From a virus, in the IMG/VR virus record IMGVR_UViG_3300031576_000096, positions 1 to 45,387 of that record: DNA of 45,387 nucleotides, one strand, 5' to 3'. This document shows, one piece after another, positions 1-45,387 of the stretch; within the stretch, counting starts at the first letter, position 1; each line of letters begins with the position of its first letter. The notes under the pieces were generated by a model, which searched no databases, was not told the origin of the DNA, and worked only from the letters and a program-made list of their open reading frames with translations. Both the position numbers and the translations under genes were made by a program.

Positions 1-12
1 AGAAAAATCAGG
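1..12. repeat. 12-bp terminal direct repeat, left copy
   Basis: AGAAAAATCAGG at the start is identical to the last 12 bases of the window. Both copies are in frame with a gene that crosses the join. The repeat is either an assembly overlap or a very short terminal redundancy. Confidence 0.85.
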
Positions 13-75
13 AAACTAAATCTAGGCTTCTTAGAAAGTTTGGCTATGACAGATTTGTTAAAGAAGCAGATATGA
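1..75 (+). CDS. 3' part of junction-spanning hypothetical gene
   Basis: Frame 1 is open from the first base to TGA at 73-75. It joins in frame to the open frame that begins at ATG 45202 and leaves the right end. The joined protein is about 82 residues if the 12-bp repeat is collapsed, or 86 if both copies are kept; the reading frame survives either way because 12 is a multiple of 3. The stop overlaps the next ATG as ATGA, the same coupling used by many neighbours. The part encoded here ends in TDLLKKQI. I do not recognise the family. Alone it has no start codon, which is why it reads as a fragment. Confidence 0.75.
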   Translation, partial: RKIRKLNLGFLESLAMTDLLKKQI

Positions 76-272
76 CAATCCTTCATGAAGATAAAAAAGA
101 AAAACTGTATCAATTAGGTGATGTTATTTTATTACAATTCTTCGATCCATCTAAAGAAGAAATAGGTTTCATACGAGTACCTCCAAATATGAAGACAGTT
201 AAAGAAGCCGCAGCTTGGACATTTAACATGAACGAAAAAGATTATGTAACTAATCTGAAAGTTGAGACATAG
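72..272 (+). CDS. hypothetical protein, 66 aa
   Basis: Starts at ATG 72, overlapping the upstream stop by 4 bases (ATGA), with AAGAAG about 5 bases upstream as a plausible ribosome-binding site. The protein is small and mildly charged, with a short hydrophobic strand (VILLQFF) near residues 18-24 and a central IGFIRVPPNMKTV segment. No known family or catalytic motif is visible. It sits in the rightward operon of tiny genes between the junction-spanning gene and a membrane peptide. Function unknown. Confidence 0.7.
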   Translation: MTILHEDKKEKLYQLGDVILLQFFDPSKEEIGFIRVPPNMKTVKEAAAWTFNMNEKDYVTNLKVET

Positions 273-273
273 C

Positions 274-348
274 ATGAGTAAAGAAATTATAGGTAGAGCA
301 TTATATGTATTATTAGGAATCTTAATTGGGGTATTATTCTTTAAATGA
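274..348 (+). CDS. tiny membrane peptide, 24 aa
   Basis: ATG 274 to TGA 346-348; the stop overlaps the next ATG (345) as ATGA. After a short charged start (MSKEIIGR) the rest is one hydrophobic helix, with the core ALYVLLGILIGVLFF. No clear Shine-Dalgarno is seen, so translation may depend on coupling to the gene ending at 272. Single-pass phage peptides of this size can be holin or antiholin parts, or membrane effectors; nothing here decides which. Confidence 0.5.
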   Translation: MSKEIIGRALYVLLGILIGVLFFK

Positions 349-584
349 AAAAACAAGATAAAAAATTATTGAAGAAATATCCTAATAAGGTGTGTTGTAA
401 ATGTGGTATAAAAGCCATGAAGCAAAATCATATAAAAATTGGGCCTATGGCAAACACTGTTAGTGAAGGTATATGTGAAGTCTGTGGGGAAATTACCGGA
501 GTTTCAACGCCAGGAGATTATGCATATCCAAATTTCCCAGGTCATGAGAATAGCCCGAAAGTTGGTATATATTTTTGGGATTAA
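345..584 (+). CDS. zinc-ribbon hypothetical protein, 79 aa
   Basis: Lysine-rich N-terminus, then two cysteine knuckles: CCKCG near residues 17-21 and CEVCG near residues 44-48, the expected spacing of a zinc ribbon. The following TGVSTPGDYAYPNF segment is of a kind seen in small phage zinc-ribbon proteins of unknown role. Coupled by ATGA overlap to the membrane peptide upstream. It probably binds zinc; a nucleic-acid or host-protein target is inference only. Confidence 0.75.
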   Translation: MKKQDKKLLKKYPNKVCCKCGIKAMKQNHIKIGPMANTVSEGICEVCGEITGVSTPGDYAYPNFPGHENSPKVGIYFWD

Positions 585-595
585 GGAGATGGTAA

Positions 596-853
596 ATGAC
601 ATTTGAATTGATAATAGAAAAAGTTGATAATGGTTACTACTGTTACAATAGAAACACTGTGGAAGAAGGTGGAAAAGTATCTTTTGTAATAAAAGAAAGA
701 GAAGACATAGAACAGAATGATGATGTAGAAGCTACAAGGGATTTACTTTGGGCTATTGTAGAATACTTCGGAATTAGCGGTTCTAAGTTTGATAAAGAAA
801 CAATTAATATAAGTATAGAACCTGGCCATAAGTATATAGAATCAGAGGTTTAA
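596..853 (+). CDS. hypothetical acidic protein, 85 aa
   Basis: ATG 596 has AAGGAG at 582-587, a good ribosome-binding site. The protein is acidic, with a mixed strand and helix pattern and the stretch LLWAIVEYFGISGSKFDKE, which resembles a recurrent unnamed phage protein. No catalytic residues can be assigned. It lies just upstream of the metallophosphoesterase with a 2-base gap, so the two are surely co-transcribed. Confidence 0.75.
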   Translation: MTFELIIEKVDNGYYCYNRNTVEEGGKVSFVIKEREDIEQNDDVEATRDLLWAIVEYFGISGSKFDKETINISIEPGHKYIESEV

Positions 854-855
854 TA

Positions 856-1413
856 GTGGCGGTATTTGTAACTAGTGATACACATTTCGGACATAAGAAT
901 ATATGCAAAGGTAGCACTGTATGGACTGGTGATAGCTATGATAGGGCAAGGGACTTCCCTAGTTTTCTAGAGATGGATGAAACTTTGTTTAATAATATAA
1001 ACCAATTAGTTAAGGAAGATGACACACTATACCACTTAGGAGACTTTGCATTTGGTAATAATTCAAATATTATAAATGCTAGGAGAAGGATTAAATGTAA
1101 GGACGTTAGACTTATAATTGGAAACCACGATTGGAAGATAAATAAAAACCCTGACATACTTAAGATGTTTAATTTTCCTACTAAGAAGAATGTATTAATG
1201 CCAGGGGATCATTGTGATAGACATATCATCATGATACATAAACCTGATGGTCATATCAGCCCTCATTACCCCAATGAATTTATTTTACATGGTCATAGCC
1301 ATAAGACTACTGATTTAATAGAAGGTAATAAGATGGATGTAGGATGTGATGGTAATAGTTTAACACCTTACCATTTAGAAGAAATTATTAAAAAATTAAT
1401 AGAATCTACCTAG
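856..1413 (+). CDS. calcineurin-like metallophosphoesterase
   Basis: The binuclear metallophosphoesterase signature is complete and in order: SDTHFGH (residues 7-13), HLGDFAFG, IIGNHDW, MIHKP and LHGHSHK. These supply the Asp, His and Asn ligands for two divalent metals. At 185 residues it is a compact stand-alone enzyme of the kind common in phages; the substrate (nucleotide, nucleic-acid end or protein phosphate) is not predictable. Start is GTG 856, preceded by AGAGG. It is the last gene before a strong promoter that drives the HD-domain gene, so two phosphohydrolases lie side by side. Confidence 0.9.
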   Translation: MAVFVTSDTHFGHKNICKGSTVWTGDSYDRARDFPSFLEMDETLFNNINQLVKEDDTLYHLGDFAFGNNSNIINARRRIKCKDVRLIIGNHDWKINKNPDILKMFNFPTKKNVLMPGDHCDRHIIMIHKPDGHISPHYPNEFILHGHSHKTTDLIEGNKMDVGCDGNSLTPYHLEEIIKKLIEST

Positions 1414-1445
1414 TTATAGTTTTCTTAACCTTGTGTAGGTATACT
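1414..1445 (+). promoter_or_regulatory. early promoter, shared bipartite type
   Basis: Reads TTAT, 6 bases, CTTAACC (1424-1430), 7 bases, GG, then the -10 box TATACT (1440-1445). This 32-bp layout recurs at nine other places. The HD-domain start codon lies 13 bases after the -10 box with TAAGG between, so the leader is very short. Confidence 0.75.
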
Positions 1446-1458
1446 ATACTTGTAAGGC

Positions 1459-1944
1459 ATGAGAAACAAAGACGAGAAGAAATATAAGATACTTGAGAAG
1501 GCTATTAGATTATCTATCCAGCTTCACAAAGGTCAATTAGACATGGCTCATGAGCCTTACTTTCTTCACCCCTTGAGGGTTATGCAGAGAGTAGCACCAG
1601 ATATAGAAGCTATGACAGTCGCAATATTACATGATGTGGAGGATGTTAAAGATGGTATTAAGAAAGTTAGAAAAGCTGGATTACCAAAGCATATTTTTAA
1701 AGCAATATCTATACTTGCGTTCGATTACAACAAGGCGGACACACCATACACCTCCTACATCAGACGAGTACAACGCAATAGATTGGCCGCCAGGGTCAAA
1801 GTCGCTGATTTGCAGGATAATCTTGATAAACGAAGATTATTATTTATCAGGGCAGCAGTTGCAAGACTTGGGAGAAATTATAATAAATGGGTAAAAGAAC
1901 ACAAAAAAGCGTTGAACTTCCTGAAGAAGTTAGACAAGCGTTAA
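1459..1944 (+). CDS. HD-domain phosphohydrolase, RelA/SpoT hydrolase-like
   Basis: An all-helical HD domain with the order seen in (p)ppGpp hydrolases of the SpoT/MESH1 type: HKGQ near residue 23, HPLRV (H37), AILHDVEDV (H58, D59) and KVADLQDN (D117). All four predicted metal-binding residues are present, so the enzyme should be active. There is no synthetase, TGS or ACT domain; at 161 residues it matches small hydrolase-only forms. It could lower alarmone levels or reverse nucleotide pyrophosphate tags made by host defence toxins; the substrate is inference. It has its own promoter. Its 3' end overlaps the next gene by 58 bases. Confidence 0.8.
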   Translation: MRNKDEKKYKILEKAIRLSIQLHKGQLDMAHEPYFLHPLRVMQRVAPDIEAMTVAILHDVEDVKDGIKKVRKAGLPKHIFKAISILAFDYNKADTPYTSYIRRVQRNRLAARVKVADLQDNLDKRRLLFIRAAVARLGRNYNKWVKEHKKALNFLKKLDKR

Positions 1945-2105
1945 GTAAAGCACAAAGGTATTTGTTCATAGAGCATTGTAATAATGATAATGATTTAGGT
2001 GAGCGTATGAAGATACTACGAAGAGAATCATTACAATTACTAGAAGATGTTTTGAATAAGTATGTATGGAAGAGGGGGTTTAATGGGCAAACTAGAAGCC
2101 GCTAA
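1887..2105 (+). CDS. hypothetical helical protein, 72 aa
   Basis: Starts at ATG 1887 inside the 3' end of the HD gene, with GGGAGAA upstream (about 1870). It ends inside the PrimPol-helicase start. The product is charged and predicted all-helical (ELPEEVRQALSKAQ, then LRRESLQLLEDVLNKYVW). There is no recognisable family. Overlaps on both sides and a fair ribosome-binding site favour a real gene. Confidence 0.65.
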   Translation: MGKRTQKSVELPEEVRQALSKAQRYLFIEHCNNDNDLGERMKILRRESLQLLEDVLNKYVWKRGFNGQTRSR

Positions 2106-3558
2106 AGCCTATATACAAGCTGGGCTTAGTGTCATACCCTTAAAACCAAACAGTAAAGTACCTGCTGTTATATGGAGAGATTATACTAAAAGACACGCAA
2201 CATTTGAAGAGATTAATAAATGGTTTGGCAATGGAGTTGATAATAATATTGGCATAGTTACAGGCAAAATATCTAATTTAATAGTTGTTGATAGAGATGA
2301 AAAGAATTTACCATTAGAAAACCAATCTAATGTTCAAGTAGTAACACCTCGTGGTGTTCATGACTATTTCCAATATAAAGAAGGTGTTAATAATGCAGTT
2401 GGGATAAATGGCCATAAGATAGATTTAAGATCTGAAGGTGGTTATGTTGTAGCCCCTCCTTCTACAGTCAATGGTAAGGGATATTACAGAGTTATGGGTA
2501 GTGGCTTAATACATGAACGACCAGAATTTAAAGAATTTACTTTTCAAGTAGTCAAGGAATCATTTACAACTGTTACAGTAGAGCAGACTATTGAAGGCTC
2601 AAGGAACCAAACTACTACTAGATATGTTGGCAAGTTGTTACAACAAACACCTGAAAAGGATTGGGACACATATGCTTGGAATACTATACTAGCTTACAAT
2701 AATACTTATAATAAACCGCCTTTGGATTTAGATGAACTTGGTAATATCTTTGATTCCATAGCACATAGAGAAGAAGCTAGTAGGGAAGAAAAACCTAAAG
2801 AAGATATGTTGTTTAAACCTACACCGATTGATGTAATATTTGACATGAAGATACCTAACCCTGGTTACATGGTTGACAAGCTAGTAACCCAAGAAGGTAT
2901 AACAATAATAGCAGGTACACCTGGATCTTTTAAGACATGGTTATTGTTTAATATAGCTAAGTGTGTAGCTGATGAAACATCAGATTTCTTAAATAAATAT
3001 ACTACTAAGCATGGAGGGGTCCTTATAATAGACAAGGAGAATGGACTTAGACGAATCAGGAGAAGGCTTTCTTTGCTAGGAGTATTGGATTACCATAATA
3101 TATTCGTTGAAACTAACCCACATTTATATATAAATAACAGTACAATAATCCAGATACGTGACTTTTGCCTTTCAAATAATATCAAATTGGTGACTTTAGA
3201 CTCACTAAGAAGAGTATTTGATGGTAATGAGAATGATTCTAAAGAGATTAACAGATTCCTAAACTGTCTTAAGGTATTGAAAGAAGCTGGTATAAGTATA
3301 GTATTAATACATCATTATAACAAACCTGTACCTGGAATGAAGCAAAGTATGAGAGGTAGTAGTGATTTGGAAGCAGGTGTGGATAGTGTAATAGAAGTAA
3401 AAAGAACAGGTATAAAGAGTGTTATAGTAACACAAACTAGAGATCAAGATGCTGATAGTTTTCTTAATCTAAGTTTAACAGTAGTGTCAGATCCAGATGA
3501 TTTTGAATTTAAAGAAGAGATACACATAAGAGATGAGGTAACTAGAGGTGGATTCTGA
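2083..3558 (+). CDS. PrimPol-helicase (bifunctional primase/polymerase with RecA-like ATPase)
   Basis: Residues about 5-170 form an archaeo-eukaryotic primase (Prim-Pol) domain: VVDRDEK supplies the metal-binding D69 and D71, RGVHDYF follows, and SEGGYVVAPPS is the typical closing motif. From about residue 270 a RecA-like ATPase begins, with Walker A GTPGSFKTW, a Walker B-like LVTLDSL, sensor IVLIHHYN and MRGSSDLEAGVDSVIEV, as in phage RepA-like helicases. The protein should prime and unwind DNA at the fork. I chose ATG 2083 because AGAGGGGG lies just upstream; ATG 2062 would lack a site. It is the only polymerase-like gene in the genome, so elongation probably uses host enzymes. Confidence 0.88.
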   Translation: MGKLEAAKAYIQAGLSVIPLKPNSKVPAVIWRDYTKRHATFEEINKWFGNGVDNNIGIVTGKISNLIVVDRDEKNLPLENQSNVQVVTPRGVHDYFQYKEGVNNAVGINGHKIDLRSEGGYVVAPPSTVNGKGYYRVMGSGLIHERPEFKEFTFQVVKESFTTVTVEQTIEGSRNQTTTRYVGKLLQQTPEKDWDTYAWNTILAYNNTYNKPPLDLDELGNIFDSIAHREEASREEKPKEDMLFKPTPIDVIFDMKIPNPGYMVDKLVTQEGITIIAGTPGSFKTWLLFNIAKCVADETSDFLNKYTTKHGGVLIIDKENGLRRIRRRLSLLGVLDYHNIFVETNPHLYINNSTIIQIRDFCLSNNIKLVTLDSLRRVFDGNENDSKEINRFLNCLKVLKEAGISIVLIHHYNKPVPGMKQSMRGSSDLEAGVDSVIEVKRTGIKSVIVTQTRDQDADSFLNLSLTVVSDPDDFEFKEEIHIRDEVTRGGF

Positions 3559-3751
3559 AGATAACAGATTTATAGAATTTAGTAGAGAACTTGCTCATAT
3601 TATGGATAAATTTGTAAATATGGGTATAGTTACTAGAGATAGAACAAAGGAAGGAGAAGAAACATGGCAAGTAAAAAACGAAAAGAAACAGTTGTTCGAG
3701 GCACAGTGGCCGAAATTGAGAGAGCAACTGGTGAAGAAGTACACAGATTAG
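3548..3751 (+). CDS. hypothetical protein, 67 aa
   Basis: GTG 3548 lies inside the last codons of the PrimPol-helicase, after TAGAG. The charged helical product includes RFIEFSRELAHIMDKFV and ends QLVKKYTD. It overlaps the next gene by 88 bases in another frame. No family is recognised. The long overlap is unusual, but both frames have plausible initiation signals, so I keep both. Confidence 0.5.
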   Translation: MDSEDNRFIEFSRELAHIMDKFVNMGIVTRDRTKEGEETWQVKNEKKQLFEAQWPKLREQLVKKYTD

Positions 3752-3897
3752 TTAACAGAGGATTAGTAAGTTTAGACTTTGATGGTTACACTAAGATGAC
3801 TGTAAGAGTTATGAAATATAAAGTTAGCATTACTAAAAAAGGTAGGGGAGTATTAGGTAATATTGTTAAGGATTTTAAAGATTCTAGTTATAATTAG
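3664..3897 (+). CDS. hypothetical basic protein, 77 aa
   Basis: ATG 3664 follows AAGGAAGGAGAAG, one of the best ribosome-binding sites in this arm. The product is basic (MASKKRKETVVRG) with a helix (AEIERATGEEVHRLVNRG) and a C-terminal strand region. A nucleic-acid role is possible because of charge and position after the primase, but no domain is recognised. Its end is 2 bases before the next promoter element. Confidence 0.7.
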   Translation: MASKKRKETVVRGTVAEIERATGEEVHRLVNRGLVSLDFDGYTKMTVRVMKYKVSITKKGRGVLGNIVKDFKDSSYN

Positions 3898-3921
3898 TCC
3901 TTAACCAAGACTTGGTATACT
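3890..3921 (+). promoter_or_regulatory. early promoter, shared bipartite type
   Basis: Reads ATAA, 6 bases, CTTAACC (3900-3906), 7 bases, GG, -10 box TATACT (3916-3921), then ATAAATAGGAGGG leading to ATG 3941. The leader of about 13 bases carries a strong AGGAGG site, so the downstream gene is probably highly expressed. Confidence 0.8.
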
Positions 3922-3940
3922 ATAAATAGGAGGGCACAAT

Positions 3941-4417
3941 ATGCCAAAAAGACAAAGAAAATCATTTCAACAAAGTGGACCATCCGCTCCACCAGAAGTA
4001 TTAAACGGAGTAACTGCTGATTTCCGTATAGCCGATTTAGTAGTAGGTGACAGTAAATTTGAACCTGATAAAAAAGTGTTAACATTTAACTTTGTATCTA
4101 CAGAAGATATAAGTAATTCAGGATTAGGTAGAATAAGATTCTTTACAACCTCATCTTATATACCACCATTAGACTTTGAACCAAAGTCTTGGGTAGGTTC
4201 TAAATTACAAAGATTATTAGAATTTTCTGGGAAAGAGCAAGAGATTAGAGAAATATTAGGTGACTTTGATATACATGAAGAAGAAGATGCTAAGAGATTA
4301 TTTAACATGTTAGAGGATGCAATATTTTCTATAACAGTGGGATTGAATAAAAGTGGTTATCCTACTGTTAAAAGAATTAATATAAAAGCAGAAGTACCTA
4401 ATAGAGGTAAATTCTAA
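3941..4417 (+). CDS. hypothetical protein, possible ssDNA-binding role
   Basis: 158 residues with a strong AGGAGG site and its own early promoter. The first 20 residues are basic and proline-rich (MPKRQRKSFQQSGPSAPPEV). The middle is strand-rich (FRIADLVVGDS, VLTFNFVSTEDIS, RIRFFTTSSYIPPL), followed by an acidic helical part and a final strand. High expression, position between the PrimPol-helicase and a RecB-like nuclease, and the beta-rich core would fit a single-stranded DNA-binding protein. I see no diagnostic motif, so this is a context guess. Confidence 0.75.
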   Translation: MPKRQRKSFQQSGPSAPPEVLNGVTADFRIADLVVGDSKFEPDKKVLTFNFVSTEDISNSGLGRIRFFTTSSYIPPLDFEPKSWVGSKLQRLLEFSGKEQEIREILGDFDIHEEEDAKRLFNMLEDAIFSITVGLNKSGYPTVKRINIKAEVPNRGKF

Positions 4418-4585
4418 GTGGCAAAAGAACTTAAAAAAAGTGATGTGGTAATAGGAGCAGTGGCTGTTACTAACTTGAGTCAGGAAAGACTAGTCAAGTC
4501 CTTGACAGTTCGGGTAAAAGAAGTAATAGAAGAAATGAATACTATAGTAGCCCTGCTCGATTTACTACAAAGGAGAAAGAAGTAA
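4418..4585 (+). CDS. hypothetical helical protein, 55 aa
   Basis: GTG 4418 directly follows the upstream stop; its TAA shares a base with the next ATG (TAATG). The product is helical (VRVKEVIEEMNTIVALLDLLQRR) with a basic tail (RRKK). It is too short for family assignment. Start and stop coupling on both sides supports reality. Confidence 0.6.
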   Translation: MAKELKKSDVVIGAVAVTNLSQERLVKSLTVRVKEVIEEMNTIVALLDLLQRRKK

Positions 4586-5181
4586 TGTCAAAGAAACTGA
4601 ACCAATATTTAATCGAAGGTAAAGTAGTTCCTGGTGTTACTACAATCTGTGGCATTATTAACAAGCCAGGACTCTACTACTGGTATGGTAAATACGGTAC
4701 TGCAGAATGTGAGAGGATTAAAGAGGAATCCAGTAAATTTGGCGCAGGGGTACATGAACTTATTGAAGCGTGTCTTGGTGGACAAATGCCTACACTTGGA
4801 CCAGTTCAAACAACAATCATAAACAACTTTAAAACTGCATTTATTGGTTACAAAATGATTGCGACTGAGGTTGTTATAAAAAATCAAGAACATGGCTACG
4901 GTGGAACTGCAGATTGTATAGCAGAAAAGAATGGCAAGTTAGTCCTTATTGACTGGAAAACTAGTAAGGACGTATATCCAGAACAGTATCTTCAATTAAG
5001 CGCATATAAAGAAGGGCTTAAAAAAAACTATGGTGGTACTTCTTATGACATTAACCAAGTGCAAATATTCCATATGAATAAAGAATCAAATACATGGCAA
5101 GTATTGGAAGTTGATGTATCGGGTTTATTTTCAACATTTTTAGCAGCAAAGGTTATATATGAGTGGTCTAAAAAGAAATAA
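4585..5181 (+). CDS. PD-(D/E)XK exonuclease, RecB/Cas4-like
   Basis: The nuclease core is clear: H57 in GAGVHELIEA, E95 in ATEVVI, D110 in GYGGTADCIAEK, D123-x-K125 in LVLIDWKTSK, and the later QLSAYKEGL helix. This is the order of RecB-family nucleases used by phages for recombination or end processing. At 198 residues it is a single-domain version with no helicase and no iron-sulphur cysteines of the Cas4 type. It is preceded by AAGGAG and coupled to the 55-residue gene. An HNH gene begins inside its 3' end. Confidence 0.85.
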   Translation: MSKKLNQYLIEGKVVPGVTTICGIINKPGLYYWYGKYGTAECERIKEESSKFGAGVHELIEACLGGQMPTLGPVQTTIINNFKTAFIGYKMIATEVVIKNQEHGYGGTADCIAEKNGKLVLIDWKTSKDVYPEQYLQLSAYKEGLKKNYGGTSYDINQVQIFHMNKESNTWQVLEVDVSGLFSTFLAAKVIYEWSKKK

Positions 5182-5542
5182 CAAAGCAAACTATAAAGAA
5201 TGGATCTCAACACTTGAGGGACGTTTCCTTAAATGGAAAGCTAATGCTGAAAGAAACTCTTTAAAATGTAAATGGGAGCTGGAATTGGGATATATACAAG
5301 CACTGTATGAAAAACAAAATGGTAGGTGCTTCTATTCAGGTGCTAATATGACCTTTATACCACGATCAGATTTTGTTATAAGCCTAGATAGAATTGACAG
5401 TTCCATAGGGTACATTAAAGGTAATGTAGTATTATGTTGTGCAGATATTAATTACATGAAAGGTCCTTTAGACAGAGAAAAATTTATACTTCTTTGTAAT
5501 TACATATCTAAAAAACATAAACGAGAGGTAAATATAAAATGA
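5159..5542 (+). CDS. HNH-family endonuclease
   Basis: A basic helical N-terminus (about residues 1-55) is followed by a betabeta-alpha metal motif of the endonuclease VII-like type: NGRCFYSGANM, SLDRIDSSIGY, KGNVVLCCADINYMK. The first canonical His is Asp here (SLDRID), a normal variant in this subgroup. It could nick recombination intermediates or act as a mobile homing-type enzyme. It overlaps the RecB-like gene by 23 bases and is followed by an ATGA overlap, so it is part of the recombination block rather than a loose insertion. Confidence 0.82.
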   Translation: MSGLKRNNKANYKEWISTLEGRFLKWKANAERNSLKCKWELELGYIQALYEKQNGRCFYSGANMTFIPRSDFVISLDRIDSSIGYIKGNVVLCCADINYMKGPLDREKFILLCNYISKKHKREVNIK

Positions 5543-5727
5543 AGAAAAAAGAAATAAAAGAAAGGGTAGCAGAGTTAGATGCTAATGTAAAGAGCTATTT
5601 GGATATTATGCAAAAAGCAATTATTGAAGAAGATTTTCACTTAGTTTCTGATAGTGCTAATGATATTAGAGAATTTGTAAGAGAAAAGGAAACTTTAGAA
5701 ATCTTTTTAAAGAAACCAACACTATGA
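5539..5727 (+). CDS. hypothetical helical protein, 62 aa
   Basis: ATG overlaps the HNH stop as ATGA, and the end overlaps the next start the same way. The sequence is almost entirely helix-forming and charged (MKKKEIKERVAELDANV, then ANDIREFVREKETLEIFL), consistent with a small coiled coil. No family is recognised. Confidence 0.7.
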   Translation: MKKKEIKERVAELDANVKSYLDIMQKAIIEEDFHLVSDSANDIREFVREKETLEIFLKKPTL

Positions 5728-5966
5728 CACCTGAAGAACTAATAACATATTTAAAGGATTTAGAAGAAGCAGATGGATTATTAATGATATCGGAAGCTAG
5801 TATAGATACAGCATTAGAAATTAATTCAGAACATCCAGAACATTTAAAGAAACAAAAGTTTGATTTAATGTTTCAAAGAGCTAAAATAAATCATCATAAA
5901 GAAGTAGCAGAAAAATTGAGGTTAGAACATGCCAAACAAGAACTACCAAAGGGGCCGAGCATATGA
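5724..5966 (+). CDS. hypothetical helical protein, 80 aa
   Basis: Coupled to its upstream neighbour by an ATGA overlap. All-helical, with three predicted helices separated near residues 25 and 45; the last is basic (HHKEVAEKLRLEHAKQEL). Its 3' end overlaps the resolvase-like gene by 38 bases. It may be a partner of that nuclease, but there is no direct evidence. Confidence 0.68.
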   Translation: MTPEELITYLKDLEEADGLLMISEASIDTALEINSEHPEHLKKQKFDLMFQRAKINHHKEVAEKLRLEHAKQELPKGPSI

Positions 5967-6237
5967 ATATAAAGAAAAGAAAATGTGGGAAGAGGATGGT
6001 TACTTTGTCATTAGATCAGCAGGAAGCCACAGCCTTTACGATCTTCTTGCTATCAACCTTAGTAGGCTCAGAATTGTCGGAATCCAAGTTAAATCAGGCA
6101 GGGAAAGACCAGTTGTTGAGTGTAATGAGAAGACTAGAAAAATTCGTAATGCCTTATTGTTACTCGGTATCAAGGAAAGTCTTATCTGGTATAAAAGAAT
6201 AAAAGGAAAAAGAAAGGTAGAAAGGGTGTTGATATGA
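5929..6237 (+). CDS. Hjc-like Holliday junction resolvase / PD-(D/E)XK nuclease
   Basis: The pattern of archaeal-type resolvases is present: NYQRGRAYEYKEKK (E13), GYFVIRSAGSHSLYDLLAI (D38), then VGIQVKSGR (Q53 and K55), the catalytic E-D-(E/Q)xK set. At 102 residues it has the normal length of a minimal member. It would resolve branched DNA before packaging, completing a set with the RecB-like and HNH nucleases. Starts inside the upstream gene and ends with an ATGA overlap to the next. Confidence 0.8.
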   Translation: MPNKNYQRGRAYEYKEKKMWEEDGYFVIRSAGSHSLYDLLAINLSRLRIVGIQVKSGRERPVVECNEKTRKIRNALLLLGIKESLIWYKRIKGKRKVERVLI

Positions 6238-6560
6238 CATTAGAAAATTACAGAGTTACAATAAATTCACTGGTAGATGGTATATGTGGAACAGCTCAAA
6301 AAGCTATTGAGACGGTGAACCAATACCAAAAAGAGTTCACTCAAGTCAGGATATTATTAAGTGAAGGGAAGATTAAGGAATTAGAGAAGTTTCTACTTAT
6401 AGATGAATATAAAGAAGCTAAAGCCAAAGCAGAAGCTGATGCTAAAAAGCCAAAGAGTGAAAAAATTGTAAAGGGTTTTAAAAAAAGTAAGAAAGAATTA
6501 GCTCTTACATCCAAGGCTAATGAGTCTATCCCTGACAATAAGGAAAAGAGTACCAGTTAA
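6234..6560 (+). CDS. hypothetical lysine/alanine-rich protein, 108 aa
   Basis: Last gene of the rightward arm, coupled by ATGA overlap to the resolvase-like gene. The first half is helical (TAQKAIETVNQYQKEFTQV); the second half is a lysine/alanine-rich low-complexity tail (KAKAEADAKKPKSEK). The 3' end lies 63 bases inside the convergent leftward gene ending at 6498, so the two transcripts are antisense to each other here. No family recognised. Confidence 0.7.
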   Translation: MTLENYRVTINSLVDGICGTAQKAIETVNQYQKEFTQVRILLSEGKIKELEKFLLIDEYKEAKAKAEADAKKPKSEKIVKGFKKSKKELALTSKANESIPDNKEKSTS

Positions 6561-6755
6561 AGGTGCACGATAATATTGTTCATATATCTCTGACATAACA
6601 GTTAAGGCCATGCTAAGAGACATCTTCTTCAGATGTTTTTTAGTTATATCTATAGATTCCATATAACCATCTAAGCCATTTAAAAGCCTAGTACAAAGTT
6701 CATACTTCCCAAGTCTTTTAGTCTTGAGAGAAGTATTTTTATTTGTTTTACTCAT
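6498..6755 (-). CDS. hypothetical protein at end of lysis block, 85 aa
   Basis: Last gene of the long leftward arm. Basic N-terminus (MSKTNKNTSLKTKRLGKYEL), then helices and one moderately hydrophobic stretch (LTGTLFLIVRDRLISLG). Its start shares a base with the stop of the holin-like gene. It could be a lysis accessory, but no spanin features (lipobox plus coiled coil) are visible. It overlaps the convergent rightward gene by 63 bases. Confidence 0.65.
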   Translation of the reverse strand: MSKTNKNTSLKTKRLGKYELCTRLLNGLDGYMESIDITKKHLKKMSLSMALTVMSEIYEQYYRAPLTGTLFLIVRDRLISLGCKS

Positions 6756-6946
6756 TATTTTTTAAGCAATTTGTGGATTGCACCTAGCAACACGATAGAT
6801 GCCGCACCAATTGCAGCATATTGAGGTGGTAGAAATGGTACTATGTTAGGCACTATTTGAAGTAAAGATCCTAAAACTAGTCCTATTGAAGTTTTCTTAC
6901 CATTAAATGGTAGTTTATCTAGCAACTCTTTTACAAAATTAAACAT
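6755..6946 (-). CDS. putative holin, 63 aa
   Basis: Short protein with two hydrophobic segments: about residues 20-40 (TSIGLVLGSLLQIVPNIVPFL) and 43-58 (AAIGAASIVLLGAIHKL). It has a charged amphipathic N-terminus (MFNFVKELLDKL) and a basic end (KLLKK). Size, topology and its 8-base overlap with the endolysin gene suit a two-helix holin that opens the inner membrane. The XhlA-like gene further upstream is an alternative or partner. Confidence 0.7.
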   Translation of the reverse strand: MFNFVKELLDKLPFNGKKTSIGLVLGSLLQIVPNIVPFLPPQYAAIGAASIVLLGAIHKLLKK

Positions 6947-7409
6947 TCTTTTTCTCCTCTTTCTTTTCTATAGGCCTAACTTTCTCATCTTGTATAATGA
7001 AACCTGGCTCTATTTTCTTTCCTTGAACAGCTATATGGATACATCCAGAATCCCTATTTAAATACACTTCACCGAGAGTGTTATGTATTGGCTTTAGTGC
7101 ATCAAATACATCTTCAATATTAGCATTTAATGGAGTCATGTCAAAAGCACAGTGAAAATAACCGTCTACATTCCTCCATATATGTAAACTTTGATCAGTT
7201 CCCCCTACTTGTTTATTATGATCTTGATCTCTATAACCGCTTCCAATTTTGAACATTACTTCTTTCTTTAAAGAATTTAAAACCATGGCTCTTAATGTCT
7301 GTGCAATACCCATTAAGAAATAGGCATAAGGTTGCTTATCAGTTGGTACAGTTTCTGCGTAATATCTGTACAATTCAGGTAGTGTAAAATTCCTAGATTG
7401 TAAAGTCAT
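6939..7409 (-). CDS. endolysin, peptidase M15-type
   Basis: The zinc peptidase signature is present: IGSGYRDQDHNKQVGG, then SLHIWRNVDGYFHCAFDM with predicted ligands H76 and D90, and GCIHIAV with H125. This matches the D-Ala-D-Ala carboxypeptidase-like / L-Ala-D-Glu endopeptidase fold common in phage endolysins. The zinc-site linker is a little longer than in many members. There is no signal peptide or cell-wall binding domain, so release needs a holin. The C-terminal tail is acidic and basic (EKVRPIEKKEEKK). It sits between candidate holin genes. Confidence 0.85.
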   Translation of the reverse strand: MTLQSRNFTLPELYRYYAETVPTDKQPYAYFLMGIAQTLRAMVLNSLKKEVMFKIGSGYRDQDHNKQVGGTDQSLHIWRNVDGYFHCAFDMTPLNANIEDVFDALKPIHNTLGEVYLNRDSGCIHIAVQGKKIEPGFIIQDEKVRPIEKKEEKKNV

Positions 7410-7419
7410 TTGTAAGTTA

Positions 7420-7593
7420 TCACCTAACTCTCAATTGTAAGGCCTCAGTTAACTTTTCTAGAGTATTTACAGCTTTTAATGCTAATAATATATTAAGTTT
7501 TTGAGATTCCCCAACTGGAATATTTACATTGTTGAATAAAGTTACTAATTTTTCCTTTAATCTAAATTCATCTTCTTCTGTGAATGTTACCAT
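7420..7593 (-). CDS. hypothetical helical protein in lysis block, 57 aa
   Basis: ATG 7593 follows GTAGGAGGG, a strong ribosome-binding site. All-helical (EEDEFRLKEKLVTLFNN, then LNILLALKAVNTLEKLTEALQL). No transmembrane run and no known family. It is the first gene after a likely promoter, directly before the endolysin. Confidence 0.7.
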   Translation of the reverse strand: MVTFTEEDEFRLKEKLVTLFNNVNIPVGESQKLNILLALKAVNTLEKLTEALQLRVR

Positions 7594-7609
7594 ATACCCT
7601 CCTACTTAT

Positions 7610-7640
7610 ATTATACCTGACATTTACATCAGTTTTAGGT
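7610..7640 (-). promoter_or_regulatory. probable promoter for endolysin block
   Basis: Leftward strand reads CTGATGTAAATGTCAG, G, TATAAT (complement of 7610-7615), then TATAAGTAGGAGGG before ATG 7593. The 16-base element ahead of the -10 box has CTGA/TCAG ends and resembles a palindrome in the divergent control region at 41204-41217. The early TTAA/CTTAAC spacing is not present here. Confidence 0.45.
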
Positions 7641-7819
7641 TAAGGAAATATAAATTTAAAAATGGCTGAAATGGCAGTAGATGCAACTATTGCAATGGTG
7701 GTAACTTGTATTCTCCATTTGGTTAAGGCCTTAACGTCTAATTTAATTTCAGTAATATCAGTTTCCATTCTCTGAAGTCTACCTTCTAACATTGCTATAA
7801 ATCCGTCTTGTGGTGTCAT
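7640..7819 (-). CDS. XhlA-like small membrane protein, 59 aa
   Basis: The layout matches haemolysin XhlA/holin-associated proteins: an amphipathic helix (GFIAMLEGRLQRMETDITE, residues 6-24), a linker with ALTKWR, then one C-terminal membrane helix (about residues 40-58, TIAIVASTAISAIF). Its ATG overlaps the upstream stop as ATGA. Probable lysis role at the inner membrane. It is too short for certainty. Confidence 0.65.
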   Translation of the reverse strand: MTPQDGFIAMLEGRLQRMETDITEIKLDVKALTKWRIQVTTIAIVASTAISAIFKFIFP

Positions 7820-7980
7820 TCTGATATTTTCCTTTTCATGTAAACAAAAATGGTTACCCCTTCAACAACAACATTAATAAGTTCCCAACCACTTGCTCCT
7901 TGATTGTTTAATGAGGCTTGTCTTTGTGCTGCTGTTTGACTAGCCAATATTTGTACTACCTTGTATTCATATCTTGTCAT
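7816..7980 (-). CDS. DUF4177-like small protein, 54 aa
   Basis: The pattern EYKVV, a central helix, LNNQGASGWELINV and a final FVYMKRK strand is the compact beta-alpha-beta signature of the DUF4177 family, found in bacteria and phages and of unknown function. Its start shares one base with the stop of the gene upstream (TAATG), and its end overlaps the XhlA-like start (ATGA). It links the tail genes to the lysis block. Confidence 0.7.
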   Translation of the reverse strand: MTRYEYKVVQILASQTAAQRQASLNNQGASGWELINVVVEGVTIFVYMKRKISE

Positions 7981-8300
7981 TATGCCACCAAAAGATATAA
8001 AATATATGTCTCTGTTCCATCCATATATTTAACATCACTCCATAGGATAGGGGCAACGATAAGCTTCTTAAATTGAGTATAAGTCTTGTCCTGCTCGAAG
8101 GCTGTATCGGCTAGTGTTACTCCTGAAACAAGTACAGACTGGGCTTTATAAGTCGTTTCATAATCTGTTTTAGCGTCTTGATGAACTGTAATTTCTGCTG
8201 CACTAAGTCCTATCATGCCGACTGGATTTTTTCTAAGAATATGTTTATATAGTGTTGCCATAGAATTATAATGTTGTGTAGTAAATCCACCAGTAAGCAT
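7980..8300 (-). CDS. hypothetical virion-associated protein, 106 aa
   Basis: Starts 35 bases inside the upstream gene. Contains a mixed helix and strand region with SVLVSGVTLADTAFEQDKTYTQFKKL and ends in a hydrophobic strand (TYILYLLVA). No known domain. It is the most downstream of a run of decoration or tail-like genes, so a virion or chaperone role is possible. Confidence 0.6.
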   Translation of the reverse strand: MLTGGFTTQHYNSMATLYKHILRKNPVGMIGLSAAEITVHQDAKTDYETTYKAQSVLVSGVTLADTAFEQDKTYTQFKKLIVAPILWSDVKYMDGTETYILYLLVA

Positions 8301-8658
8301 CCGAACTGTTAGAGGATTTGCTGGTTAATCTCAACCAGTAATGTTCAACTCCTGTGCTTTGAACTGTTACAGTAGTTAGTCGCCCATCTCTATAATAATC
8401 CTTTTCTGCGATTTGTAAATCTCTTACTGTTGCTCTACCATGTAAAGTTGTTTCTGCTATTGTTCCTGCTGATTTAGTAGCGAGGTTACTTCTTAAATCA
8501 AAAGTAATTGTTTTCCCGTCTGGTGTGTAATCTCCATAACCAAACATAATTTGAGTTCCATTTGGAATTAAACCTAAATCAATCCATTGTTCAGTAGTCA
8601 TTACTGCTAAACCCTGATTCACTAAATTAAATAAAGTTGATCTTGTTTTCCCTGGCAT
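8266..8658 (-). CDS. hypothetical virion protein, beta-rich, 130 aa
   Basis: The first 45 residues are helical (STLFNLVNQGLAVMTTEQWI); the rest is strand-rich with aromatic residues (GYGDYTPDGKTITFDL, SDAYWWIYYTTL). Position between fibre-like genes and coupling by close overlap suggest a tail-tip or decoration protein. No recognised family. Confidence 0.62.
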   Translation of the reverse strand: MPGKTRSTLFNLVNQGLAVMTTEQWIDLGLIPNGTQIMFGYGDYTPDGKTITFDLRSNLATKSAGTIAETTLHGRATVRDLQIAEKDYYRDGRLTTVTVQSTGVEHYWLRLTSKSSNSSDAYWWIYYTTL

Positions 8659-8659
8659 A

Positions 8660-9322
8660 TTATAATTCTATCCCTGCAAAAATAGTGTTGACCTCACCCC
8701 TTGCTGTACTTGGGTCTTCTGTAATTGTAACTACTTGCCCTGCTGTAGCAAATACAATAGGAGAACTAATAAACTCATCTTTAGTGGCTCCCCAACCAGG
8801 ATCAAGATAAAACCTTATTTTAGTTACACCATCTAGTTTTAAGTTGATGTCTATAGCTAAAGGATGGTCCACGCTTGCCCTGAATACAACCAGACGGAAA
8901 GTTTTTCCGGTTGGTACAGTGTAAGTTCTTATTGTGGTTTCATTTTTAGTTGTGATTGTGAAAAGGTCAGCGAAGAAAATATTACATTCATTTACCGTTG
9001 CTCCTAAAGAAACGCTTGTTAATGCTGTATCAACTTTCAATCTGTCAGTAAGAAAAGTAAGAAGGTCTGTTTTAATTTTAATACTTGCTAATGTTACTTG
9101 AGTAGCAAAATCTTTGCTATCAATAGAAGCCAAACTTGTGTTACCGGTATCTTGGTTTGATGCTGTAGACGCACCTACTGGCAAAGCAGAAGAACCTATA
9201 ACTGTATTTCCTGTATCAACTGTGATTACTTTGGTGTTTAAAGCTGCTAATGTAACTTCACTTGCTTTTGCTGCAAGCGTTGTCTCTGTAGCTGCATCTG
9301 GATGTGTATTAGATATTCCCAT
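8660..9322 (-). CDS. tail or decoration protein, 220 aa
   Basis: The N-terminal 90 residues are low-complexity Thr/Ala/Leu/Ser repeats (TETTLAAKASEVTLAALNTK, later TQVTLASIKIKTDLL), a trimeric-fibre-like style. The C-terminal 120 residues look like a beta-sandwich (TIRTYTVPTGKTFRLVVFRA, then PIVFATAGQVVTITED). The stop is 1 base before the next start. Probably an adhesion or decoration module displayed on the virion. Confidence 0.65.
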   Translation of the reverse strand: MGISNTHPDAATETTLAAKASEVTLAALNTKVITVDTGNTVIGSSALPVGASTASNQDTGNTSLASIDSKDFATQVTLASIKIKTDLLTFLTDRLKVDTALTSVSLGATVNECNIFFADLFTITTKNETTIRTYTVPTGKTFRLVVFRASVDHPLAIDINLKLDGVTKIRFYLDPGWGATKDEFISSPIVFATAGQVVTITEDPSTARGEVNTIFAGIEL

Positions 9323-9705
9323 TATGTGAACTCCTGAATACTAAGTATTGCCGTACCAGCATTAGTAATTGCATTGATAGCAGAAGTGTTAAAAGTATAT
9401 TCATCTAATACCCATACTCCACCTGGAGTTAATGTAATCCCACGACCAGAAACAGCAGTTGCACCTATTCCAAATGAAGTACTCCTACTAGCTGATGTGT
9501 TTATAATAACTAAACCTCTTCTACTACTATTGGAAGCTATTATTAGTGCAGATGTTGTAGTTGCAGTAGCAGTAGTAGGTGGACTTGCAGTTAATGGTGT
9601 TTTAGTGCTTACTATCTGGTCCCCATCAGTTTGGTTATCTCTGATTTCTTGTAATGTAGATTCTGTGGATAAACCAGTTGTAGAGCCTATACTAGATATT
9701 TTCAT
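9322..9705 (-). CDS. small beta-sandwich virion protein, 127 aa
   Basis: Thr/Ser-rich start, then ALIIASNSSRRGLVIINTS, GRGITLTPGGVWVLDEYTF and a final strand. The 'in NTS ... L-x-PGG-x-W-x-L' core matches the neighbouring 107- and 116-residue proteins in order and spacing, suggesting paralogous decoration domains. It overlaps the next start by one base. Confidence 0.63.
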   Translation of the reverse strand: MKISSIGSTTGLSTESTLQEIRDNQTDGDQIVSTKTPLTASPPTTATATTTSALIIASNSSRRGLVIINTSASRSTSFGIGATAVSGRGITLTPGGVWVLDEYTFNTSAINAITNAGTAILSIQEFT

Positions 9706-9706
9706 G

Positions 9707-10057
9707 TTAGGTTGCCCATAATTGACCAGTCCATGTTAAATAGTCTCCGACTGTACCACCTTGTATTAATATCTCATCAACTTGTTCTTTAGTTTCTAAA
9801 ATACATGCTTCCCCTGGGGTCAATTCAAAACCAAATGTTGAAATGTTTTCATCAACTGCGGAGTAATCTATTCTTGATAAAAACATAGAACTTGTGTTAT
9901 TCTTACTAGTTTTAATCATAAGTTCTTGCCTACCTAGTAATTGACCTTTAGCTACACCCTGCGTAGAGATAGCTTTAGCTTTATTTACAGTAGATGTAGT
10001 ATGCCTACCGCCAGATGTTTTTTGAGGTGCGTATGGTGTTGTGCTGTATTCTGCCAT
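9707..10057 (-). CDS. small beta-sandwich virion protein, 116 aa
   Basis: After a polar N-terminus (TTPYAPQKTSGGRHTTST), residues 35-110 carry the decoration-like pattern QELMIKTSKNNTSSMFLS and FGFELTPGEACILETKEQV, close in layout to the 107-residue protein at 11139 (GFELRPGEVVTIEV). Likely a virion decoration or fibre-associated protein. Function inferred from the paralogue set and position. Confidence 0.63.
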   Translation of the reverse strand: MAEYSTTPYAPQKTSGGRHTTSTVNKAKAISTQGVAKGQLLGRQELMIKTSKNNTSSMFLSRIDYSAVDENISTFGFELTPGEACILETKEQVDEILIQGGTVGDYLTWTGQLWAT

Positions 10058-10076
10058 AAATATTTACTACCATCCG

Positions 10077-11129
10077 TTAACTTACTTCAATGTAGGTTAT
10101 TCCAACGCCTGTTGTAGAACCTGCTCCAGTAGTGACTGTTAATCCCTCCCCTACCGAAGTTTGAAAATGCCCATGTTGGTTTAAATCATAACTTTCAGTA
10201 GCATTAACTCCGAGTTGGAAAGTTTCTGAGATAGCTGTACCAGCTCCCCCAGGTTTTGTATTGAAAGTAATATTAGTGGCAACTGTACTACTGGACAGTC
10301 TTACAGAAAGAACTCTTATTCTTTTACTAGCTACGGCAGTAACTATATTTGCATCTGTACTTGCTGCAGCAACGTTTTGAAATGTGTACTTAACTGTTAA
10401 AGAAGAACTACTAGCTCTGTCGAACAATTGGTCAGTAGTAAGCTGGACATGAAAACTTTGATTACTGTTAGTTACTGTTACATGCCCAGAAGAATTAGTG
10501 GATATTGCTCGTAAAAGAGTACCATCAGAACCGCCTATCTGCACTGCATTTCTTGGGGTAGTTGAGCCGGTATTTGCTTCTGCTCCATTGTTCGCAGAAG
10601 GTATGGGAAATTGTGAAGCATTAAATCTAAATATTGTTTGTGCAACACCACCATTGGTGTATTTAACCCTACAAGCTCTTGCAACTACAGGTACAGTTAT
10701 TCCAAAAGGAATACTTGCACTTACTGAATACCTATGTACTGTGTGGTAGTTTGAAAAGTCATTTGAGAATTGAATCTCTAAACCATCTGTTGCTGAGGCT
10801 TGGTCAGCAAAAACAAACACTGAAACAGAGGCTTGGTTTGTTACATCTAAGTCCACTGAATGCACACCAGCAATTCCTAATGGAGTTGAATTGGCATTAG
10901 CTCCTTGCTCTGCTCTGACAAGAGCTGTTCTGGCAAGACCAGAAGCGTCCATAGATAGTGTTTGAATCAAACCACCATCATCTTTACCACCAATTTGAAC
11001 TGGATTGCCAATTGCTGCCAAACCGTCTCCTGCAGTACCTTGTATTTCTTGGGCTGAGGAATCAACAGGAGTACTACCTATATCAATTTTACTTCCACCA
11101 CCACCAGCTCCTACCATATATATAAACAT
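10077..11129 (-). CDS. putative tail appendage/decoration protein, 350 aa
   Basis: Starts MFIYMVGAGGGGSK with GGAGATAAC upstream; ATG 11117 (M5) is an alternative start. Two related strand-turn units are visible, NPVQIGGKDDGGLIQTLSMD (about residue 40) and NAVQIGGSDGTLLRAISTNS (about 195), typical of phage particle proteins that bind to a surface or fibre. The C-terminal 90 residues (KRIRVLSVRLSSSTVATNIT onward) look like a separate beta-sandwich. No enzyme motif. Probable receptor-binding or decoration protein. Confidence 0.68.
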   Translation of the reverse strand: MFIYMVGAGGGGSKIDIGSTPVDSSAQEIQGTAGDGLAAIGNPVQIGGKDDGGLIQTLSMDASGLARTALVRAEQGANANSTPLGIAGVHSVDLDVTNQASVSVFVFADQASATDGLEIQFSNDFSNYHTVHRYSVSASIPFGITVPVVARACRVKYTNGGVAQTIFRFNASQFPIPSANNGAEANTGSTTPRNAVQIGGSDGTLLRAISTNSSGHVTVTNSNQSFHVQLTTDQLFDRASSSSLTVKYTFQNVAAASTDANIVTAVASKRIRVLSVRLSSSTVATNITFNTKPGGAGTAISETFQLGVNATESYDLNQHGHFQTSVGEGLTVTTGAGSTTGVGITYIEVS

Positions 11130-11138
11130 GTTATCTCC

Positions 11139-11462
11139 TTATCTTCCTTCATGTGCTACATAAACAAAACATACTTTGTTTCCATCAGTACTAGTGTCTA
11201 GTGCAATTTCATTTAGGTTCTGTCTGACCTCAATAGTTACTACTTCACCAGGTCTTAACTCAAATCCATTGGCTGAATAATTAGCTCCAGTGACTCCATT
11301 AGGTTTTACCCAAACACTGTTAGTATTTGTACTTAAAGCCTTTATTGTTACCTCATCAGCTATTGTATCTGATGATAGTAATACAGAAGTTCCAGCTGTA
11401 GTTATAGTTTTTTGTCCTGCATCTTTTAAAGCAGGTACTGCAGGTGTTACTTTCATTGTCAT
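11139..11462 (-). CDS. small beta-sandwich virion protein, 107 aa
   Basis: Strand-rich protein with TTAGTSVLLSSDTIADEVTI, STNTNSVWVKPNGV and GFELRPGEVVTIEVRQNLNE, the clearest of three related decoration-like proteins in this region (with 9322 and 9707). Has a good GGAGAAAAC site before ATG 11462. Likely decorates head or tail. No known family name can be given. Confidence 0.65.
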   Translation of the reverse strand: MTMKVTPAVPALKDAGQKTITTAGTSVLLSSDTIADEVTIKALSTNTNSVWVKPNGVTGANYSANGFELRPGEVVTIEVRQNLNEIALDTSTDGNKVCFVYVAHEGR

Positions 11463-11511
11463 TTGTTTTCTCCTATTTTTATATTTAGCATTACCATCCC
11501 TTACCTTCTCC

Positions 11512-13404
11512 TTAAATTATTATTGTTATACCGCTAGTACCAGCAGCACCATCTGTACCATCACCAGCACCTGTTCCTTCTCCATTGTTTCCAATGCCCT
11601 TTGTACCACCTGTACCGCCTGTAACTGATATTGTACCACTTCCTGATCTAGAGTTAGCTATTGTAATTACTGCACCACCATCTGCACCTGCACCACCGCC
11701 TGCACCACCACCTCCTGCTGTAGCTGCACCAACTAAATCATCACCACCATTACCACCATTACCACCATTACCACCTATTGCTTCTATAGTACCATTATTG
11801 ATTAAAGTTTTTGCGGTTACTAAAATGAATCCCCCAGTAGAACCTGAACCTCCACCGCCACCACCACCACCAGAACCATTACCAGTATCAGTAGAACCAC
11901 CACTGCCTCCACCACCACCAGAACCAGCACCTGCTGCTATATTTGGTACTATTGTTGTAGTACTGTTAAAGACTCTCCATAAAATTGCATTAGTAGAATT
12001 TCTAACTCCCCCAGCAGCAGCTGCTAAAGCTGTAGCAGTACCTCCAGCACCTAAAGTACCAGCAGATCCTCCTGCATTTACTGTAGAGTCACCACCATCA
12101 CCACCAGCACCACCAGCAGAACCGTTAGTTCCCAAAGCATTTGAAACGTTTGTTCCAGCTACCCCATTACCACCAGTATTGCCAACAGCATTTACTACAC
12201 CTAATCCACCAGTACCACCATTTTGACCTGCGGTAGAAGCAGGGAAATAACCAGCAGCCACAGCAGCTCCAGCAGTACCAGCAGTTCCAGCAGCTCCACC
12301 TACTCCAGCAGCTCCATTACCACCATTACCGCCATTTGTACCATTTGCACCATTTGAAAATATTTTAAAAGTTGGATTGATAGTACAAATTCCTTTAATG
12401 AATAATCTAAATCCAGCTGGATTTAAGTTACCACCAGATAGGGTTAGATCATCAAAAAAAGCATCTCTAGTTAAAGCATTACTTGTAATTGGCCCTGAAG
12501 TAAACGCTCCTGAAGTAATATCTACATCACCGTCTGAACCATCACCGTAATCTACAAATACTGATGCCGCATCAGCATAATCTTTTGTAGCTGCATCAGT
12601 ACCTAGTACAGGAGTACCTATATTTCTAAGTCTGTTTGTACCAAAATTTAAAATTAATCCTGATTGCCATGTTCTAGGTGTTATTTCATAAAAGGTTATA
12701 CCGTCTGATCTATAAAATATAGGAGAAGCTGCAGTAGTTGTGTCTATCCATAATCTGTTATTGGCTTGAGCTGGCGCAAATGCTTGTTGAAATATAGCAC
12801 CGGCTACGATAGCTGCTGTAGTATCATCTACATACTTCTTATGGGCTGCCATTGTATCTGTAGAAGGTGTACCGCCTGTTAGTAAAGGAAAGCTTGAAAA
12901 TGTCTTAATACCAGCAACTGTTTCATTACCTGTATTTTTTACAACTTGAGACCAGACTGCACCATCATTACCAGAAACACCAGCTAAGTGCTGTATCTTA
13001 CTTAGAGTAGTTCCTGAGTCTATTGTGAACTTAAACAAATCATCTGCAACTACCCATCTAATTTCAGCATCAGTTACACTAGTTGAACCTCTATTTACAC
13101 GAATACCAGAATCAACTTCTGCTGTAGTTAAATCTGAGTTTATAACTAGGAATTCATCTACAATTCCTGCACTTATACCATCAGAAAATGTTTTAATCCC
13201 AGATGCAGTTTGATTTCCAGTCAACTTCATGTTATTAGAATCTTCAGTAATAGTTTCTGTAATTAATGTATTTAAAGTTGTTAGATAAGAAGCGAAGTTT
13301 GAATTAAGTAGACGTGCATCTATTGTCTCACGAGCCCTAGAATTTGGTGAGTTGTGAAAGGTCACTAATTGGGAAGAATCTAATGTTGTTACAGTAAATG
13401 CCAT
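11512..13404 (-). CDS. tail fibre with glycine-rich C-terminal domain
   Basis: 630 residues. The first 330 are fibre-like: repeated NQTASGIKTFSDGI and NETVAGIKTFSSFP units, then AAHKKYVDDTTAAI, as in phage fibre shafts with repeated 'GIKTF' turns. From about residue 345 to the end, glycine dominates, with GG(N/T/A) repeats, two long Gly/Ser runs, and short hydrophobic strands between (FILVTAKTLINNGTIEAIGG). Glycine-rich arrays of this kind form polyglycine-II sandwiches in some phage adhesins, where the intervening loops contact the receptor. Probable receptor-binding fibre; the polyglycine fold is inference. Confidence 0.75.
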   Translation of the reverse strand: MAFTVTTLDSSQLVTFHNSPNSRARETIDARLLNSNFASYLTTLNTLITETITEDSNNMKLTGNQTASGIKTFSDGISAGIVDEFLVINSDLTTAEVDSGIRVNRGSTSVTDAEIRWVVADDLFKFTIDSGTTLSKIQHLAGVSGNDGAVWSQVVKNTGNETVAGIKTFSSFPLLTGGTPSTDTMAAHKKYVDDTTAAIVAGAIFQQAFAPAQANNRLWIDTTTAASPIFYRSDGITFYEITPRTWQSGLILNFGTNRLRNIGTPVLGTDAATKDYADAASVFVDYGDGSDGDVDITSGAFTSGPITSNALTRDAFFDDLTLSGGNLNPAGFRLFIKGICTINPTFKIFSNGANGTNGGNGGNGAAGVGGAAGTAGTAGAAVAAGYFPASTAGQNGGTGGLGVVNAVGNTGGNGVAGTNVSNALGTNGSAGGAGGDGGDSTVNAGGSAGTLGAGGTATALAAAAGGVRNSTNAILWRVFNSTTTIVPNIAAGAGSGGGGGSGGSTDTGNGSGGGGGGGGSGSTGGFILVTAKTLINNGTIEAIGGNGGNGGNGGDDLVGAATAGGGGAGGGAGADGGAVITIANSRSGSGTISVTGGTGGTKGIGNNGEGTGAGDGTDGAAGTSGITIII

Positions 13405-13406
13405 AG

Positions 13407-16400
13407 TTATCTATTGAAGCCTCTCTCTATTCTATTAACTCTTTCTTCTCTATTAGATTGAGCCTTTTCTCCAGGTCCTTTAGGTTCTATTCTACTCTTT
13501 AAAGCTTTCTCTATATCTTCATCTGAAAGGTATTTTCTAAGTACTTTAAGTGCTTCCTTACCTTGTTTTCTATATTTAACATCTCTAGCCCCTAAAGCTA
13601 CGGAATCTAAAAGATCCGGTTGTACATTTTCTCTTATTCTATCTAATACTTCTTCTCTTGAAGATCCACTAGATAGACCTAATTTTTTTACTGTTTCTTT
13701 ACTAGGAATAAAACCTTTACTAAACATTTGACTAGCTTCTTTAGTTAATCCAGGTTTTTGAATTCTAGCAACATCTTCTGGTAAAGGGGCAAATTGTCTT
13801 TTAGCTTCTTCTATAGCAGTTGTTGGTAATGGTTGGCTTAATAATGTTTTCCTACCAGATTGGGAATTTTGAATACTTTGAATAGTTTCAAATATTTGAC
13901 CAGTTCCTATTTGTACAGCTTTATCTCCTAATTGTTTTGCAGGTAAGCCTGGTAATAATCTAGCTATTTTACCGACTGATTTAGTAGTTGTTTTAAATCT
14001 TTCTTCTTCAAATATCTTTTGTTTCTTTTCAGGAGTTAATAATTTTTCTTCTTTTGTTAATGGTACTTCTTTAGCAGGTTTTCCTCCTAAAACTTCTGCA
14101 CCTATTCCTATCAAGTCACTAATACCTTTAATAGCTCCACCAAATGCAGCAGCGACTGGTGCTTTAGATAATGTAAATTCAGCCATTTGTGTTGGATCCA
14201 ATAAACCTACTGATTCAGATAAATCTAAACCTAATTTAGCAGGAAGATTAAATTCATCTAGAAATTCAAATTTGTCAGATACTTGATTATAAAAAGATGG
14301 GGCATTCTCTCTTATAACCCAAGCTAGTCCTGATGGTATCATTACAGAGGCTCCTGCTTGTCCTGCTAACAATGTTTTAACTCCTAAGTAATTGGAAAAT
14401 TTCATTATAGCTTGAGCTTTCATCATAGGATCTCTTGAACCTATTTCTAAAGCCCATGTACCAAGTAGTCCGGCTTCTCTTATAGGGTAATTTAAAAATG
14501 TTAAAAATGTAGAACTGAATTGGTTGTTTTCAAAACCTGCTCTGTTAACTTGTCTAAAAGCCCCTGAGAATTGAGTCTTCTCAATCATCTCTTGAGCTGC
14601 CATTAATAAATCATTTTCATCTGCTCTAGTCATTTTAGAATTAAGAATCTGCATTAAATTCTTTGAACCGCCAACTTTTTTAATCATACCTGAAATAGCA
14701 GCTATTGTTTGATTGCTTGCTTCTACATTACTAAATAAATCAAAATTCTTTATAAATCTAACACTAGCATCATTTTGAGCTAAACTAGATATTCTTTTTG
14801 TGGCGTTTCCTGCTATGCCTCCAATATCATTAAATATTTCATAGGCTGAAAACAATTGATCATCTATATTTAGTTGAGAAATCATTTTTCTAATTGCTGG
14901 ATTTTTTACTAAAGAGTATGAATCTATTAAAGTACCATAACCAACTTCAGGTAAAAGAGTTTGTAATGGTTGTGTAGCATTTAACAAAGATGAACTAAAA
15001 TTAAATTTTAAAGAATTCTCAACAAAATTCCTTCTTACAGAATCAAACATTCCTAATCCATTAACTCTAGTCATAGCTTGTTTTAAGTTATTTAAAGCTG
15101 TTCTTGCTCTAAAATTATTAGTGTTATTAGCTATACCTATTGCAGCATCAATATCCTTTTCTGAATTTTTAAGTATTGCTCTCTTTACCCCTGCTGAATA
15201 TGCTTTAATTGCGGTCAAAACATCAGTACTCATTAATTCAGAACCAGGGCTTCTTTCGTGTTTAAAAAATGGATCTGATAATCTAAATTGTTGTTGTATT
15301 ATTTTCCAACCATCAGGGTCTTTCTCAGCAATATGTGGAAAGTAAGCTGTTAATAAATCATCTTCTTTTAAACCAGCTCTTCTAGCACCTTCTCTAAAGT
15401 ATCTAGCAACCAGTCTGGTTTTAGCCAATAGTTCTTTATCAGTAGAGTGTTTTATCCAAATAGGATTAGTAGATTGACCTTTTAATATATCTTCTATAGG
15501 AACATTGTCAGCAATCTCAGCAATCTTACTCATATCAGAAGCCATTAATCCTCTTTTTTCCAAAGCTTTTAATATAGGAGCTTCTATTTCAGCTACAAAT
15601 CTATTACCTTCGATAATAGCATTTTTAACAGAATTAGCAGTTCTACTAAAGCCAACCCTATCTAAAACTGTAAAAGGCCTTATAAAAGTACTTTCTAATC
15701 TAGCAAATTGTTTTTGAAGATAACCGCCCCAGCTTTTCAAATTGTTGTTAATTAATTCCTTGCTAAATAAAGCTTCTGTATCTAAGAAACCACCTTCATC
15801 TTTAAAGAATTCTTTAATACCTACTGCTCTATGTGAACCTGTTTTAGATGGACTTAAAGAAGGCTTTAATGACTCTACTTCTGGTTCTAAACCAGGTTTA
15901 GATTCCAAATCAGCTTTCATATTAAAATCATCTGCAAGTTTATCAGTCTCCAATTTATTCATGATTTTAGGTTTAAAAGGAATAGGTAAGTCTTCTTTAG
16001 CTTTAATAAATTGCTCCTCTGTTAATCTACCTTTTTCAAAAAGTTCTCTTAATTGTTTAGTAGATTGTTGATTTGTTATTTTACCTGCTGATAGATTATC
16101 AATAACATTCTGTACTAGAGTATTAGAACTACCACCAGATATTGTGGGAGGTACTAATCTTGTTACATTTCCAGTTCTCCCAATACTTTCAAATACCTGA
16201 TCAAAATCATCTTTATATGAAATACCTAATTCATCTGTTATATCTTTTAAATGAGGTTTGATATCTATAACATTATCACCCCAATCAACTTTAGATAATT
16301 CTTCTTTTCCAGCCCATTCGTCTAATTCACTTACAGTTGCATCCTCTAATGCCTCTTGCTCTGTATCTATTTTTTCTGTAACCCCAGTCTTTCTTCTAGA

Positions 16401-17210
16401 TGCTTGAGAAATATCTTTTCTTGCTCTCATTAAACCTGCAATAGATTTTGCACCTAAGAATAATGTTCCACCGGCTATACCACCAATAAACATATCCTTA
16501 GCTAATTTATCTACATCTAAATCCTCACCCTTTCTTAATTGTTCTGCTGATTCTGTAGCGCCTACAAATGTAGAGGCTTGTCCAGCTAATCTGCCAAATG
16601 CTTCTTTTTTACCAATACTCTTTGGTAATGTTCTAGTAGGATCTACTATATTAACTATCTGACTTCTAAGTTTATCTAATCCTTTTTTACCTACAATTTC
16701 AGCAGCGGCTCTACCTTGTAAAATAGTTTTAATACCACCTGCTCCTGGTATAGGAGTAAGTAAAGTACCTGCTAATGAACCGGCAACTGCAGCACCAGGT
16801 TCTGCTTCAACTTCTTCTGGAGTCGCTAAAGCACCTTTAATCCTTCCACCAAATGATTCTCGTTTCTGTGGTTTACCGGTAATTGCTGCAGCACCAATAT
16901 CAATAGCAGCTTCAGGTAATGCTAAAGCAGCTTCGGCTGCAGAACCAGTTGCAACACGAGCCATTCTATAAGCAGCATCACTCATTGATTCTTTTCTTGG
17001 TGAAAACTTTTTATTAAAAGCAGCACGAACAGAATCTATATCTGAATTAACTTGATCTTTATCTGCACCAGGTCTAGCTAATAAAGGCTTAACACTTTCT
17101 TCAAAGAAATCATTAACTCGATTAATTTGATCATCTTGACTTCTTTTTAAGAAGCCTAAACTTTCATACTCATCTTTGAAATCACCAATTAGTTTTTTAA
17201 TATCGCTCAT
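13407..17210 (-). CDS. large internal virion/ejection protein, 1267 aa
   Basis: The biggest gene. Hydrophobic Ala/Gly segments near residues 95-170 (AALALPEAAIDIGAAAITG, VAGSLAGTLLTPIPGAGG) and 245-265 (FIGGIAGGTLFLGAKSIAGL), then long helical regions and a second hydrophobic zone near 920-980 (LGVKTLLAGQAGASVMIPSG). Size, helical content and position after tail tube genes match the large internal core proteins that podoviruses eject to form a channel across the cell envelope. No lytic transglycosylase motif was found. The FLTFLNYPIREAGLLG region resembles modules seen in other large phage internal proteins. Confidence 0.72.
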   Translation of the reverse strand: MSDIKKLIGDFKDEYESLGFLKRSQDDQINRVNDFFEESVKPLLARPGADKDQVNSDIDSVRAAFNKKFSPRKESMSDAAYRMARVATGSAAEAALALPEAAIDIGAAAITGKPQKRESFGGRIKGALATPEEVEAEPGAAVAGSLAGTLLTPIPGAGGIKTILQGRAAAEIVGKKGLDKLRSQIVNIVDPTRTLPKSIGKKEAFGRLAGQASTFVGATESAEQLRKGEDLDVDKLAKDMFIGGIAGGTLFLGAKSIAGLMRARKDISQASRRKTGVTEKIDTEQEALEDATVSELDEWAGKEELSKVDWGDNVIDIKPHLKDITDELGISYKDDFDQVFESIGRTGNVTRLVPPTISGGSSNTLVQNVIDNLSAGKITNQQSTKQLRELFEKGRLTEEQFIKAKEDLPIPFKPKIMNKLETDKLADDFNMKADLESKPGLEPEVESLKPSLSPSKTGSHRAVGIKEFFKDEGGFLDTEALFSKELINNNLKSWGGYLQKQFARLESTFIRPFTVLDRVGFSRTANSVKNAIIEGNRFVAEIEAPILKALEKRGLMASDMSKIAEIADNVPIEDILKGQSTNPIWIKHSTDKELLAKTRLVARYFREGARRAGLKEDDLLTAYFPHIAEKDPDGWKIIQQQFRLSDPFFKHERSPGSELMSTDVLTAIKAYSAGVKRAILKNSEKDIDAAIGIANNTNNFRARTALNNLKQAMTRVNGLGMFDSVRRNFVENSLKFNFSSSLLNATQPLQTLLPEVGYGTLIDSYSLVKNPAIRKMISQLNIDDQLFSAYEIFNDIGGIAGNATKRISSLAQNDASVRFIKNFDLFSNVEASNQTIAAISGMIKKVGGSKNLMQILNSKMTRADENDLLMAAQEMIEKTQFSGAFRQVNRAGFENNQFSSTFLTFLNYPIREAGLLGTWALEIGSRDPMMKAQAIMKFSNYLGVKTLLAGQAGASVMIPSGLAWVIRENAPSFYNQVSDKFEFLDEFNLPAKLGLDLSESVGLLDPTQMAEFTLSKAPVAAAFGGAIKGISDLIGIGAEVLGGKPAKEVPLTKEEKLLTPEKKQKIFEEERFKTTTKSVGKIARLLPGLPAKQLGDKAVQIGTGQIFETIQSIQNSQSGRKTLLSQPLPTTAIEEAKRQFAPLPEDVARIQKPGLTKEASQMFSKGFIPSKETVKKLGLSSGSSREEVLDRIRENVQPDLLDSVALGARDVKYRKQGKEALKVLRKYLSDEDIEKALKSRIEPKGPGEKAQSNREERVNRIERGFNR

Positions 17211-17212
17211 GG

Positions 17213-18088
17213 CTAATCAAATCCTAATAATCTTGAAAATCCCCCTTGTGGCTTTGTAGTAGGTGTAAAATTTGATTCAGCTGGACCAGGTGTAAAAATC
17301 TCTTCTTCATCCCCTTCATCTAAAGCATCTATAATTGCTTGAGCATTAGAACTTGAACCTGCACCACTAGAACCTGTAATTAAATTTAAAGCATCTCTAT
17401 CAGTTTTAGTTAATTCGCCTTTTCTTATTGAACGTTTAACTGATTCAACTAAAGCAGGACTTATATTTCTTTTCTTTGCTTCTTGATCTAAAGCAGCATC
17501 AAATCCCATAAACAAAGCTTCATTTTTCATGATAGTTTCTTCCATTTGTATTAATTTTTGATTGTGCTCTTGAGAACTAAGCCTTGTATCACCTTGTAAT
17601 TTGGCTGCTTGTATTTTTAATTCTGAATTAGTTTTAGCTGCATTTAATGCTAAACTTGCGTGAAGATCAAATTCTTGCTGTTGTTTAGTTTGGATACCTT
17701 TAGCATTTAATTCCATCTCCTTAAGTTTTCTTTCATTATTTGATTTTAATTCTTCAAGTCTCTCATCATGACCATATTTAGAAGATAGGTCTGCTAGATG
17801 TTTCTTTTCTTCAATTAACATTTTAATGCCTTCATCTGGATCTTTAACTAAACTGAATAAAGGATTTTGAGTTTCTAAAAACTCTCTTTGTTTTGCTTCT
17901 AATTCTTTATCTAATCTATTTTGTCTAAATGTTCTTGCAAATTTTGACCCTGCAGAAAATCCTGTAATAGCACCTTCTACTGCCTGTTGTAATGGATTAG
18001 GTCTTACCACTAAACCGCGTCCTAAAGCTTGAAAACCTCCACTACTGCCGAAGCCACCAAAACCGCTATTTATTTGAAAGATGAACAT
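17213..18088 (-). CDS. internal virion protein, coiled-coil, 291 aa
   Basis: Gly/Phe-rich start (SGFGGFGSSGGFQALGRG), then a long charged coiled coil at about residues 60-205 (RLEELKSNNERKLKEMELNA and neighbours), a small helical bundle, and an acidic tail (ALDEGDEEEIFTPG). Lies between two ejection-type proteins, 2-3 bases from each, so a role in the internal core or ejectosome is likely. Start MFIFQINS shares its first residues with three other virion genes. Confidence 0.65.
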   Translation of the reverse strand: MFIFQINSGFGGFGSSGGFQALGRGLVVRPNPLQQAVEGAITGFSAGSKFARTFRQNRLDKELEAKQREFLETQNPLFSLVKDPDEGIKMLIEEKKHLADLSSKYGHDERLEELKSNNERKLKEMELNAKGIQTKQQQEFDLHASLALNAAKTNSELKIQAAKLQGDTRLSSQEHNQKLIQMEETIMKNEALFMGFDAALDQEAKKRNISPALVESVKRSIRKGELTKTDRDALNLITGSSGAGSSSNAQAIIDALDEGDEEEIFTPGPAESNFTPTTKPQGGFSRLLGFD

Positions 18089-18091
18089 TAT

Positions 18092-20116
18092 CTAACTCCC
18101 TATAGAACTACCTGCTGCTGATCCTGCTACAGCTCCTGCAGGACCACCAAACATACCACCAGCAACGCCTCCTAAAAATCCACCAAGAGCACCTATTACC
18201 CCTGCTCCACTTGAATCCATAACTTGTGTAGTATTACTCATAATCATTTCAATTAACTTAGCTTTCTCTTCTCTAGTCCTTCCAGGCACATCTGTAGCTA
18301 GAATATATGCAAATTTTAGAGCTTCTAATTTATCTCTAAATGTTGTAGGAGGTGCAAAAGCCCCTAAAGGTGGGAATTGTACTTCTGGGATATTGGTAGG
18401 GAAAGATGGTCCTTGAATACCAGTTAATCCTGCTAACTCTCTTGAACGTTGTTGTGATTGTTGTTCTCTTACTTGTAAATCATATTGGTCCGCCCTATCT
18501 AATAAATCATCAGTTCCTTGTTGCACCGTTCTAAGAGCAGTTTCTTCTAAAACATGTGCAGCTAGATTACTAGAAGCAAAACCAGAACTTCTAAGTTCGT
18601 TCATCCTAGATCGTAAATTAGATCCTAGTTGCCTATTTAATTCTCTATAACCCCTATCTAAAAATCCTTGTACTGCAGCTTCTCTTTTTGCAACAGCTTC
18701 TGGACTTTCTTGTCTAAAACCTGCTATAGAAGAACGTAATTCATTCTGAGCTTTTGTAAATGTTTGAAATTGCTCTAATTGAGCTTCCATTAAAGGTTTC
18801 CCTAAAGTATTTAATATATTTTGAACAAATTGAGCTTTTTCTTGTACAGCTCCCATACTCATGCCGACAGCTGTGGCAGGATCACCTAGTAATGCTGGAC
18901 CAGTATCTATTGGAGGTTCAGTTCCAACACTAGTAGGTGGAGTAGTTGTACCAGGTTCATCAGGTTGTTGTCCAGGAGCACCAGTTCCTGCTCCAGGAGG
19001 GATTGTACCAGGAGGAACTATACCACCAGGTCCACCGGCAACGCCTTGAAGAGGGGTAGCTATTGGAGAAAAACTAATTCTTGCATCTTTTCCTTTGCCT
19101 TTAACAACTGCTTGAAATCCTTTATCCTTTAAAAAAGCATTTAGTTCTAATTGTAAAGATCCTAAATCCTCTACTTTTTTTCCTTTTATTTTACCAAATT
19201 CCTCTTTCTGTTTCTTTTTGCCTCTTGTAAGTATATCTTCAATATCACCCTCTAATCCAAATTTACTAAAATCAAATCCTTTTAAAGCTCTTTCTACATT
19301 AAGTTCTGCTTGAGAAAATCCACCTACCTCACCTCTTACTTTTGGAGTTGGTTGTCCAGTAAAACCAAATTTTTCACCATCTATACTTACACCTGCACCA
19401 GGCTGAAAAGCTGGTGGTAAAATATTACCTATATCTCCTGCTCCTCCAATAGCTCCTGGAACATCAGGTGGAATAGAAGTTACTTGCCCCATAAATGTTT
19501 TATCTAATCCAGGAGTAGCACCAGATCCTCCAGGCTGAGCCGCATTAGTAAAGTTTTGATCTGCAGGTTCATTAATTTGACTAAGTGTATTAACTGAACC
19601 TCTATATCCAAACACATCTCTCATGTATTCTCCAGCTGATATAATACTAGTATTACCACCTCCAGAATCTACTCTAACTGCTGCATTTAAATTAGTACCA
19701 GGTGGTAAAGTTCCGCCCATAGAAACTGTGATAGGGTTTTGCATAGATCCAATTGGGGCCGCCTGAGTAGTTGGGGGTTTAAGAAAATTTTGTAATCCAG
19801 CAGCCATTTGAGGGGATAAATTCCCAGCTTGAGCAGCTACTTGTTGTGGAGTTTGTGATAAACCTAATCTTTCTGCACCTAATGCTACATTAGCCGTATT
19901 CTGTAAATCCTGACTACCTTGTATAGGAAGAGTACTTGAAACAGGTGGTTTATTAATTGTAGTAGTTTGTGTAGTAGGTGGTGTTTGAGTATTCAACATC
20001 TCACGTACTTTAGAAATATCTATATAACTAGAAGGTGCTACATTTTTTGTAAAAAAATTAGGTGGAGGAGGAAGTGGGGATATTGGCTGTTTTTCTTCCT
20101 TTTTCGGTTTGGCCAT
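18092..20116 (-). CDS. internal virion/ejection protein, 674 aa
   Basis: Proline/threonine-rich N-terminal half of low complexity (PISPLPPPPNFFTKNVAP, TQTPPTTQTTTINKPPV). The C-terminal 250 residues are helical (EAQLEQFQTFTKAQNELRSS), ending in a Gly/Ala zipper (GALGGFLGGVAGGMFGGPAG) that can insert into membranes. This disorder, helix and glycine-zipper order fits a podovirus DNA-ejection protein. It overlaps the upstream gene by 59 bases. Confidence 0.68.
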   Translation of the reverse strand: MAKPKKEEKQPISPLPPPPNFFTKNVAPSSYIDISKVREMLNTQTPPTTQTTTINKPPVSSTLPIQGSQDLQNTANVALGAERLGLSQTPQQVAAQAGNLSPQMAAGLQNFLKPPTTQAAPIGSMQNPITVSMGGTLPPGTNLNAAVRVDSGGGNTSIISAGEYMRDVFGYRGSVNTLSQINEPADQNFTNAAQPGGSGATPGLDKTFMGQVTSIPPDVPGAIGGAGDIGNILPPAFQPGAGVSIDGEKFGFTGQPTPKVRGEVGGFSQAELNVERALKGFDFSKFGLEGDIEDILTRGKKKQKEEFGKIKGKKVEDLGSLQLELNAFLKDKGFQAVVKGKGKDARISFSPIATPLQGVAGGPGGIVPPGTIPPGAGTGAPGQQPDEPGTTTPPTSVGTEPPIDTGPALLGDPATAVGMSMGAVQEKAQFVQNILNTLGKPLMEAQLEQFQTFTKAQNELRSSIAGFRQESPEAVAKREAAVQGFLDRGYRELNRQLGSNLRSRMNELRSSGFASSNLAAHVLEETALRTVQQGTDDLLDRADQYDLQVREQQSQQRSRELAGLTGIQGPSFPTNIPEVQFPPLGAFAPPTTFRDKLEALKFAYILATDVPGRTREEKAKLIEMIMSNTTQVMDSSGAGVIGALGGFLGGVAGGMFGGPAGAVAGSAAGSSIGS

Positions 20117-20465
20117 TTGTATTGAAACCTTCTTTTATTGCAGAAGACTCAATTTCCATTTGAAATTGGCTCTGTAATTCTGATACATATTCTACCACTG
20201 CTTTTTCATCATATGGTATACTATAATATATAACTTTCAGTATTGACTTCTGTGGACTACCATTATCTATAAGGTTAATATGCTGAGCTATATCTCTGGT
20301 TACTACTAAAGTTTTATCTTCAACTATATAAGCAAATCTATTCTGTAGTATCTCTACAAGCCATCTATGAGAATTTTCTACCTCTAACAATTCTAAAAAA
20401 TGTCTATTTTTATTGATTAAGTCAGCTATTAAACCCCAATCTTTTTGTTCTACTTTTCTAATCAC
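20058..20465 (-). CDS. small GNAT-like internal protein, 135 aa
   Basis: Start is GTG 20465 (AAGGAG upstream). The opening MIRKVEQKDWGLIADLIN has the first strand and helix layout of GNAT acetyltransferases, followed by strands (TLVVTRDIAQHINLIDN, SILKVIYYSIPYDEKAVV). The acetyl-CoA pyrophosphate loop (Q/RxxGxG/A) is not visible, so it is probably a non-catalytic derivative, similar in size and place to the gp13-type internal protein of T7-like phages. That comparison is by position, not by demonstrated homology. Confidence 0.55.
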   Translation of the reverse strand: MIRKVEQKDWGLIADLINKNRHFLELLEVENSHRWLVEILQNRFAYIVEDKTLVVTRDIAQHINLIDNGSPQKSILKVIYYSIPYDEKAVVEYVSELQSQFQMEIESSAIKEGFNTNGQTEKGRKTANIPTSSST

Positions 20466-20466
20466 A

Positions 20467-22146
20467 TTAAACTCCTTGTCCCATTACATCAAAACTTATA
20501 TTTATTTCAAATATCTCTAAATCTGTAGCTGTATTACCGCTTTCAATTACTCTAACTTTTAGACTTTTACCAACCAATGTTCCAGATACAGGCACTACAA
20601 CTTCATTAGTAGACAAAGAAGCAGAACTAGTAAAAGCTCCTAAATCCCCTCCCTCATCATCAAAAGCCGAAGTACCAAATTCCTCATTTAGAGTCATGGG
20701 TAAAGATATTTGAGTTAATCCTGTTTCACCACTACTCCAGGCATGTGATATTAGTATAGTGGTGTCTACATCACTTTTATACTTTATATGAAAATCTTTA
20801 ATCTTTTTGTTGTTTCTAGGAGAGTTAAAATCCATTGGTCTAAAATCATAAATAGCCTGTATTTCAGTAGGCTCATCATTACCATCTAAAAAATAAGTAG
20901 GTCCAGAATTAGCTTTGAATATTTTATCATAATTTGCTACATAGACATCATTATTAGGTGGAATTGTTATTAACGAATCTAATCTAGTTTCAATACCAAA
21001 GTTCTCTAATACACTCCAAGGATTTGATTGTGAGTTAACAGCATAATTAAGTTTCCACAATTTATCTCTGTATCTATGTGTAGCTAATTTAGGTGTAGCT
21101 AAATATAAAACACCTTCAGCAGGATTATTAATCATCTTAGCTCTCATCATTCCACCAGTGCCTATTTGGTCTAAATCTTTTTGTATAGGATAGCTTAGTC
21201 CACCTGGTCTAACTGTACCGAAATTATCTGATAATTTTAAATTGTATAAACCATGTTTCGAGTAAAAATACACATCTGATTTATCTTGTTGCCAAACTAA
21301 ATGATGATTTAAGCAACCAACTTGACTATTAATTATTTCTATTCTAAAAGGATCTTCTGCACCTGGCAAAGGAGCATTTTTACCTGTCATTCTAAAAGTT
21401 TCATTTGATGTAAATATTAATAAAGCATCTGAAGTGGTCGCTAAAGCAGTAATGTCACAAGTGGTTCCTTGTAAATCTAAAAAGAATGGAATATCTATGG
21501 GAACATCTACACCAGCATTGTCTTGCCAAGCTTGTATATTCTGAGCTTGTGAAAAATATAATCTTCTAGGATTTTTAGAATCCCCTGCTAAAACTGCTCT
21601 CTCTTGATATACAGCACCAAATTTAGGATTACCTATATCTGCTACTGCAGGGTTTGAGGCTTGAGCATGTATATCTTTCAATTGTGTACTATTAGTTGTT
21701 GTATATACAGGTGGCCATTCTGGTAGACTTTTTAAAACAGTTCCATTAAAATGAGTTGGTATATTTTCCCCATCTAGTATTATAGCCTCACTCCCAAACT
21801 GTATTATACTAGGATCTCCATCACTTTGTATTAAAGGAGAAGTTGCACTAGTTACTGGTACATCAAAAAAAGCTTTACCTGGGATATCTACTTCAAATAT
21901 CTTTGAAAAAGCATAAGCTAACATTCTTGTTCTACAAGTACCACTTTCTCTATAAGGTAATAGGCCTTGTATAGGAAAAGGTAATTTTACAATTTCTTCA
22001 AAACCTCTAGCTTTTTGTAAACCACCACCTAAAGTCAATTCCCAATTTTGATTAAATGGCGTCTCATTAAACTGAAGAGCTTCTTCTCCTACTCTAGTAT
22101 TAAGTCCACCGTCTACTTTTGCTAATTTGAAAACTTGTAGAGCCAT
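20467..22146 (-). CDS. tail nozzle / DNA stabilisation protein, 559 aa
   Basis: Opens with KVDGGLNTRVGEEALQFNETP, the 'GGLNT...' start characteristic of podovirus nozzle or packaged-DNA stabilisation proteins (T7 gp12 and P22 gp10 type). Beta-propeller-like repeats follow (GTTCDITALATTSDALLIFTS, SDVYFYSKHGLYNLKLSDNF), with a beta-sandwich end. Length fits. It comes directly after the adaptor gene, as usual, and forms the distal tail tube that holds DNA in. Confidence 0.8.
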   Translation of the reverse strand: MALQVFKLAKVDGGLNTRVGEEALQFNETPFNQNWELTLGGGLQKARGFEEIVKLPFPIQGLLPYRESGTCRTRMLAYAFSKIFEVDIPGKAFFDVPVTSATSPLIQSDGDPSIIQFGSEAIILDGENIPTHFNGTVLKSLPEWPPVYTTTNSTQLKDIHAQASNPAVADIGNPKFGAVYQERAVLAGDSKNPRRLYFSQAQNIQAWQDNAGVDVPIDIPFFLDLQGTTCDITALATTSDALLIFTSNETFRMTGKNAPLPGAEDPFRIEIINSQVGCLNHHLVWQQDKSDVYFYSKHGLYNLKLSDNFGTVRPGGLSYPIQKDLDQIGTGGMMRAKMINNPAEGVLYLATPKLATHRYRDKLWKLNYAVNSQSNPWSVLENFGIETRLDSLITIPPNNDVYVANYDKIFKANSGPTYFLDGNDEPTEIQAIYDFRPMDFNSPRNNKKIKDFHIKYKSDVDTTILISHAWSSGETGLTQISLPMTLNEEFGTSAFDDEGGDLGAFTSSASLSTNEVVVPVSGTLVGKSLKVRVIESGNTATDLEIFEINISFDVMGQGV

Positions 22147-22155
22147 TCAAACTCC

Positions 22156-22878
22156 TTATAAATGGAAATCTAAATGAGATTGTCCACTGATTTTAATTCT
22201 TCTTAGAGCTTGATTCTCAGATAATTTATTACTAATCATTACTTGTCTTAGCATAGATTGTTTATTTCTAGGATCTTCTGCCATGAAATAAAATTCTTTC
22301 CAATCAGGATCATTAATCATCTTTAAGAATCTCCATAAACCACACATTATAAGCAATTCTCTCATAGTGTCATCTATATTAAGAGTAGTGCTAGTAGAAT
22401 CTATAGCATTCCATCTTTGAGGCATACCTTGTGCATAAAAAGTTAAAGTATAAGTACCATCAGATATTGGATGTATTCTCAATCCATTATCTAATATATA
22501 CCATCTGGCAGGTTCTCCTGTAGATGTAGGATTTACATTAGGTAGAATATCTCTAGTAAACTTTTCAAAAGTAGTCCTAGCTAATACTTTTCTAATTATA
22601 GTAGTACCTTTAGTAAGCATTACCATTTGTATGTAATGTGGATTTATAGAAGTTGGCAAAGTTAAAACTTCATCATTTAAAACTATACCTAAAGTTACAA
22701 GTGGTTCATTAAAACCATAATTTCTTGATGCTATAGTTATAGCTTCTACTCCTCTTTGCAAAGACCTGTACACCTTATTTCCATGAGTATCATCTGTACC
22801 TACTAAGGCATTAGATGTAACTGAATAACCTGCTTGGGTTAATATCTCATTAACTACATCTAGTGCATTTACTGACAA
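22156..22878 (-). CDS. tail tubular/head-tail adaptor protein, 240 aa
   Basis: Features of T7 gp11-like tubular protein A are present: helical start DVVNEILTQAGY, RGVEAITIASRNYGFNEPLV, and a C-terminal helical part with RELLIMCGLWRFLKMINDPDW followed by a short arm. It follows the capsid genes and precedes the nozzle gene, the standard podovirus order. It connects portal to nozzle. Confidence 0.78.
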   Translation of the reverse strand: MSVNALDVVNEILTQAGYSVTSNALVGTDDTHGNKVYRSLQRGVEAITIASRNYGFNEPLVTLGIVLNDEVLTLPTSINPHYIQMVMLTKGTTIIRKVLARTTFEKFTRDILPNVNPTSTGEPARWYILDNGLRIHPISDGTYTLTFYAQGMPQRWNAIDSTSTTLNIDDTMRELLIMCGLWRFLKMINDPDWKEFYFMAEDPRNKQSMLRQVMISNKLSENQALRRIKISGQSHLDFHL

Positions 22879-23448
22879 TTATTTACTCACTTTCTTCTTT
22901 ATAACTCTTTTTGGATCTGCTTTAGCTAGAAGTGCTGCTCTTAAAGCTTCATTTTCTTCTGTTAAAGTATCCAATCTCTTTTGGTCTGATTTAGAAACAG
23001 TTTCTGTAGGATTAATAGATTCAGATTTAGAAATCCTATCTTGTGCCATCTTTCTTAAATCTGGATTCTTTATCTTATTAGTATCTAATAGATGTTGTAA
23101 TACTTTATCAGGTAATACCCATTGTAAAGTTAGAGCAGGGTTGGTTAAATAAATATCTTCACCAGACTCAATGTATAGTATTTCTGGTATTCTAAGATAG
23201 GTAGTTAAAAACCAATCCCAAGTTTTATCAGTAAATTCATCAATCTTTATTCTCCAAAGAACTTGATCACTTTGAAATTCTTTTCTAGCTGCACTATAAG
23301 AACCTTTATATAAAACTCTAGGAGTTATTGGGTTAGCAGGGTCGTAATTAAATAAATAACCCTCAGCCAATTCTATTGGTTTACCGTCAGGGCCTGGTGA
23401 AAATTTAAGACCGCCCTTTTCTGTGACAAATGGCATTAATATAAACAT
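22879..23448 (-). CDS. hypothetical head completion/neck protein, 189 aa
   Basis: Lies between the terminator after the capsid gene and the adaptor gene. Strong GAAGGAG site before ATG 23448; the in-frame M5 (MPFVTEKGG) is an alternative start. The globular part (to about 130) includes AARKEFQSDQVLWRIKIDEF and TDKTWDWFLTTYLRIPEILY. The last 50 residues are a charged helix (DQKRLDTLTEENEALRAALL) ending in lysines. It may be a neck or head-assembly factor; no family was recognised. Confidence 0.62.
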   Translation of the reverse strand: MFILMPFVTEKGGLKFSPGPDGKPIELAEGYLFNYDPANPITPRVLYKGSYSAARKEFQSDQVLWRIKIDEFTDKTWDWFLTTYLRIPEILYIESGEDIYLTNPALTLQWVLPDKVLQHLLDTNKIKNPDLRKMAQDRISKSESINPTETVSKSDQKRLDTLTEENEALRAALLAKADPKRVIKKKVSK

Positions 23449-23468
23449 AGCATCTCCTTCTATTAAGT

Positions 23469-23515
23469 AAAAAAGGAGTTATAATGAACTCTATTAAAAG
23501 TTGTATTAAACTCCT
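23469..23515 (-). terminator. rho-independent terminator after major capsid gene
   Basis: On the leftward strand the AGGAGTT/AACTCCT arms (23474-23480 and 23509-23515) close an imperfect inner stem (TAAT, AACT) and are followed directly by TTTTTT (complement of 23469-23474). It lies between the capsid stop and the next ribosome-binding site. It would trim transcription after the capsid gene and lower expression of the tail genes. Confidence 0.7.
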
Positions 23516-23543
23516 CATATTACTTATTATATTAAGTCAACTA

Positions 23544-24764
23544 CTATGAAGTAGCTAAACCAGTTCTTTCACCACAAATAAAGCCATTACCGATTTTATT
23601 TAACCATGTAGTAGCATAAATTGCAGTAGTTTGATCACCTGAGACGTTTTCTTCTTGTGGTTCAACGAATCTTTGTACTCTTAGTTTATATGTGCCTTTG
23701 TTTGAAGGTATGTAAAAGATGTCATCATCTTGAACACCTTGAGAAGGCATTATTCTGAGTTTGATACCACTGACATTGAAAACATCAATGTTGCTTCCAA
23801 ATTCTTTAGCCTTAAGGTCCATTTGGACTCTGTAAGGATATACAATTTGGTTAATCTTATCTGCTTGAGTTAACGAACAGAAAAGTAAACATTGACCTTC
23901 ATTAAAAGCTTGATCATCTAAATCACTGAAAGCTCCTCTATCTCTAAGTGTCCTCATGTCTGATTGTAATAACAATTCAGATATCGGTGCACCTGCTGAT
24001 GGAGTAGATAATCCAGAATCTTGGCCTATGAAGAAACTTGTACCGCCTGTGTGAGTTTTCCCACCAGCAGCAGTAAATGTTAAAGATTGACCTGTTTGAG
24101 CAGCTCCACCTTCTTCATTCCTTCTTCCATAGAACCAAGAAGCTTCTAGAATTCTTCTTGAGGCTTTAGCTAGTAAACTAAGTTGATGCTTGAAAGAAGC
24201 TTCATTTACTGTTGAAAAAGAAGGTTGTCTTCCTTGTGAAAGTAAATTAGCTATTGGTATTTCAAACTGATAGTTTTCTATAAAGTTTGACTGTCTAGAT
24301 GCTAGTTGTGAATCATCACGTCCTAGTTTTGCAGCACCATTTGCATTAGTTGGGAATATAAAGATTTTTGAATTATCCAAATGTGATGCAGTTGAAGATC
24401 CTCTTTTTCCCCTTGCTATACTAAGTGATGTTGAACTAAGTACATTTAAAACTCTCATAAACTCTGCGTCTATTAAGATGTCTGTGTAACCTGAGAAATA
24501 AAGAACTGCAGCCCCACCAACTCCACCATCAACTGTAATAGTTTCTACTGTATCAGCAGCTGGTGTGGTGACAATAGCACCATTCAACTGATCTGTCATT
24601 GTAGTTAGATTTTGTTTAAGCCATACTTCTTTAGAAGCAAGTATACGAGCATCTTCTCTAAATTCTCTAAGAGCAGGTGTAGCATACGAGCCTGTCGTAT
24701 TTACCTTACTATCTAAACCAGATATAAGGGAACTTAACCTATCTTGTGTTAAAATATTTGCCAT
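23544..24764 (-). CDS. major capsid protein
   Basis: 406 residues placed after a scaffold gene, with its own AT-rich promoter zone, a GGAGG site, and a terminator behind it, the usual sign of a very highly expressed capsid gene. The sequence has an N-terminal helix, a strand-rich E-loop region (GAAVLYFSGYTDILIDAEFM), a spine-helix-like stretch (SFKHQLSLLAKASRRILEAS) and a C-terminal strand region (VSGIKLRIMPSQGVQDDDIF), consistent with the HK97 fold and with SU10/DUF5309-like capsid proteins. Family naming is from style, not from a search. Confidence 0.85.
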   Translation of the reverse strand: MANILTQDRLSSLISGLDSKVNTTGSYATPALREFREDARILASKEVWLKQNLTTMTDQLNGAIVTTPAADTVETITVDGGVGGAAVLYFSGYTDILIDAEFMRVLNVLSSTSLSIARGKRGSSTASHLDNSKIFIFPTNANGAAKLGRDDSQLASRQSNFIENYQFEIPIANLLSQGRQPSFSTVNEASFKHQLSLLAKASRRILEASWFYGRRNEEGGAAQTGQSLTFTAAGGKTHTGGTSFFIGQDSGLSTPSAGAPISELLLQSDMRTLRDRGAFSDLDDQAFNEGQCLLFCSLTQADKINQIVYPYRVQMDLKAKEFGSNIDVFNVSGIKLRIMPSQGVQDDDIFYIPSNKGTYKLRVQRFVEPQEENVSGDQTTAIYATTWLNKIGNGFICGERTGLATS

Positions 24765-24789
24765 ATGATTTCCTCCTATTTGTGAAATC

Positions 24790-24835
24790 TATGACTAATT
24801 ATACTCTTATAAACAAGACTATTTAGTGTAGATAA
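24790..24835 (-). promoter_or_regulatory. probable late promoter of capsid gene
   Basis: Leftward strand has TTTATAAGAG followed by TATAAT (complement of 24798-24803), about 35 bases before ATG 24764 and its AGGAGG site. There is no early-type CTTAAC element and no good -35 box. A related TTATAAGAC-TATGGT sits before the serine protease gene. It may be read by the phage sigma factor. The rest of the 86-base gap holds only a weak 5-bp hairpin after the scaffold stop. Confidence 0.4.
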
Positions 24836-24850
24836 TATAAAACTTTCAGT

Positions 24851-25612
24851 TTACTTATGCCCCAAAACTCTTTTTCTAGTTTCTCTGTCCATCTTAGAGA
24901 TCAATTGAGTCTTAATTAACAAAGCCTCATCACCGTCAATATCACCTTTTTCAAGTCTTTTTAACAAAGTATCTACTTCAGATTGCTTAAGACCTACTGC
25001 AACTTGCTCATTAATAAATGATGGAGATTTGACTTTCTTAGGAACAACTGAAGCTTTCTTCTGTAACTTCTCAATCTCTTCTTCAGTCTCTTCCATAGCT
25101 TCTTCCAATGCTTCTTCAGCTTCTTCAGGATCTTCGAATTTAAATACATTTTTCATTACATTATTAACATTCTTATGAATGGCCTCCCAATCAGAATCAG
25201 TGAATTCAGTTCTTTTATCAGCTTGTACTCTGAGAGCTTGCATTTCTGCGTATTGAGTAGCTAAAGCATTGAATACTGTATCTACCCCTTCATTCCACTC
25301 AACTTCATTCTTTTCAGCTAATTTCTTATTATAATCAGTAAGTGAATTAAATTCTTGTTTACCACGATCCCTGGCCGATTCGATATGCTCTTTTTCAGAT
25401 TGTCTTTTATCAGCTTTCTCTAAAAGTTCATCACCAAATTTTTCTAAATCTTTAACAGAAGGGACTCTCAATTTTTCCTTTTCTGCTTTTAATTCAGGAG
25501 AGTCTTCTTTTTCTCCTAACCTAGCATCTATTTTATTTTCTAATGATTTTAGAACTGCATGCACGTCCTCAATAGGAACGTACTTAGGTTCATTTTTTTC
25601 TTCATTTGCCAT
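24851..25612 (-). CDS. scaffolding protein
   Basis: 253 residues, highly charged and helical throughout, with an acidic coiled coil near residues 155-185 (EEAEEALEEAMEETEEEIEK) and a basic C-terminal helix-loop-helix (KMDRETRKRVLGHK) like the capsid-binding ends of phage scaffolds. Position between portal-linked genes and the major capsid gene is standard. It should guide procapsid assembly and then leave. Confidence 0.8.
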   Translation of the reverse strand: MANEEKNEPKYVPIEDVHAVLKSLENKIDARLGEKEDSPELKAEKEKLRVPSVKDLEKFGDELLEKADKRQSEKEHIESARDRGKQEFNSLTDYNKKLAEKNEVEWNEGVDTVFNALATQYAEMQALRVQADKRTEFTDSDWEAIHKNVNNVMKNVFKFEDPEEAEEALEEAMEETEEEIEKLQKKASVVPKKVKSPSFINEQVAVGLKQSEVDTLLKRLEKGDIDGDEALLIKTQLISKMDRETRKRVLGHK

Positions 25613-25613
25613 A

Positions 25614-25946
25614 TCACTCTCTCCTCACATTATCCATTATATCACTGAACAAGTTTCTATAAATATCAGCTCTTACTACATCATATTTTGCTCTACCATC
25701 TAAATCAGCTGTAAACAAAGGAGCAGGTATTGTAAAAGGCAGAATCTCATTTTCTAGAAACCATTTAAAATCTGGTTGAGTTATAAGTCTCTGTAATATA
25801 GCTCGTTTCTTTTCCTCGTAGTCAGCTTTTAAAGCTTTTTGAGCTATTTGCCTTTTCTTAGCAGCTATAGCTCTGTCAGTAGCAGCTTGTTGGAATTGTG
25901 AATCTCCTATGTTAGTTAGAAAATCTATTGCTTCTTGTGCTTCCAT
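25614..25946 (-). CDS. hypothetical head-assembly protein, about 110 aa
   Basis: I start at ATG 25946 (MEAQEAIDFLTNIGDSQFQQ); the frame is open to 26012, but that would overlap the portal end and adds an unlike, histidine-rich leader. Helical first half with AAKKRQIAQKALKADYEEKK, then a mixed part. ATG 25946 has no clear ribosome-binding site and lies 7 bases after a TATAAT-like run. It is placed between portal and scaffold. Function unknown. Confidence 0.6.
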   Translation of the reverse strand: MEAQEAIDFLTNIGDSQFQQAATDRAIAAKKRQIAQKALKADYEEKKRAILQRLITQPDFKWFLENEILPFTIPAPLFTADLDGRAKYDVVRADIYRNLFSDIMDNVRRE

Positions 25947-25959
25947 ATATATTATTATA

Positions 25960-28002
25960 TTAAACTTGTGGAGGTTGTGCCGCTGCTTGTGGAAGTTGGG
26001 TATTAGGTGCAACGGCTTGGCCTCCTGCAGCAGCTATTACAGCCGCTGGATTTTCTTGTAAAATTTGAGGCATAGATTTAAATAACTTACTTATTGGTAA
26101 ATTGTACACCTTATCTAGTAATCTTAGTATCTCGTTACCATCCATAGGTTTACCAGTTCTTTGTTCAAGCATTAGAGTAGGAGCTAATTGTAATAATTCT
26201 AATAAATCTTCTTTTAATTCCCTTTTAGTAGCTTCTGCTGTATTACCTTCAATTATGATATTAGACTCAGTGAATTTAGTTATTATTAATGAGTATATAA
26301 AAGCTGGGTTAAGTATACTTTGTAATTCCGTAGCTTTTTCTGGATCTATTCGGTATAAGTCCTTCATCTTATTATCAATCTTCTCTTCAATTTTTGAATA
26401 TATTAAAAAGTTTCTAAACATCCTTGAATTAGCTCTAATATATTGCCACTTCTTTAATTCATCCATCTTAGTTCCATTTTTCTTCTCTTCTTCACCCATA
26501 TCAAATAGTAAATTCTCTACTTCTGCTTCAATATAAGTTTGTGATAACAGTGTATGTTTAAAAACAAAAGGTTGCATTAAATTATCATTTTGATGTTCAA
26601 TTATATAATCAATAGGAACATCTCCAGCTTGTTTCTCTTGTTCTACTTCACCCAATGTTTTTCTAACTGTAGAAGTTCTTTGACCAAGATTTATTTCTGT
26701 TATACCACTACCCTTTTGTACTTGCTGCTCAATAAAGCCCATTAATGCTATATAAGCATTTAGATCAGATTTAATATCCATCTGCTCTACATCATCTTTT
26801 GTTCTAATAGACCAGATCGCCCTTGGATACCAGTTAAAGCTATCAGCTGTCATTGTACCATCATCAATTACTTTTAATGGTGGGAAAGTAGCTACTAATA
26901 GTGCCTGCATAGCTGTTGATGTAGCTAAGTTTGCCATAGCCTGATATGGTAAATTTTGTAATATCTTTGATTGGTAATAAACGGTTCCAGCTGGTGTTGG
27001 TCCAAAGGTTGCAAATAATATTGGATTTTGTTCTCTTGAATCCAACTCTATAGCTCTTAATATTGTGCATATTTTATCTTTATCCTCACTTTGACCTTCT
27101 GCAATAGTAACTAAAATATTTTTAAAATGTAATTTCGGATTCTCCCTTGATACCCAATAAGGTATAAATAATGTACTTAAATTGATCATACCATAATCAG
27201 CTATTTCAGTATTTTCTAAATAAGTAGTTTCCTGTGAATGGTATGAGATTCCTGTTGAAGCCAAATCCATAGACATTTTTAGTTCATCTGTAATCTCCTT
27301 ATCTAGACTAGGATTGTCTAAAAGATCAGTTATAGGTACTTGATAATTAATCATCAATTTAGACCTATTAATATCCTCTTTCGCTGAGTGGATAGCCATA
27401 TCCCTAACATTTATAACATGGGCATCAACTAAGCCTAAATCTTCTGAATACTCTAAATACATACATGTGTTACCAAATATAACAGATTGTAATTGGGCTT
27501 TTGTTATCTTACTTGGAGCTTTTATCCTGTTGTAAGTAGCCATTAGATAATCTTTCCAAGAGGCTTCTAGTACTGGGACTAATTCTGGGTAGTTAGCTGA
27601 TAATTTTTCATGCCAATCAAACTTAACACTAAAGAATTCTCGATTTCTAGGTATTGTAGAACGTCTTAAATGGCCTGTCCAGCCTTGAGCTTGTCTAGAA
27701 GATAAAGGTAAGTAAAACTTCATTTCAACATCTGTAGTATCAGTAGACTCTGCTATTATCTGATCTACATTAACTGGACTTGTTATATCTGTTTCAATAC
27801 TTCCGGCATTACCAGAAGTTGTTGCTAATTTACTTAAATTAATAAATCTCTGAAGCACAGCAGCTTCTGCTTTTTCCCAATCTCTATGCAATTGTGCTTT
27901 TTCCATAAAAGAAGTTGTTTTTAAATGCAAAAGAAACTTCTTAAATTCATCAATAGATTCAGGATTATTTTTTTCTATTTCTAATATATCTAAATTCTTC
28001 AT
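25960..28002 (-). CDS. portal protein (head-tail connector)
   Basis: 680 residues, the right size for a podovirus portal. Helix-rich clip and wing regions with WTGHLRRSTIPRNREFFSV, IFGNTCMYLEYSEDLG (a 'G.....' wing strand), NINLGQRTSTVRKTLGEVEQ-like C-terminal part, and an Ala/Pro/Gln-rich tail (NTQLPQAAAQPPQV). It lies directly after the terminase nuclease half and before the scaffold, the standard order. It forms the dodecameric DNA channel at the capsid vertex. Confidence 0.82.
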   Translation of the reverse strand: MKNLDILEIEKNNPESIDEFKKFLLHLKTTSFMEKAQLHRDWEKAEAAVLQRFINLSKLATTSGNAGSIETDITSPVNVDQIIAESTDTTDVEMKFYLPLSSRQAQGWTGHLRRSTIPRNREFFSVKFDWHEKLSANYPELVPVLEASWKDYLMATYNRIKAPSKITKAQLQSVIFGNTCMYLEYSEDLGLVDAHVINVRDMAIHSAKEDINRSKLMINYQVPITDLLDNPSLDKEITDELKMSMDLASTGISYHSQETTYLENTEIADYGMINLSTLFIPYWVSRENPKLHFKNILVTIAEGQSEDKDKICTILRAIELDSREQNPILFATFGPTPAGTVYYQSKILQNLPYQAMANLATSTAMQALLVATFPPLKVIDDGTMTADSFNWYPRAIWSIRTKDDVEQMDIKSDLNAYIALMGFIEQQVQKGSGITEINLGQRTSTVRKTLGEVEQEKQAGDVPIDYIIEHQNDNLMQPFVFKHTLLSQTYIEAEVENLLFDMGEEEKKNGTKMDELKKWQYIRANSRMFRNFLIYSKIEEKIDNKMKDLYRIDPEKATELQSILNPAFIYSLIITKFTESNIIIEGNTAEATKRELKEDLLELLQLAPTLMLEQRTGKPMDGNEILRLLDKVYNLPISKLFKSMPQILQENPAAVIAAAGGQAVAPNTQLPQAAAQPPQV

Positions 28003-28020
28003 ACTATCTTATATTATATG

Positions 28021-28971
28021 TTACATTGGTATGTGAACGCCTCCCTTTCGTCCTTTAACCCTTTTCTCATTAATACCGTCAAATTTATAGAAAAACATAT
28101 ATAAAGGTCTAACTGCATCAGATACGTGATCATTCCAATTATCTTTAATAAAACCTGATGTTATCACTGGTTGACCGTCTATCGTCACCTCTCTTCTTCG
28201 ATAACCACCACCAAACATTTCTAACAAATCTCTATCATCTGGATTGATAGTTGTCAATGGCAGACCCTTAATTACTGATCTTCCTAATATCCTGTTTATT
28301 AAATCAACGCCATCACCGATATGATGATACTTATAAAAAGGTACAAATCCTTTTGATCTCATTAATTCAAATGGACTAGCCATTCCAGCTTTTGTAATAC
28401 CAGAACCACCTGCTTGTAATCCTTCTTGAGTCATTGCCCATTTAATTTTTGAATGTGGAAATGTCCTTTGTGTATACTGGTATACTGCATCTAAGAAGAC
28501 ATCTAAATCTTGATCCCTTCCTCTTACCGTATGATGGAGATGGAGGAATGTGTGACCTTGTTTATCCTCTGCTTGAGCAATAATAGCACATGGATGATGA
28601 AAACCAAAATCAATAGAGATATACACAGTAGAACCAACAATATAACCAGGATAATGTTTAGTATGGAAATCAGGATCGAAATTAAAGTAAGCAGCAAGTT
28701 TTTGAGTAGAAGCATAAGGATTATTCTCCATTTCTTCTTGCCATATAGGATTATCTTTTCCTCCCATTGTTTCAGCAAGCCAATCAAAATATTGTGGTAC
28801 GGAAGCTATAGGATGTAGCTTTTGTCTACGTCTTTCTTCATTAACAACATTCAAATCTATACTTTCTTCTGTTTGTGCTCTATAATTTAAAGTTAAACAT
28901 GAATACCCATCAGAATTCTTGTGTAAATACATTCCTTCTATTATTTTCGTTTTCGGTGGGTCTTTTCTCAT
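28021..28971 (-). CDS. terL: large terminase, C-terminal nuclease half
   Basis: 316 residues. Residues 1-110 match the TerL region after the ATPase core (PIWQEEMENNPYAS is like the usual Q-E clamp). Then an RNase H-like nuclease starts at VYISIDFGFHH (catalytic D121) and ends with NDHVSDAVRPLYMFF, the last metal-binding Asp. There is no Walker A or B here; these are in the ATPase half at 32205-32867. The two halves sum to 536 residues, a normal full-length TerL. Starts with TAATG coupling to the 97-residue gene. The split is the main oddity of the virion region. Confidence 0.85.
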   Translation of the reverse strand: MRKDPPKTKIIEGMYLHKNSDGYSCLTLNYRAQTEESIDLNVVNEERRRQKLHPIASVPQYFDWLAETMGGKDNPIWQEEMENNPYASTQKLAAYFNFDPDFHTKHYPGYIVGSTVYISIDFGFHHPCAIIAQAEDKQGHTFLHLHHTVRGRDQDLDVFLDAVYQYTQRTFPHSKIKWAMTQEGLQAGGSGITKAGMASPFELMRSKGFVPFYKYHHIGDGVDLINRILGRSVIKGLPLTTINPDDRDLLEMFGGGYRRREVTIDGQPVITSGFIKDNWNDHVSDAVRPLYMFFYKFDGINEKRVKGRKGGVHIPM

Positions 28972-29264
28972 TAAGTACTCTCATCTAGTAATTCTAACAT
29001 TTCTTTAGGGGACATTAAATTTTTACTAGTTTTCTTTCGTAATCTTTCAAGTTCTCTACTAGGACCTGTCAACAACTTGGGTTTAAATTTTTTTGGTTCA
29101 AAGAGTTCTGGTTCAAATAACTTATTTCTGAATTCTGAAATTGACGCTTCTATAGGGCGACCTGTTTGTATGGCGTACTTTTGAGCTAATTTTCTACGTA
29201 ATTCATCCTTCTCTTCAAAAGAAATATTCGGATCTCTTAGTCTTCTTATAAATGGATCAGGCAC
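28971..29264 (-). CDS. hypothetical charged protein, 97 aa
   Basis: Highly charged, with a helical start (SFEEKDELRRKLAQKYAI), a proline/lysine linker with repeated ELFEP/KKFKP steps, and a helical end (SRELERLRKKTSKNLMSPKE). It directly precedes and is coupled to the terminase nuclease half (shared TAATG). Possibly a terminase or head accessory; no recognised domain. Confidence 0.65.
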   Translation of the reverse strand: MPDPFIRRLRDPNISFEEKDELRRKLAQKYAIQTGRPIEASISEFRNKLFEPELFEPKKFKPKLLTGPSRELERLRKKTSKNLMSPKEMLELLDEST

Positions 29265-29272
29265 ACTTCCTC

Positions 29273-29617
29273 CTATACCTTATCTATAATAATCCAGGCA
29301 ACATTACCATCAGCACCTGCATTAGAACTTGTAATAACAAATGAAACCCCATTAGTAATAGTTGAAATTCGTAAAAAGCCAAATGCGGAACCACCAGGCT
29401 GCTCAGTTAAAAATACTCTACTATTTGTATTTACAGCTGTAGTAGTTACAGTAACAGTTCCAGCTGATAATGTGGAAACTCCAAAAGAAGAATTTACACC
29501 TTCTACAAATTTTAATTTCTTACCCAATACTAGAAATCTAACATCTTCAATTATATTTCTGAAAGCATATGCCATATCTTTTATATCTAATATAGATTGT
29601 CTAACCATTAGTTTCAT
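29273..29617 (-). CDS. decoration-like beta protein, 114 aa
   Basis: N-terminal amphipathic helix (ILDIKDMAYAFRNIIEDV), then a small beta-sandwich: GTVTVTTTAVNTNSRVFLTE, GFLRISTITNGVSFVITSSN and VAWIIID. This strand pattern is widespread as an appendage domain at the ends of phage fibres or as a free virion protein. It overlaps the next gene by 17 bases. Probable virion surface protein. Confidence 0.66.
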   Translation of the reverse strand: MKLMVRQSILDIKDMAYAFRNIIEDVRFLVLGKKLKFVEGVNSSFGVSTLSAGTVTVTTTAVNTNSRVFLTEQPGGSAFGFLRISTITNGVSFVITSSNAGADGNVAWIIIDKV

Positions 29618-30125
29618 CCTTAATCACCATAGGTAGCTTATCAGTATCCATAGCTTGTCTTATAGCTTTAATTAAATCTCCAGCATTAGTAGATGCTATT
29701 ATACCTTTTGCATCACCTTTTTGAAACATTCCAATCAAAGCTGCAGAATCCTTTGTAGGCAACATACTTGCAATTTGTCCTAACATACGTGCATACTCTC
29801 TATGAGAATATCTATCACCGGCTTCGTATGATTCATACATACCTTTAATAAGGTGATTTAGCACATCTGCTCTTAAAGAATCTGTGGCATTTTTATCACT
29901 ATCTACTATTGCATAACACATGGCTAAATCTACTAACCTACCTGCATAATCTACTCCTGTATGCAATTGCTCTGCCACTTCTTTAGTAATATCTTCCCAA
30001 TTATCCTTAGTATTATCTTTATATTTTTTTAAAACTTTTAAAATTATCTCATGGCCAACTTGATTTTGCTCTCTTGCAACTAAAGCTTCTAATTTCTTAT
30101 CTTTGTATTTAACAACCTTTGCCAT
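29601..30125 (-). CDS. hypothetical helical protein, candidate small terminase, 174 aa
   Basis: All-helical. A possible helix-turn-helix lies near residues 43-70 (WEDITKEVAEQLHTGVDYAG), followed by an oligomerisation-like middle and C-terminal helices (NAGDLIKAIRQAMDT). No TerS is recognised elsewhere, and this is the only leftward gene near the terminase halves with both a possible DNA-binding helix pair and a helical core. The assignment is by elimination and stays weak. Coupled by an overlapping start to the 91-residue gene. Confidence 0.6.
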   Translation of the reverse strand: MAKVVKYKDKKLEALVAREQNQVGHEIILKVLKKYKDNTKDNWEDITKEVAEQLHTGVDYAGRLVDLAMCYAIVDSDKNATDSLRADVLNHLIKGMYESYEAGDRYSHREYARMLGQIASMLPTKDSAALIGMFQKGDAKGIIASTNAGDLIKAIRQAMDTDKLPMVIKDETNG

Positions 30126-30400
30126 TATTGTTGAAAATCTTTCTTTCTTTTTTGAAGAGTTGATTCAATCATATCTAATAATGCAAATAATTTATGGCTA
30201 GGTATTAAATCAAAATCTTTTTCCATTTCATTTTTCAAAATATCAGATTCTAAATCAAGGGAATCTGTTCCTGAAAACTTTCTAGGATCCCTTATTCTAT
30301 TTTTTAAACCGGATATTCTTTCTAGTGGGGAAAATAACCTGTCAAATTCATAAGATTCTTGAGTACCCTCTTCTCCACTTATTATTAAATTTATTGGCAT
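30125..30400 (-). CDS. hypothetical protein, 91 aa
   Basis: Starts with MPINLIISGEEGTQESYEF, then charged helical segments ending KLFALLDMIESTLQKRKKDF. GGAGG site before ATG 30400. The end shares a base with the next start. No known family; carried within the cassette that separates the two terminase halves. Confidence 0.62.
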   Translation of the reverse strand: MPINLIISGEEGTQESYEFDRLFSPLERISGLKNRIRDPRKFSGTDSLDLESDILKNEMEKDFDLIPSHKLFALLDMIESTLQKRKKDFQQ

Positions 30401-30408
30401 CCAACCTC

Positions 30409-30816
30409 CTATTCTGTTACTGCTACATCATATGCCATTCTTACTTTTCCAGTAAAGTTAAATGTTCCAGTTAATGTAGAAACAATTCTAATAAATCTAC
30501 CTGGTATTGTTCTAATAGCACCTGATATAGATTCACCATTATTCAATGTAGACTCAGAGATATAAGTAGGTGGTACTACAGCATTGTTAATAGCTGCAAA
30601 AACATGTATTCTTTCCCAATAAGCTGCAATTGCATGTAAAGTACTATCAACATTAGTAGTTTGTATTTCTACTACATGATTTCCAGCACCTGCTGATACA
30701 GCTGTAATTTCCTGTGAGAAAATAGGATTTCTTCTACCTTCCATTGAAATTGCTTCACCTATAAAGGTTGTAGCTTGAGCTGAAAACTCTTTCAGTACGG
30801 TAGTTCTATCGGACAT
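30409..30816 (-). CDS. decoration-like beta protein, 135 aa
   Basis: Strand-rich: NHVVEIQTTNVDSTLHAIAA, GESISGAIRTIPGRFIRIVS, TFNFTGKVRMAYDV. The strand pattern is like a jelly-roll or sandwich decoration protein. Good AAGGAG site before ATG 30816. No motif names a specific family. Confidence 0.63.
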   Translation of the reverse strand: MSDRTTVLKEFSAQATTFIGEAISMEGRRNPIFSQEITAVSAGAGNHVVEIQTTNVDSTLHAIAAYWERIHVFAAINNAVVPPTYISESTLNNGESISGAIRTIPGRFIRIVSTLTGTFNFTGKVRMAYDVAVTE

Positions 30817-30826
30817 TATTAACTCC

Positions 30827-31051
30827 TTATGTTAGAGTTAATGTATCATCAACTCTACCTGTAGCTGTTAGTGCATTACTTACATGTACTTTTACAGCTT
30901 CTACTGTACCATCTGCTGTAGCAATTTGGCATTGTAATATGATGTGATCTGGAGAAGCCTTAGCTGCATTAAGACCTGCAGTATCATCTCCTCCAATTAA
31001 TCCTATTACATTAACCTTAGTTGGTGCTAGTTTATTAGTTGTTGCGGCCAT
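30827..31051 (-). CDS. hypothetical beta-rich protein, 74 aa
   Basis: Ala/Thr-rich with strands NVIGLIGGDD, HIILQCQIATADGTVEAVKV and a final TGRVDDTLTLT. AGGAG site upstream. Probably a small virion protein in the same cassette; no recognised family. Confidence 0.62.
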   Translation of the reverse strand: MAATTNKLAPTKVNVIGLIGGDDTAGLNAAKASPDHIILQCQIATADGTVEAVKVHVSNALTATGRVDDTLTLT

Positions 31052-31079
31052 TAAATTCTCCTATATCTATTATATTAGA

Positions 31080-31565
31080 CTATGATGCACTTCTTTCTGC
31101 ACAATAAATTGACATAGAAATTACTCCAGTGTCAAGACTATCTGTGATAGAAGCTGTTATATATGCACCTGCACCAACATCTAAAAAATTTATATTTAAA
31201 TCTGAAGTATTGGCTATACCATTACCATTTACAGTATTTATTTCTGTAGTAACTGTCGTACTTGCTGCACCACCTGTTGATGTGCCTTCATTCCAAACTG
31301 ACAATACTAAAGACGATCCACCTGAAGCTGTTGATACAGCTGTGGTTTCTCTGTAAACTGCTTTTGTTATTGTGTAGTTATTTTGTAATGGAACTACTAC
31401 AGCTGACGGTGTTGATAGAATTGGACCCTCTGACAAATCTGCTGCAGGAAAGCTCATTAGTAACTTTTCATTACCTTGTGCACAAAGCATATCTTCTCTA
31501 GCAGTAGATGTTCCACCAGTTATAGATTTTCTGTGTTCTCCGATTCTTACATTTAATATAAACAT
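31080..31565 (-). CDS. hypothetical beta-rich virion protein, 161 aa
   Basis: Begins MFILNVRIGEHRKSITGG; the first 12 bases of the gene equal those of the gene at 23448. The rest is Thr/Ser/Ala-rich beta sequence (SSLVLSVWNEGTSTGGAAST, GAGAYITASITDSLDTGVIS), like a fibre-knob or decoration domain. Translationally coupled to the 58-residue gene upstream (TAATG). Confidence 0.63.
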   Translation of the reverse strand: MFILNVRIGEHRKSITGGTSTAREDMLCAQGNEKLLMSFPAADLSEGPILSTPSAVVVPLQNNYTITKAVYRETTAVSTASGGSSLVLSVWNEGTSTGGAASTTVTTEINTVNGNGIANTSDLNINFLDVGAGAYITASITDSLDTGVISMSIYCAERSAS

Positions 31566-31741
31566 TAGTAACTTCTCCTTGATTTAGAGCGGACTACCGC
31601 TTCTACTATTTTAGCTCTTTTTGCCTTAGAATATTTAGATAAACTTATATTACCTATTTTTCCTGTACTTTTAGCTGAAGAAAAAAGTTCCTTTCGGTTC
31701 TTTTGCATTGTCTTTTTAGACTTTCCTGCTAATAGAGGCAT
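31565..31741 (-). CDS. small basic protein, 58 aa
   Basis: Starts MPLLAGKSKKTMQKNRKELF and is rich in Lys, Arg and Ser, ending in RSKSRRSY. Phages often carry a short 'MP...GKS..T...N' basic protein near terminase or head genes, of unknown role; this resembles a divergent member. ATG 31741 lies 8 bases after TATACT on the leftward strand, and no Shine-Dalgarno is clear. Confidence 0.6.
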   Translation of the reverse strand: MPLLAGKSKKTMQKNRKELFSSAKSTGKIGNISLSKYSKAKRAKIVEAVVRSKSRRSY

Positions 31742-31796
31742 ACACTAATAGTATATGTATCAAAATGTTAATATAATAGAAAAGTGAAAGGTTTAT
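31742..31796. promoter_or_regulatory. divergent promoter region between small basic gene and HNH-fold gene
   Basis: 55 AT-rich bases. Leftward strand: TTAACATT, then TTGATACATATACT ahead of ATG 31741. Rightward strand: TATAAT at about 31771-31776 and GTGAAAGG before ATG 31797. The early-type spacing is not met on either strand. This is the only point where a rightward gene interrupts the leftward virion arm. Confidence 0.4.
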
Positions 31797-32273
31797 ATGG
31801 GACGAACCGGCAATCTAATCGGCAGTGAATATACTAATCCTCGTGGATTGGTGTATATAAAAGTGAAAAAAGGTAGATTGTGGAGGCAATGTTGGATACC
31901 AAAACAAAGGTTCCTAGTTCAGAATATACTAGGAAGGGATTTATTACCAGAAGAGAGAGTATTACGAGTTAGAGGCAATAAAAATCAATTTGAAATGTGG
32001 ATGTTTCAAGTTATAAACTACAATACTGGAGTAATTATTAGATTTATTGGCGATAAAGGTGAATTTTACGCTAAAGCAGTGACAAAAATATGGTCTAACC
32101 AATATGATAAGTGTCTGAAATGCCTAAAATGTCAATTCAAATACGTATCTAGAGGTCTATGTTCACGTTGCTATAGAAAAGAAATGCAATCTATTAAAAA
32201 GGAATTACTTTCTAAGCGCAGTTCTCAGACCTTCCCACATAACCATGAAATCATTGAGCCTAGGAGTACTTAA
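31797..32273 (+). CDS. HNH-fold protein with lost active site plus zinc ribbon
   Basis: The only rightward gene inside the leftward virion arm. Its first 75 residues follow HNH homing endonucleases closely: YIKVKKGR, WIPKQRFLVQNILGRDLLPE, ERVLRVRGNKNQFEMWMF. In active enzymes the last block reads roughly V-H-H-I-x-G-N-K-x-x-N; here VLRVRGNK has Leu56 and Arg57 in place of both histidines, so cleavage is unlikely. Residues about 103-126 add a zinc ribbon (CLKCLKCQF ... CSRC). Probably a DNA-binding remnant or repurposed regulator. Its end overlaps the terminase ATPase gene by 69 bases, antisense. Confidence 0.7.
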   Translation: MGRTGNLIGSEYTNPRGLVYIKVKKGRLWRQCWIPKQRFLVQNILGRDLLPEERVLRVRGNKNQFEMWMFQVINYNTGVIIRFIGDKGEFYAKAVTKIWSNQYDKCLKCLKCQFKYVSRGLCSRCYRKEMQSIKKELLSKRSSQTFPHNHEIIEPRST

Positions 32274-32867
32274 AACAACAACTTGACCTCCACCTTTTAT
32301 AGTAAATCCTAGTGATTTCCATGTATCTAATATGTAGTCAGTGGAAGAAGTCTCATCCCATATTACAAGAGAAGCAGTTTTTCCTCTTATCTGATCTGGT
32401 CCAGATGCTACACCTTTTATGAAACCACCCATCTCTTCACATTCTATAATATTAAATTTCTTAGTTAACTTTGGTAAAAAAGTTTTATATTCTTCTGGAA
32501 TATTTTCGTACATAAACCAAACTCTTTCATTTAATAAATCATTGGCTTCTTCAGATTTTCTAGAGACTACATATATACCTACATTTGGAAAGAACAATAA
32601 CTTCCATAAAGCAAAGGCACATACAATCCATGTTGCCATCATTCTTCTAGATTTATTGATTATCAATACCCTATTATCTACTATAAGTTGAACAGTTAAT
32701 TGTATGTATTCCTCTGAAATAGGCATAGGCCTTATTGCTGGAAATCCTAAATTTCCTCTAGCTTCATCTACAGTTAAAATACAATCTTTAAAGAAATAAA
32801 TAGGTTGCTGTATCCATTCTTTAATCTTTGTTATCTTGTCCTTCTCTGTCTGGTTTAATTTTGTCAT
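32205..32867 (-). CDS. terL: large terminase, N-terminal ATPase half
   Basis: 220 residues covering exactly the packaging ATPase core: Walker A-like IINKSRRMMATW (about 69-80), GPDQIRGKTAS (156-166), Walker B SLVIWDE (166-172) and coupling motif VVVLSTP (196-202). It then stops 18 residues later, where an intact TerL would run on into the nuclease. The nuclease half is 3.2 kb downstream on the same strand. AAAGG ribosome-binding site; overlaps the 49-residue gene upstream. Its 3' end is overlapped antisense by the HNH-fold gene. Confidence 0.87.
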   Translation of the reverse strand: MTKLNQTEKDKITKIKEWIQQPIYFFKDCILTVDEARGNLGFPAIRPMPISEEYIQLTVQLIVDNRVLIINKSRRMMATWIVCAFALWKLLFFPNVGIYVVSRKSEEANDLLNERVWFMYENIPEEYKTFLPKLTKKFNIIECEEMGGFIKGVASGPDQIRGKTASLVIWDETSSTDYILDTWKSLGFTIKGGGQVVVLSTPRLNDFMVMWEGLRTALRK

Positions 32868-32970
32868 TAGTAACCTTTTTTAAATTAAATGTTAGTGATC
32901 CATCCGGATGAACTATTTTATCAGCCTTAGATAAATCAAAATCAAATGAAACTACATCTTTATTCGACAT
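32821..32970 (-). CDS. hypothetical protein, 49 aa
   Basis: Starts at ATG 32970 inside the 3' end of the protease gene and overlaps the terminase start by 47 bases. Acidic start (SFDFDLSKADKIVHPDGSL), short basic strand (TFNLKKV), polar tail. Too short for assignment; the ribosome-binding site is weak, so translation may be coupled. Confidence 0.5.
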   Translation of the reverse strand: MSNKDVVSFDFDLSKADKIVHPDGSLTFNLKKVTNDKIKPDREGQDNKD

Positions 32971-33739
32971 ACAAAATATTAGGATTAACTTGACCTGGAA
33001 GATTGTCTATAAATCTTTGTATGTCATATGATGAAGTGCAGAATCCCAAATATCCTCCTTTTGCCACTCCTCTACCAAAGTTTACTATACCTATTACTTT
33101 GCCATTGGATAATAGTAATGGGCCTCCAGAATTTCCACCTATTATATCAGTATCTGTTTGAATGGCATTATATATTACAAATCCTGGACCTATTATTTCC
33201 TTCCTCAATGCGGAAATTACCCCGCTAGTAATTGAATATTTTAAACCCAATGGATGCCCAATTAATATAACCTGTTCACCTATTTTTACCTTTTCTAAAT
33301 TCGCTAAAGCAAGTATTTTATACTCCGGTTCTGGAGAATTTAAATCTTGCTTATCCGTAATTTCTAGCAAGGCCAGATCTCTTCCTTCATCTAGTGTAAT
33401 TAATTTAGCTGTATATCTGACACCATTTATAAATTCCACTGTAATCGAAGAATTACTAGATACTATATGAGCAGCTGTAATTATCTGTGGTTTACCGTCT
33501 ACTACCTTAATTACAAATCCTGATCCAAATATAGACAATAGCCCTTCTTCAGACATTCTGGTAGTAGAAATATATACAATACCTGCTTTAGAATTTTTAT
33601 ATACTTTAGCTGAATTAAAAAATCCTACTATAATCTGATCTTCGGGAAGTGGATTATCATAACTTGGTAAATTGCTTGTAGTTTTGCACCCTGAACTTAA
33701 AATCGTTAAAGCTAATATACCAATTAATAATTTCTTCAT
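32960..33739 (-). CDS. lipoprotein trypsin-like serine protease (HtrA/DegP-type)
   Basis: N-terminal lipoprotein signal: basic KK, hydrophobic LLIGILALTIL, lipobox LSSGC with Cys18. The mature part is a chymotrypsin-fold protease with all catalytic residues: H91 in ITAAHIV, D121 in DEGRDLALLEI, S204 in IGGNSGGPLL, as in HtrA/DegP proteases. No PDZ domain follows. The 259-residue protein should be exported and lipid-anchored, facing the periplasm or cell surface. GAGGAG site. It sits before the terminase genes and after the repeat-rich region, and could act in superinfection exclusion, envelope remodelling or virion processing; none is proven. Confidence 0.85.
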   Translation of the reverse strand: MKKLLIGILALTILSSGCKTTSNLPSYDNPLPEDQIIVGFFNSAKVYKNSKAGIVYISTTRMSEEGLLSIFGSGFVIKVVDGKPQIITAAHIVSSNSSITVEFINGVRYTAKLITLDEGRDLALLEITDKQDLNSPEPEYKILALANLEKVKIGEQVILIGHPLGLKYSITSGVISALRKEIIGPGFVIYNAIQTDTDIIGGNSGGPLLLSNGKVIGIVNFGRGVAKGGYLGFCTSSYDIQRFIDNLPGQVNPNILYVE

Positions 33740-34255
33740 ATTACTCCTCTTTGATAAAATCTACGAATTTGTACCATAGTCTTATAATGATATTAAACAT
33801 AGTATTTATTATATTACAACATTTCGCCAAACAGCAGTGAAAGGTATATAAATAATAGGCTTTAGCATATATAAAAAATTTTTAATAGTACTACACTTTT
33901 TCATATATCCCTTCTTACACACATATGTGGTCACACATAGTTCTTATAAACCCAGCGCTCCGTCTGGGTGGCACATGGTATGGAGACTATCCGCTAAAGC
34001 TAGTAATACCGCTCAAGCCCCAGCCTTGCTTTAGCGTTAACCGATTCTTAAGTCAGTTTAACAACTCGCTAAAGCTATTCTCTTTTTGTAATTTATCAGC
34101 AATAAAACATAGGTCATAACATACACGCTCAAGCTAGAACATTCATTGTAGGCCTTGCTAGAGGCCTCTAAATCTTAATAATTAGGGGTATAGTAGGCTT
34201 TAGCGTTTAGGCTTTAGCGTATATATCTTATTTGAACCAATAAATCAATAGTTAT
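33740..34255. other. non-coding repeat-rich region, candidate replication origin or control RNA
   Basis: Over 500 bases with no convincing gene; a 64-codon rightward frame here (33925-34119) has no ribosome-binding site and reads through the repeats. The protease end is very AT-rich (about 33770-33900); the middle (33930-34160) is clearly richer in G+C. Contents: seven to eight copies of a GCTTTAGC(G)/CGCT(A/C)AAGC repeat, a perfect CACATATGTG palindrome (33920-33929), a 6-bp hairpin ACCCAG-8-CTGGGT (33950-33969) and GGCCT-6-AGGCC (about 34151-34166). Iterons beside an AT-rich tract resemble an origin; a structured RNA or packaging site would also fit. Confidence 0.55.
33858..34219. repeat. 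cluster of CGCTAAAGC / GCTTTAGCG repeats
   Basis: Exact 9-base copies at 33992-34000, 34028-34036 (inverted), 34067-34075, 34197-34205 (inverted) and 34211-34219 (inverted). Near copies: GCTTTAGCA at 33858 and CGCTCAAGC at 34010 and 34126. Further exact copies lie outside at 2100, 32069, 33302, 40689, 40755, 41460, 42538 and 44396. I saw none between about 6.5 and 31.7 kb, only 8-base cores. Confidence 0.7.
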
Positions 34256-34369
34256 CTATGTATGGCTATCTATAAATCGTTCAATGTAGAGCCTGTAAAC
34301 GGTGTCTATTTGTAATGCTTCAATTAAGATTAGTATATCTATTAGTCTTTTTATATATTGCTTAGTCAT
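34256..34369 (-). CDS. small leaderless gene, 37 aa
   Basis: ATG 34369 lies exactly 6 bases after a TATAAT box (complement of 34376-34381), so the mRNA probably starts at the start codon; no ribosome-binding site exists upstream. Product MTKQYIKRLIDILILIEALQ... is a helical, partly hydrophobic peptide with a polar end (RFIDSHT). Unknown function. Support rests on the exact spacing shared with four other genes. Confidence 0.5.
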   Translation of the reverse strand: MTKQYIKRLIDILILIEALQIDTVYRLYIERFIDSHT

Positions 34370-34375
34370 ACCAGT

Positions 34376-34381
34376 ATTATA
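34376..34381 (-). promoter_or_regulatory. -10 box for leaderless 37-aa gene
   Basis: Leftward strand reads TGGGTATAAT, with 6 bases to ATG 34369. The upstream TTAA/CTTAAC element of the early class is absent; the TG before the box suggests an extended -10 promoter. Confidence 0.5.
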
Positions 34382-34390
34382 CCCATACAC

Positions 34391-34426
34391 CAAAAATAAT
34401 AACCCTAGACTTTGTTAAATCTAGGG
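34391..34426 (-). terminator. rho-independent terminator
   Basis: CCCTAGA/TCTAGGG arms (34403-34409 and 34420-34426) with two further inner pairs and a short loop, followed on the leftward strand by TTATTATTTTT. It ends the transcript of the 56-residue gene just before the promoter of the 37-residue gene. Confidence 0.7.
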
Positions 34427-34466
34427 CCATCATTTACCAGCTTGCTTTGTTATTTTATCTGGCTTG

Positions 34467-34637
34467 TTACCTTATTGTACCTTTAGTTTTAATATTATAA
34501 TCAAACCATGTTCTTATATATAATTCTCTAGTAATATGTAATTCTTTAAAGGATTTAGCGTCCGATATGTGGTTAAACGTAGCTATTTTATTAAAGCTCT
34601 TATCGTGTACTACAAACATATCATTTTTATTATTCAT
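34467..34637 (-). CDS. small leaderless gene, 56 aa
   Basis: ATG 34637 lies 6 bases after the -10 position of an early-type promoter and has no ribosome-binding site. Product MNNKNDMFVVHDKSFNKIAT... is polar with a basic, aromatic helix (KELHITRELYIRTWFDYNIK). It is followed by a terminator at 34391-34426, making a single-gene transcription unit. Unknown function. Confidence 0.6.
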   Translation of the reverse strand: MNNKNDMFVVHDKSFNKIATFNHISDAKSFKELHITRELYIRTWFDYNIKTKGTIR

Positions 34638-34643
34638 GTAGTT

Positions 34644-34675
34644 AGCTTATCATACCTTAGTTAAGAATATATTAT
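34644..34675 (-). promoter_or_regulatory. early promoter, degenerate -10 copy
   Basis: Leftward strand: ATAA, 6 bases, CTTAACT, 7 bases, GA, TAAGCT (complement of 34644-34649), then 6 bases to ATG 34637. Spacing is identical to the other early promoters, but the -10 hexamer is weak, so it may be less active or need an activator. Confidence 0.55.
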
Positions 34676-34860
34676 ATTTCCTCTAATCGCTGTACTTCTT
34701 TTAATATCTCCAATGTTTGTAAGTCATTTAACTCTGTTGTTTCATTTTGTTTTAATAACTTATCTATATAACGTGATAACCTATCATAACTATCGCACTT
34801 ACCACGAATTAACCATAAGTAGTAAATTAGTGCTTCATTGTTTGTCGGTAATTCTATCAT
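34672..34860 (-). CDS. small leaderless gene, 62 aa
   Basis: I start at ATG 34860 (MIELPTNNEAL) because the early promoter -10 box TATACT ends 6 bases before it; the frame is open farther up, but that region is the promoter. No ribosome-binding site lies between. Acidic helical product (SRYIDKLLKQNETTELNDLQ, LEILKEVQRLEEI), probably a small coiled coil. Function unknown. Confidence 0.65.
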   Translation of the reverse strand: MIELPTNNEALIYYLWLIRGKCDSYDRLSRYIDKLLKQNETTELNDLQTLEILKEVQRLEEI

Positions 34861-34866
34861 ATCTTT

Positions 34867-34898
34867 AGTATACCTCATTATTATTAAGACAAGGTTAA
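34867..34898 (-). promoter_or_regulatory. early promoter, shared bipartite type
   Basis: Leftward strand: TTAA, CCTTGT, CTTAATA, ATAATGA, GG, TATACT (complement of 34867-34872), then AAAGAT and ATG 34860. Spacing matches the consensus exactly. Confidence 0.75.
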
Positions 34899-34956
34899 TC
34901 ACTCCATAGCCTAACATAAAATAACATCATTACCCCTAATAGTATTATTAATTCAT

Positions 34957-35772
34957 TCATAACATCATATACTCAGCTTTAGGAATACTAGTAGGATAAC
35001 CATACTGCCATATATCATCTAGTTCATCAGGTAGTAATTCTCTTTTTAAATATTTAGACCACTTATCTATTTCCTTATCATATATACCATCATTTTTATA
35101 ATCATAATCATCATAATCTAACCATTTATCGTATTTATAATTATAAGTATTTGTGTAAGTACTTAAATTACCATAGTCGTGATAGTTTGTATACTTTGTT
35201 AAAAATGACTGATTAGAATAATATATACCGTTATCTTGTATAAAATTACCATATCCATTTATCTCTACTTTATTATATCTCATTACTATAACCTTTTGAT
35301 AGCCAATATCTCTAATAAACTCATCATCCTGTTTAATTGACTTCAGTACTGCCATAATCCTACTATCGGATATAGGAGCTTTATTTAGTTCTAATATATC
35401 AGAGGTACTAAGTCTATTCTCATTATAGGCTTGCTCTAGTAAAGTACCGCAATCTGATAAGTGGCCATTGTGAAATAAAACATCATTAGAGACTTTACCA
35501 CTTAAGACTATAGGTGATGTACTATCTATTAAAAATGGATGTATTAATTCTTTACAAGTAACCCCTGAAGTAGTAAACCTAAAATGTATTGTAAACGGTA
35601 AATTAATACTACTTACTAACTTTCTTAATTGTTTTAATTTTAATCCTTTTTTAATTATTAATTGGTTATTCTCATAGTAGCCTATACCGATACCATCATT
35701 ATTCTGCCTCTGAGCTTTTTTTAATATAATGTTACTTGGTTTTTTATCTTTACAAACTAATATTACACACAT
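34957..35772 (-). CDS. class II glutamine amidotransferase-like (Ntn hydrolase)
   Basis: MCVILVC places the nucleophile Cys2 directly after Met, as class II glutaminases require. Further family residues follow: NNDGIGIGYY (24-33), HFRFTTSG with R65, and LFHNGHLSD with the oxyanion-hole Asn102-Gly103. This domain hydrolyses glutamine to release ammonia. After about residue 170 comes an unusual Tyr/Asp/Asn-rich segment (DYGNLSTYTNTYNYKYDKWL) and no synthetase domain, so the ammonia acceptor enzyme must be separate. The amidoligase gene overlaps its start by 10 bases and is the obvious partner. Confidence 0.82.
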   Translation of the reverse strand: MCVILVCKDKKPSNIILKKAQRQNNDGIGIGYYENNQLIIKKGLKLKQLRKLVSSINLPFTIHFRFTTSGVTCKELIHPFLIDSTSPIVLSGKVSNDVLFHNGHLSDCGTLLEQAYNENRLSTSDILELNKAPISDSRIMAVLKSIKQDDEFIRDIGYQKVIVMRYNKVEINGYGNFIQDNGIYYSNQSFLTKYTNYHDYGNLSTYTNTYNYKYDKWLDYDDYDYKNDGIYDKEIDKWSKYLKRELLPDELDDIWQYGYPTSIPKAEYMML

Positions 35773-36596
35773 ACTTTTATTACCTCGTTATCCTCTATTT
35801 CATTATCTGGCATAATCTCACCTACATTTATTACAAATCTTTCAGTTTTAACTAGCTCATGTTTGTTAGTATGGATATAACTCTCAACTATACTCAAGTA
35901 GGCCATTATGGCATTAATAGCAGTATCTTTATACTTAAAAGCTGGAAATAATCTACATTCTAAAGTACCATGTAAACTGTAACAATAGTTTAATTGAGAA
36001 TACCTTGTACTACCTTTACCAGCATCATTAGTTTGTATTTGTGGCCTAAATACATCAGTACAAAATGTATTTGAACCTTCTAACCTATTCCAAAAATGTT
36101 TGTTAGTTATATTTTTATCAGCATATTCTACTATCATTTTTTTAAAATAAGTATTAAACTTACTTGACATAAGTAAAGAATAATAGTTTTTTTGTTTTAG
36201 GCTAATGTGTATATGTAAGCCACAAGTAGAGTTAGTTTTATCAGGGTAATTGTCATTTACGTATACTATCAAGTCCTGTACTTTAGTTATGGGATTAGAA
36301 CGTGTTTCACCTATTAGGCCTGCTTCTTCTACTGTACCATCATAAGTATAGCATATTTCACAACCAAGATCACCACAACCGCAATCATTACCATCATTGT
36401 AAATATAATCATCATCATTGATACGGCCACTGTTATTAAAATGTACTGAGCCATCATAACAAAATCTAGATATTTGTCCCCTATTTCTTATAAGCCATTG
36501 TCCTTCTATTTCTAAACCAATAGCTTTAATGTATTTAAGTTTAAGTAAACTATAAGAAAATATGTTTGTTGATGTTATATGATTTAGCTTACTCAT
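35763..36596 (-). CDS. amidoligase (COOH-NH2 ligase, GCS/GS-like)
   Basis: Key features of the amidoligase family: AIGLEIEGQW (E29, E31) near the start, FCYDGSVHF, GETRSNP, TNSTCGLHIHISLKQ, NRLEGSNTF and the closing GTLECRLFPAF. These belong to the glutamine-synthetase-like ATP-dependent ligase fold that joins an amine to a carboxyl group. An extra cysteine-rich insertion (NDCGCGDLGCEICY, about residues 69-82) may bind metal. At 277 residues it is full length. Overlaps the upstream 158-residue gene by 8 bases and the amidotransferase by 10, a tight operon. The substrate could be a peptide, protein or small acid; it is not predictable here. Confidence 0.85.
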   Translation of the reverse strand: MSKLNHITSTNIFSYSLLKLKYIKAIGLEIEGQWLIRNRGQISRFCYDGSVHFNNSGRINDDDYIYNDGNDCGCGDLGCEICYTYDGTVEEAGLIGETRSNPITKVQDLIVYVNDNYPDKTNSTCGLHIHISLKQKNYYSLLMSSKFNTYFKKMIVEYADKNITNKHFWNRLEGSNTFCTDVFRPQIQTNDAGKGSTRYSQLNYCYSLHGTLECRLFPAFKYKDTAINAIMAYLSIVESYIHTNKHELVKTERFVINVGEIMPDNEIEDNEVIKVCV

Positions 36597-37065
36597 TAGT
36601 ATCGCCAGCTTTATCTAACATTAGAACTCTTTTACCTTGCTTATCACTAATGAACGTTACAAATATACGTCTAGATACTTCTAATAACATATTTACACAT
36701 ATTTTTAATTTATCATAAGCTATTGGTGTTTTAACTATAAAAGTAAAGCCTTCTTTTAACTTACTTGAAAATAGAGGTAGTACATTATAATCAATATCAT
36801 CTAGCATTAAGGTTTTAATGTTATGTACAAATCTTACATCCATATCTTTATATAGGTTTTCAATGGCTCTAGTAGGTGTATAAAATCTATCATCTGAGCC
36901 CGTTACTGATGTCGTACCTAAAGGTATTTGCTCATACCATACAGGTAGTATATCTGATTGTATAGTTATATAAGTATTTCCTCTTTCTCTTTTATATGAT
37001 ATTACTACTAATGGATTGTCATTTTGATTTAAGGTTACTGATTTTTGTATTACTGTACCTAACAT
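36589..37065 (-). CDS. hypothetical protein, first gene of amidoligase operon, 158 aa
   Basis: Overlaps the amidoligase start by 8 bases and follows a strong early promoter and AGAAGG site. Mixed strand and helix: NPLVVISYKRERGNTYITIQ, TRAIENLYKDMDVRFVHNIK, FTFIVKTPIAYDKLKICVNM, then RRIFVTFISDKQGKRVLML. No known family. Constant coupling suggests it is the substrate, a carrier or a regulatory partner of the amidoligase system, but this is inference. Confidence 0.72.
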   Translation of the reverse strand: MLGTVIQKSVTLNQNDNPLVVISYKRERGNTYITIQSDILPVWYEQIPLGTTSVTGSDDRFYTPTRAIENLYKDMDVRFVHNIKTLMLDDIDYNVLPLFSSKLKEGFTFIVKTPIAYDKLKICVNMLLEVSRRIFVTFISDKQGKRVLMLDKAGDTNE

Positions 37066-37085
37066 ATTTTTATTACCTTCTAATC

Positions 37086-37117
37086 ATTATAACACACATC
37101 TGTTAAGACAATGTTAA
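37086..37117 (-). promoter_or_regulatory. early promoter of amidoligase operon
   Basis: Leftward strand: TTAA, CATTGT, CTTAACA, GATGTGT, GT, TATAAT (complement of 37086-37091), then GATTAGAAGG before ATG 37065. The -10 box is the closest to consensus of the set. Confidence 0.78.
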
Positions 37118-37119
37118 AG

Positions 37120-37290
37120 CTATTTGATTATTATCACTTGGTTATTTTTGGATAGTTCTTTTATTACTTCTAGTTTATGATGTTCATAATCAGCTTCTAA
37201 TGTCATTGTATGGTCTATTATTACAAACATATAGCCTATTAGAAGTATTATTCCAATTAGTGTTAAACATAACCATTTTGTATCGTTCAT
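37120..37290 (-). CDS. small membrane protein, 56 aa
   Basis: One transmembrane helix at about residues 5-26 (core WLCLTLIGIILLIGYMFVII), short N-terminus, then a charged helical tail (LEADYEHHKLEVIKELSKNN). Single-pass signal-anchor topology. The ribosome-binding site is weak (AGAGG about 12 bases upstream). Its end abuts the amidoligase operon promoter. Function unknown; an inner-membrane effector is possible. Confidence 0.6.
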   Translation of the reverse strand: MNDTKWLCLTLIGIILLIGYMFVIIDHTMTLEADYEHHKLEVIKELSKNNQVIIIK

Positions 37291-37305
37291 TTTTTAACCT
37301 CTATC

Positions 37306-37485
37306 TTATAAGTTATATTTCTTATTGCTATATCCATGCTTATCTAGTAGTTCTTTAAAGCTATCTTCAATAGAATAGTATTTCTCACCATTTAAAGGCT
37401 TACTAGTTAGCCTTTCTAGTTCTTCAGCTAGCTTAATTGCTAACATTCTATTTTTAGTATATTGCTTAATTTCTTTAAGTGACAT
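37306..37485 (-). CDS. hypothetical helical protein, 59 aa
   Basis: ATG 37485 follows TTGAAAGG and an early-type promoter at 37503-37534. The product is helical and charged (SLKEIKQYTKNRMLAIKLAE, SIEDSFKELLDKHGYSNKK). Two or three helices with no known motif. First gene of a short unit with the membrane protein. Confidence 0.65.
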   Translation of the reverse strand: MSLKEIKQYTKNRMLAIKLAEELERLTSKPLNGEKYYSIEDSFKELLDKHGYSNKKYNL

Positions 37486-37502
37486 AATAACCTTTCAATA
37501 TA

Positions 37503-37534
37503 GTTATACCATATTGTAGTTAAAGAAACACTAA
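37503..37534 (-). promoter_or_regulatory. early promoter, shared bipartite type
   Basis: Leftward strand: TTAG, TGTTTC, TTTAACT, ACAATAT, GG, TATAAC (complement of 37503-37508). Spacing is exact; the first base of CTTAAC is T. Leads to GAAAGG and ATG 37485. Confidence 0.7.
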
Positions 37535-37547
37535 GAAAATATTAAGT

Positions 37548-37709
37548 TTATTCTCTAACAATACATTTAATATAACAATCTCTAACACAAGCTTGCTGGT
37601 AATAATCATTACTACACCAATTAATACAAAAATCTATACAAGACAAGGTGCATATTTGTGTCAAAAAAGCTAATACTACAAGGTGCTTAATAATGTTATA
37701 ATAATACAT
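37548..37709 (-). CDS. cysteine-periodic secreted-looking peptide, 53 aa
   Basis: A hydrophobic N-terminal segment (about residues 5-19, NIIKHLVVLAFLTQI) looks like a signal peptide or anchor. It is followed by seven cysteines at 20, 24, 28, 32, 41, 45 and 49: four with CX3C spacing, an 8-residue turn (SNDYYQQA), then three more with CX3C spacing. Cysteines at i and i+4 lie on one face of a helix, so two antiparallel helices could be cross-linked as a disulphide hairpin or coordinate metal. ATG 37709 overlaps the upstream gene by 14 bases, and its ribosome-binding site is poor. Likely exported effector or toxin-like peptide; no family recognised. Confidence 0.62.
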   Translation of the reverse strand: MYYYNIIKHLVVLAFLTQICTLSCIDFCINWCSNDYYQQACVRDCYIKCIVRE

Positions 37710-38085
37710 ATTTTTTACAATACGCCTTCATGAATGCTTCTTGATATTCTCTTACTTTTATAGAAGGGTTATGGCTATAAGCTTCTAACATGTCCTCAAT
37801 AATCCATTCTATTGTCTTATACTGGATAACATTCTTAGCTTTGTGTGTATCTGATAATGTATGAAGTATTCTCTTTAAGATTATACCAGTTTCCAAGTGA
37901 GAGTCAATAGAAACATCTAGCACATCATATAGTAATATATCTGGTTTTGTTTGTAGTAATGTATCAATAGCTTTAATATGTAATTCATAGGTTAATCTTA
38001 TTTCCTCAGATTCCTGTACATGGGTTAAAGGAAAATCTTTTTTTAAGTTAAACAGACTCTTTAAGAAATTGATTAATTTCTTCAT
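37696..38085 (-). CDS. hypothetical helical protein, 129 aa
   Basis: Basic amphipathic start (MKKLINFLKSLFNLKKD), then predicted helices throughout (EEIRLTYELHIKAIDTLLQT, TIEWIIEDMLEAYSHN). No known domain. Overlaps both the upstream (38 bases) and downstream (14 bases) genes. Part of the early leftward operon that follows the sigma factor. Confidence 0.65.
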   Translation of the reverse strand: MKKLINFLKSLFNLKKDFPLTHVQESEEIRLTYELHIKAIDTLLQTKPDILLYDVLDVSIDSHLETGIILKRILHTLSDTHKAKNVIQYKTIEWIIEDMLEAYSHNPSIKVREYQEAFMKAYCKKYVLL

Positions 38086-38296
38086 TTATTACCCTCACTT
38101 TGTATTTACCGTATTTATAAAAACTCTTTTTAACTGCTTCTGTAGCTTCAATTATATTAGCCAAATGTAGGGTTACAAGGTGCTTTCTAGCTTCCTCTAT
38201 ACCACTTATTCTAACACAGTTTAATATATGATGCTTAGCTATCAACTCATTTGTATAATATCTAAGTGCTTTGCAAACTTTACAATTTGTATCCAT
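38048..38296 (-). CDS. hypothetical protein with CxxC motif, 82 aa
   Basis: I start at ATG 38296 (MDTNCKVCKALRYY), 10 bases after AAGGAG; ATG 38305 (three codons earlier) is too close to that site. NCKVCK gives one CxxC pair, with H24/H25 (AKHHILNC) and C29 as possible further ligands. Mostly helical. Function unknown. Confidence 0.63.
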   Translation of the reverse strand: MDTNCKVCKALRYYTNELIAKHHILNCVRISGIEEARKHLVTLHLANIIEATEAVKKSFYKYGKYKVRVINEEINQFLKESV

Positions 38297-38301
38297 TTCA
38301 A

Positions 38302-38490
38302 TCATTCTCCTTGTTTTATCAATTTTAAAAACTCCTTAGTTTGCTTTGAAATCTCATTTATTCCCTTTGTATTCCACCATTGACATAACTCATTTTTTGA
38401 TATTTGATTATCATCTATTGCAGATTGTAACTTTAAAATGGCATTATCCAACTTACATTCTTTGCTTGTCATATTCCAACTTGTTTTCAT
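38302..38490 (-). CDS. hypothetical helical protein, 62 aa
   Basis: Polar helical protein (KLDNAILKLQSAIDDNQISK, NEISKQTKEFLKLIKQ) with two tryptophans in CQWWNTKG. Begins 4 bases after the stop of the upstream 43-residue gene, whose 3' end holds an AAAGGAG site. No family seen. Confidence 0.63.
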   Translation of the reverse strand: MKTSWNMTSKECKLDNAILKLQSAIDDNQISKNELCQWWNTKGINEISKQTKEFLKLIKQGE

Positions 38491-38494
38491 TAGT

Positions 38495-38626
38495 TTACTC
38501 CTTTAACTCATTTACTTTACAACTACTAATCTCATAGCCTAATTTACTAAGGGCTTCTAACAAGTCCTCTTTAATAAACGGGTCATACTTAAAATAACAT
38601 TCAAGAATTAATGTTATTTGTTTCAT
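38495..38626 (-). CDS. small hypothetical protein, 43 aa
   Basis: ATG 38626 to TAA 38495. The product MKQITLILECYFKYDPFIKE... followed by a short helix (LLEALSKLGYEIS) and final strand has a beta-alpha-beta look. It overlaps the zinc-finger gene upstream by 26 bases, with AAAGG about 10 bases ahead. Small but well placed in the operon. Confidence 0.5.
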   Translation of the reverse strand: MKQITLILECYFKYDPFIKEDLLEALSKLGYEISSCKVNELKE

Positions 38627-38786
38627 TTTTATACCTTTCTAGCGCTTCACTATTACGTTTTCTTTTCAACTCATAAGACCAATTTATTTCCTCTTCCGTA
38701 CATTCACACAATTCACTAGACATGTCATCAGTAATTATATCCAAATCTTTAGAATACATTAAACAATTTGGGCAATGTATACTCAT
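38601..38786 (-). CDS. small zinc-finger-like protein, 61 aa
   Basis: HCPNC at residues 4-8 and CEC near 27-29 could form a small zinc site. The rest is charged helix (EEINWSYELKRKRNSEALER). ATG overlaps the sigma factor stop as ATGA, so the two are translated together. It may regulate the sigma factor (small co-transcribed partners often do), but there is no motif for that. Confidence 0.62.
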   Translation of the reverse strand: MSIHCPNCLMYSKDLDIITDDMSSELCECTEEEINWSYELKRKRNSEALERYKNETNNINS

Positions 38787-39634
38787 AATACATCACCTAT
38801 TATCTTTCTTATATCAGGATTATCTAGTTTCTTTTTAGCTCTAGTAAACATCTGCCTAGCACGTTCTTCTGTTATACATAATTTTATAGCAATTTCATCA
38901 AACTTAGGTTTATCACAATAGTAACCAAACATGTACTTAATAAGATATATTTCATGAGGCTCTAAATAATTATGTAAGATAGTATCTAAGTCATCTGATA
39001 ATTCTCTATTATCTACAGACTCCTCTAGGTTACAGTTGTCACTCAACATTTCTTCTATTGTTATATCTTCATCCGTACCAGCAACTTTCTCATTTGTAGA
39101 GATGGAACCTTGCACAGACTTTATAGCAGATTTTAATTTAACCACATTAACATGCAAAGAAGCCGCAATCTCCTCATCAGTTACTTCTCTACATACAAGG
39201 CTTTCTAATTCACCTCTTATAGTTAATGCCTTATTTGCTAATACTGCATGAGCAAAGGGTACTTTGTATGTTCCAGATTGCTCAGTTATTGCAACACCAA
39301 TTAATTTTCTAATCCAATTGTAAGCATAAGTACTAAATTGAATATCTTTTTTTACATTAAACTTTTCAACTGCTGTTTTTATACCTAAAGCGCCTTCTTG
39401 GCACAAATCTTCTAAGCCTACACCACGCCCTACATAATTTTTAGCAACACTTATAACTAGCTTCATATTATGTTTAACTAAAGTATCGAGGGCTTCTTTT
39501 ATACCAGATTGATAAGCTATAATCAAATCTAGTGTTTCATTTGGAGTTAATACTTTATGATGGGTAACAGATTCTAAATAATCTTTAATCTCTGGTCTTC
39601 TTAGTTCTTGTTTTAATGCTTCATAATTTCTCAT
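38783..39634 (-). CDS. sigma-70 family RNA polymerase sigma factor
   Basis: 283 residues with regions in order: 2.1-2.4 (LVISVAKNYVGRGVGLEDLC, QEGALGIKTAVEKF, QFSTYAYNWIRKLIGVAI), a region-3-like helix-turn-helix (TDEEIAASLHVNVVKL), and region 4 (DEIAIKLCITEERARQMFTR) that contacts the -35 site. Region 1.1 is absent. It should direct host RNA polymerase to phage promoters. Transcribed from an early-type promoter at 39835-39866 after a 61-residue gene. It may switch on the virion genes, whose upstream regions lack the early motif. Confidence 0.9.
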   Translation of the reverse strand: MRNYEALKQELRRPEIKDYLESVTHHKVLTPNETLDLIIAYQSGIKEALDTLVKHNMKLVISVAKNYVGRGVGLEDLCQEGALGIKTAVEKFNVKKDIQFSTYAYNWIRKLIGVAITEQSGTYKVPFAHAVLANKALTIRGELESLVCREVTDEEIAASLHVNVVKLKSAIKSVQGSISTNEKVAGTDEDITIEEMLSDNCNLEESVDNRELSDDLDTILHNYLEPHEIYLIKYMFGYYCDKPKFDEIAIKLCITEERARQMFTRAKKKLDNPDIRKIIGDVL

Positions 39635-39816
39635 TTCAGCACCTCAACTCGAATTATCTCCGTCTCGTTGTTTTCACTAAAACCTGGTACATAATCTTGT
39701 ACAACATCATACTCTCCATTATGGAGGTTCTCTAGTGCTTGTTTTTTAGTGTTAGCTCGTACCTCAAACATAACATAACTTTTCTCTAATCCTAATATTT
39801 GGTATGTTTTTTCCAT
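39631..39816 (-). CDS. hypothetical protein, 61 aa
   Basis: ATG 39816 has GAGTGAGG upstream; ATGA-coupled to the sigma factor. Contains YVMFEVRANTKKQALENLHN, a strand-then-helix pattern with an 'A.t..eAl....' helix like small nucleic-acid or sensor domains of unknown function, also seen in the protein at 40945-41166 (VVEANSHAEARKKI). Confidence 0.65.
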   Translation of the reverse strand: MEKTYQILGLEKSYVMFEVRANTKKQALENLHNGEYDVVQDYVPGFSENNETEIIRVEVLK

Positions 39817-39834
39817 TTATTTACCTCACTCATA

Positions 39835-39866
39835 ACTATACCACACTTTAGTTAAGTAAATGTTAA
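39835..39866 (-). promoter_or_regulatory. early promoter of sigma factor operon
   Basis: Leftward strand: TTAA, CATTTA, CTTAACT, AAAGTGT, GG, TATAGT (complement of 39835-39840). Two TTAAC direct repeats are 11 bases apart. Leads to GAGTGAGGT and ATG 39816. Confidence 0.78.
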
Positions 39867-39879
39867 AGATTAATAAAAA

Positions 39880-40050
39880 TTAATGTAGCCTGTGGTGGAT
39901 ACTAGATTCAATATGTAAATGGCAATTATAGCAAGATAATACATTGACTTCGTCTAATACCATTTTTCTATAACAGAGAATACATAGGCCTTTTTTATGT
40001 AACATTAACTTATTGATAAGGTATCTTAATGACTTGCTAATCTTTTCCAT
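39880..40050 (-). CDS. small zinc-finger protein, 56 aa
   Basis: Basic N-terminal helix (MEKISKSLRYLINKLMLHKK), then CILC (23-26) and CYNC (40-43) plus a histidine-rich end (HLHIESSIHHRLH). A CX2C-X13-CX2C layout is a normal zinc-binding finger. It starts inside the upstream 58-residue gene in another frame and has GGATGG as a weak ribosome-binding site. Probably a nucleic-acid or protein-binding regulator. Confidence 0.58.
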   Translation of the reverse strand: MEKISKSLRYLINKLMLHKKGLCILCYRKMVLDEVNVLSCYNCHLHIESSIHHRLH

Positions 40051-40202
40051 GCTACCATCCTACCATAATCAATAGCTTCTTTTAAAAACTCTACTTTATT
40101 ATCTTCTAGGTACTTGTCAATAAACTCTATTTTTTTATCGTCAACAGTAACCTTAAAATTGATACTGGACAACTGCTTAATTTGTGTTTCAGTAATTTTC
40201 AT
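40026..40202 (-). CDS. hypothetical helical protein, 58 aa
   Basis: ATG 40202 overlaps the upstream stop as ATGA. Product MKITETQIKQLSSINFKVTV... with helical end (FLKEAIDYGRMVAWKRL). Charged, no known family. It overlaps the zinc-finger gene by 25 bases. Confidence 0.6.
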   Translation of the reverse strand: MKITETQIKQLSSINFKVTVDDKKIEFIDKYLEDNKVEFLKEAIDYGRMVAWKRLASH

Positions 40203-40456
40203 TCAATTAATCCTCCTTTTTGCATATGCCTTATTAGCTTATTTTTTATATCTCTACAATTTTGACCGTTTACAAACATAGCTTCGAACTCTGTGTGAAA
40301 CAAGTTACACCATTTACATTCAGATGCAATAAGTTGACCAAGACACCATAAGGCCTCAAGATTATCACAATACCTTCCGCTTAGTTCTTTTTGTTCTTGG
40401 CTTAGAACAGGATACCTTCTTATTATCTTCTTTTTCTTGTTTTCTTTGTCGCTCAT
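40199..40456 (-). CDS. hypothetical cysteine-containing protein, 85 aa
   Basis: Lysine-rich start (MSDKENKKKKIIRRYPVL), then NLEALWCLGQLIASECKWCN with a CKWC pair and a further Cys (QNCRD), which may bind metal. It overlaps the end of the upstream gene by 92 bases in another frame. ATGA-coupled to the next gene. Function unknown. Confidence 0.6.
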   Translation of the reverse strand: MSDKENKKKKIIRRYPVLSQEQKELSGRYCDNLEALWCLGQLIASECKWCNLFHTEFEAMFVNGQNCRDIKNKLIRHMQKGGLIE

Positions 40457-40958
40457 CTTTTTCTATGTTATTAATTATATCTCTAAATGAGGTTTTTTCT
40501 TCATTAGATAACTCGTTTTGAAAGTTATATAACATTTTCTTAATGCCATCTATTGTAGGCCTGTTACTAAGTTCTGAGCATGGTTGTTCAACATCTGTTA
40601 TGTACCAAAATAACCTCATTAAGATTTCACATATATGGTAATATATAACATTGTTAGTCTTAGTATAATCCAACCTGTATTTTTCATGCGCTAAAGCAAG
40701 TCTATTAACTAGTGAAACATTCAACGAGAGGCCTCTTGGGGGCTCTGGAGGGAACGCTAAAGCTCCTCTAAGGAAAACATGGCTAAGAGGGAGGTTTGTT
40801 GATTCTAAAGGCTTCCAGATTAAGGAGAATGAATCCCAATCCAATTGTCTTGTTTTACACATATCCCAGATTTCAAACTGGCTAGGGTGCATAGGTTTAC
40901 CCTTTTCTCTAGCTTCCTGCCAATGTTTACATGCTTCAGCGGTTTCAATATTTTCCAA
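40365..40958 (-). CDS. hypothetical protein, about 197 aa
   Basis: Start uncertain. TTG 40958 lies 6 bases after AAGGAG and overlaps the upstream gene by only 14 bases; ATG 41003 or 41054 lack a ribosome-binding site and overlap more. The product has HPSQFEIWDMCKTRQLDWDS, a proline patch (ALAFPPEPPRGLS) written by a more G+C-rich stretch with two CGCTAAAGC repeats, a helical middle (YYHICEILMRLFWYI) and a very basic tail (KPRTKRTKRKVL). No family recognised. Confidence 0.62.
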   Translation of the reverse strand: MENIETAEACKHWQEAREKGKPMHPSQFEIWDMCKTRQLDWDSFSLIWKPLESTNLPLSHVFLRGALAFPPEPPRGLSLNVSLVNRLALAHEKYRLDYTKTNNVIYYHICEILMRLFWYITDVEQPCSELSNRPTIDGIKKMLYNFQNELSNEEKTSFRDIINNIEKDERQRKQEKEDNKKVSCSKPRTKRTKRKVL

Positions 40959-41166
40959 AACTAACTCCTTGTATCTTATTAGACATGGGTCTAAGCCCGC
41001 CATTTGATATAGAGGGTATATCAGACCAACTACCATCATTTTGCAACGGTTCACTAAAGTTACTAAGAATCCAGCTAATTATTTTTTTTCTAGCTTCAGC
41101 GTGGCTATTTGCTTCCACTACCAGCTTAATAGGTATGCTATTAAGAACTGTTGTACAATATCTCAC
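40945..41166 (-). CDS. leaderless early gene, 73 aa
   Basis: First gene of the leftward arm. The start is GTG 41166, exactly 6 bases after TATACT and without a ribosome-binding site, so the transcript probably begins at the start codon. The product has a strand (TTVLNSIPIKLVVEANS) and a helix (HAEARKKIISWILSNF) like the 61-residue gene at 39631, then a Gly/Ser/Pro-rich end. Possibly an early host-takeover or regulatory protein. Confidence 0.65.
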   Translation of the reverse strand: MRYCTTVLNSIPIKLVVEANSHAEARKKIISWILSNFSEPLQNDGSWSDIPSISNGGLRPMSNKIQGVSFGKY

Positions 41167-41172
41167 AATAAT

Positions 41173-41204
41173 AGTATACTAGGGTTTAGTTAAGATATAG
41201 TTAT
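41173..41204 (-). promoter_or_regulatory. early leftward promoter at divergent region
   Basis: Leftward strand: ATAA, CTATAT, CTTAACT, AAACCCT, AG, TATACT (complement of 41173-41178), then 6 bases to GTG 41166. It overlaps the palindrome at 41204-41217 at its outer end. Confidence 0.75.
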
Positions 41205-41390
41205 GACATTGATGTCAGTTTTTAGATAGCTGGATTTAGGGTAAGCAGGTGCTAATATAGCCTTTTTAAATACCAATTAATGAGGGTATTAGCTAGATAT
41301 ACTACTATAGTAGTATCTTACTAACGTAAGATACTGTAGTAGCAACAGTTGCTAACCATAGTAGTATATTGTCCATGTACGTCATGTACA
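41204..41390. promoter_or_regulatory. palindrome cluster between divergent promoters
   Basis: Five inverted repeats: TGACAT-2-ATGTCA (41204-41217), perfect TACTACTATAGTAGTA (41300-41315), AGTATCTTAC-4-GTAAGATACT (41312-41335), TAGCAAC-1-GTTGCTA (41340-41354) and TGTAC-5-GTACA (41376-41390). They fill most of the space between the leftward and rightward early promoters. No gene is visible here. Probable operator sites for one or more regulators, or RNA hairpins. The stretch at 41220-41295 shows nothing notable. Confidence 0.6.
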
Positions 41391-41398
41391 CCATTGTC

Positions 41399-41430
41399 TT
41401 AAGAGTTTCTTAATCTTTTATAGGTATACT
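41399..41430 (+). promoter_or_regulatory. early rightward promoter at divergent region
   Basis: TTAA, GAGTTT, CTTAATC, TTTTATA, GG, TATACT (41425-41430). Exactly 6 bases later is GTG 41437. It drives the rightward arm that crosses the window junction. Confidence 0.78.
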
Positions 41431-41436
41431 AGTAAT

Positions 41437-41520
41437 GTGGCTGTAAAAGTTTTGACAAACGCTAAAGCCTACATGGCCTCGTTTGGATTTCGGGGCAGTA
41501 CCGAGCAGGTCCAGGAATAA
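41437..41520 (+). CDS. putative leaderless leader peptide, 27 aa
   Basis: GTG 41437 to TAA 41518-41520, beginning exactly 6 bases after the -10 box, as in four other genes. Product MAVKVLTNAKAYMASFGFRG... is neutral to basic. The coding stretch is clearly richer in G+C than its surroundings and contains one CGCTAAAGC repeat. It ends 3 bases before the ATG of the next gene, whose ribosome-binding site (CAGGA) is inside it. It may be a leader that controls the operon by coupling. Confidence 0.45.
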   Translation: MAVKVLTNAKAYMASFGFRGSTEQVQE

Positions 41521-41523
41521 AAT

Positions 41524-41916
41524 ATGATAGACAAAAAGAAGATTGAGGAATTAAAAACGAACTATAAGGCGACATATCAGCTTTACCCCTATAGTACTGC
41601 TGATAGTTTAAATGCTATTTTTGAGCAGTTCTTTTCTAAATATCCTTCCTCTGTCATTGAAGATATTACATTCAGTGAGCCTTATGGAGAACGTCCTAAT
41701 AACTATGGAACGGTTCATATAAAACATAAAACAGAATTAAAAATAGAAACAGCAAAGAAAGAAACTGCTCAAGAGATTTTGGACGAAGTCGAAAGAGCTA
41801 TTAATTACACTTTGCTTGACATGGAAGAAGTTAAACATTCACAGGCTGGTAATAGTTTAATAAAAGCTATTGAACAATTCCGCCAAAAATATATTGGAGA
41901 AAAGGGATTAATGTAA
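41524..41916 (+). CDS. hypothetical protein, 130 aa
   Basis: First full-size gene of the rightward arm. ATG 41524 with CCAGGAA upstream. Helical start (KKKIEELKTNYKATYQLYPY), strand middle (NYGTVHIKHKTELKIE), helical end (EILDEVERAINYTLLDMEEV). No family recognised. As the first product after the divergent promoter it is a likely immediate-early protein. Confidence 0.7.
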   Translation: MIDKKKIEELKTNYKATYQLYPYSTADSLNAIFEQFFSKYPSSVIEDITFSEPYGERPNNYGTVHIKHKTELKIETAKKETAQEILDEVERAINYTLLDMEEVKHSQAGNSLIKAIEQFRQKYIGEKGLM

Positions 41917-41941
41917 GATTTAAAAATAATTTGGAGAGGAA

Positions 41942-42139
41942 ATGGTAAGTAATTCAATTAGTATAATTAGGCTTTTACATGAGACTCATCCAGGAATAGG
42001 GTATAGTGAAAGAGATTTAATATTGGGAAATAAAATAGATGAGCTTATTAAAACTGTAAACAAATTAATTATCATGGAAAACTGTAGAATAACACAAGAG
42101 GATGAGAAGAATGTTAAAAGATTTAGTATAGGAGGTTAA
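41942..42139 (+). CDS. hypothetical protein, 65 aa
   Basis: GGAGAGGAA directly precedes ATG 41942. Helical (LILGNKIDELIKTVNKLIIM) with a polar end. Followed without gap by the next gene (TAA then ATG). No motif recognised. Confidence 0.68.
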   Translation: MVSNSISIIRLLHETHPGIGYSERDLILGNKIDELIKTVNKLIIMENCRITQEDEKNVKRFSIGG

Positions 42140-42316
42140 ATGGCTATAAGATTTATACCACAAAGAAATTGGAGACGAGGACAACAATCTATTGCAATAA
42201 TATTTCCAGATGGTTATGACTGTCATGAAAATGTTAACCCAGATGGTTTTATGCAGGTTGTAATAGAAAGACCACCAGAGAAGAGAGAGGACGGAAGATT
42301 TGAATGGGTATATTAA
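42140..42316 (+). CDS. hypothetical protein, 58 aa
   Basis: ATG 42140 with GGAGG 8 bases upstream. Product MAIRFIPQRNWRRGQQSIAI... then DGYDCHENVNPDGFMQVVIE and a charged end. Probably a small beta-rich protein. No family. Confidence 0.65.
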   Translation: MAIRFIPQRNWRRGQQSIAIIFPDGYDCHENVNPDGFMQVVIERPPEKREDGRFEWVY

Positions 42317-42423
42317 GGAGAGAATATGAGCCTAAGTGTGCATACTATACAATTGAATATAACTACATGGCAAATTATCAACAAGAAATAAGAATAAGGA
42401 AAATAACATGGCGGACGATTTAA
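42304..42423 (+). CDS. possible small overlapping gene, 39 aa
   Basis: ATG 42304 inside the end of the previous gene, after GGACGGAAG; ends inside the next one. Product MGILRREYEPKCAYYTIEYN... is basic and tyrosine-rich. A second candidate in another frame is ATG 42326 (21 codons) after AAGGAGAG. At most one is real; the sequence alone does not decide. Confidence 0.3.
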   Translation: MGILRREYEPKCAYYTIEYNYMANYQQEIRIRKITWRTI

Positions 42424-42674
42424 TTATTGATGAGATTGTAAACATAGATGCGCAGACACTTATGAATACAGTAGCTACTTTACAAGTGCAGCATGGTGCG
42501 TTAGTGATGTCAGCACTTAGGTCTAGTAAAAGAGAACCGCTAAAGCGAAGACAAGAATGGACTGGAAAAGAAACGTACCCTGGAATGGGTTCTAGGAAAT
42601 ACATTGATGCTAGTACTACAGGTGGTTTTGGTGTAATATGGCCTAGTGGTAGAAGAAAGGTTAGCTTTTCATGA
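42408..42674 (+). CDS. hypothetical protein, 88 aa
   Basis: N-terminal half helical (ADDLIIDEIVNIDAQTLMNT); the C-terminal half is basic with RSSKREPLKRRQEW, then GGFGVIWPSGRRKVSFS. Contains one CGCTAAAGC repeat in frame. Its stop overlaps the next ATG. ATG 42408 has AAGGAAA upstream. Basic tail suggests nucleic-acid binding, unproven. Confidence 0.65.
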   Translation: MADDLIIDEIVNIDAQTLMNTVATLQVQHGALVMSALRSSKREPLKRRQEWTGKETYPGMGSRKYIDASTTGGFGVIWPSGRRKVSFS

Positions 42675-42811
42675 AAGACCTTTTTATTATCACAGTGCTT
42701 ATTATAGGTTTAAATGAGCTAAATAATCGTTTTGTTGAGGTTAACAAGACGTTGGAAAAAATGACTACAGAGATACATGACCATAAAGTACAAGTGAGGT
42801 TTGGAAGATGA
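42671..42811 (+). CDS. small membrane-anchored coiled-coil protein, 46 aa
   Basis: Short N-terminal hydrophobic segment (DLFIITVLIIGLNEL, residues 3-17), then a charged helix (EVNKTLEKMTTEIHDHKVQV). Overlaps on both sides (ATGA at both ends). The shape is like a tiny inner-membrane spanin or a holin accessory, but it lies in the early arm, so a host-membrane effector is as likely. Confidence 0.58.
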   Translation: MKDLFIITVLIIGLNELNNRFVEVNKTLEKMTTEIHDHKVQVRFGR

Positions 42812-43122
42812 GTGGGCAGTTTGAGGAATATTTGAGAACAATAATTATGAATAACGCTCAATGTGTTCGTGGTTACCCATTAACTGCAACAGAATATAAT
42901 GAACAGTTACGAGAGGGTTTATTAGAACTTAATGGAGACCGTGAACAGTTATCTTGGACTTGTAGGAATCAGATATCAACTCAATTAATACCAGTAGTTA
43001 AAAAGTTTATACTTGAAACATTTGAAAGGTATCGGGCAGGAGATTTACAAGATGGTTTTTGTTGGGATGACTTAATGCCAATAAAAGATAATTTTGTAAA
43101 TCATATAAGGAGGATAACATGA
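42808..43122 (+). CDS. hypothetical protein, 104 aa
   Basis: ATGA-coupled at both ends. Helical throughout (FEEYLRTIIMNNAQCVRGYP, QLREGLLELNGDREQL), with two cysteines and tryptophans in the middle and near the C-terminus (FCWDDLMP). Preceded by GAGG. No family recognised. Confidence 0.67.
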   Translation: MSGQFEEYLRTIIMNNAQCVRGYPLTATEYNEQLREGLLELNGDREQLSWTCRNQISTQLIPVVKKFILETFERYRAGDLQDGFCWDDLMPIKDNFVNHIRRIT

Positions 43123-43370
43123 CAATAATATGGGCAGATTCAAAAGGTAGGGATACTAGTAAAGAACCAGTAACTGAAGATACTTTCAGAGACTTGGCTT
43201 CTAAGATAGATAAAAGCTTAGATGAAAGATTTGAAAACAATAAAACTTTTCAAGGAAAACTAGGAGATTTAATTGGTGTTTATGGAGTAGATGATTTGCT
43301 AAGAATTTTATTCCATGCTTCTATGATAGGTGCGGCTATAAGTATAATCAGAACATTTGGTATGCAATAG
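43119..43370 (+). CDS. hypothetical protein with C-terminal hydrophobic helix, 83 aa
   Basis: AAGGAGG before ATG 43119. Charged first half (DTFRDLASKIDKSLDERFEN), then a hydrophobic helix at residues 60-82 (LLRILFHASMIGAAISIIRT). One base of its stop is the first base of the phospholipase start, so the pair is co-translated. It may place the phospholipase at the membrane (inference). Confidence 0.65.
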   Translation: MTIIWADSKGRDTSKEPVTEDTFRDLASKIDKSLDERFENNKTFQGKLGDLIGVYGVDDLLRILFHASMIGAAISIIRTFGMQ

Positions 43371-43750
43371 TGAGAAGGCTAAGTTTTTATCAAGACTTAA
43401 ATAAAGAGCAAAGAGCCATTTACGGTAACGGTTGTGGGCCTGGATTAGTCAATTTGGATGAGATAGTACCAGAGTTTAGATGGCAACACGCATGTAGAAG
43501 ACACGACTTCAATTATGACAGGGGTGGGACTGAGGATGACAGGAGAGAGTCAGATAATCAATTTAAAATGCAGATGTTAAATAGTATAAAAGGTTTAAGT
43601 ACTTTACAAAGGCTTTATTATATTCCTATAATTTATACTTACTATTATGCAGTTAGAGTTGGTGGATTTTTTGCGTTCCAAAGAGGCCGTTACAAAACTT
43701 TACAAGAGTTGATACAATACGCTAATAGGAAATATGGGATAAAGTTATGA
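43370..43750 (+). CDS. phospholipase A2-like protein
   Basis: The secreted-PLA2 core is clear: calcium loop YGNGCGPG (residues 18-25) and catalytic HACRRHDFNYDRGG (His45, Asp46), followed by SDNQFKMQML on the next helix, where the second structural Asp lies. The second part is aromatic and amphipathic (RLYYIPIIYTYYYAVRVGG), fit for membrane contact. At 126 residues it is a minimal PLA2 fold with few cysteines, like bacterial members. It would cleave the sn-2 acyl chain of phospholipids. GTG start 43370. There is no signal peptide; delivery to the substrate is by cytoplasmic access or with the membrane neighbour. Confidence 0.8.
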   Translation: MRRLSFYQDLNKEQRAIYGNGCGPGLVNLDEIVPEFRWQHACRRHDFNYDRGGTEDDRRESDNQFKMQMLNSIKGLSTLQRLYYIPIIYTYYYAVRVGGFFAFQRGRYKTLQELIQYANRKYGIKL

Positions 43751-44043
43751 TATCTAGTTACCGAAGCACCAGGTTTATAACTAATAGGAAAGACATAAAA
43801 AGTGTTGAGTTTTCTAATAGTTTTCCAGAGTTCAATAGCTTAAAAAGATGGGTAAAGGTACAGGCTGATTGTTCATGTGGGCACTACTCAGATTTTTTCT
43901 TTGGTAGAGATGAAAGGTATTTAAAAATCTCAGCTGAGGAGTATACTTGTATTTGTGGTAAGCAGTTTGAAACTGGTAGAATCATTAGTTGTTCCGTAGA
44001 TAAGTTTGAAAGAAAAACAAAGGGGTATTTACAATATGACTGA
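43747..44043 (+). CDS. zinc-ribbon-like hypothetical protein, 98 aa
   Basis: ATGA-coupled to the phospholipase gene. Two CxCG knuckles, ADCSCGHYSDFFF near residue 42 and YTCICGKQFE near 69, form a plausible zinc ribbon. The N-terminus is basic (SYRSTRFITNRKD). No enzyme motif. Likely regulator or structural adaptor. Confidence 0.68.
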   Translation: MISSYRSTRFITNRKDIKSVEFSNSFPEFNSLKRWVKVQADCSCGHYSDFFFGRDERYLKISAEEYTCICGKQFETGRIISCSVDKFERKTKGYLQYD

Positions 44044-44326
44044 AGAAAGACACATGGCTCGTTGGGAAGGGCTAAGCAAACCAGAATCAAGAGAATATTT
44101 AGACCTAATGCAGATGGAGGAGATGACCCCTGGTCAAGTTAATAGACTGAAGAGTTTACATGAAAAGTCTGAAAGGGCTACTAACAAGAGGCTAGAAAGA
44201 GCTAAAAAGAAAAACTTAATAATTACACCACAAGACCTTGAATTCCAGAATTGGTCTAGATTCAATGAGAATGACCTTAAGAAGCCTAGTAAACCAGATG
44301 ATCAAAGGCCTTATAAGCTTAAATAA
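44036..44326 (+). CDS. hypothetical charged helical protein, 96 aa
   Basis: I start at ATG 44036 (MTEERHMARWEGLS), which follows AAAGGGG; the frame is open farther up inside the previous gene. Charged helices (EEMTPGQVNRLKSLHEKSER, NKRLERAKKKNL) and a polar tail. Ends just before the next early promoter. Unknown function. Confidence 0.67.
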   Translation: MTEERHMARWEGLSKPESREYLDLMQMEEMTPGQVNRLKSLHEKSERATNKRLERAKKKNLIITPQDLEFQNWSRFNENDLKKPSKPDDQRPYKLK

Positions 44327-44350
44327 TTCTTAACCTAAGGTAGGTATACT
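44319..44350 (+). promoter_or_regulatory. early promoter, shared bipartite type
   Basis: TTAA, ATAATT, CTTAACC (44329-44335), TAAGGTA, GG, TATACT (44345-44350), then GTATATGTGAAGGT and ATG 44365. The first 8 bases overlap the end of the upstream gene. A GTG also lies 6 bases after the -10 box; its 3-codon frame ends as ATGA on the true start. Confidence 0.78.
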
Positions 44351-44364
44351 GTATATGTGAAGGT

Positions 44365-44661
44365 ATGACTTTACCAAAAAGAAAATTAAGTGAAACGCTA
44401 AAGCTTCTGATTCCTCTTGTAAAAGAAATACCTGATTTTGAGAATATGAGAATAGGTCAGTTTATTAATAACTTAACTCAAGGGTGTACAAGAAAGAGAA
44501 GAAAAGATAATTACTTTGATGAAGCTGATATATTTTATATAGAAGATGAGAAACTTTTAGAGGAAGTGGTGAATTATGGAAGAACTGAAATTAAGCGAAA
44601 AAGAAATAATCAAACAGCTGTTATACAAGATAAAGTTGTTAGAAGAAGAATTAGAAATTAA
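44365..44661 (+). CDS. hypothetical basic protein, 98 aa
   Basis: ATG 44365 with GAAGG. Basic start (TLPKRKLSETLKLLIPLVKE, which contains one CGCTAAAGC repeat), then acidic middle (DNYFDEADIFYIEDEK) and a basic tail (KVVRRRIRN). The last 86 bases also encode the start of the next gene in another frame. No family. Confidence 0.66.
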   Translation: MTLPKRKLSETLKLLIPLVKEIPDFENMRIGQFINNLTQGCTRKRRKDNYFDEADIFYIEDEKLLEEVVNYGRTEIKRKRNNQTAVIQDKVVRRRIRN

Positions 44662-44716
44662 GAATCAAGCAATTTTTAATTTACATAGAATAAAAGGAGT
44701 AGAAGTAAATGGCTAG
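44576..44716 (+). CDS. small coiled-coil protein overlapping upstream gene, 46 aa
   Basis: ATG 44576 follows AGAGGAAG. The product is a near-ideal coiled coil (KLSEKEIIKQLLYKIKLLEE) with a short polar tail. It overlaps the upstream gene by 86 bases in a different frame and the next by 8. Good ribosome-binding site and coding style support it. Confidence 0.5.
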   Translation: MEELKLSEKEIIKQLLYKIKLLEEELEIKNQAIFNLHRIKGVEVNG

Positions 44717-45236
44717 AAGAGAATACAATGGGCAGGTTGAGTATGCAACTAGTTGGATAAACTACTCAACTATAACACCAACTAGGGTAGCTAGATTTTT
44801 GGTTGATAGTAATGTAGGAATGGTTTCAATGAAAAAGGAGAGTATTATGGGAAAGTTGTTAAGACAAGGTGATGTATTACTTGAAAAAGTAGCTGGTACT
44901 ATTAAAGAAATGCCAAAGGATTTTGCTAAGGTTTTTAATGAGCCTAAAGTACTAGCTTATGGTGAAAAGACCGGTCATATGCACAAGATTGTAGAGAAGG
45001 TCGCAGAAGATGAATATATACAAGCTGGTGATAAAAAAGCCAGAGTCATTGATAAGGATGGAACTTTGTTTATTGAAGTTATTGAAGAAAGTAATGTAGT
45101 TTTAGGACATGTAAAAGAAAAAGAAGGTGTCTTAAGAAAGGCTGAACATGGGGATATTAAGCTTGATAAAGGGATTTACAAAGTATATCAGCAAAGAGAA
45201 TATGACGAAAAAGAAATCCGTAGAGTCACTGACTAG
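44709..45236 (+). CDS. conserved 'GDVLL...QREY' family protein, 175 aa
   Basis: From residue 50 the protein reads LLRQGDVLLEKV, AYGEKTGHMHKI, LFIEVIEES, KAEHGDIKLDKGIYKVYQQR and EYDEKEIRRVTD: a widespread family of unknown function with a barrel-like fold, common in phages and bacteria. The first 47 residues are extra. ATG 44850 (MGKLLRQG) has its own AAAGGAG and would give the normal-length form, so both a long and a short product may be made. The long start at 44709 also has AAAGGAG. Overlaps the junction-spanning gene by 35 bases. Confidence 0.75.
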   Translation: MARREYNGQVEYATSWINYSTITPTRVARFLVDSNVGMVSMKKESIMGKLLRQGDVLLEKVAGTIKEMPKDFAKVFNEPKVLAYGEKTGHMHKIVEKVAEDEYIQAGDKKARVIDKDGTLFIEVIEESNVVLGHVKEKEGVLRKAEHGDIKLDKGIYKVYQQREYDEKEIRRVTD

Positions 45237-45387
45237 GCAAGAGTATACTGAGAGGCCTGCTAGAGTTTACAGGCCTTTCATGTACTCAGATGGTTCTTAT
45301 GGTGCTTTTGAAGAGCCATATCAAATAGTAAATGACATTAGTAAGAGACTAAGAAAAGTGGAAGAAAACAATGTCAGAAAAATCAGG
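45202..45387 (+). CDS. 5' part of junction-spanning hypothetical gene
   Basis: ATG 45202 (MTKKKSVESLTRQEYTERPA) after AAAGAGA, open to the end of the window and continuing in frame at base 1, with the stop at 73-75. Contains PFMYSDGSYGAFEEPYQIVN, then a basic helix (DISKRLRKVEENNVR). Overlaps the upstream gene by 35 bases. Not recognised. Its continuity over the ends is the best evidence that the window is a closed genome. Confidence 0.72.
   Translation, partial: MTKKKSVESLTRQEYTERPARVYRPFMYSDGSYGAFEEPYQIVNDISKRLRKVEENNVRKIR
45376..45387. repeat. 12-bp terminal direct repeat, right copy
   Basis: AGAAAAATCAGG, identical to bases 1-12. Collapsing the two copies gives a 45,375-base circle. Confidence 0.85.

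Follow-up and report, generated by a model that had tools for sequence, protein, structure and literature searches.

The large terminase (TerL) of the virus studied here is encoded by two genes, one for the nucleotide-binding core of the packaging ATPase and one for an RNase H-like nuclease. In the window, by which we mean the whole 45,387-bp virus record that was analysed, these genes lie 3.2 kb apart, and on sequence comparison they are the two halves of a single TerL. The two-gene form is real, conserved and recurrent, and a search of open-licence papers for a TerL made from separate genes for ATPase and nuclease, without splicing, found none, so that it is a form of TerL for which we found no published description in that literature. 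We propose, with a probability of about 0.78, that the two chains re-associate non-covalently into one motor.

Two genes that make up one large terminase

The late region reads leftward in the order serine protease, a 49-aa ORF, the ATPase gene, eight small genes, the nuclease gene, the portal gene, a scaffold-like gene and an SU10-like capsid gene (Table 1). The nuclease half thus has the neighbours of a TerL gene, lying directly upstream of the portal gene, which is followed by the scaffold-like and SU10-type capsid genes. Nuclease half then portal is the usual TerL-portal order. The coordinates and lengths given for the two ORFs by the initial annotation were correct (536 aa together), as was its count of exactly eight leftward genes between them plus one ORF on the opposite strand. 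The last 69 bp of this opposite-strand ORF are antisense to the 3' end of the ATPase gene; its product matched three HNH PHROGs weakly (E 0.14-0.19), reads Leu-Arg where the catalytic His pair of HNH is expected (VLRVRGNKNQF), and is 85% identical in the relative, with a dN/dS of 0.15.

Table 1. Coordinates of the two terminase genes, the genes between them and the adjacent portal gene in the window.
Feature	Position	Strand	Remarks
Portal (head-tail adaptor family)	25960..28002	-	phrog_332, E 1e-14; directly downstream of nuclease half
TerL half 2, 316 aa	28021..28971	-	Predicted ATPase subdomain II, hinge and RNase H-like nuclease
97-aa protein	28971..29264	-	Stop codon overlaps nuclease start (TAATG)
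114-aa free-standing K1-lyase_C domain protein	29273..29617	-	PF24146, E 3.1e-22
174-aa helical protein	29601..30125	-	Candidate small terminase by position only; no family above cut-off
91-aa protein	30125..30400	-	
135-aa protein	30409..30816	-	Possible decoration or structural protein; conserved in relative; no family above noise
74-aa protein	30827..31051	-	
161-aa protein	31080..31565	-	Fast evolving; dN/dS 0.47
58-aa basic protein	31565..31741	-	phrog_2423-like (E 0.0012); 93% identity in relative
158-aa HNH-like protein	31797..32273	+	CxxC zinc ribbon; HNH histidines absent
TerL half 1, 220 aa	32205..32867	-	Predicted ATPase subdomain I; deviant Walker A, Walker B, STP coupling motif

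The ATPase half possesses the TerL core motifs that had been claimed for it: a Walker A motif at residues 71-80 (NKSRRMMATW), deviant in having a lysine at the motif start and no GKS/T, a Walker B motif (IWDE, 171-172) and an STP coupling motif (200-202), after which 18 residues remain. It matched phrog_2 (E 5.4e-14), PF03237 (E 2.1e-06, above the cut-off) and phrog_5989, and in the PDB T4 gp17 (E 7.8e-05). The window record contained no second TerL ATPase of the same family, and no intact copy of TerL was found in it.

The nuclease half alone matched nothing in Pfam, PHROG or the PDB, searches of a phage collection with the nuclease, portal and capsid gave no matches, and neither did a search of genome contigs with an alignment of the nuclease pair. 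We therefore relied on a profile of length 519 made solely from the one-gene TerLs of related contigs, with which the 167 ORFs of the window were searched. The ATPase ranked first (E 7.5e-46, profile positions 18-224) and the nuclease second (E 1.2e-14 to 5.2e-16, positions 274-493), and the third-ranked ORF had an E of 0.05. The two ORFs thus cover complementary, non-overlapping stretches of an intact TerL, the first 62 residues of the nuclease being left uncovered.

Consistent with this, a virtual chain in which the nuclease follows the ATPase scored 70.1 bits against phrog_2 for the window and 69.7 bits for the relative (residues 45-522 and 56-519), compared with 52.9 and 47.9 bits for the ATPase alone. 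Control chains with a shuffled nuclease (n = 4) scored 49.8-51.3 bits, and their match stopped at about residues 216-231; the gain of about 19 bits was therefore specific to the real nuclease. These results argue for a C-terminal RNase H-like nuclease homologous to that of TerL, for which we propose, from motifs, D121, E183 and D285 as putative catalytic residues. They also bear out the initial annotation in reading the two genes as halves of one TerL that together lack nothing essential, and its suggestion of searching both halves with TerL profiles gave matches to complementary parts. The two activities are not on one polypeptide, since stop codons and eight genes separate the ORFs. An AlphaFold model of the window nuclease from a two-row alignment had a pLDDT of 34.6 and was set aside. 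A chimeric TerL with ATPase and nuclease from different families, suggested by the first match (L002), was also considered and rejected, as intact relatives carry both halves in one frame.

The same split, with the eight genes and the opposite-strand gene, is present in an independent circular contig, IMGVR_UViG_3300031576_000097 (45,362 bp), which is 74-80% identical to the window in nucleotide sequence and whose interval differs only by one extra 85-aa gene before the nuclease. The ends of this contig are identical over 127 bp, and its continuity across the junction rests on that repeat because the junction spans the circularisation overlap; the window is contiguous across the junction. Compared with the relative, the ATPase half (L003:8001-8660) is 90% identical in amino acid sequence with a dN/dS of 0.053, and the nuclease half (L001:441-1388) is 86% identical with a dN/dS of 0.10. 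Given values of 0.065 for the portal and 0.10 for the capsid, both halves are under strong purifying selection.

Recurrence and position of the break

Relatives were found first with a degenerate DNA pattern that describes the deviant Walker A motif (KSRRMxATW) and then by alignment search, and the further TerLs were 22-36% identical to the window ATPase. Both halves occur as separate genes in 14 contigs besides the window (some near-copies), with split loci in L013/L015, L019, L022, L023, L034, L035, L038-L040, L042-L043 and L044. The spacing of the halves ranges from a 4-nt overlap (L019), 4 nt (L023) and 107 nt (L022), through about 0.6 kb with a free-standing HNH gene (L013/L015), about 0.75 kb (L035) and about 1.0 kb (L038-L040), to about 1.5 kb (L034) and about 4.5 kb (L042-L043 and L044). 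The nuclease gene of L044 is cut by the contig end and matched weakly, and in L037 and L041 the ATPase is truncated and the sequence ends before any nuclease. Each split genome checked has exactly one ATPase of this TerL family. The window nuclease shares only 20-25% identity with its counterparts in the other split lineages, and the alignments put the break at the window's loop in at least four more divergent TerL lineages; relatives with the same split, which the initial annotation had proposed to look for, are thus found there and in _000097.

One-gene forms occur in the same family, in L028-L033 (506-519 aa), L036 and L048, the last from a Caenarcaniphilales metagenome-assembled genome. 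The named phages with a related TerL nuclease, BcepC6B, Rollin, Hodr, Pmp11 and Mwe-JY08, have an intact TerL.

The ATPase halves all end shortly after the helix of the coupling motif, at about profile positions 221-231 (that of L034 is about 15-30 residues longer), and the nuclease halves begin at about positions 243-256, ahead of the HYxADP strand. The window nuclease aligns with confidence only from position 274, and multiple alignments place its residues at about 11-31 on the same strands. An acidic linker, for example NEGEPDEEQEPHD in L033, fills the break position in the one-gene L028-L033; the one-gene TerLs of L036 and L009 are without it.

The AlphaFold model of the intact TerL of L033 (28-row alignment; pLDDT 88.6, pTM 0.69) has the break region, at about residues 227-239, between a helix (217-223) and strands (235-257). 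Its best match in the PDB was full-length T4 gp17 (1.4e-20), and the RB49 nuclease domain was matched as well (4.6e-4). The profile aligns to residues 107-304 of gp17, and the end of the alignment at residue 304 is what we take, from the gp17 domain boundaries, to be the border between subdomains I and II. As modelled, the break separates subdomain I ("engine") from subdomain II ("transmission") within the ATPase domain and is not at the hinge between ATPase and nuclease, so that the nuclease chain would keep subdomain II, the hinge and the nuclease. The initial annotation had put the split at the domain border; this needs correction, as the break comes after the coupling-motif helix and before the subdomain II strands, within the ATPase domain.

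A proposed two-chain motor and its alternatives

In T4 gp17, ATP binds in the cleft between subdomain I (the engine) and subdomain II (the transmission), and a hinge joins these to the nuclease domain (the wheel) (PMC3012670, PMC9958956). Cutting gp17 at the hinge left both enzymatic activities and abolished translocation (PMC3012670), so that a terminase in two pieces need not work as a motor. The present break falls at another point and leaves the hinge on the nuclease chain. We propose that one chain would be the nucleotide-binding core of the packaging ATPase (subdomain I) and the other would unite ATPase subdomain II, hinge and RNase H-like nuclease. They would be separated at a solvent loop that leads from the helix after the coupling motif to the subdomain II strands. 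Both chains would be expressed from the same leftward gene cluster; the overlap of the nuclease start codon with the stop of the preceding gene (TAATG) suggests that the nuclease is translationally coupled to that gene. Within the motor at the portal the chains would come together again across the ATP cleft, and the engine would drive a transmission, hinge and nuclease/DNA-gripping subunit non-covalently. With the natural cut the chains would meet at the ATP cleft, a plausible site for a non-covalent interface, giving a motor of paired chains with its chemistry unchanged. Physical assembly of the chains, their joint function as a motor and their co-expression are what we infer, and action of the halves in trans, as the initial annotation had supposed, is in our judgement the most likely reading.

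A more speculative form of this proposal, which we consider unlikely, is a two-component machine in which a ring of subdomain-I ATPases works with exchangeable transmission-hinge-nuclease chains that vary in number or are recruited only for cutting, TerL having been both split and re-fused at this loop.

It was also reasonable to consider that the two chains are not parts of a single motor, with the ATPase translocating DNA alone in the manner of phi29 and the nuclease only cutting the genome or having another role. Free-standing packaging ATPases without a nuclease domain exist, phi29-type phi28 gp11 was among the structural matches, and the two genes and their expression levels are now independent. 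In gp17, however, the ATP cleft is completed by ATPase subdomain II, and the region that aligns with this subdomain is on the nuclease chain, so that the ATPase chain alone would be without part of its catalytic cleft. Given also that both halves are under similarly strong constraint, separate roles seem improbable.

About as improbable is a recent interruption of an intact gene in this lineage, by a mobile HNH endonuclease or a rearrangement, after which the halves drifted apart. The initial annotation had explained the split by such an insertion or rearrangement, and the opposite-strand HNH-like gene does end inside the 3' end of the ATPase gene, the corresponding junction of L013/L015 holds a free-standing HNH gene, and the tree would allow the window's lineage to have split independently. 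A local accident is nonetheless hard to reconcile with the same break in at least four other divergent lineages, among which L023, L019 and L022 are without any insert and some have genes that abut or overlap by 4 nt. L013 and L023 are sisters and both split, but the HNH gene is in the junction of L013 alone, which makes the split older than the HNH gene in this clade. Homing of an HNH gene would leave seven further same-strand genes unexplained, and the whole arrangement is already common to two genomes whose TerL sequences are 10-14% different. The intervening proteins of the window had no matches among the proteins of other split or intact loci. Because none of them recurs between the halves of other lineages, the genes probably accumulated at a junction that was already open, different genes filling it in different lineages.

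In concatenated trees the split rows did not form one clade (p-AU 3e-5, 19 rows), and in reduced tree sets with and without the window a single split clade had p-AU values of 1e-16 and 0.0019. Split and intact forms intermix, and one origin without reversal was rejected (p-AU 3e-5); the one-gene L029-L033 nest among split rows as sister to L023/L025 (99/98), and the window's lineage has a long branch whose placement is poor. Most simply, this can be read as an early split that was re-fused once, plus possibly a separate split in the window's lineage, with a direction that we infer and that depends on the root. The acidic linker of the one-gene group may be a scar of re-fusion. Trees of the ATPase only, with BcepC6B-type outgroups, were discarded because the outgroup ATPases align poorly.

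Restoration of one chain by RNA or protein splicing (a group I or II intron, a split intein or trans-splicing) is very improbable, even though introns and inteins are known to invade terL (PMC11878797, PMC12363816, PMC7156551) and the nuclease gene of the relative L019 carries an intein-like insert. Rfam models gave no match between 27.5 and 33.5 kb of the window up to E 1 and none at gathering score across the whole window; six split loci were likewise without a match up to E 0.1. No group I or II intron of the known Rfam classes was thus recognised between the halves. The interval is filled by eight conserved same-strand genes and one on the opposite strand. Inspection by eye showed no intein signature at the nuclease N-terminus, and the 18 residues after STP leave no room for an N-intein at the ATPase end, so neither an intein nor a split intein was recognised. 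The nuclease has its own start codon with TAATG coupling, and in L023 and L019 the genes abut or overlap. Programmed frameshifting was considered for the overlapping frames of L023 and L019; for the window, L022, L034 and L043 this mechanism is ruled out.

An assembly chimera or a decayed terL is hardly credible, for while the record is a metagenomic contig whose ends match over only 12 bp, the independent contig keeps the same order at its level of divergence, both halves are under purifying selection, and the same break recurs in many other contigs, so that the layout is very unlikely to be the artefact that read mapping had been proposed to exclude.

Relation to known systems and meaning

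T4 gp17, a single chain (PDB 3cpe), has the same ATPase-nuclease order and a homologous core. It differs in that the terminase here is two genes, cut between subdomains I and II, and in its Walker A motif, NLSRQLGKTT as against NKSRRMMATW. In phi29-type phages the packaging ATPase has no active nuclease domain on the same chain. The likeness is a packaging ATPase without a nuclease on its chain; the difference is that here the nuclease is kept as a conserved second gene beside the portal gene, together with what would be ATPase subdomain II. Some actinobacteriophage annotations label the "ATPase domain" and "nuclease domain" of TerL separately.

Group I introns interrupt terL in Bastillevirinae (PMC11878797) and in Jug phages (PMC12363816), where terL is likewise in pieces with other genes between and HNH genes nearby. 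There splicing restores one chain, whereas in the present loci we detected no intron, the interval contains as many as eight unrelated genes and the break is always at one structural loop. The TerL of cyanophage Mic1, whose open frame is also interrupted, bears an intein (PMC7156551), and protein splicing yields one chain there; the window has no intein sequence. A parallel in another machine is the DNA polymerase III alpha of jumbo phages, which is split into two distant genes (PMC7824862), a core phage enzyme made as two subdomain proteins from separate loci.

TerL is treated as a universal single-chain gene and as a marker for tailed phages, and because the nuclease half matches no database entry, TerL searches that filter on full length or coverage will overlook phages of this kind or score them wrongly. 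Natural two-chain TerLs matter since T4 needed a hinge-linked single chain for translocation. If the proposed motor is correct, the covalent link between the ATP-binding and force-transmitting subdomains would be dispensable, and the halves could be purified, mixed and mutated separately to probe how ATP hydrolysis is coupled to DNA movement.

TerLs with a linker, an insert or fragments

The one-gene TerLs of the same family (L028-L033) sit nested among split TerLs and carry an acidic linker precisely at the break point, the loop between ATPase subdomains I and II (e.g. residues 227-239 in L033); it is possible that this linker is the scar of a re-fusion. In L019, another split-TerL locus, the intein-like insert is placed immediately behind the first catalytic motif of the nuclease half. 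The nuclease profile also picks out intact TerLs in the phages Rollin (L049), Hodr (L050) and Mwe-JY08 (L052), all labeled 'hypothetical protein' in the database. The TerL-like nuclease region of Vibrio phage PVA7 (L053) is made up of several tiny annotated ORFs, a fragmentation that probably reflects sequencing errors.

Ends and other genes of the window

Positions 1-12 are identical to 45376-45387 (AGAAAAATCAGG), which suggests a circularised or nearly complete genome. The serine protease shares just 58% identity with its counterpart in the relative, the independent contig IMGVR_UViG_3300031576_000097.

Features of the window and other loci
Feature	Location	Strand	Remarks
Prim-pol/helicase protein	window 2062-3558
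Free-standing K1-lyase_C domain	window 29273-29617		own 114-aa gene, between TerL halves
HNH-like gene	window 31797-32273	+
Its counterpart in relative	L003:8595-9071	-
Trypsin-like serine protease	window 32960-33739		lipoprotein-like start; adjoins TerL
Amidoligase-like protein	window 35763-36596		weak
Phage-encoded sigma-70-type factor	window 38783-39634
Additional 85-aa gene in relative	L001:184-441
Nuclease half of split TerL	L019:1881-3731		contains intein-like insert; boundaries DYG/C ... HWNGN/TPA

Genes between the TerL halves

With its final 23 codons, the opposite-strand HNH-like gene overlaps the TerL coupling-motif region in antisense. It is under purifying selection (dN/dS 0.15) even though Leu-Arg stands where the HNH histidines are expected; it may be a homing endonuclease that has been domesticated and has lost its catalytic activity. 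K1-lyase_C domains are usually found at the C-terminus of capsule lyase tailspikes. Given that the additional gene of the relative lies immediately before the nuclease half and has no counterpart in the window, the interval between the TerL halves appears to be still gaining genes.
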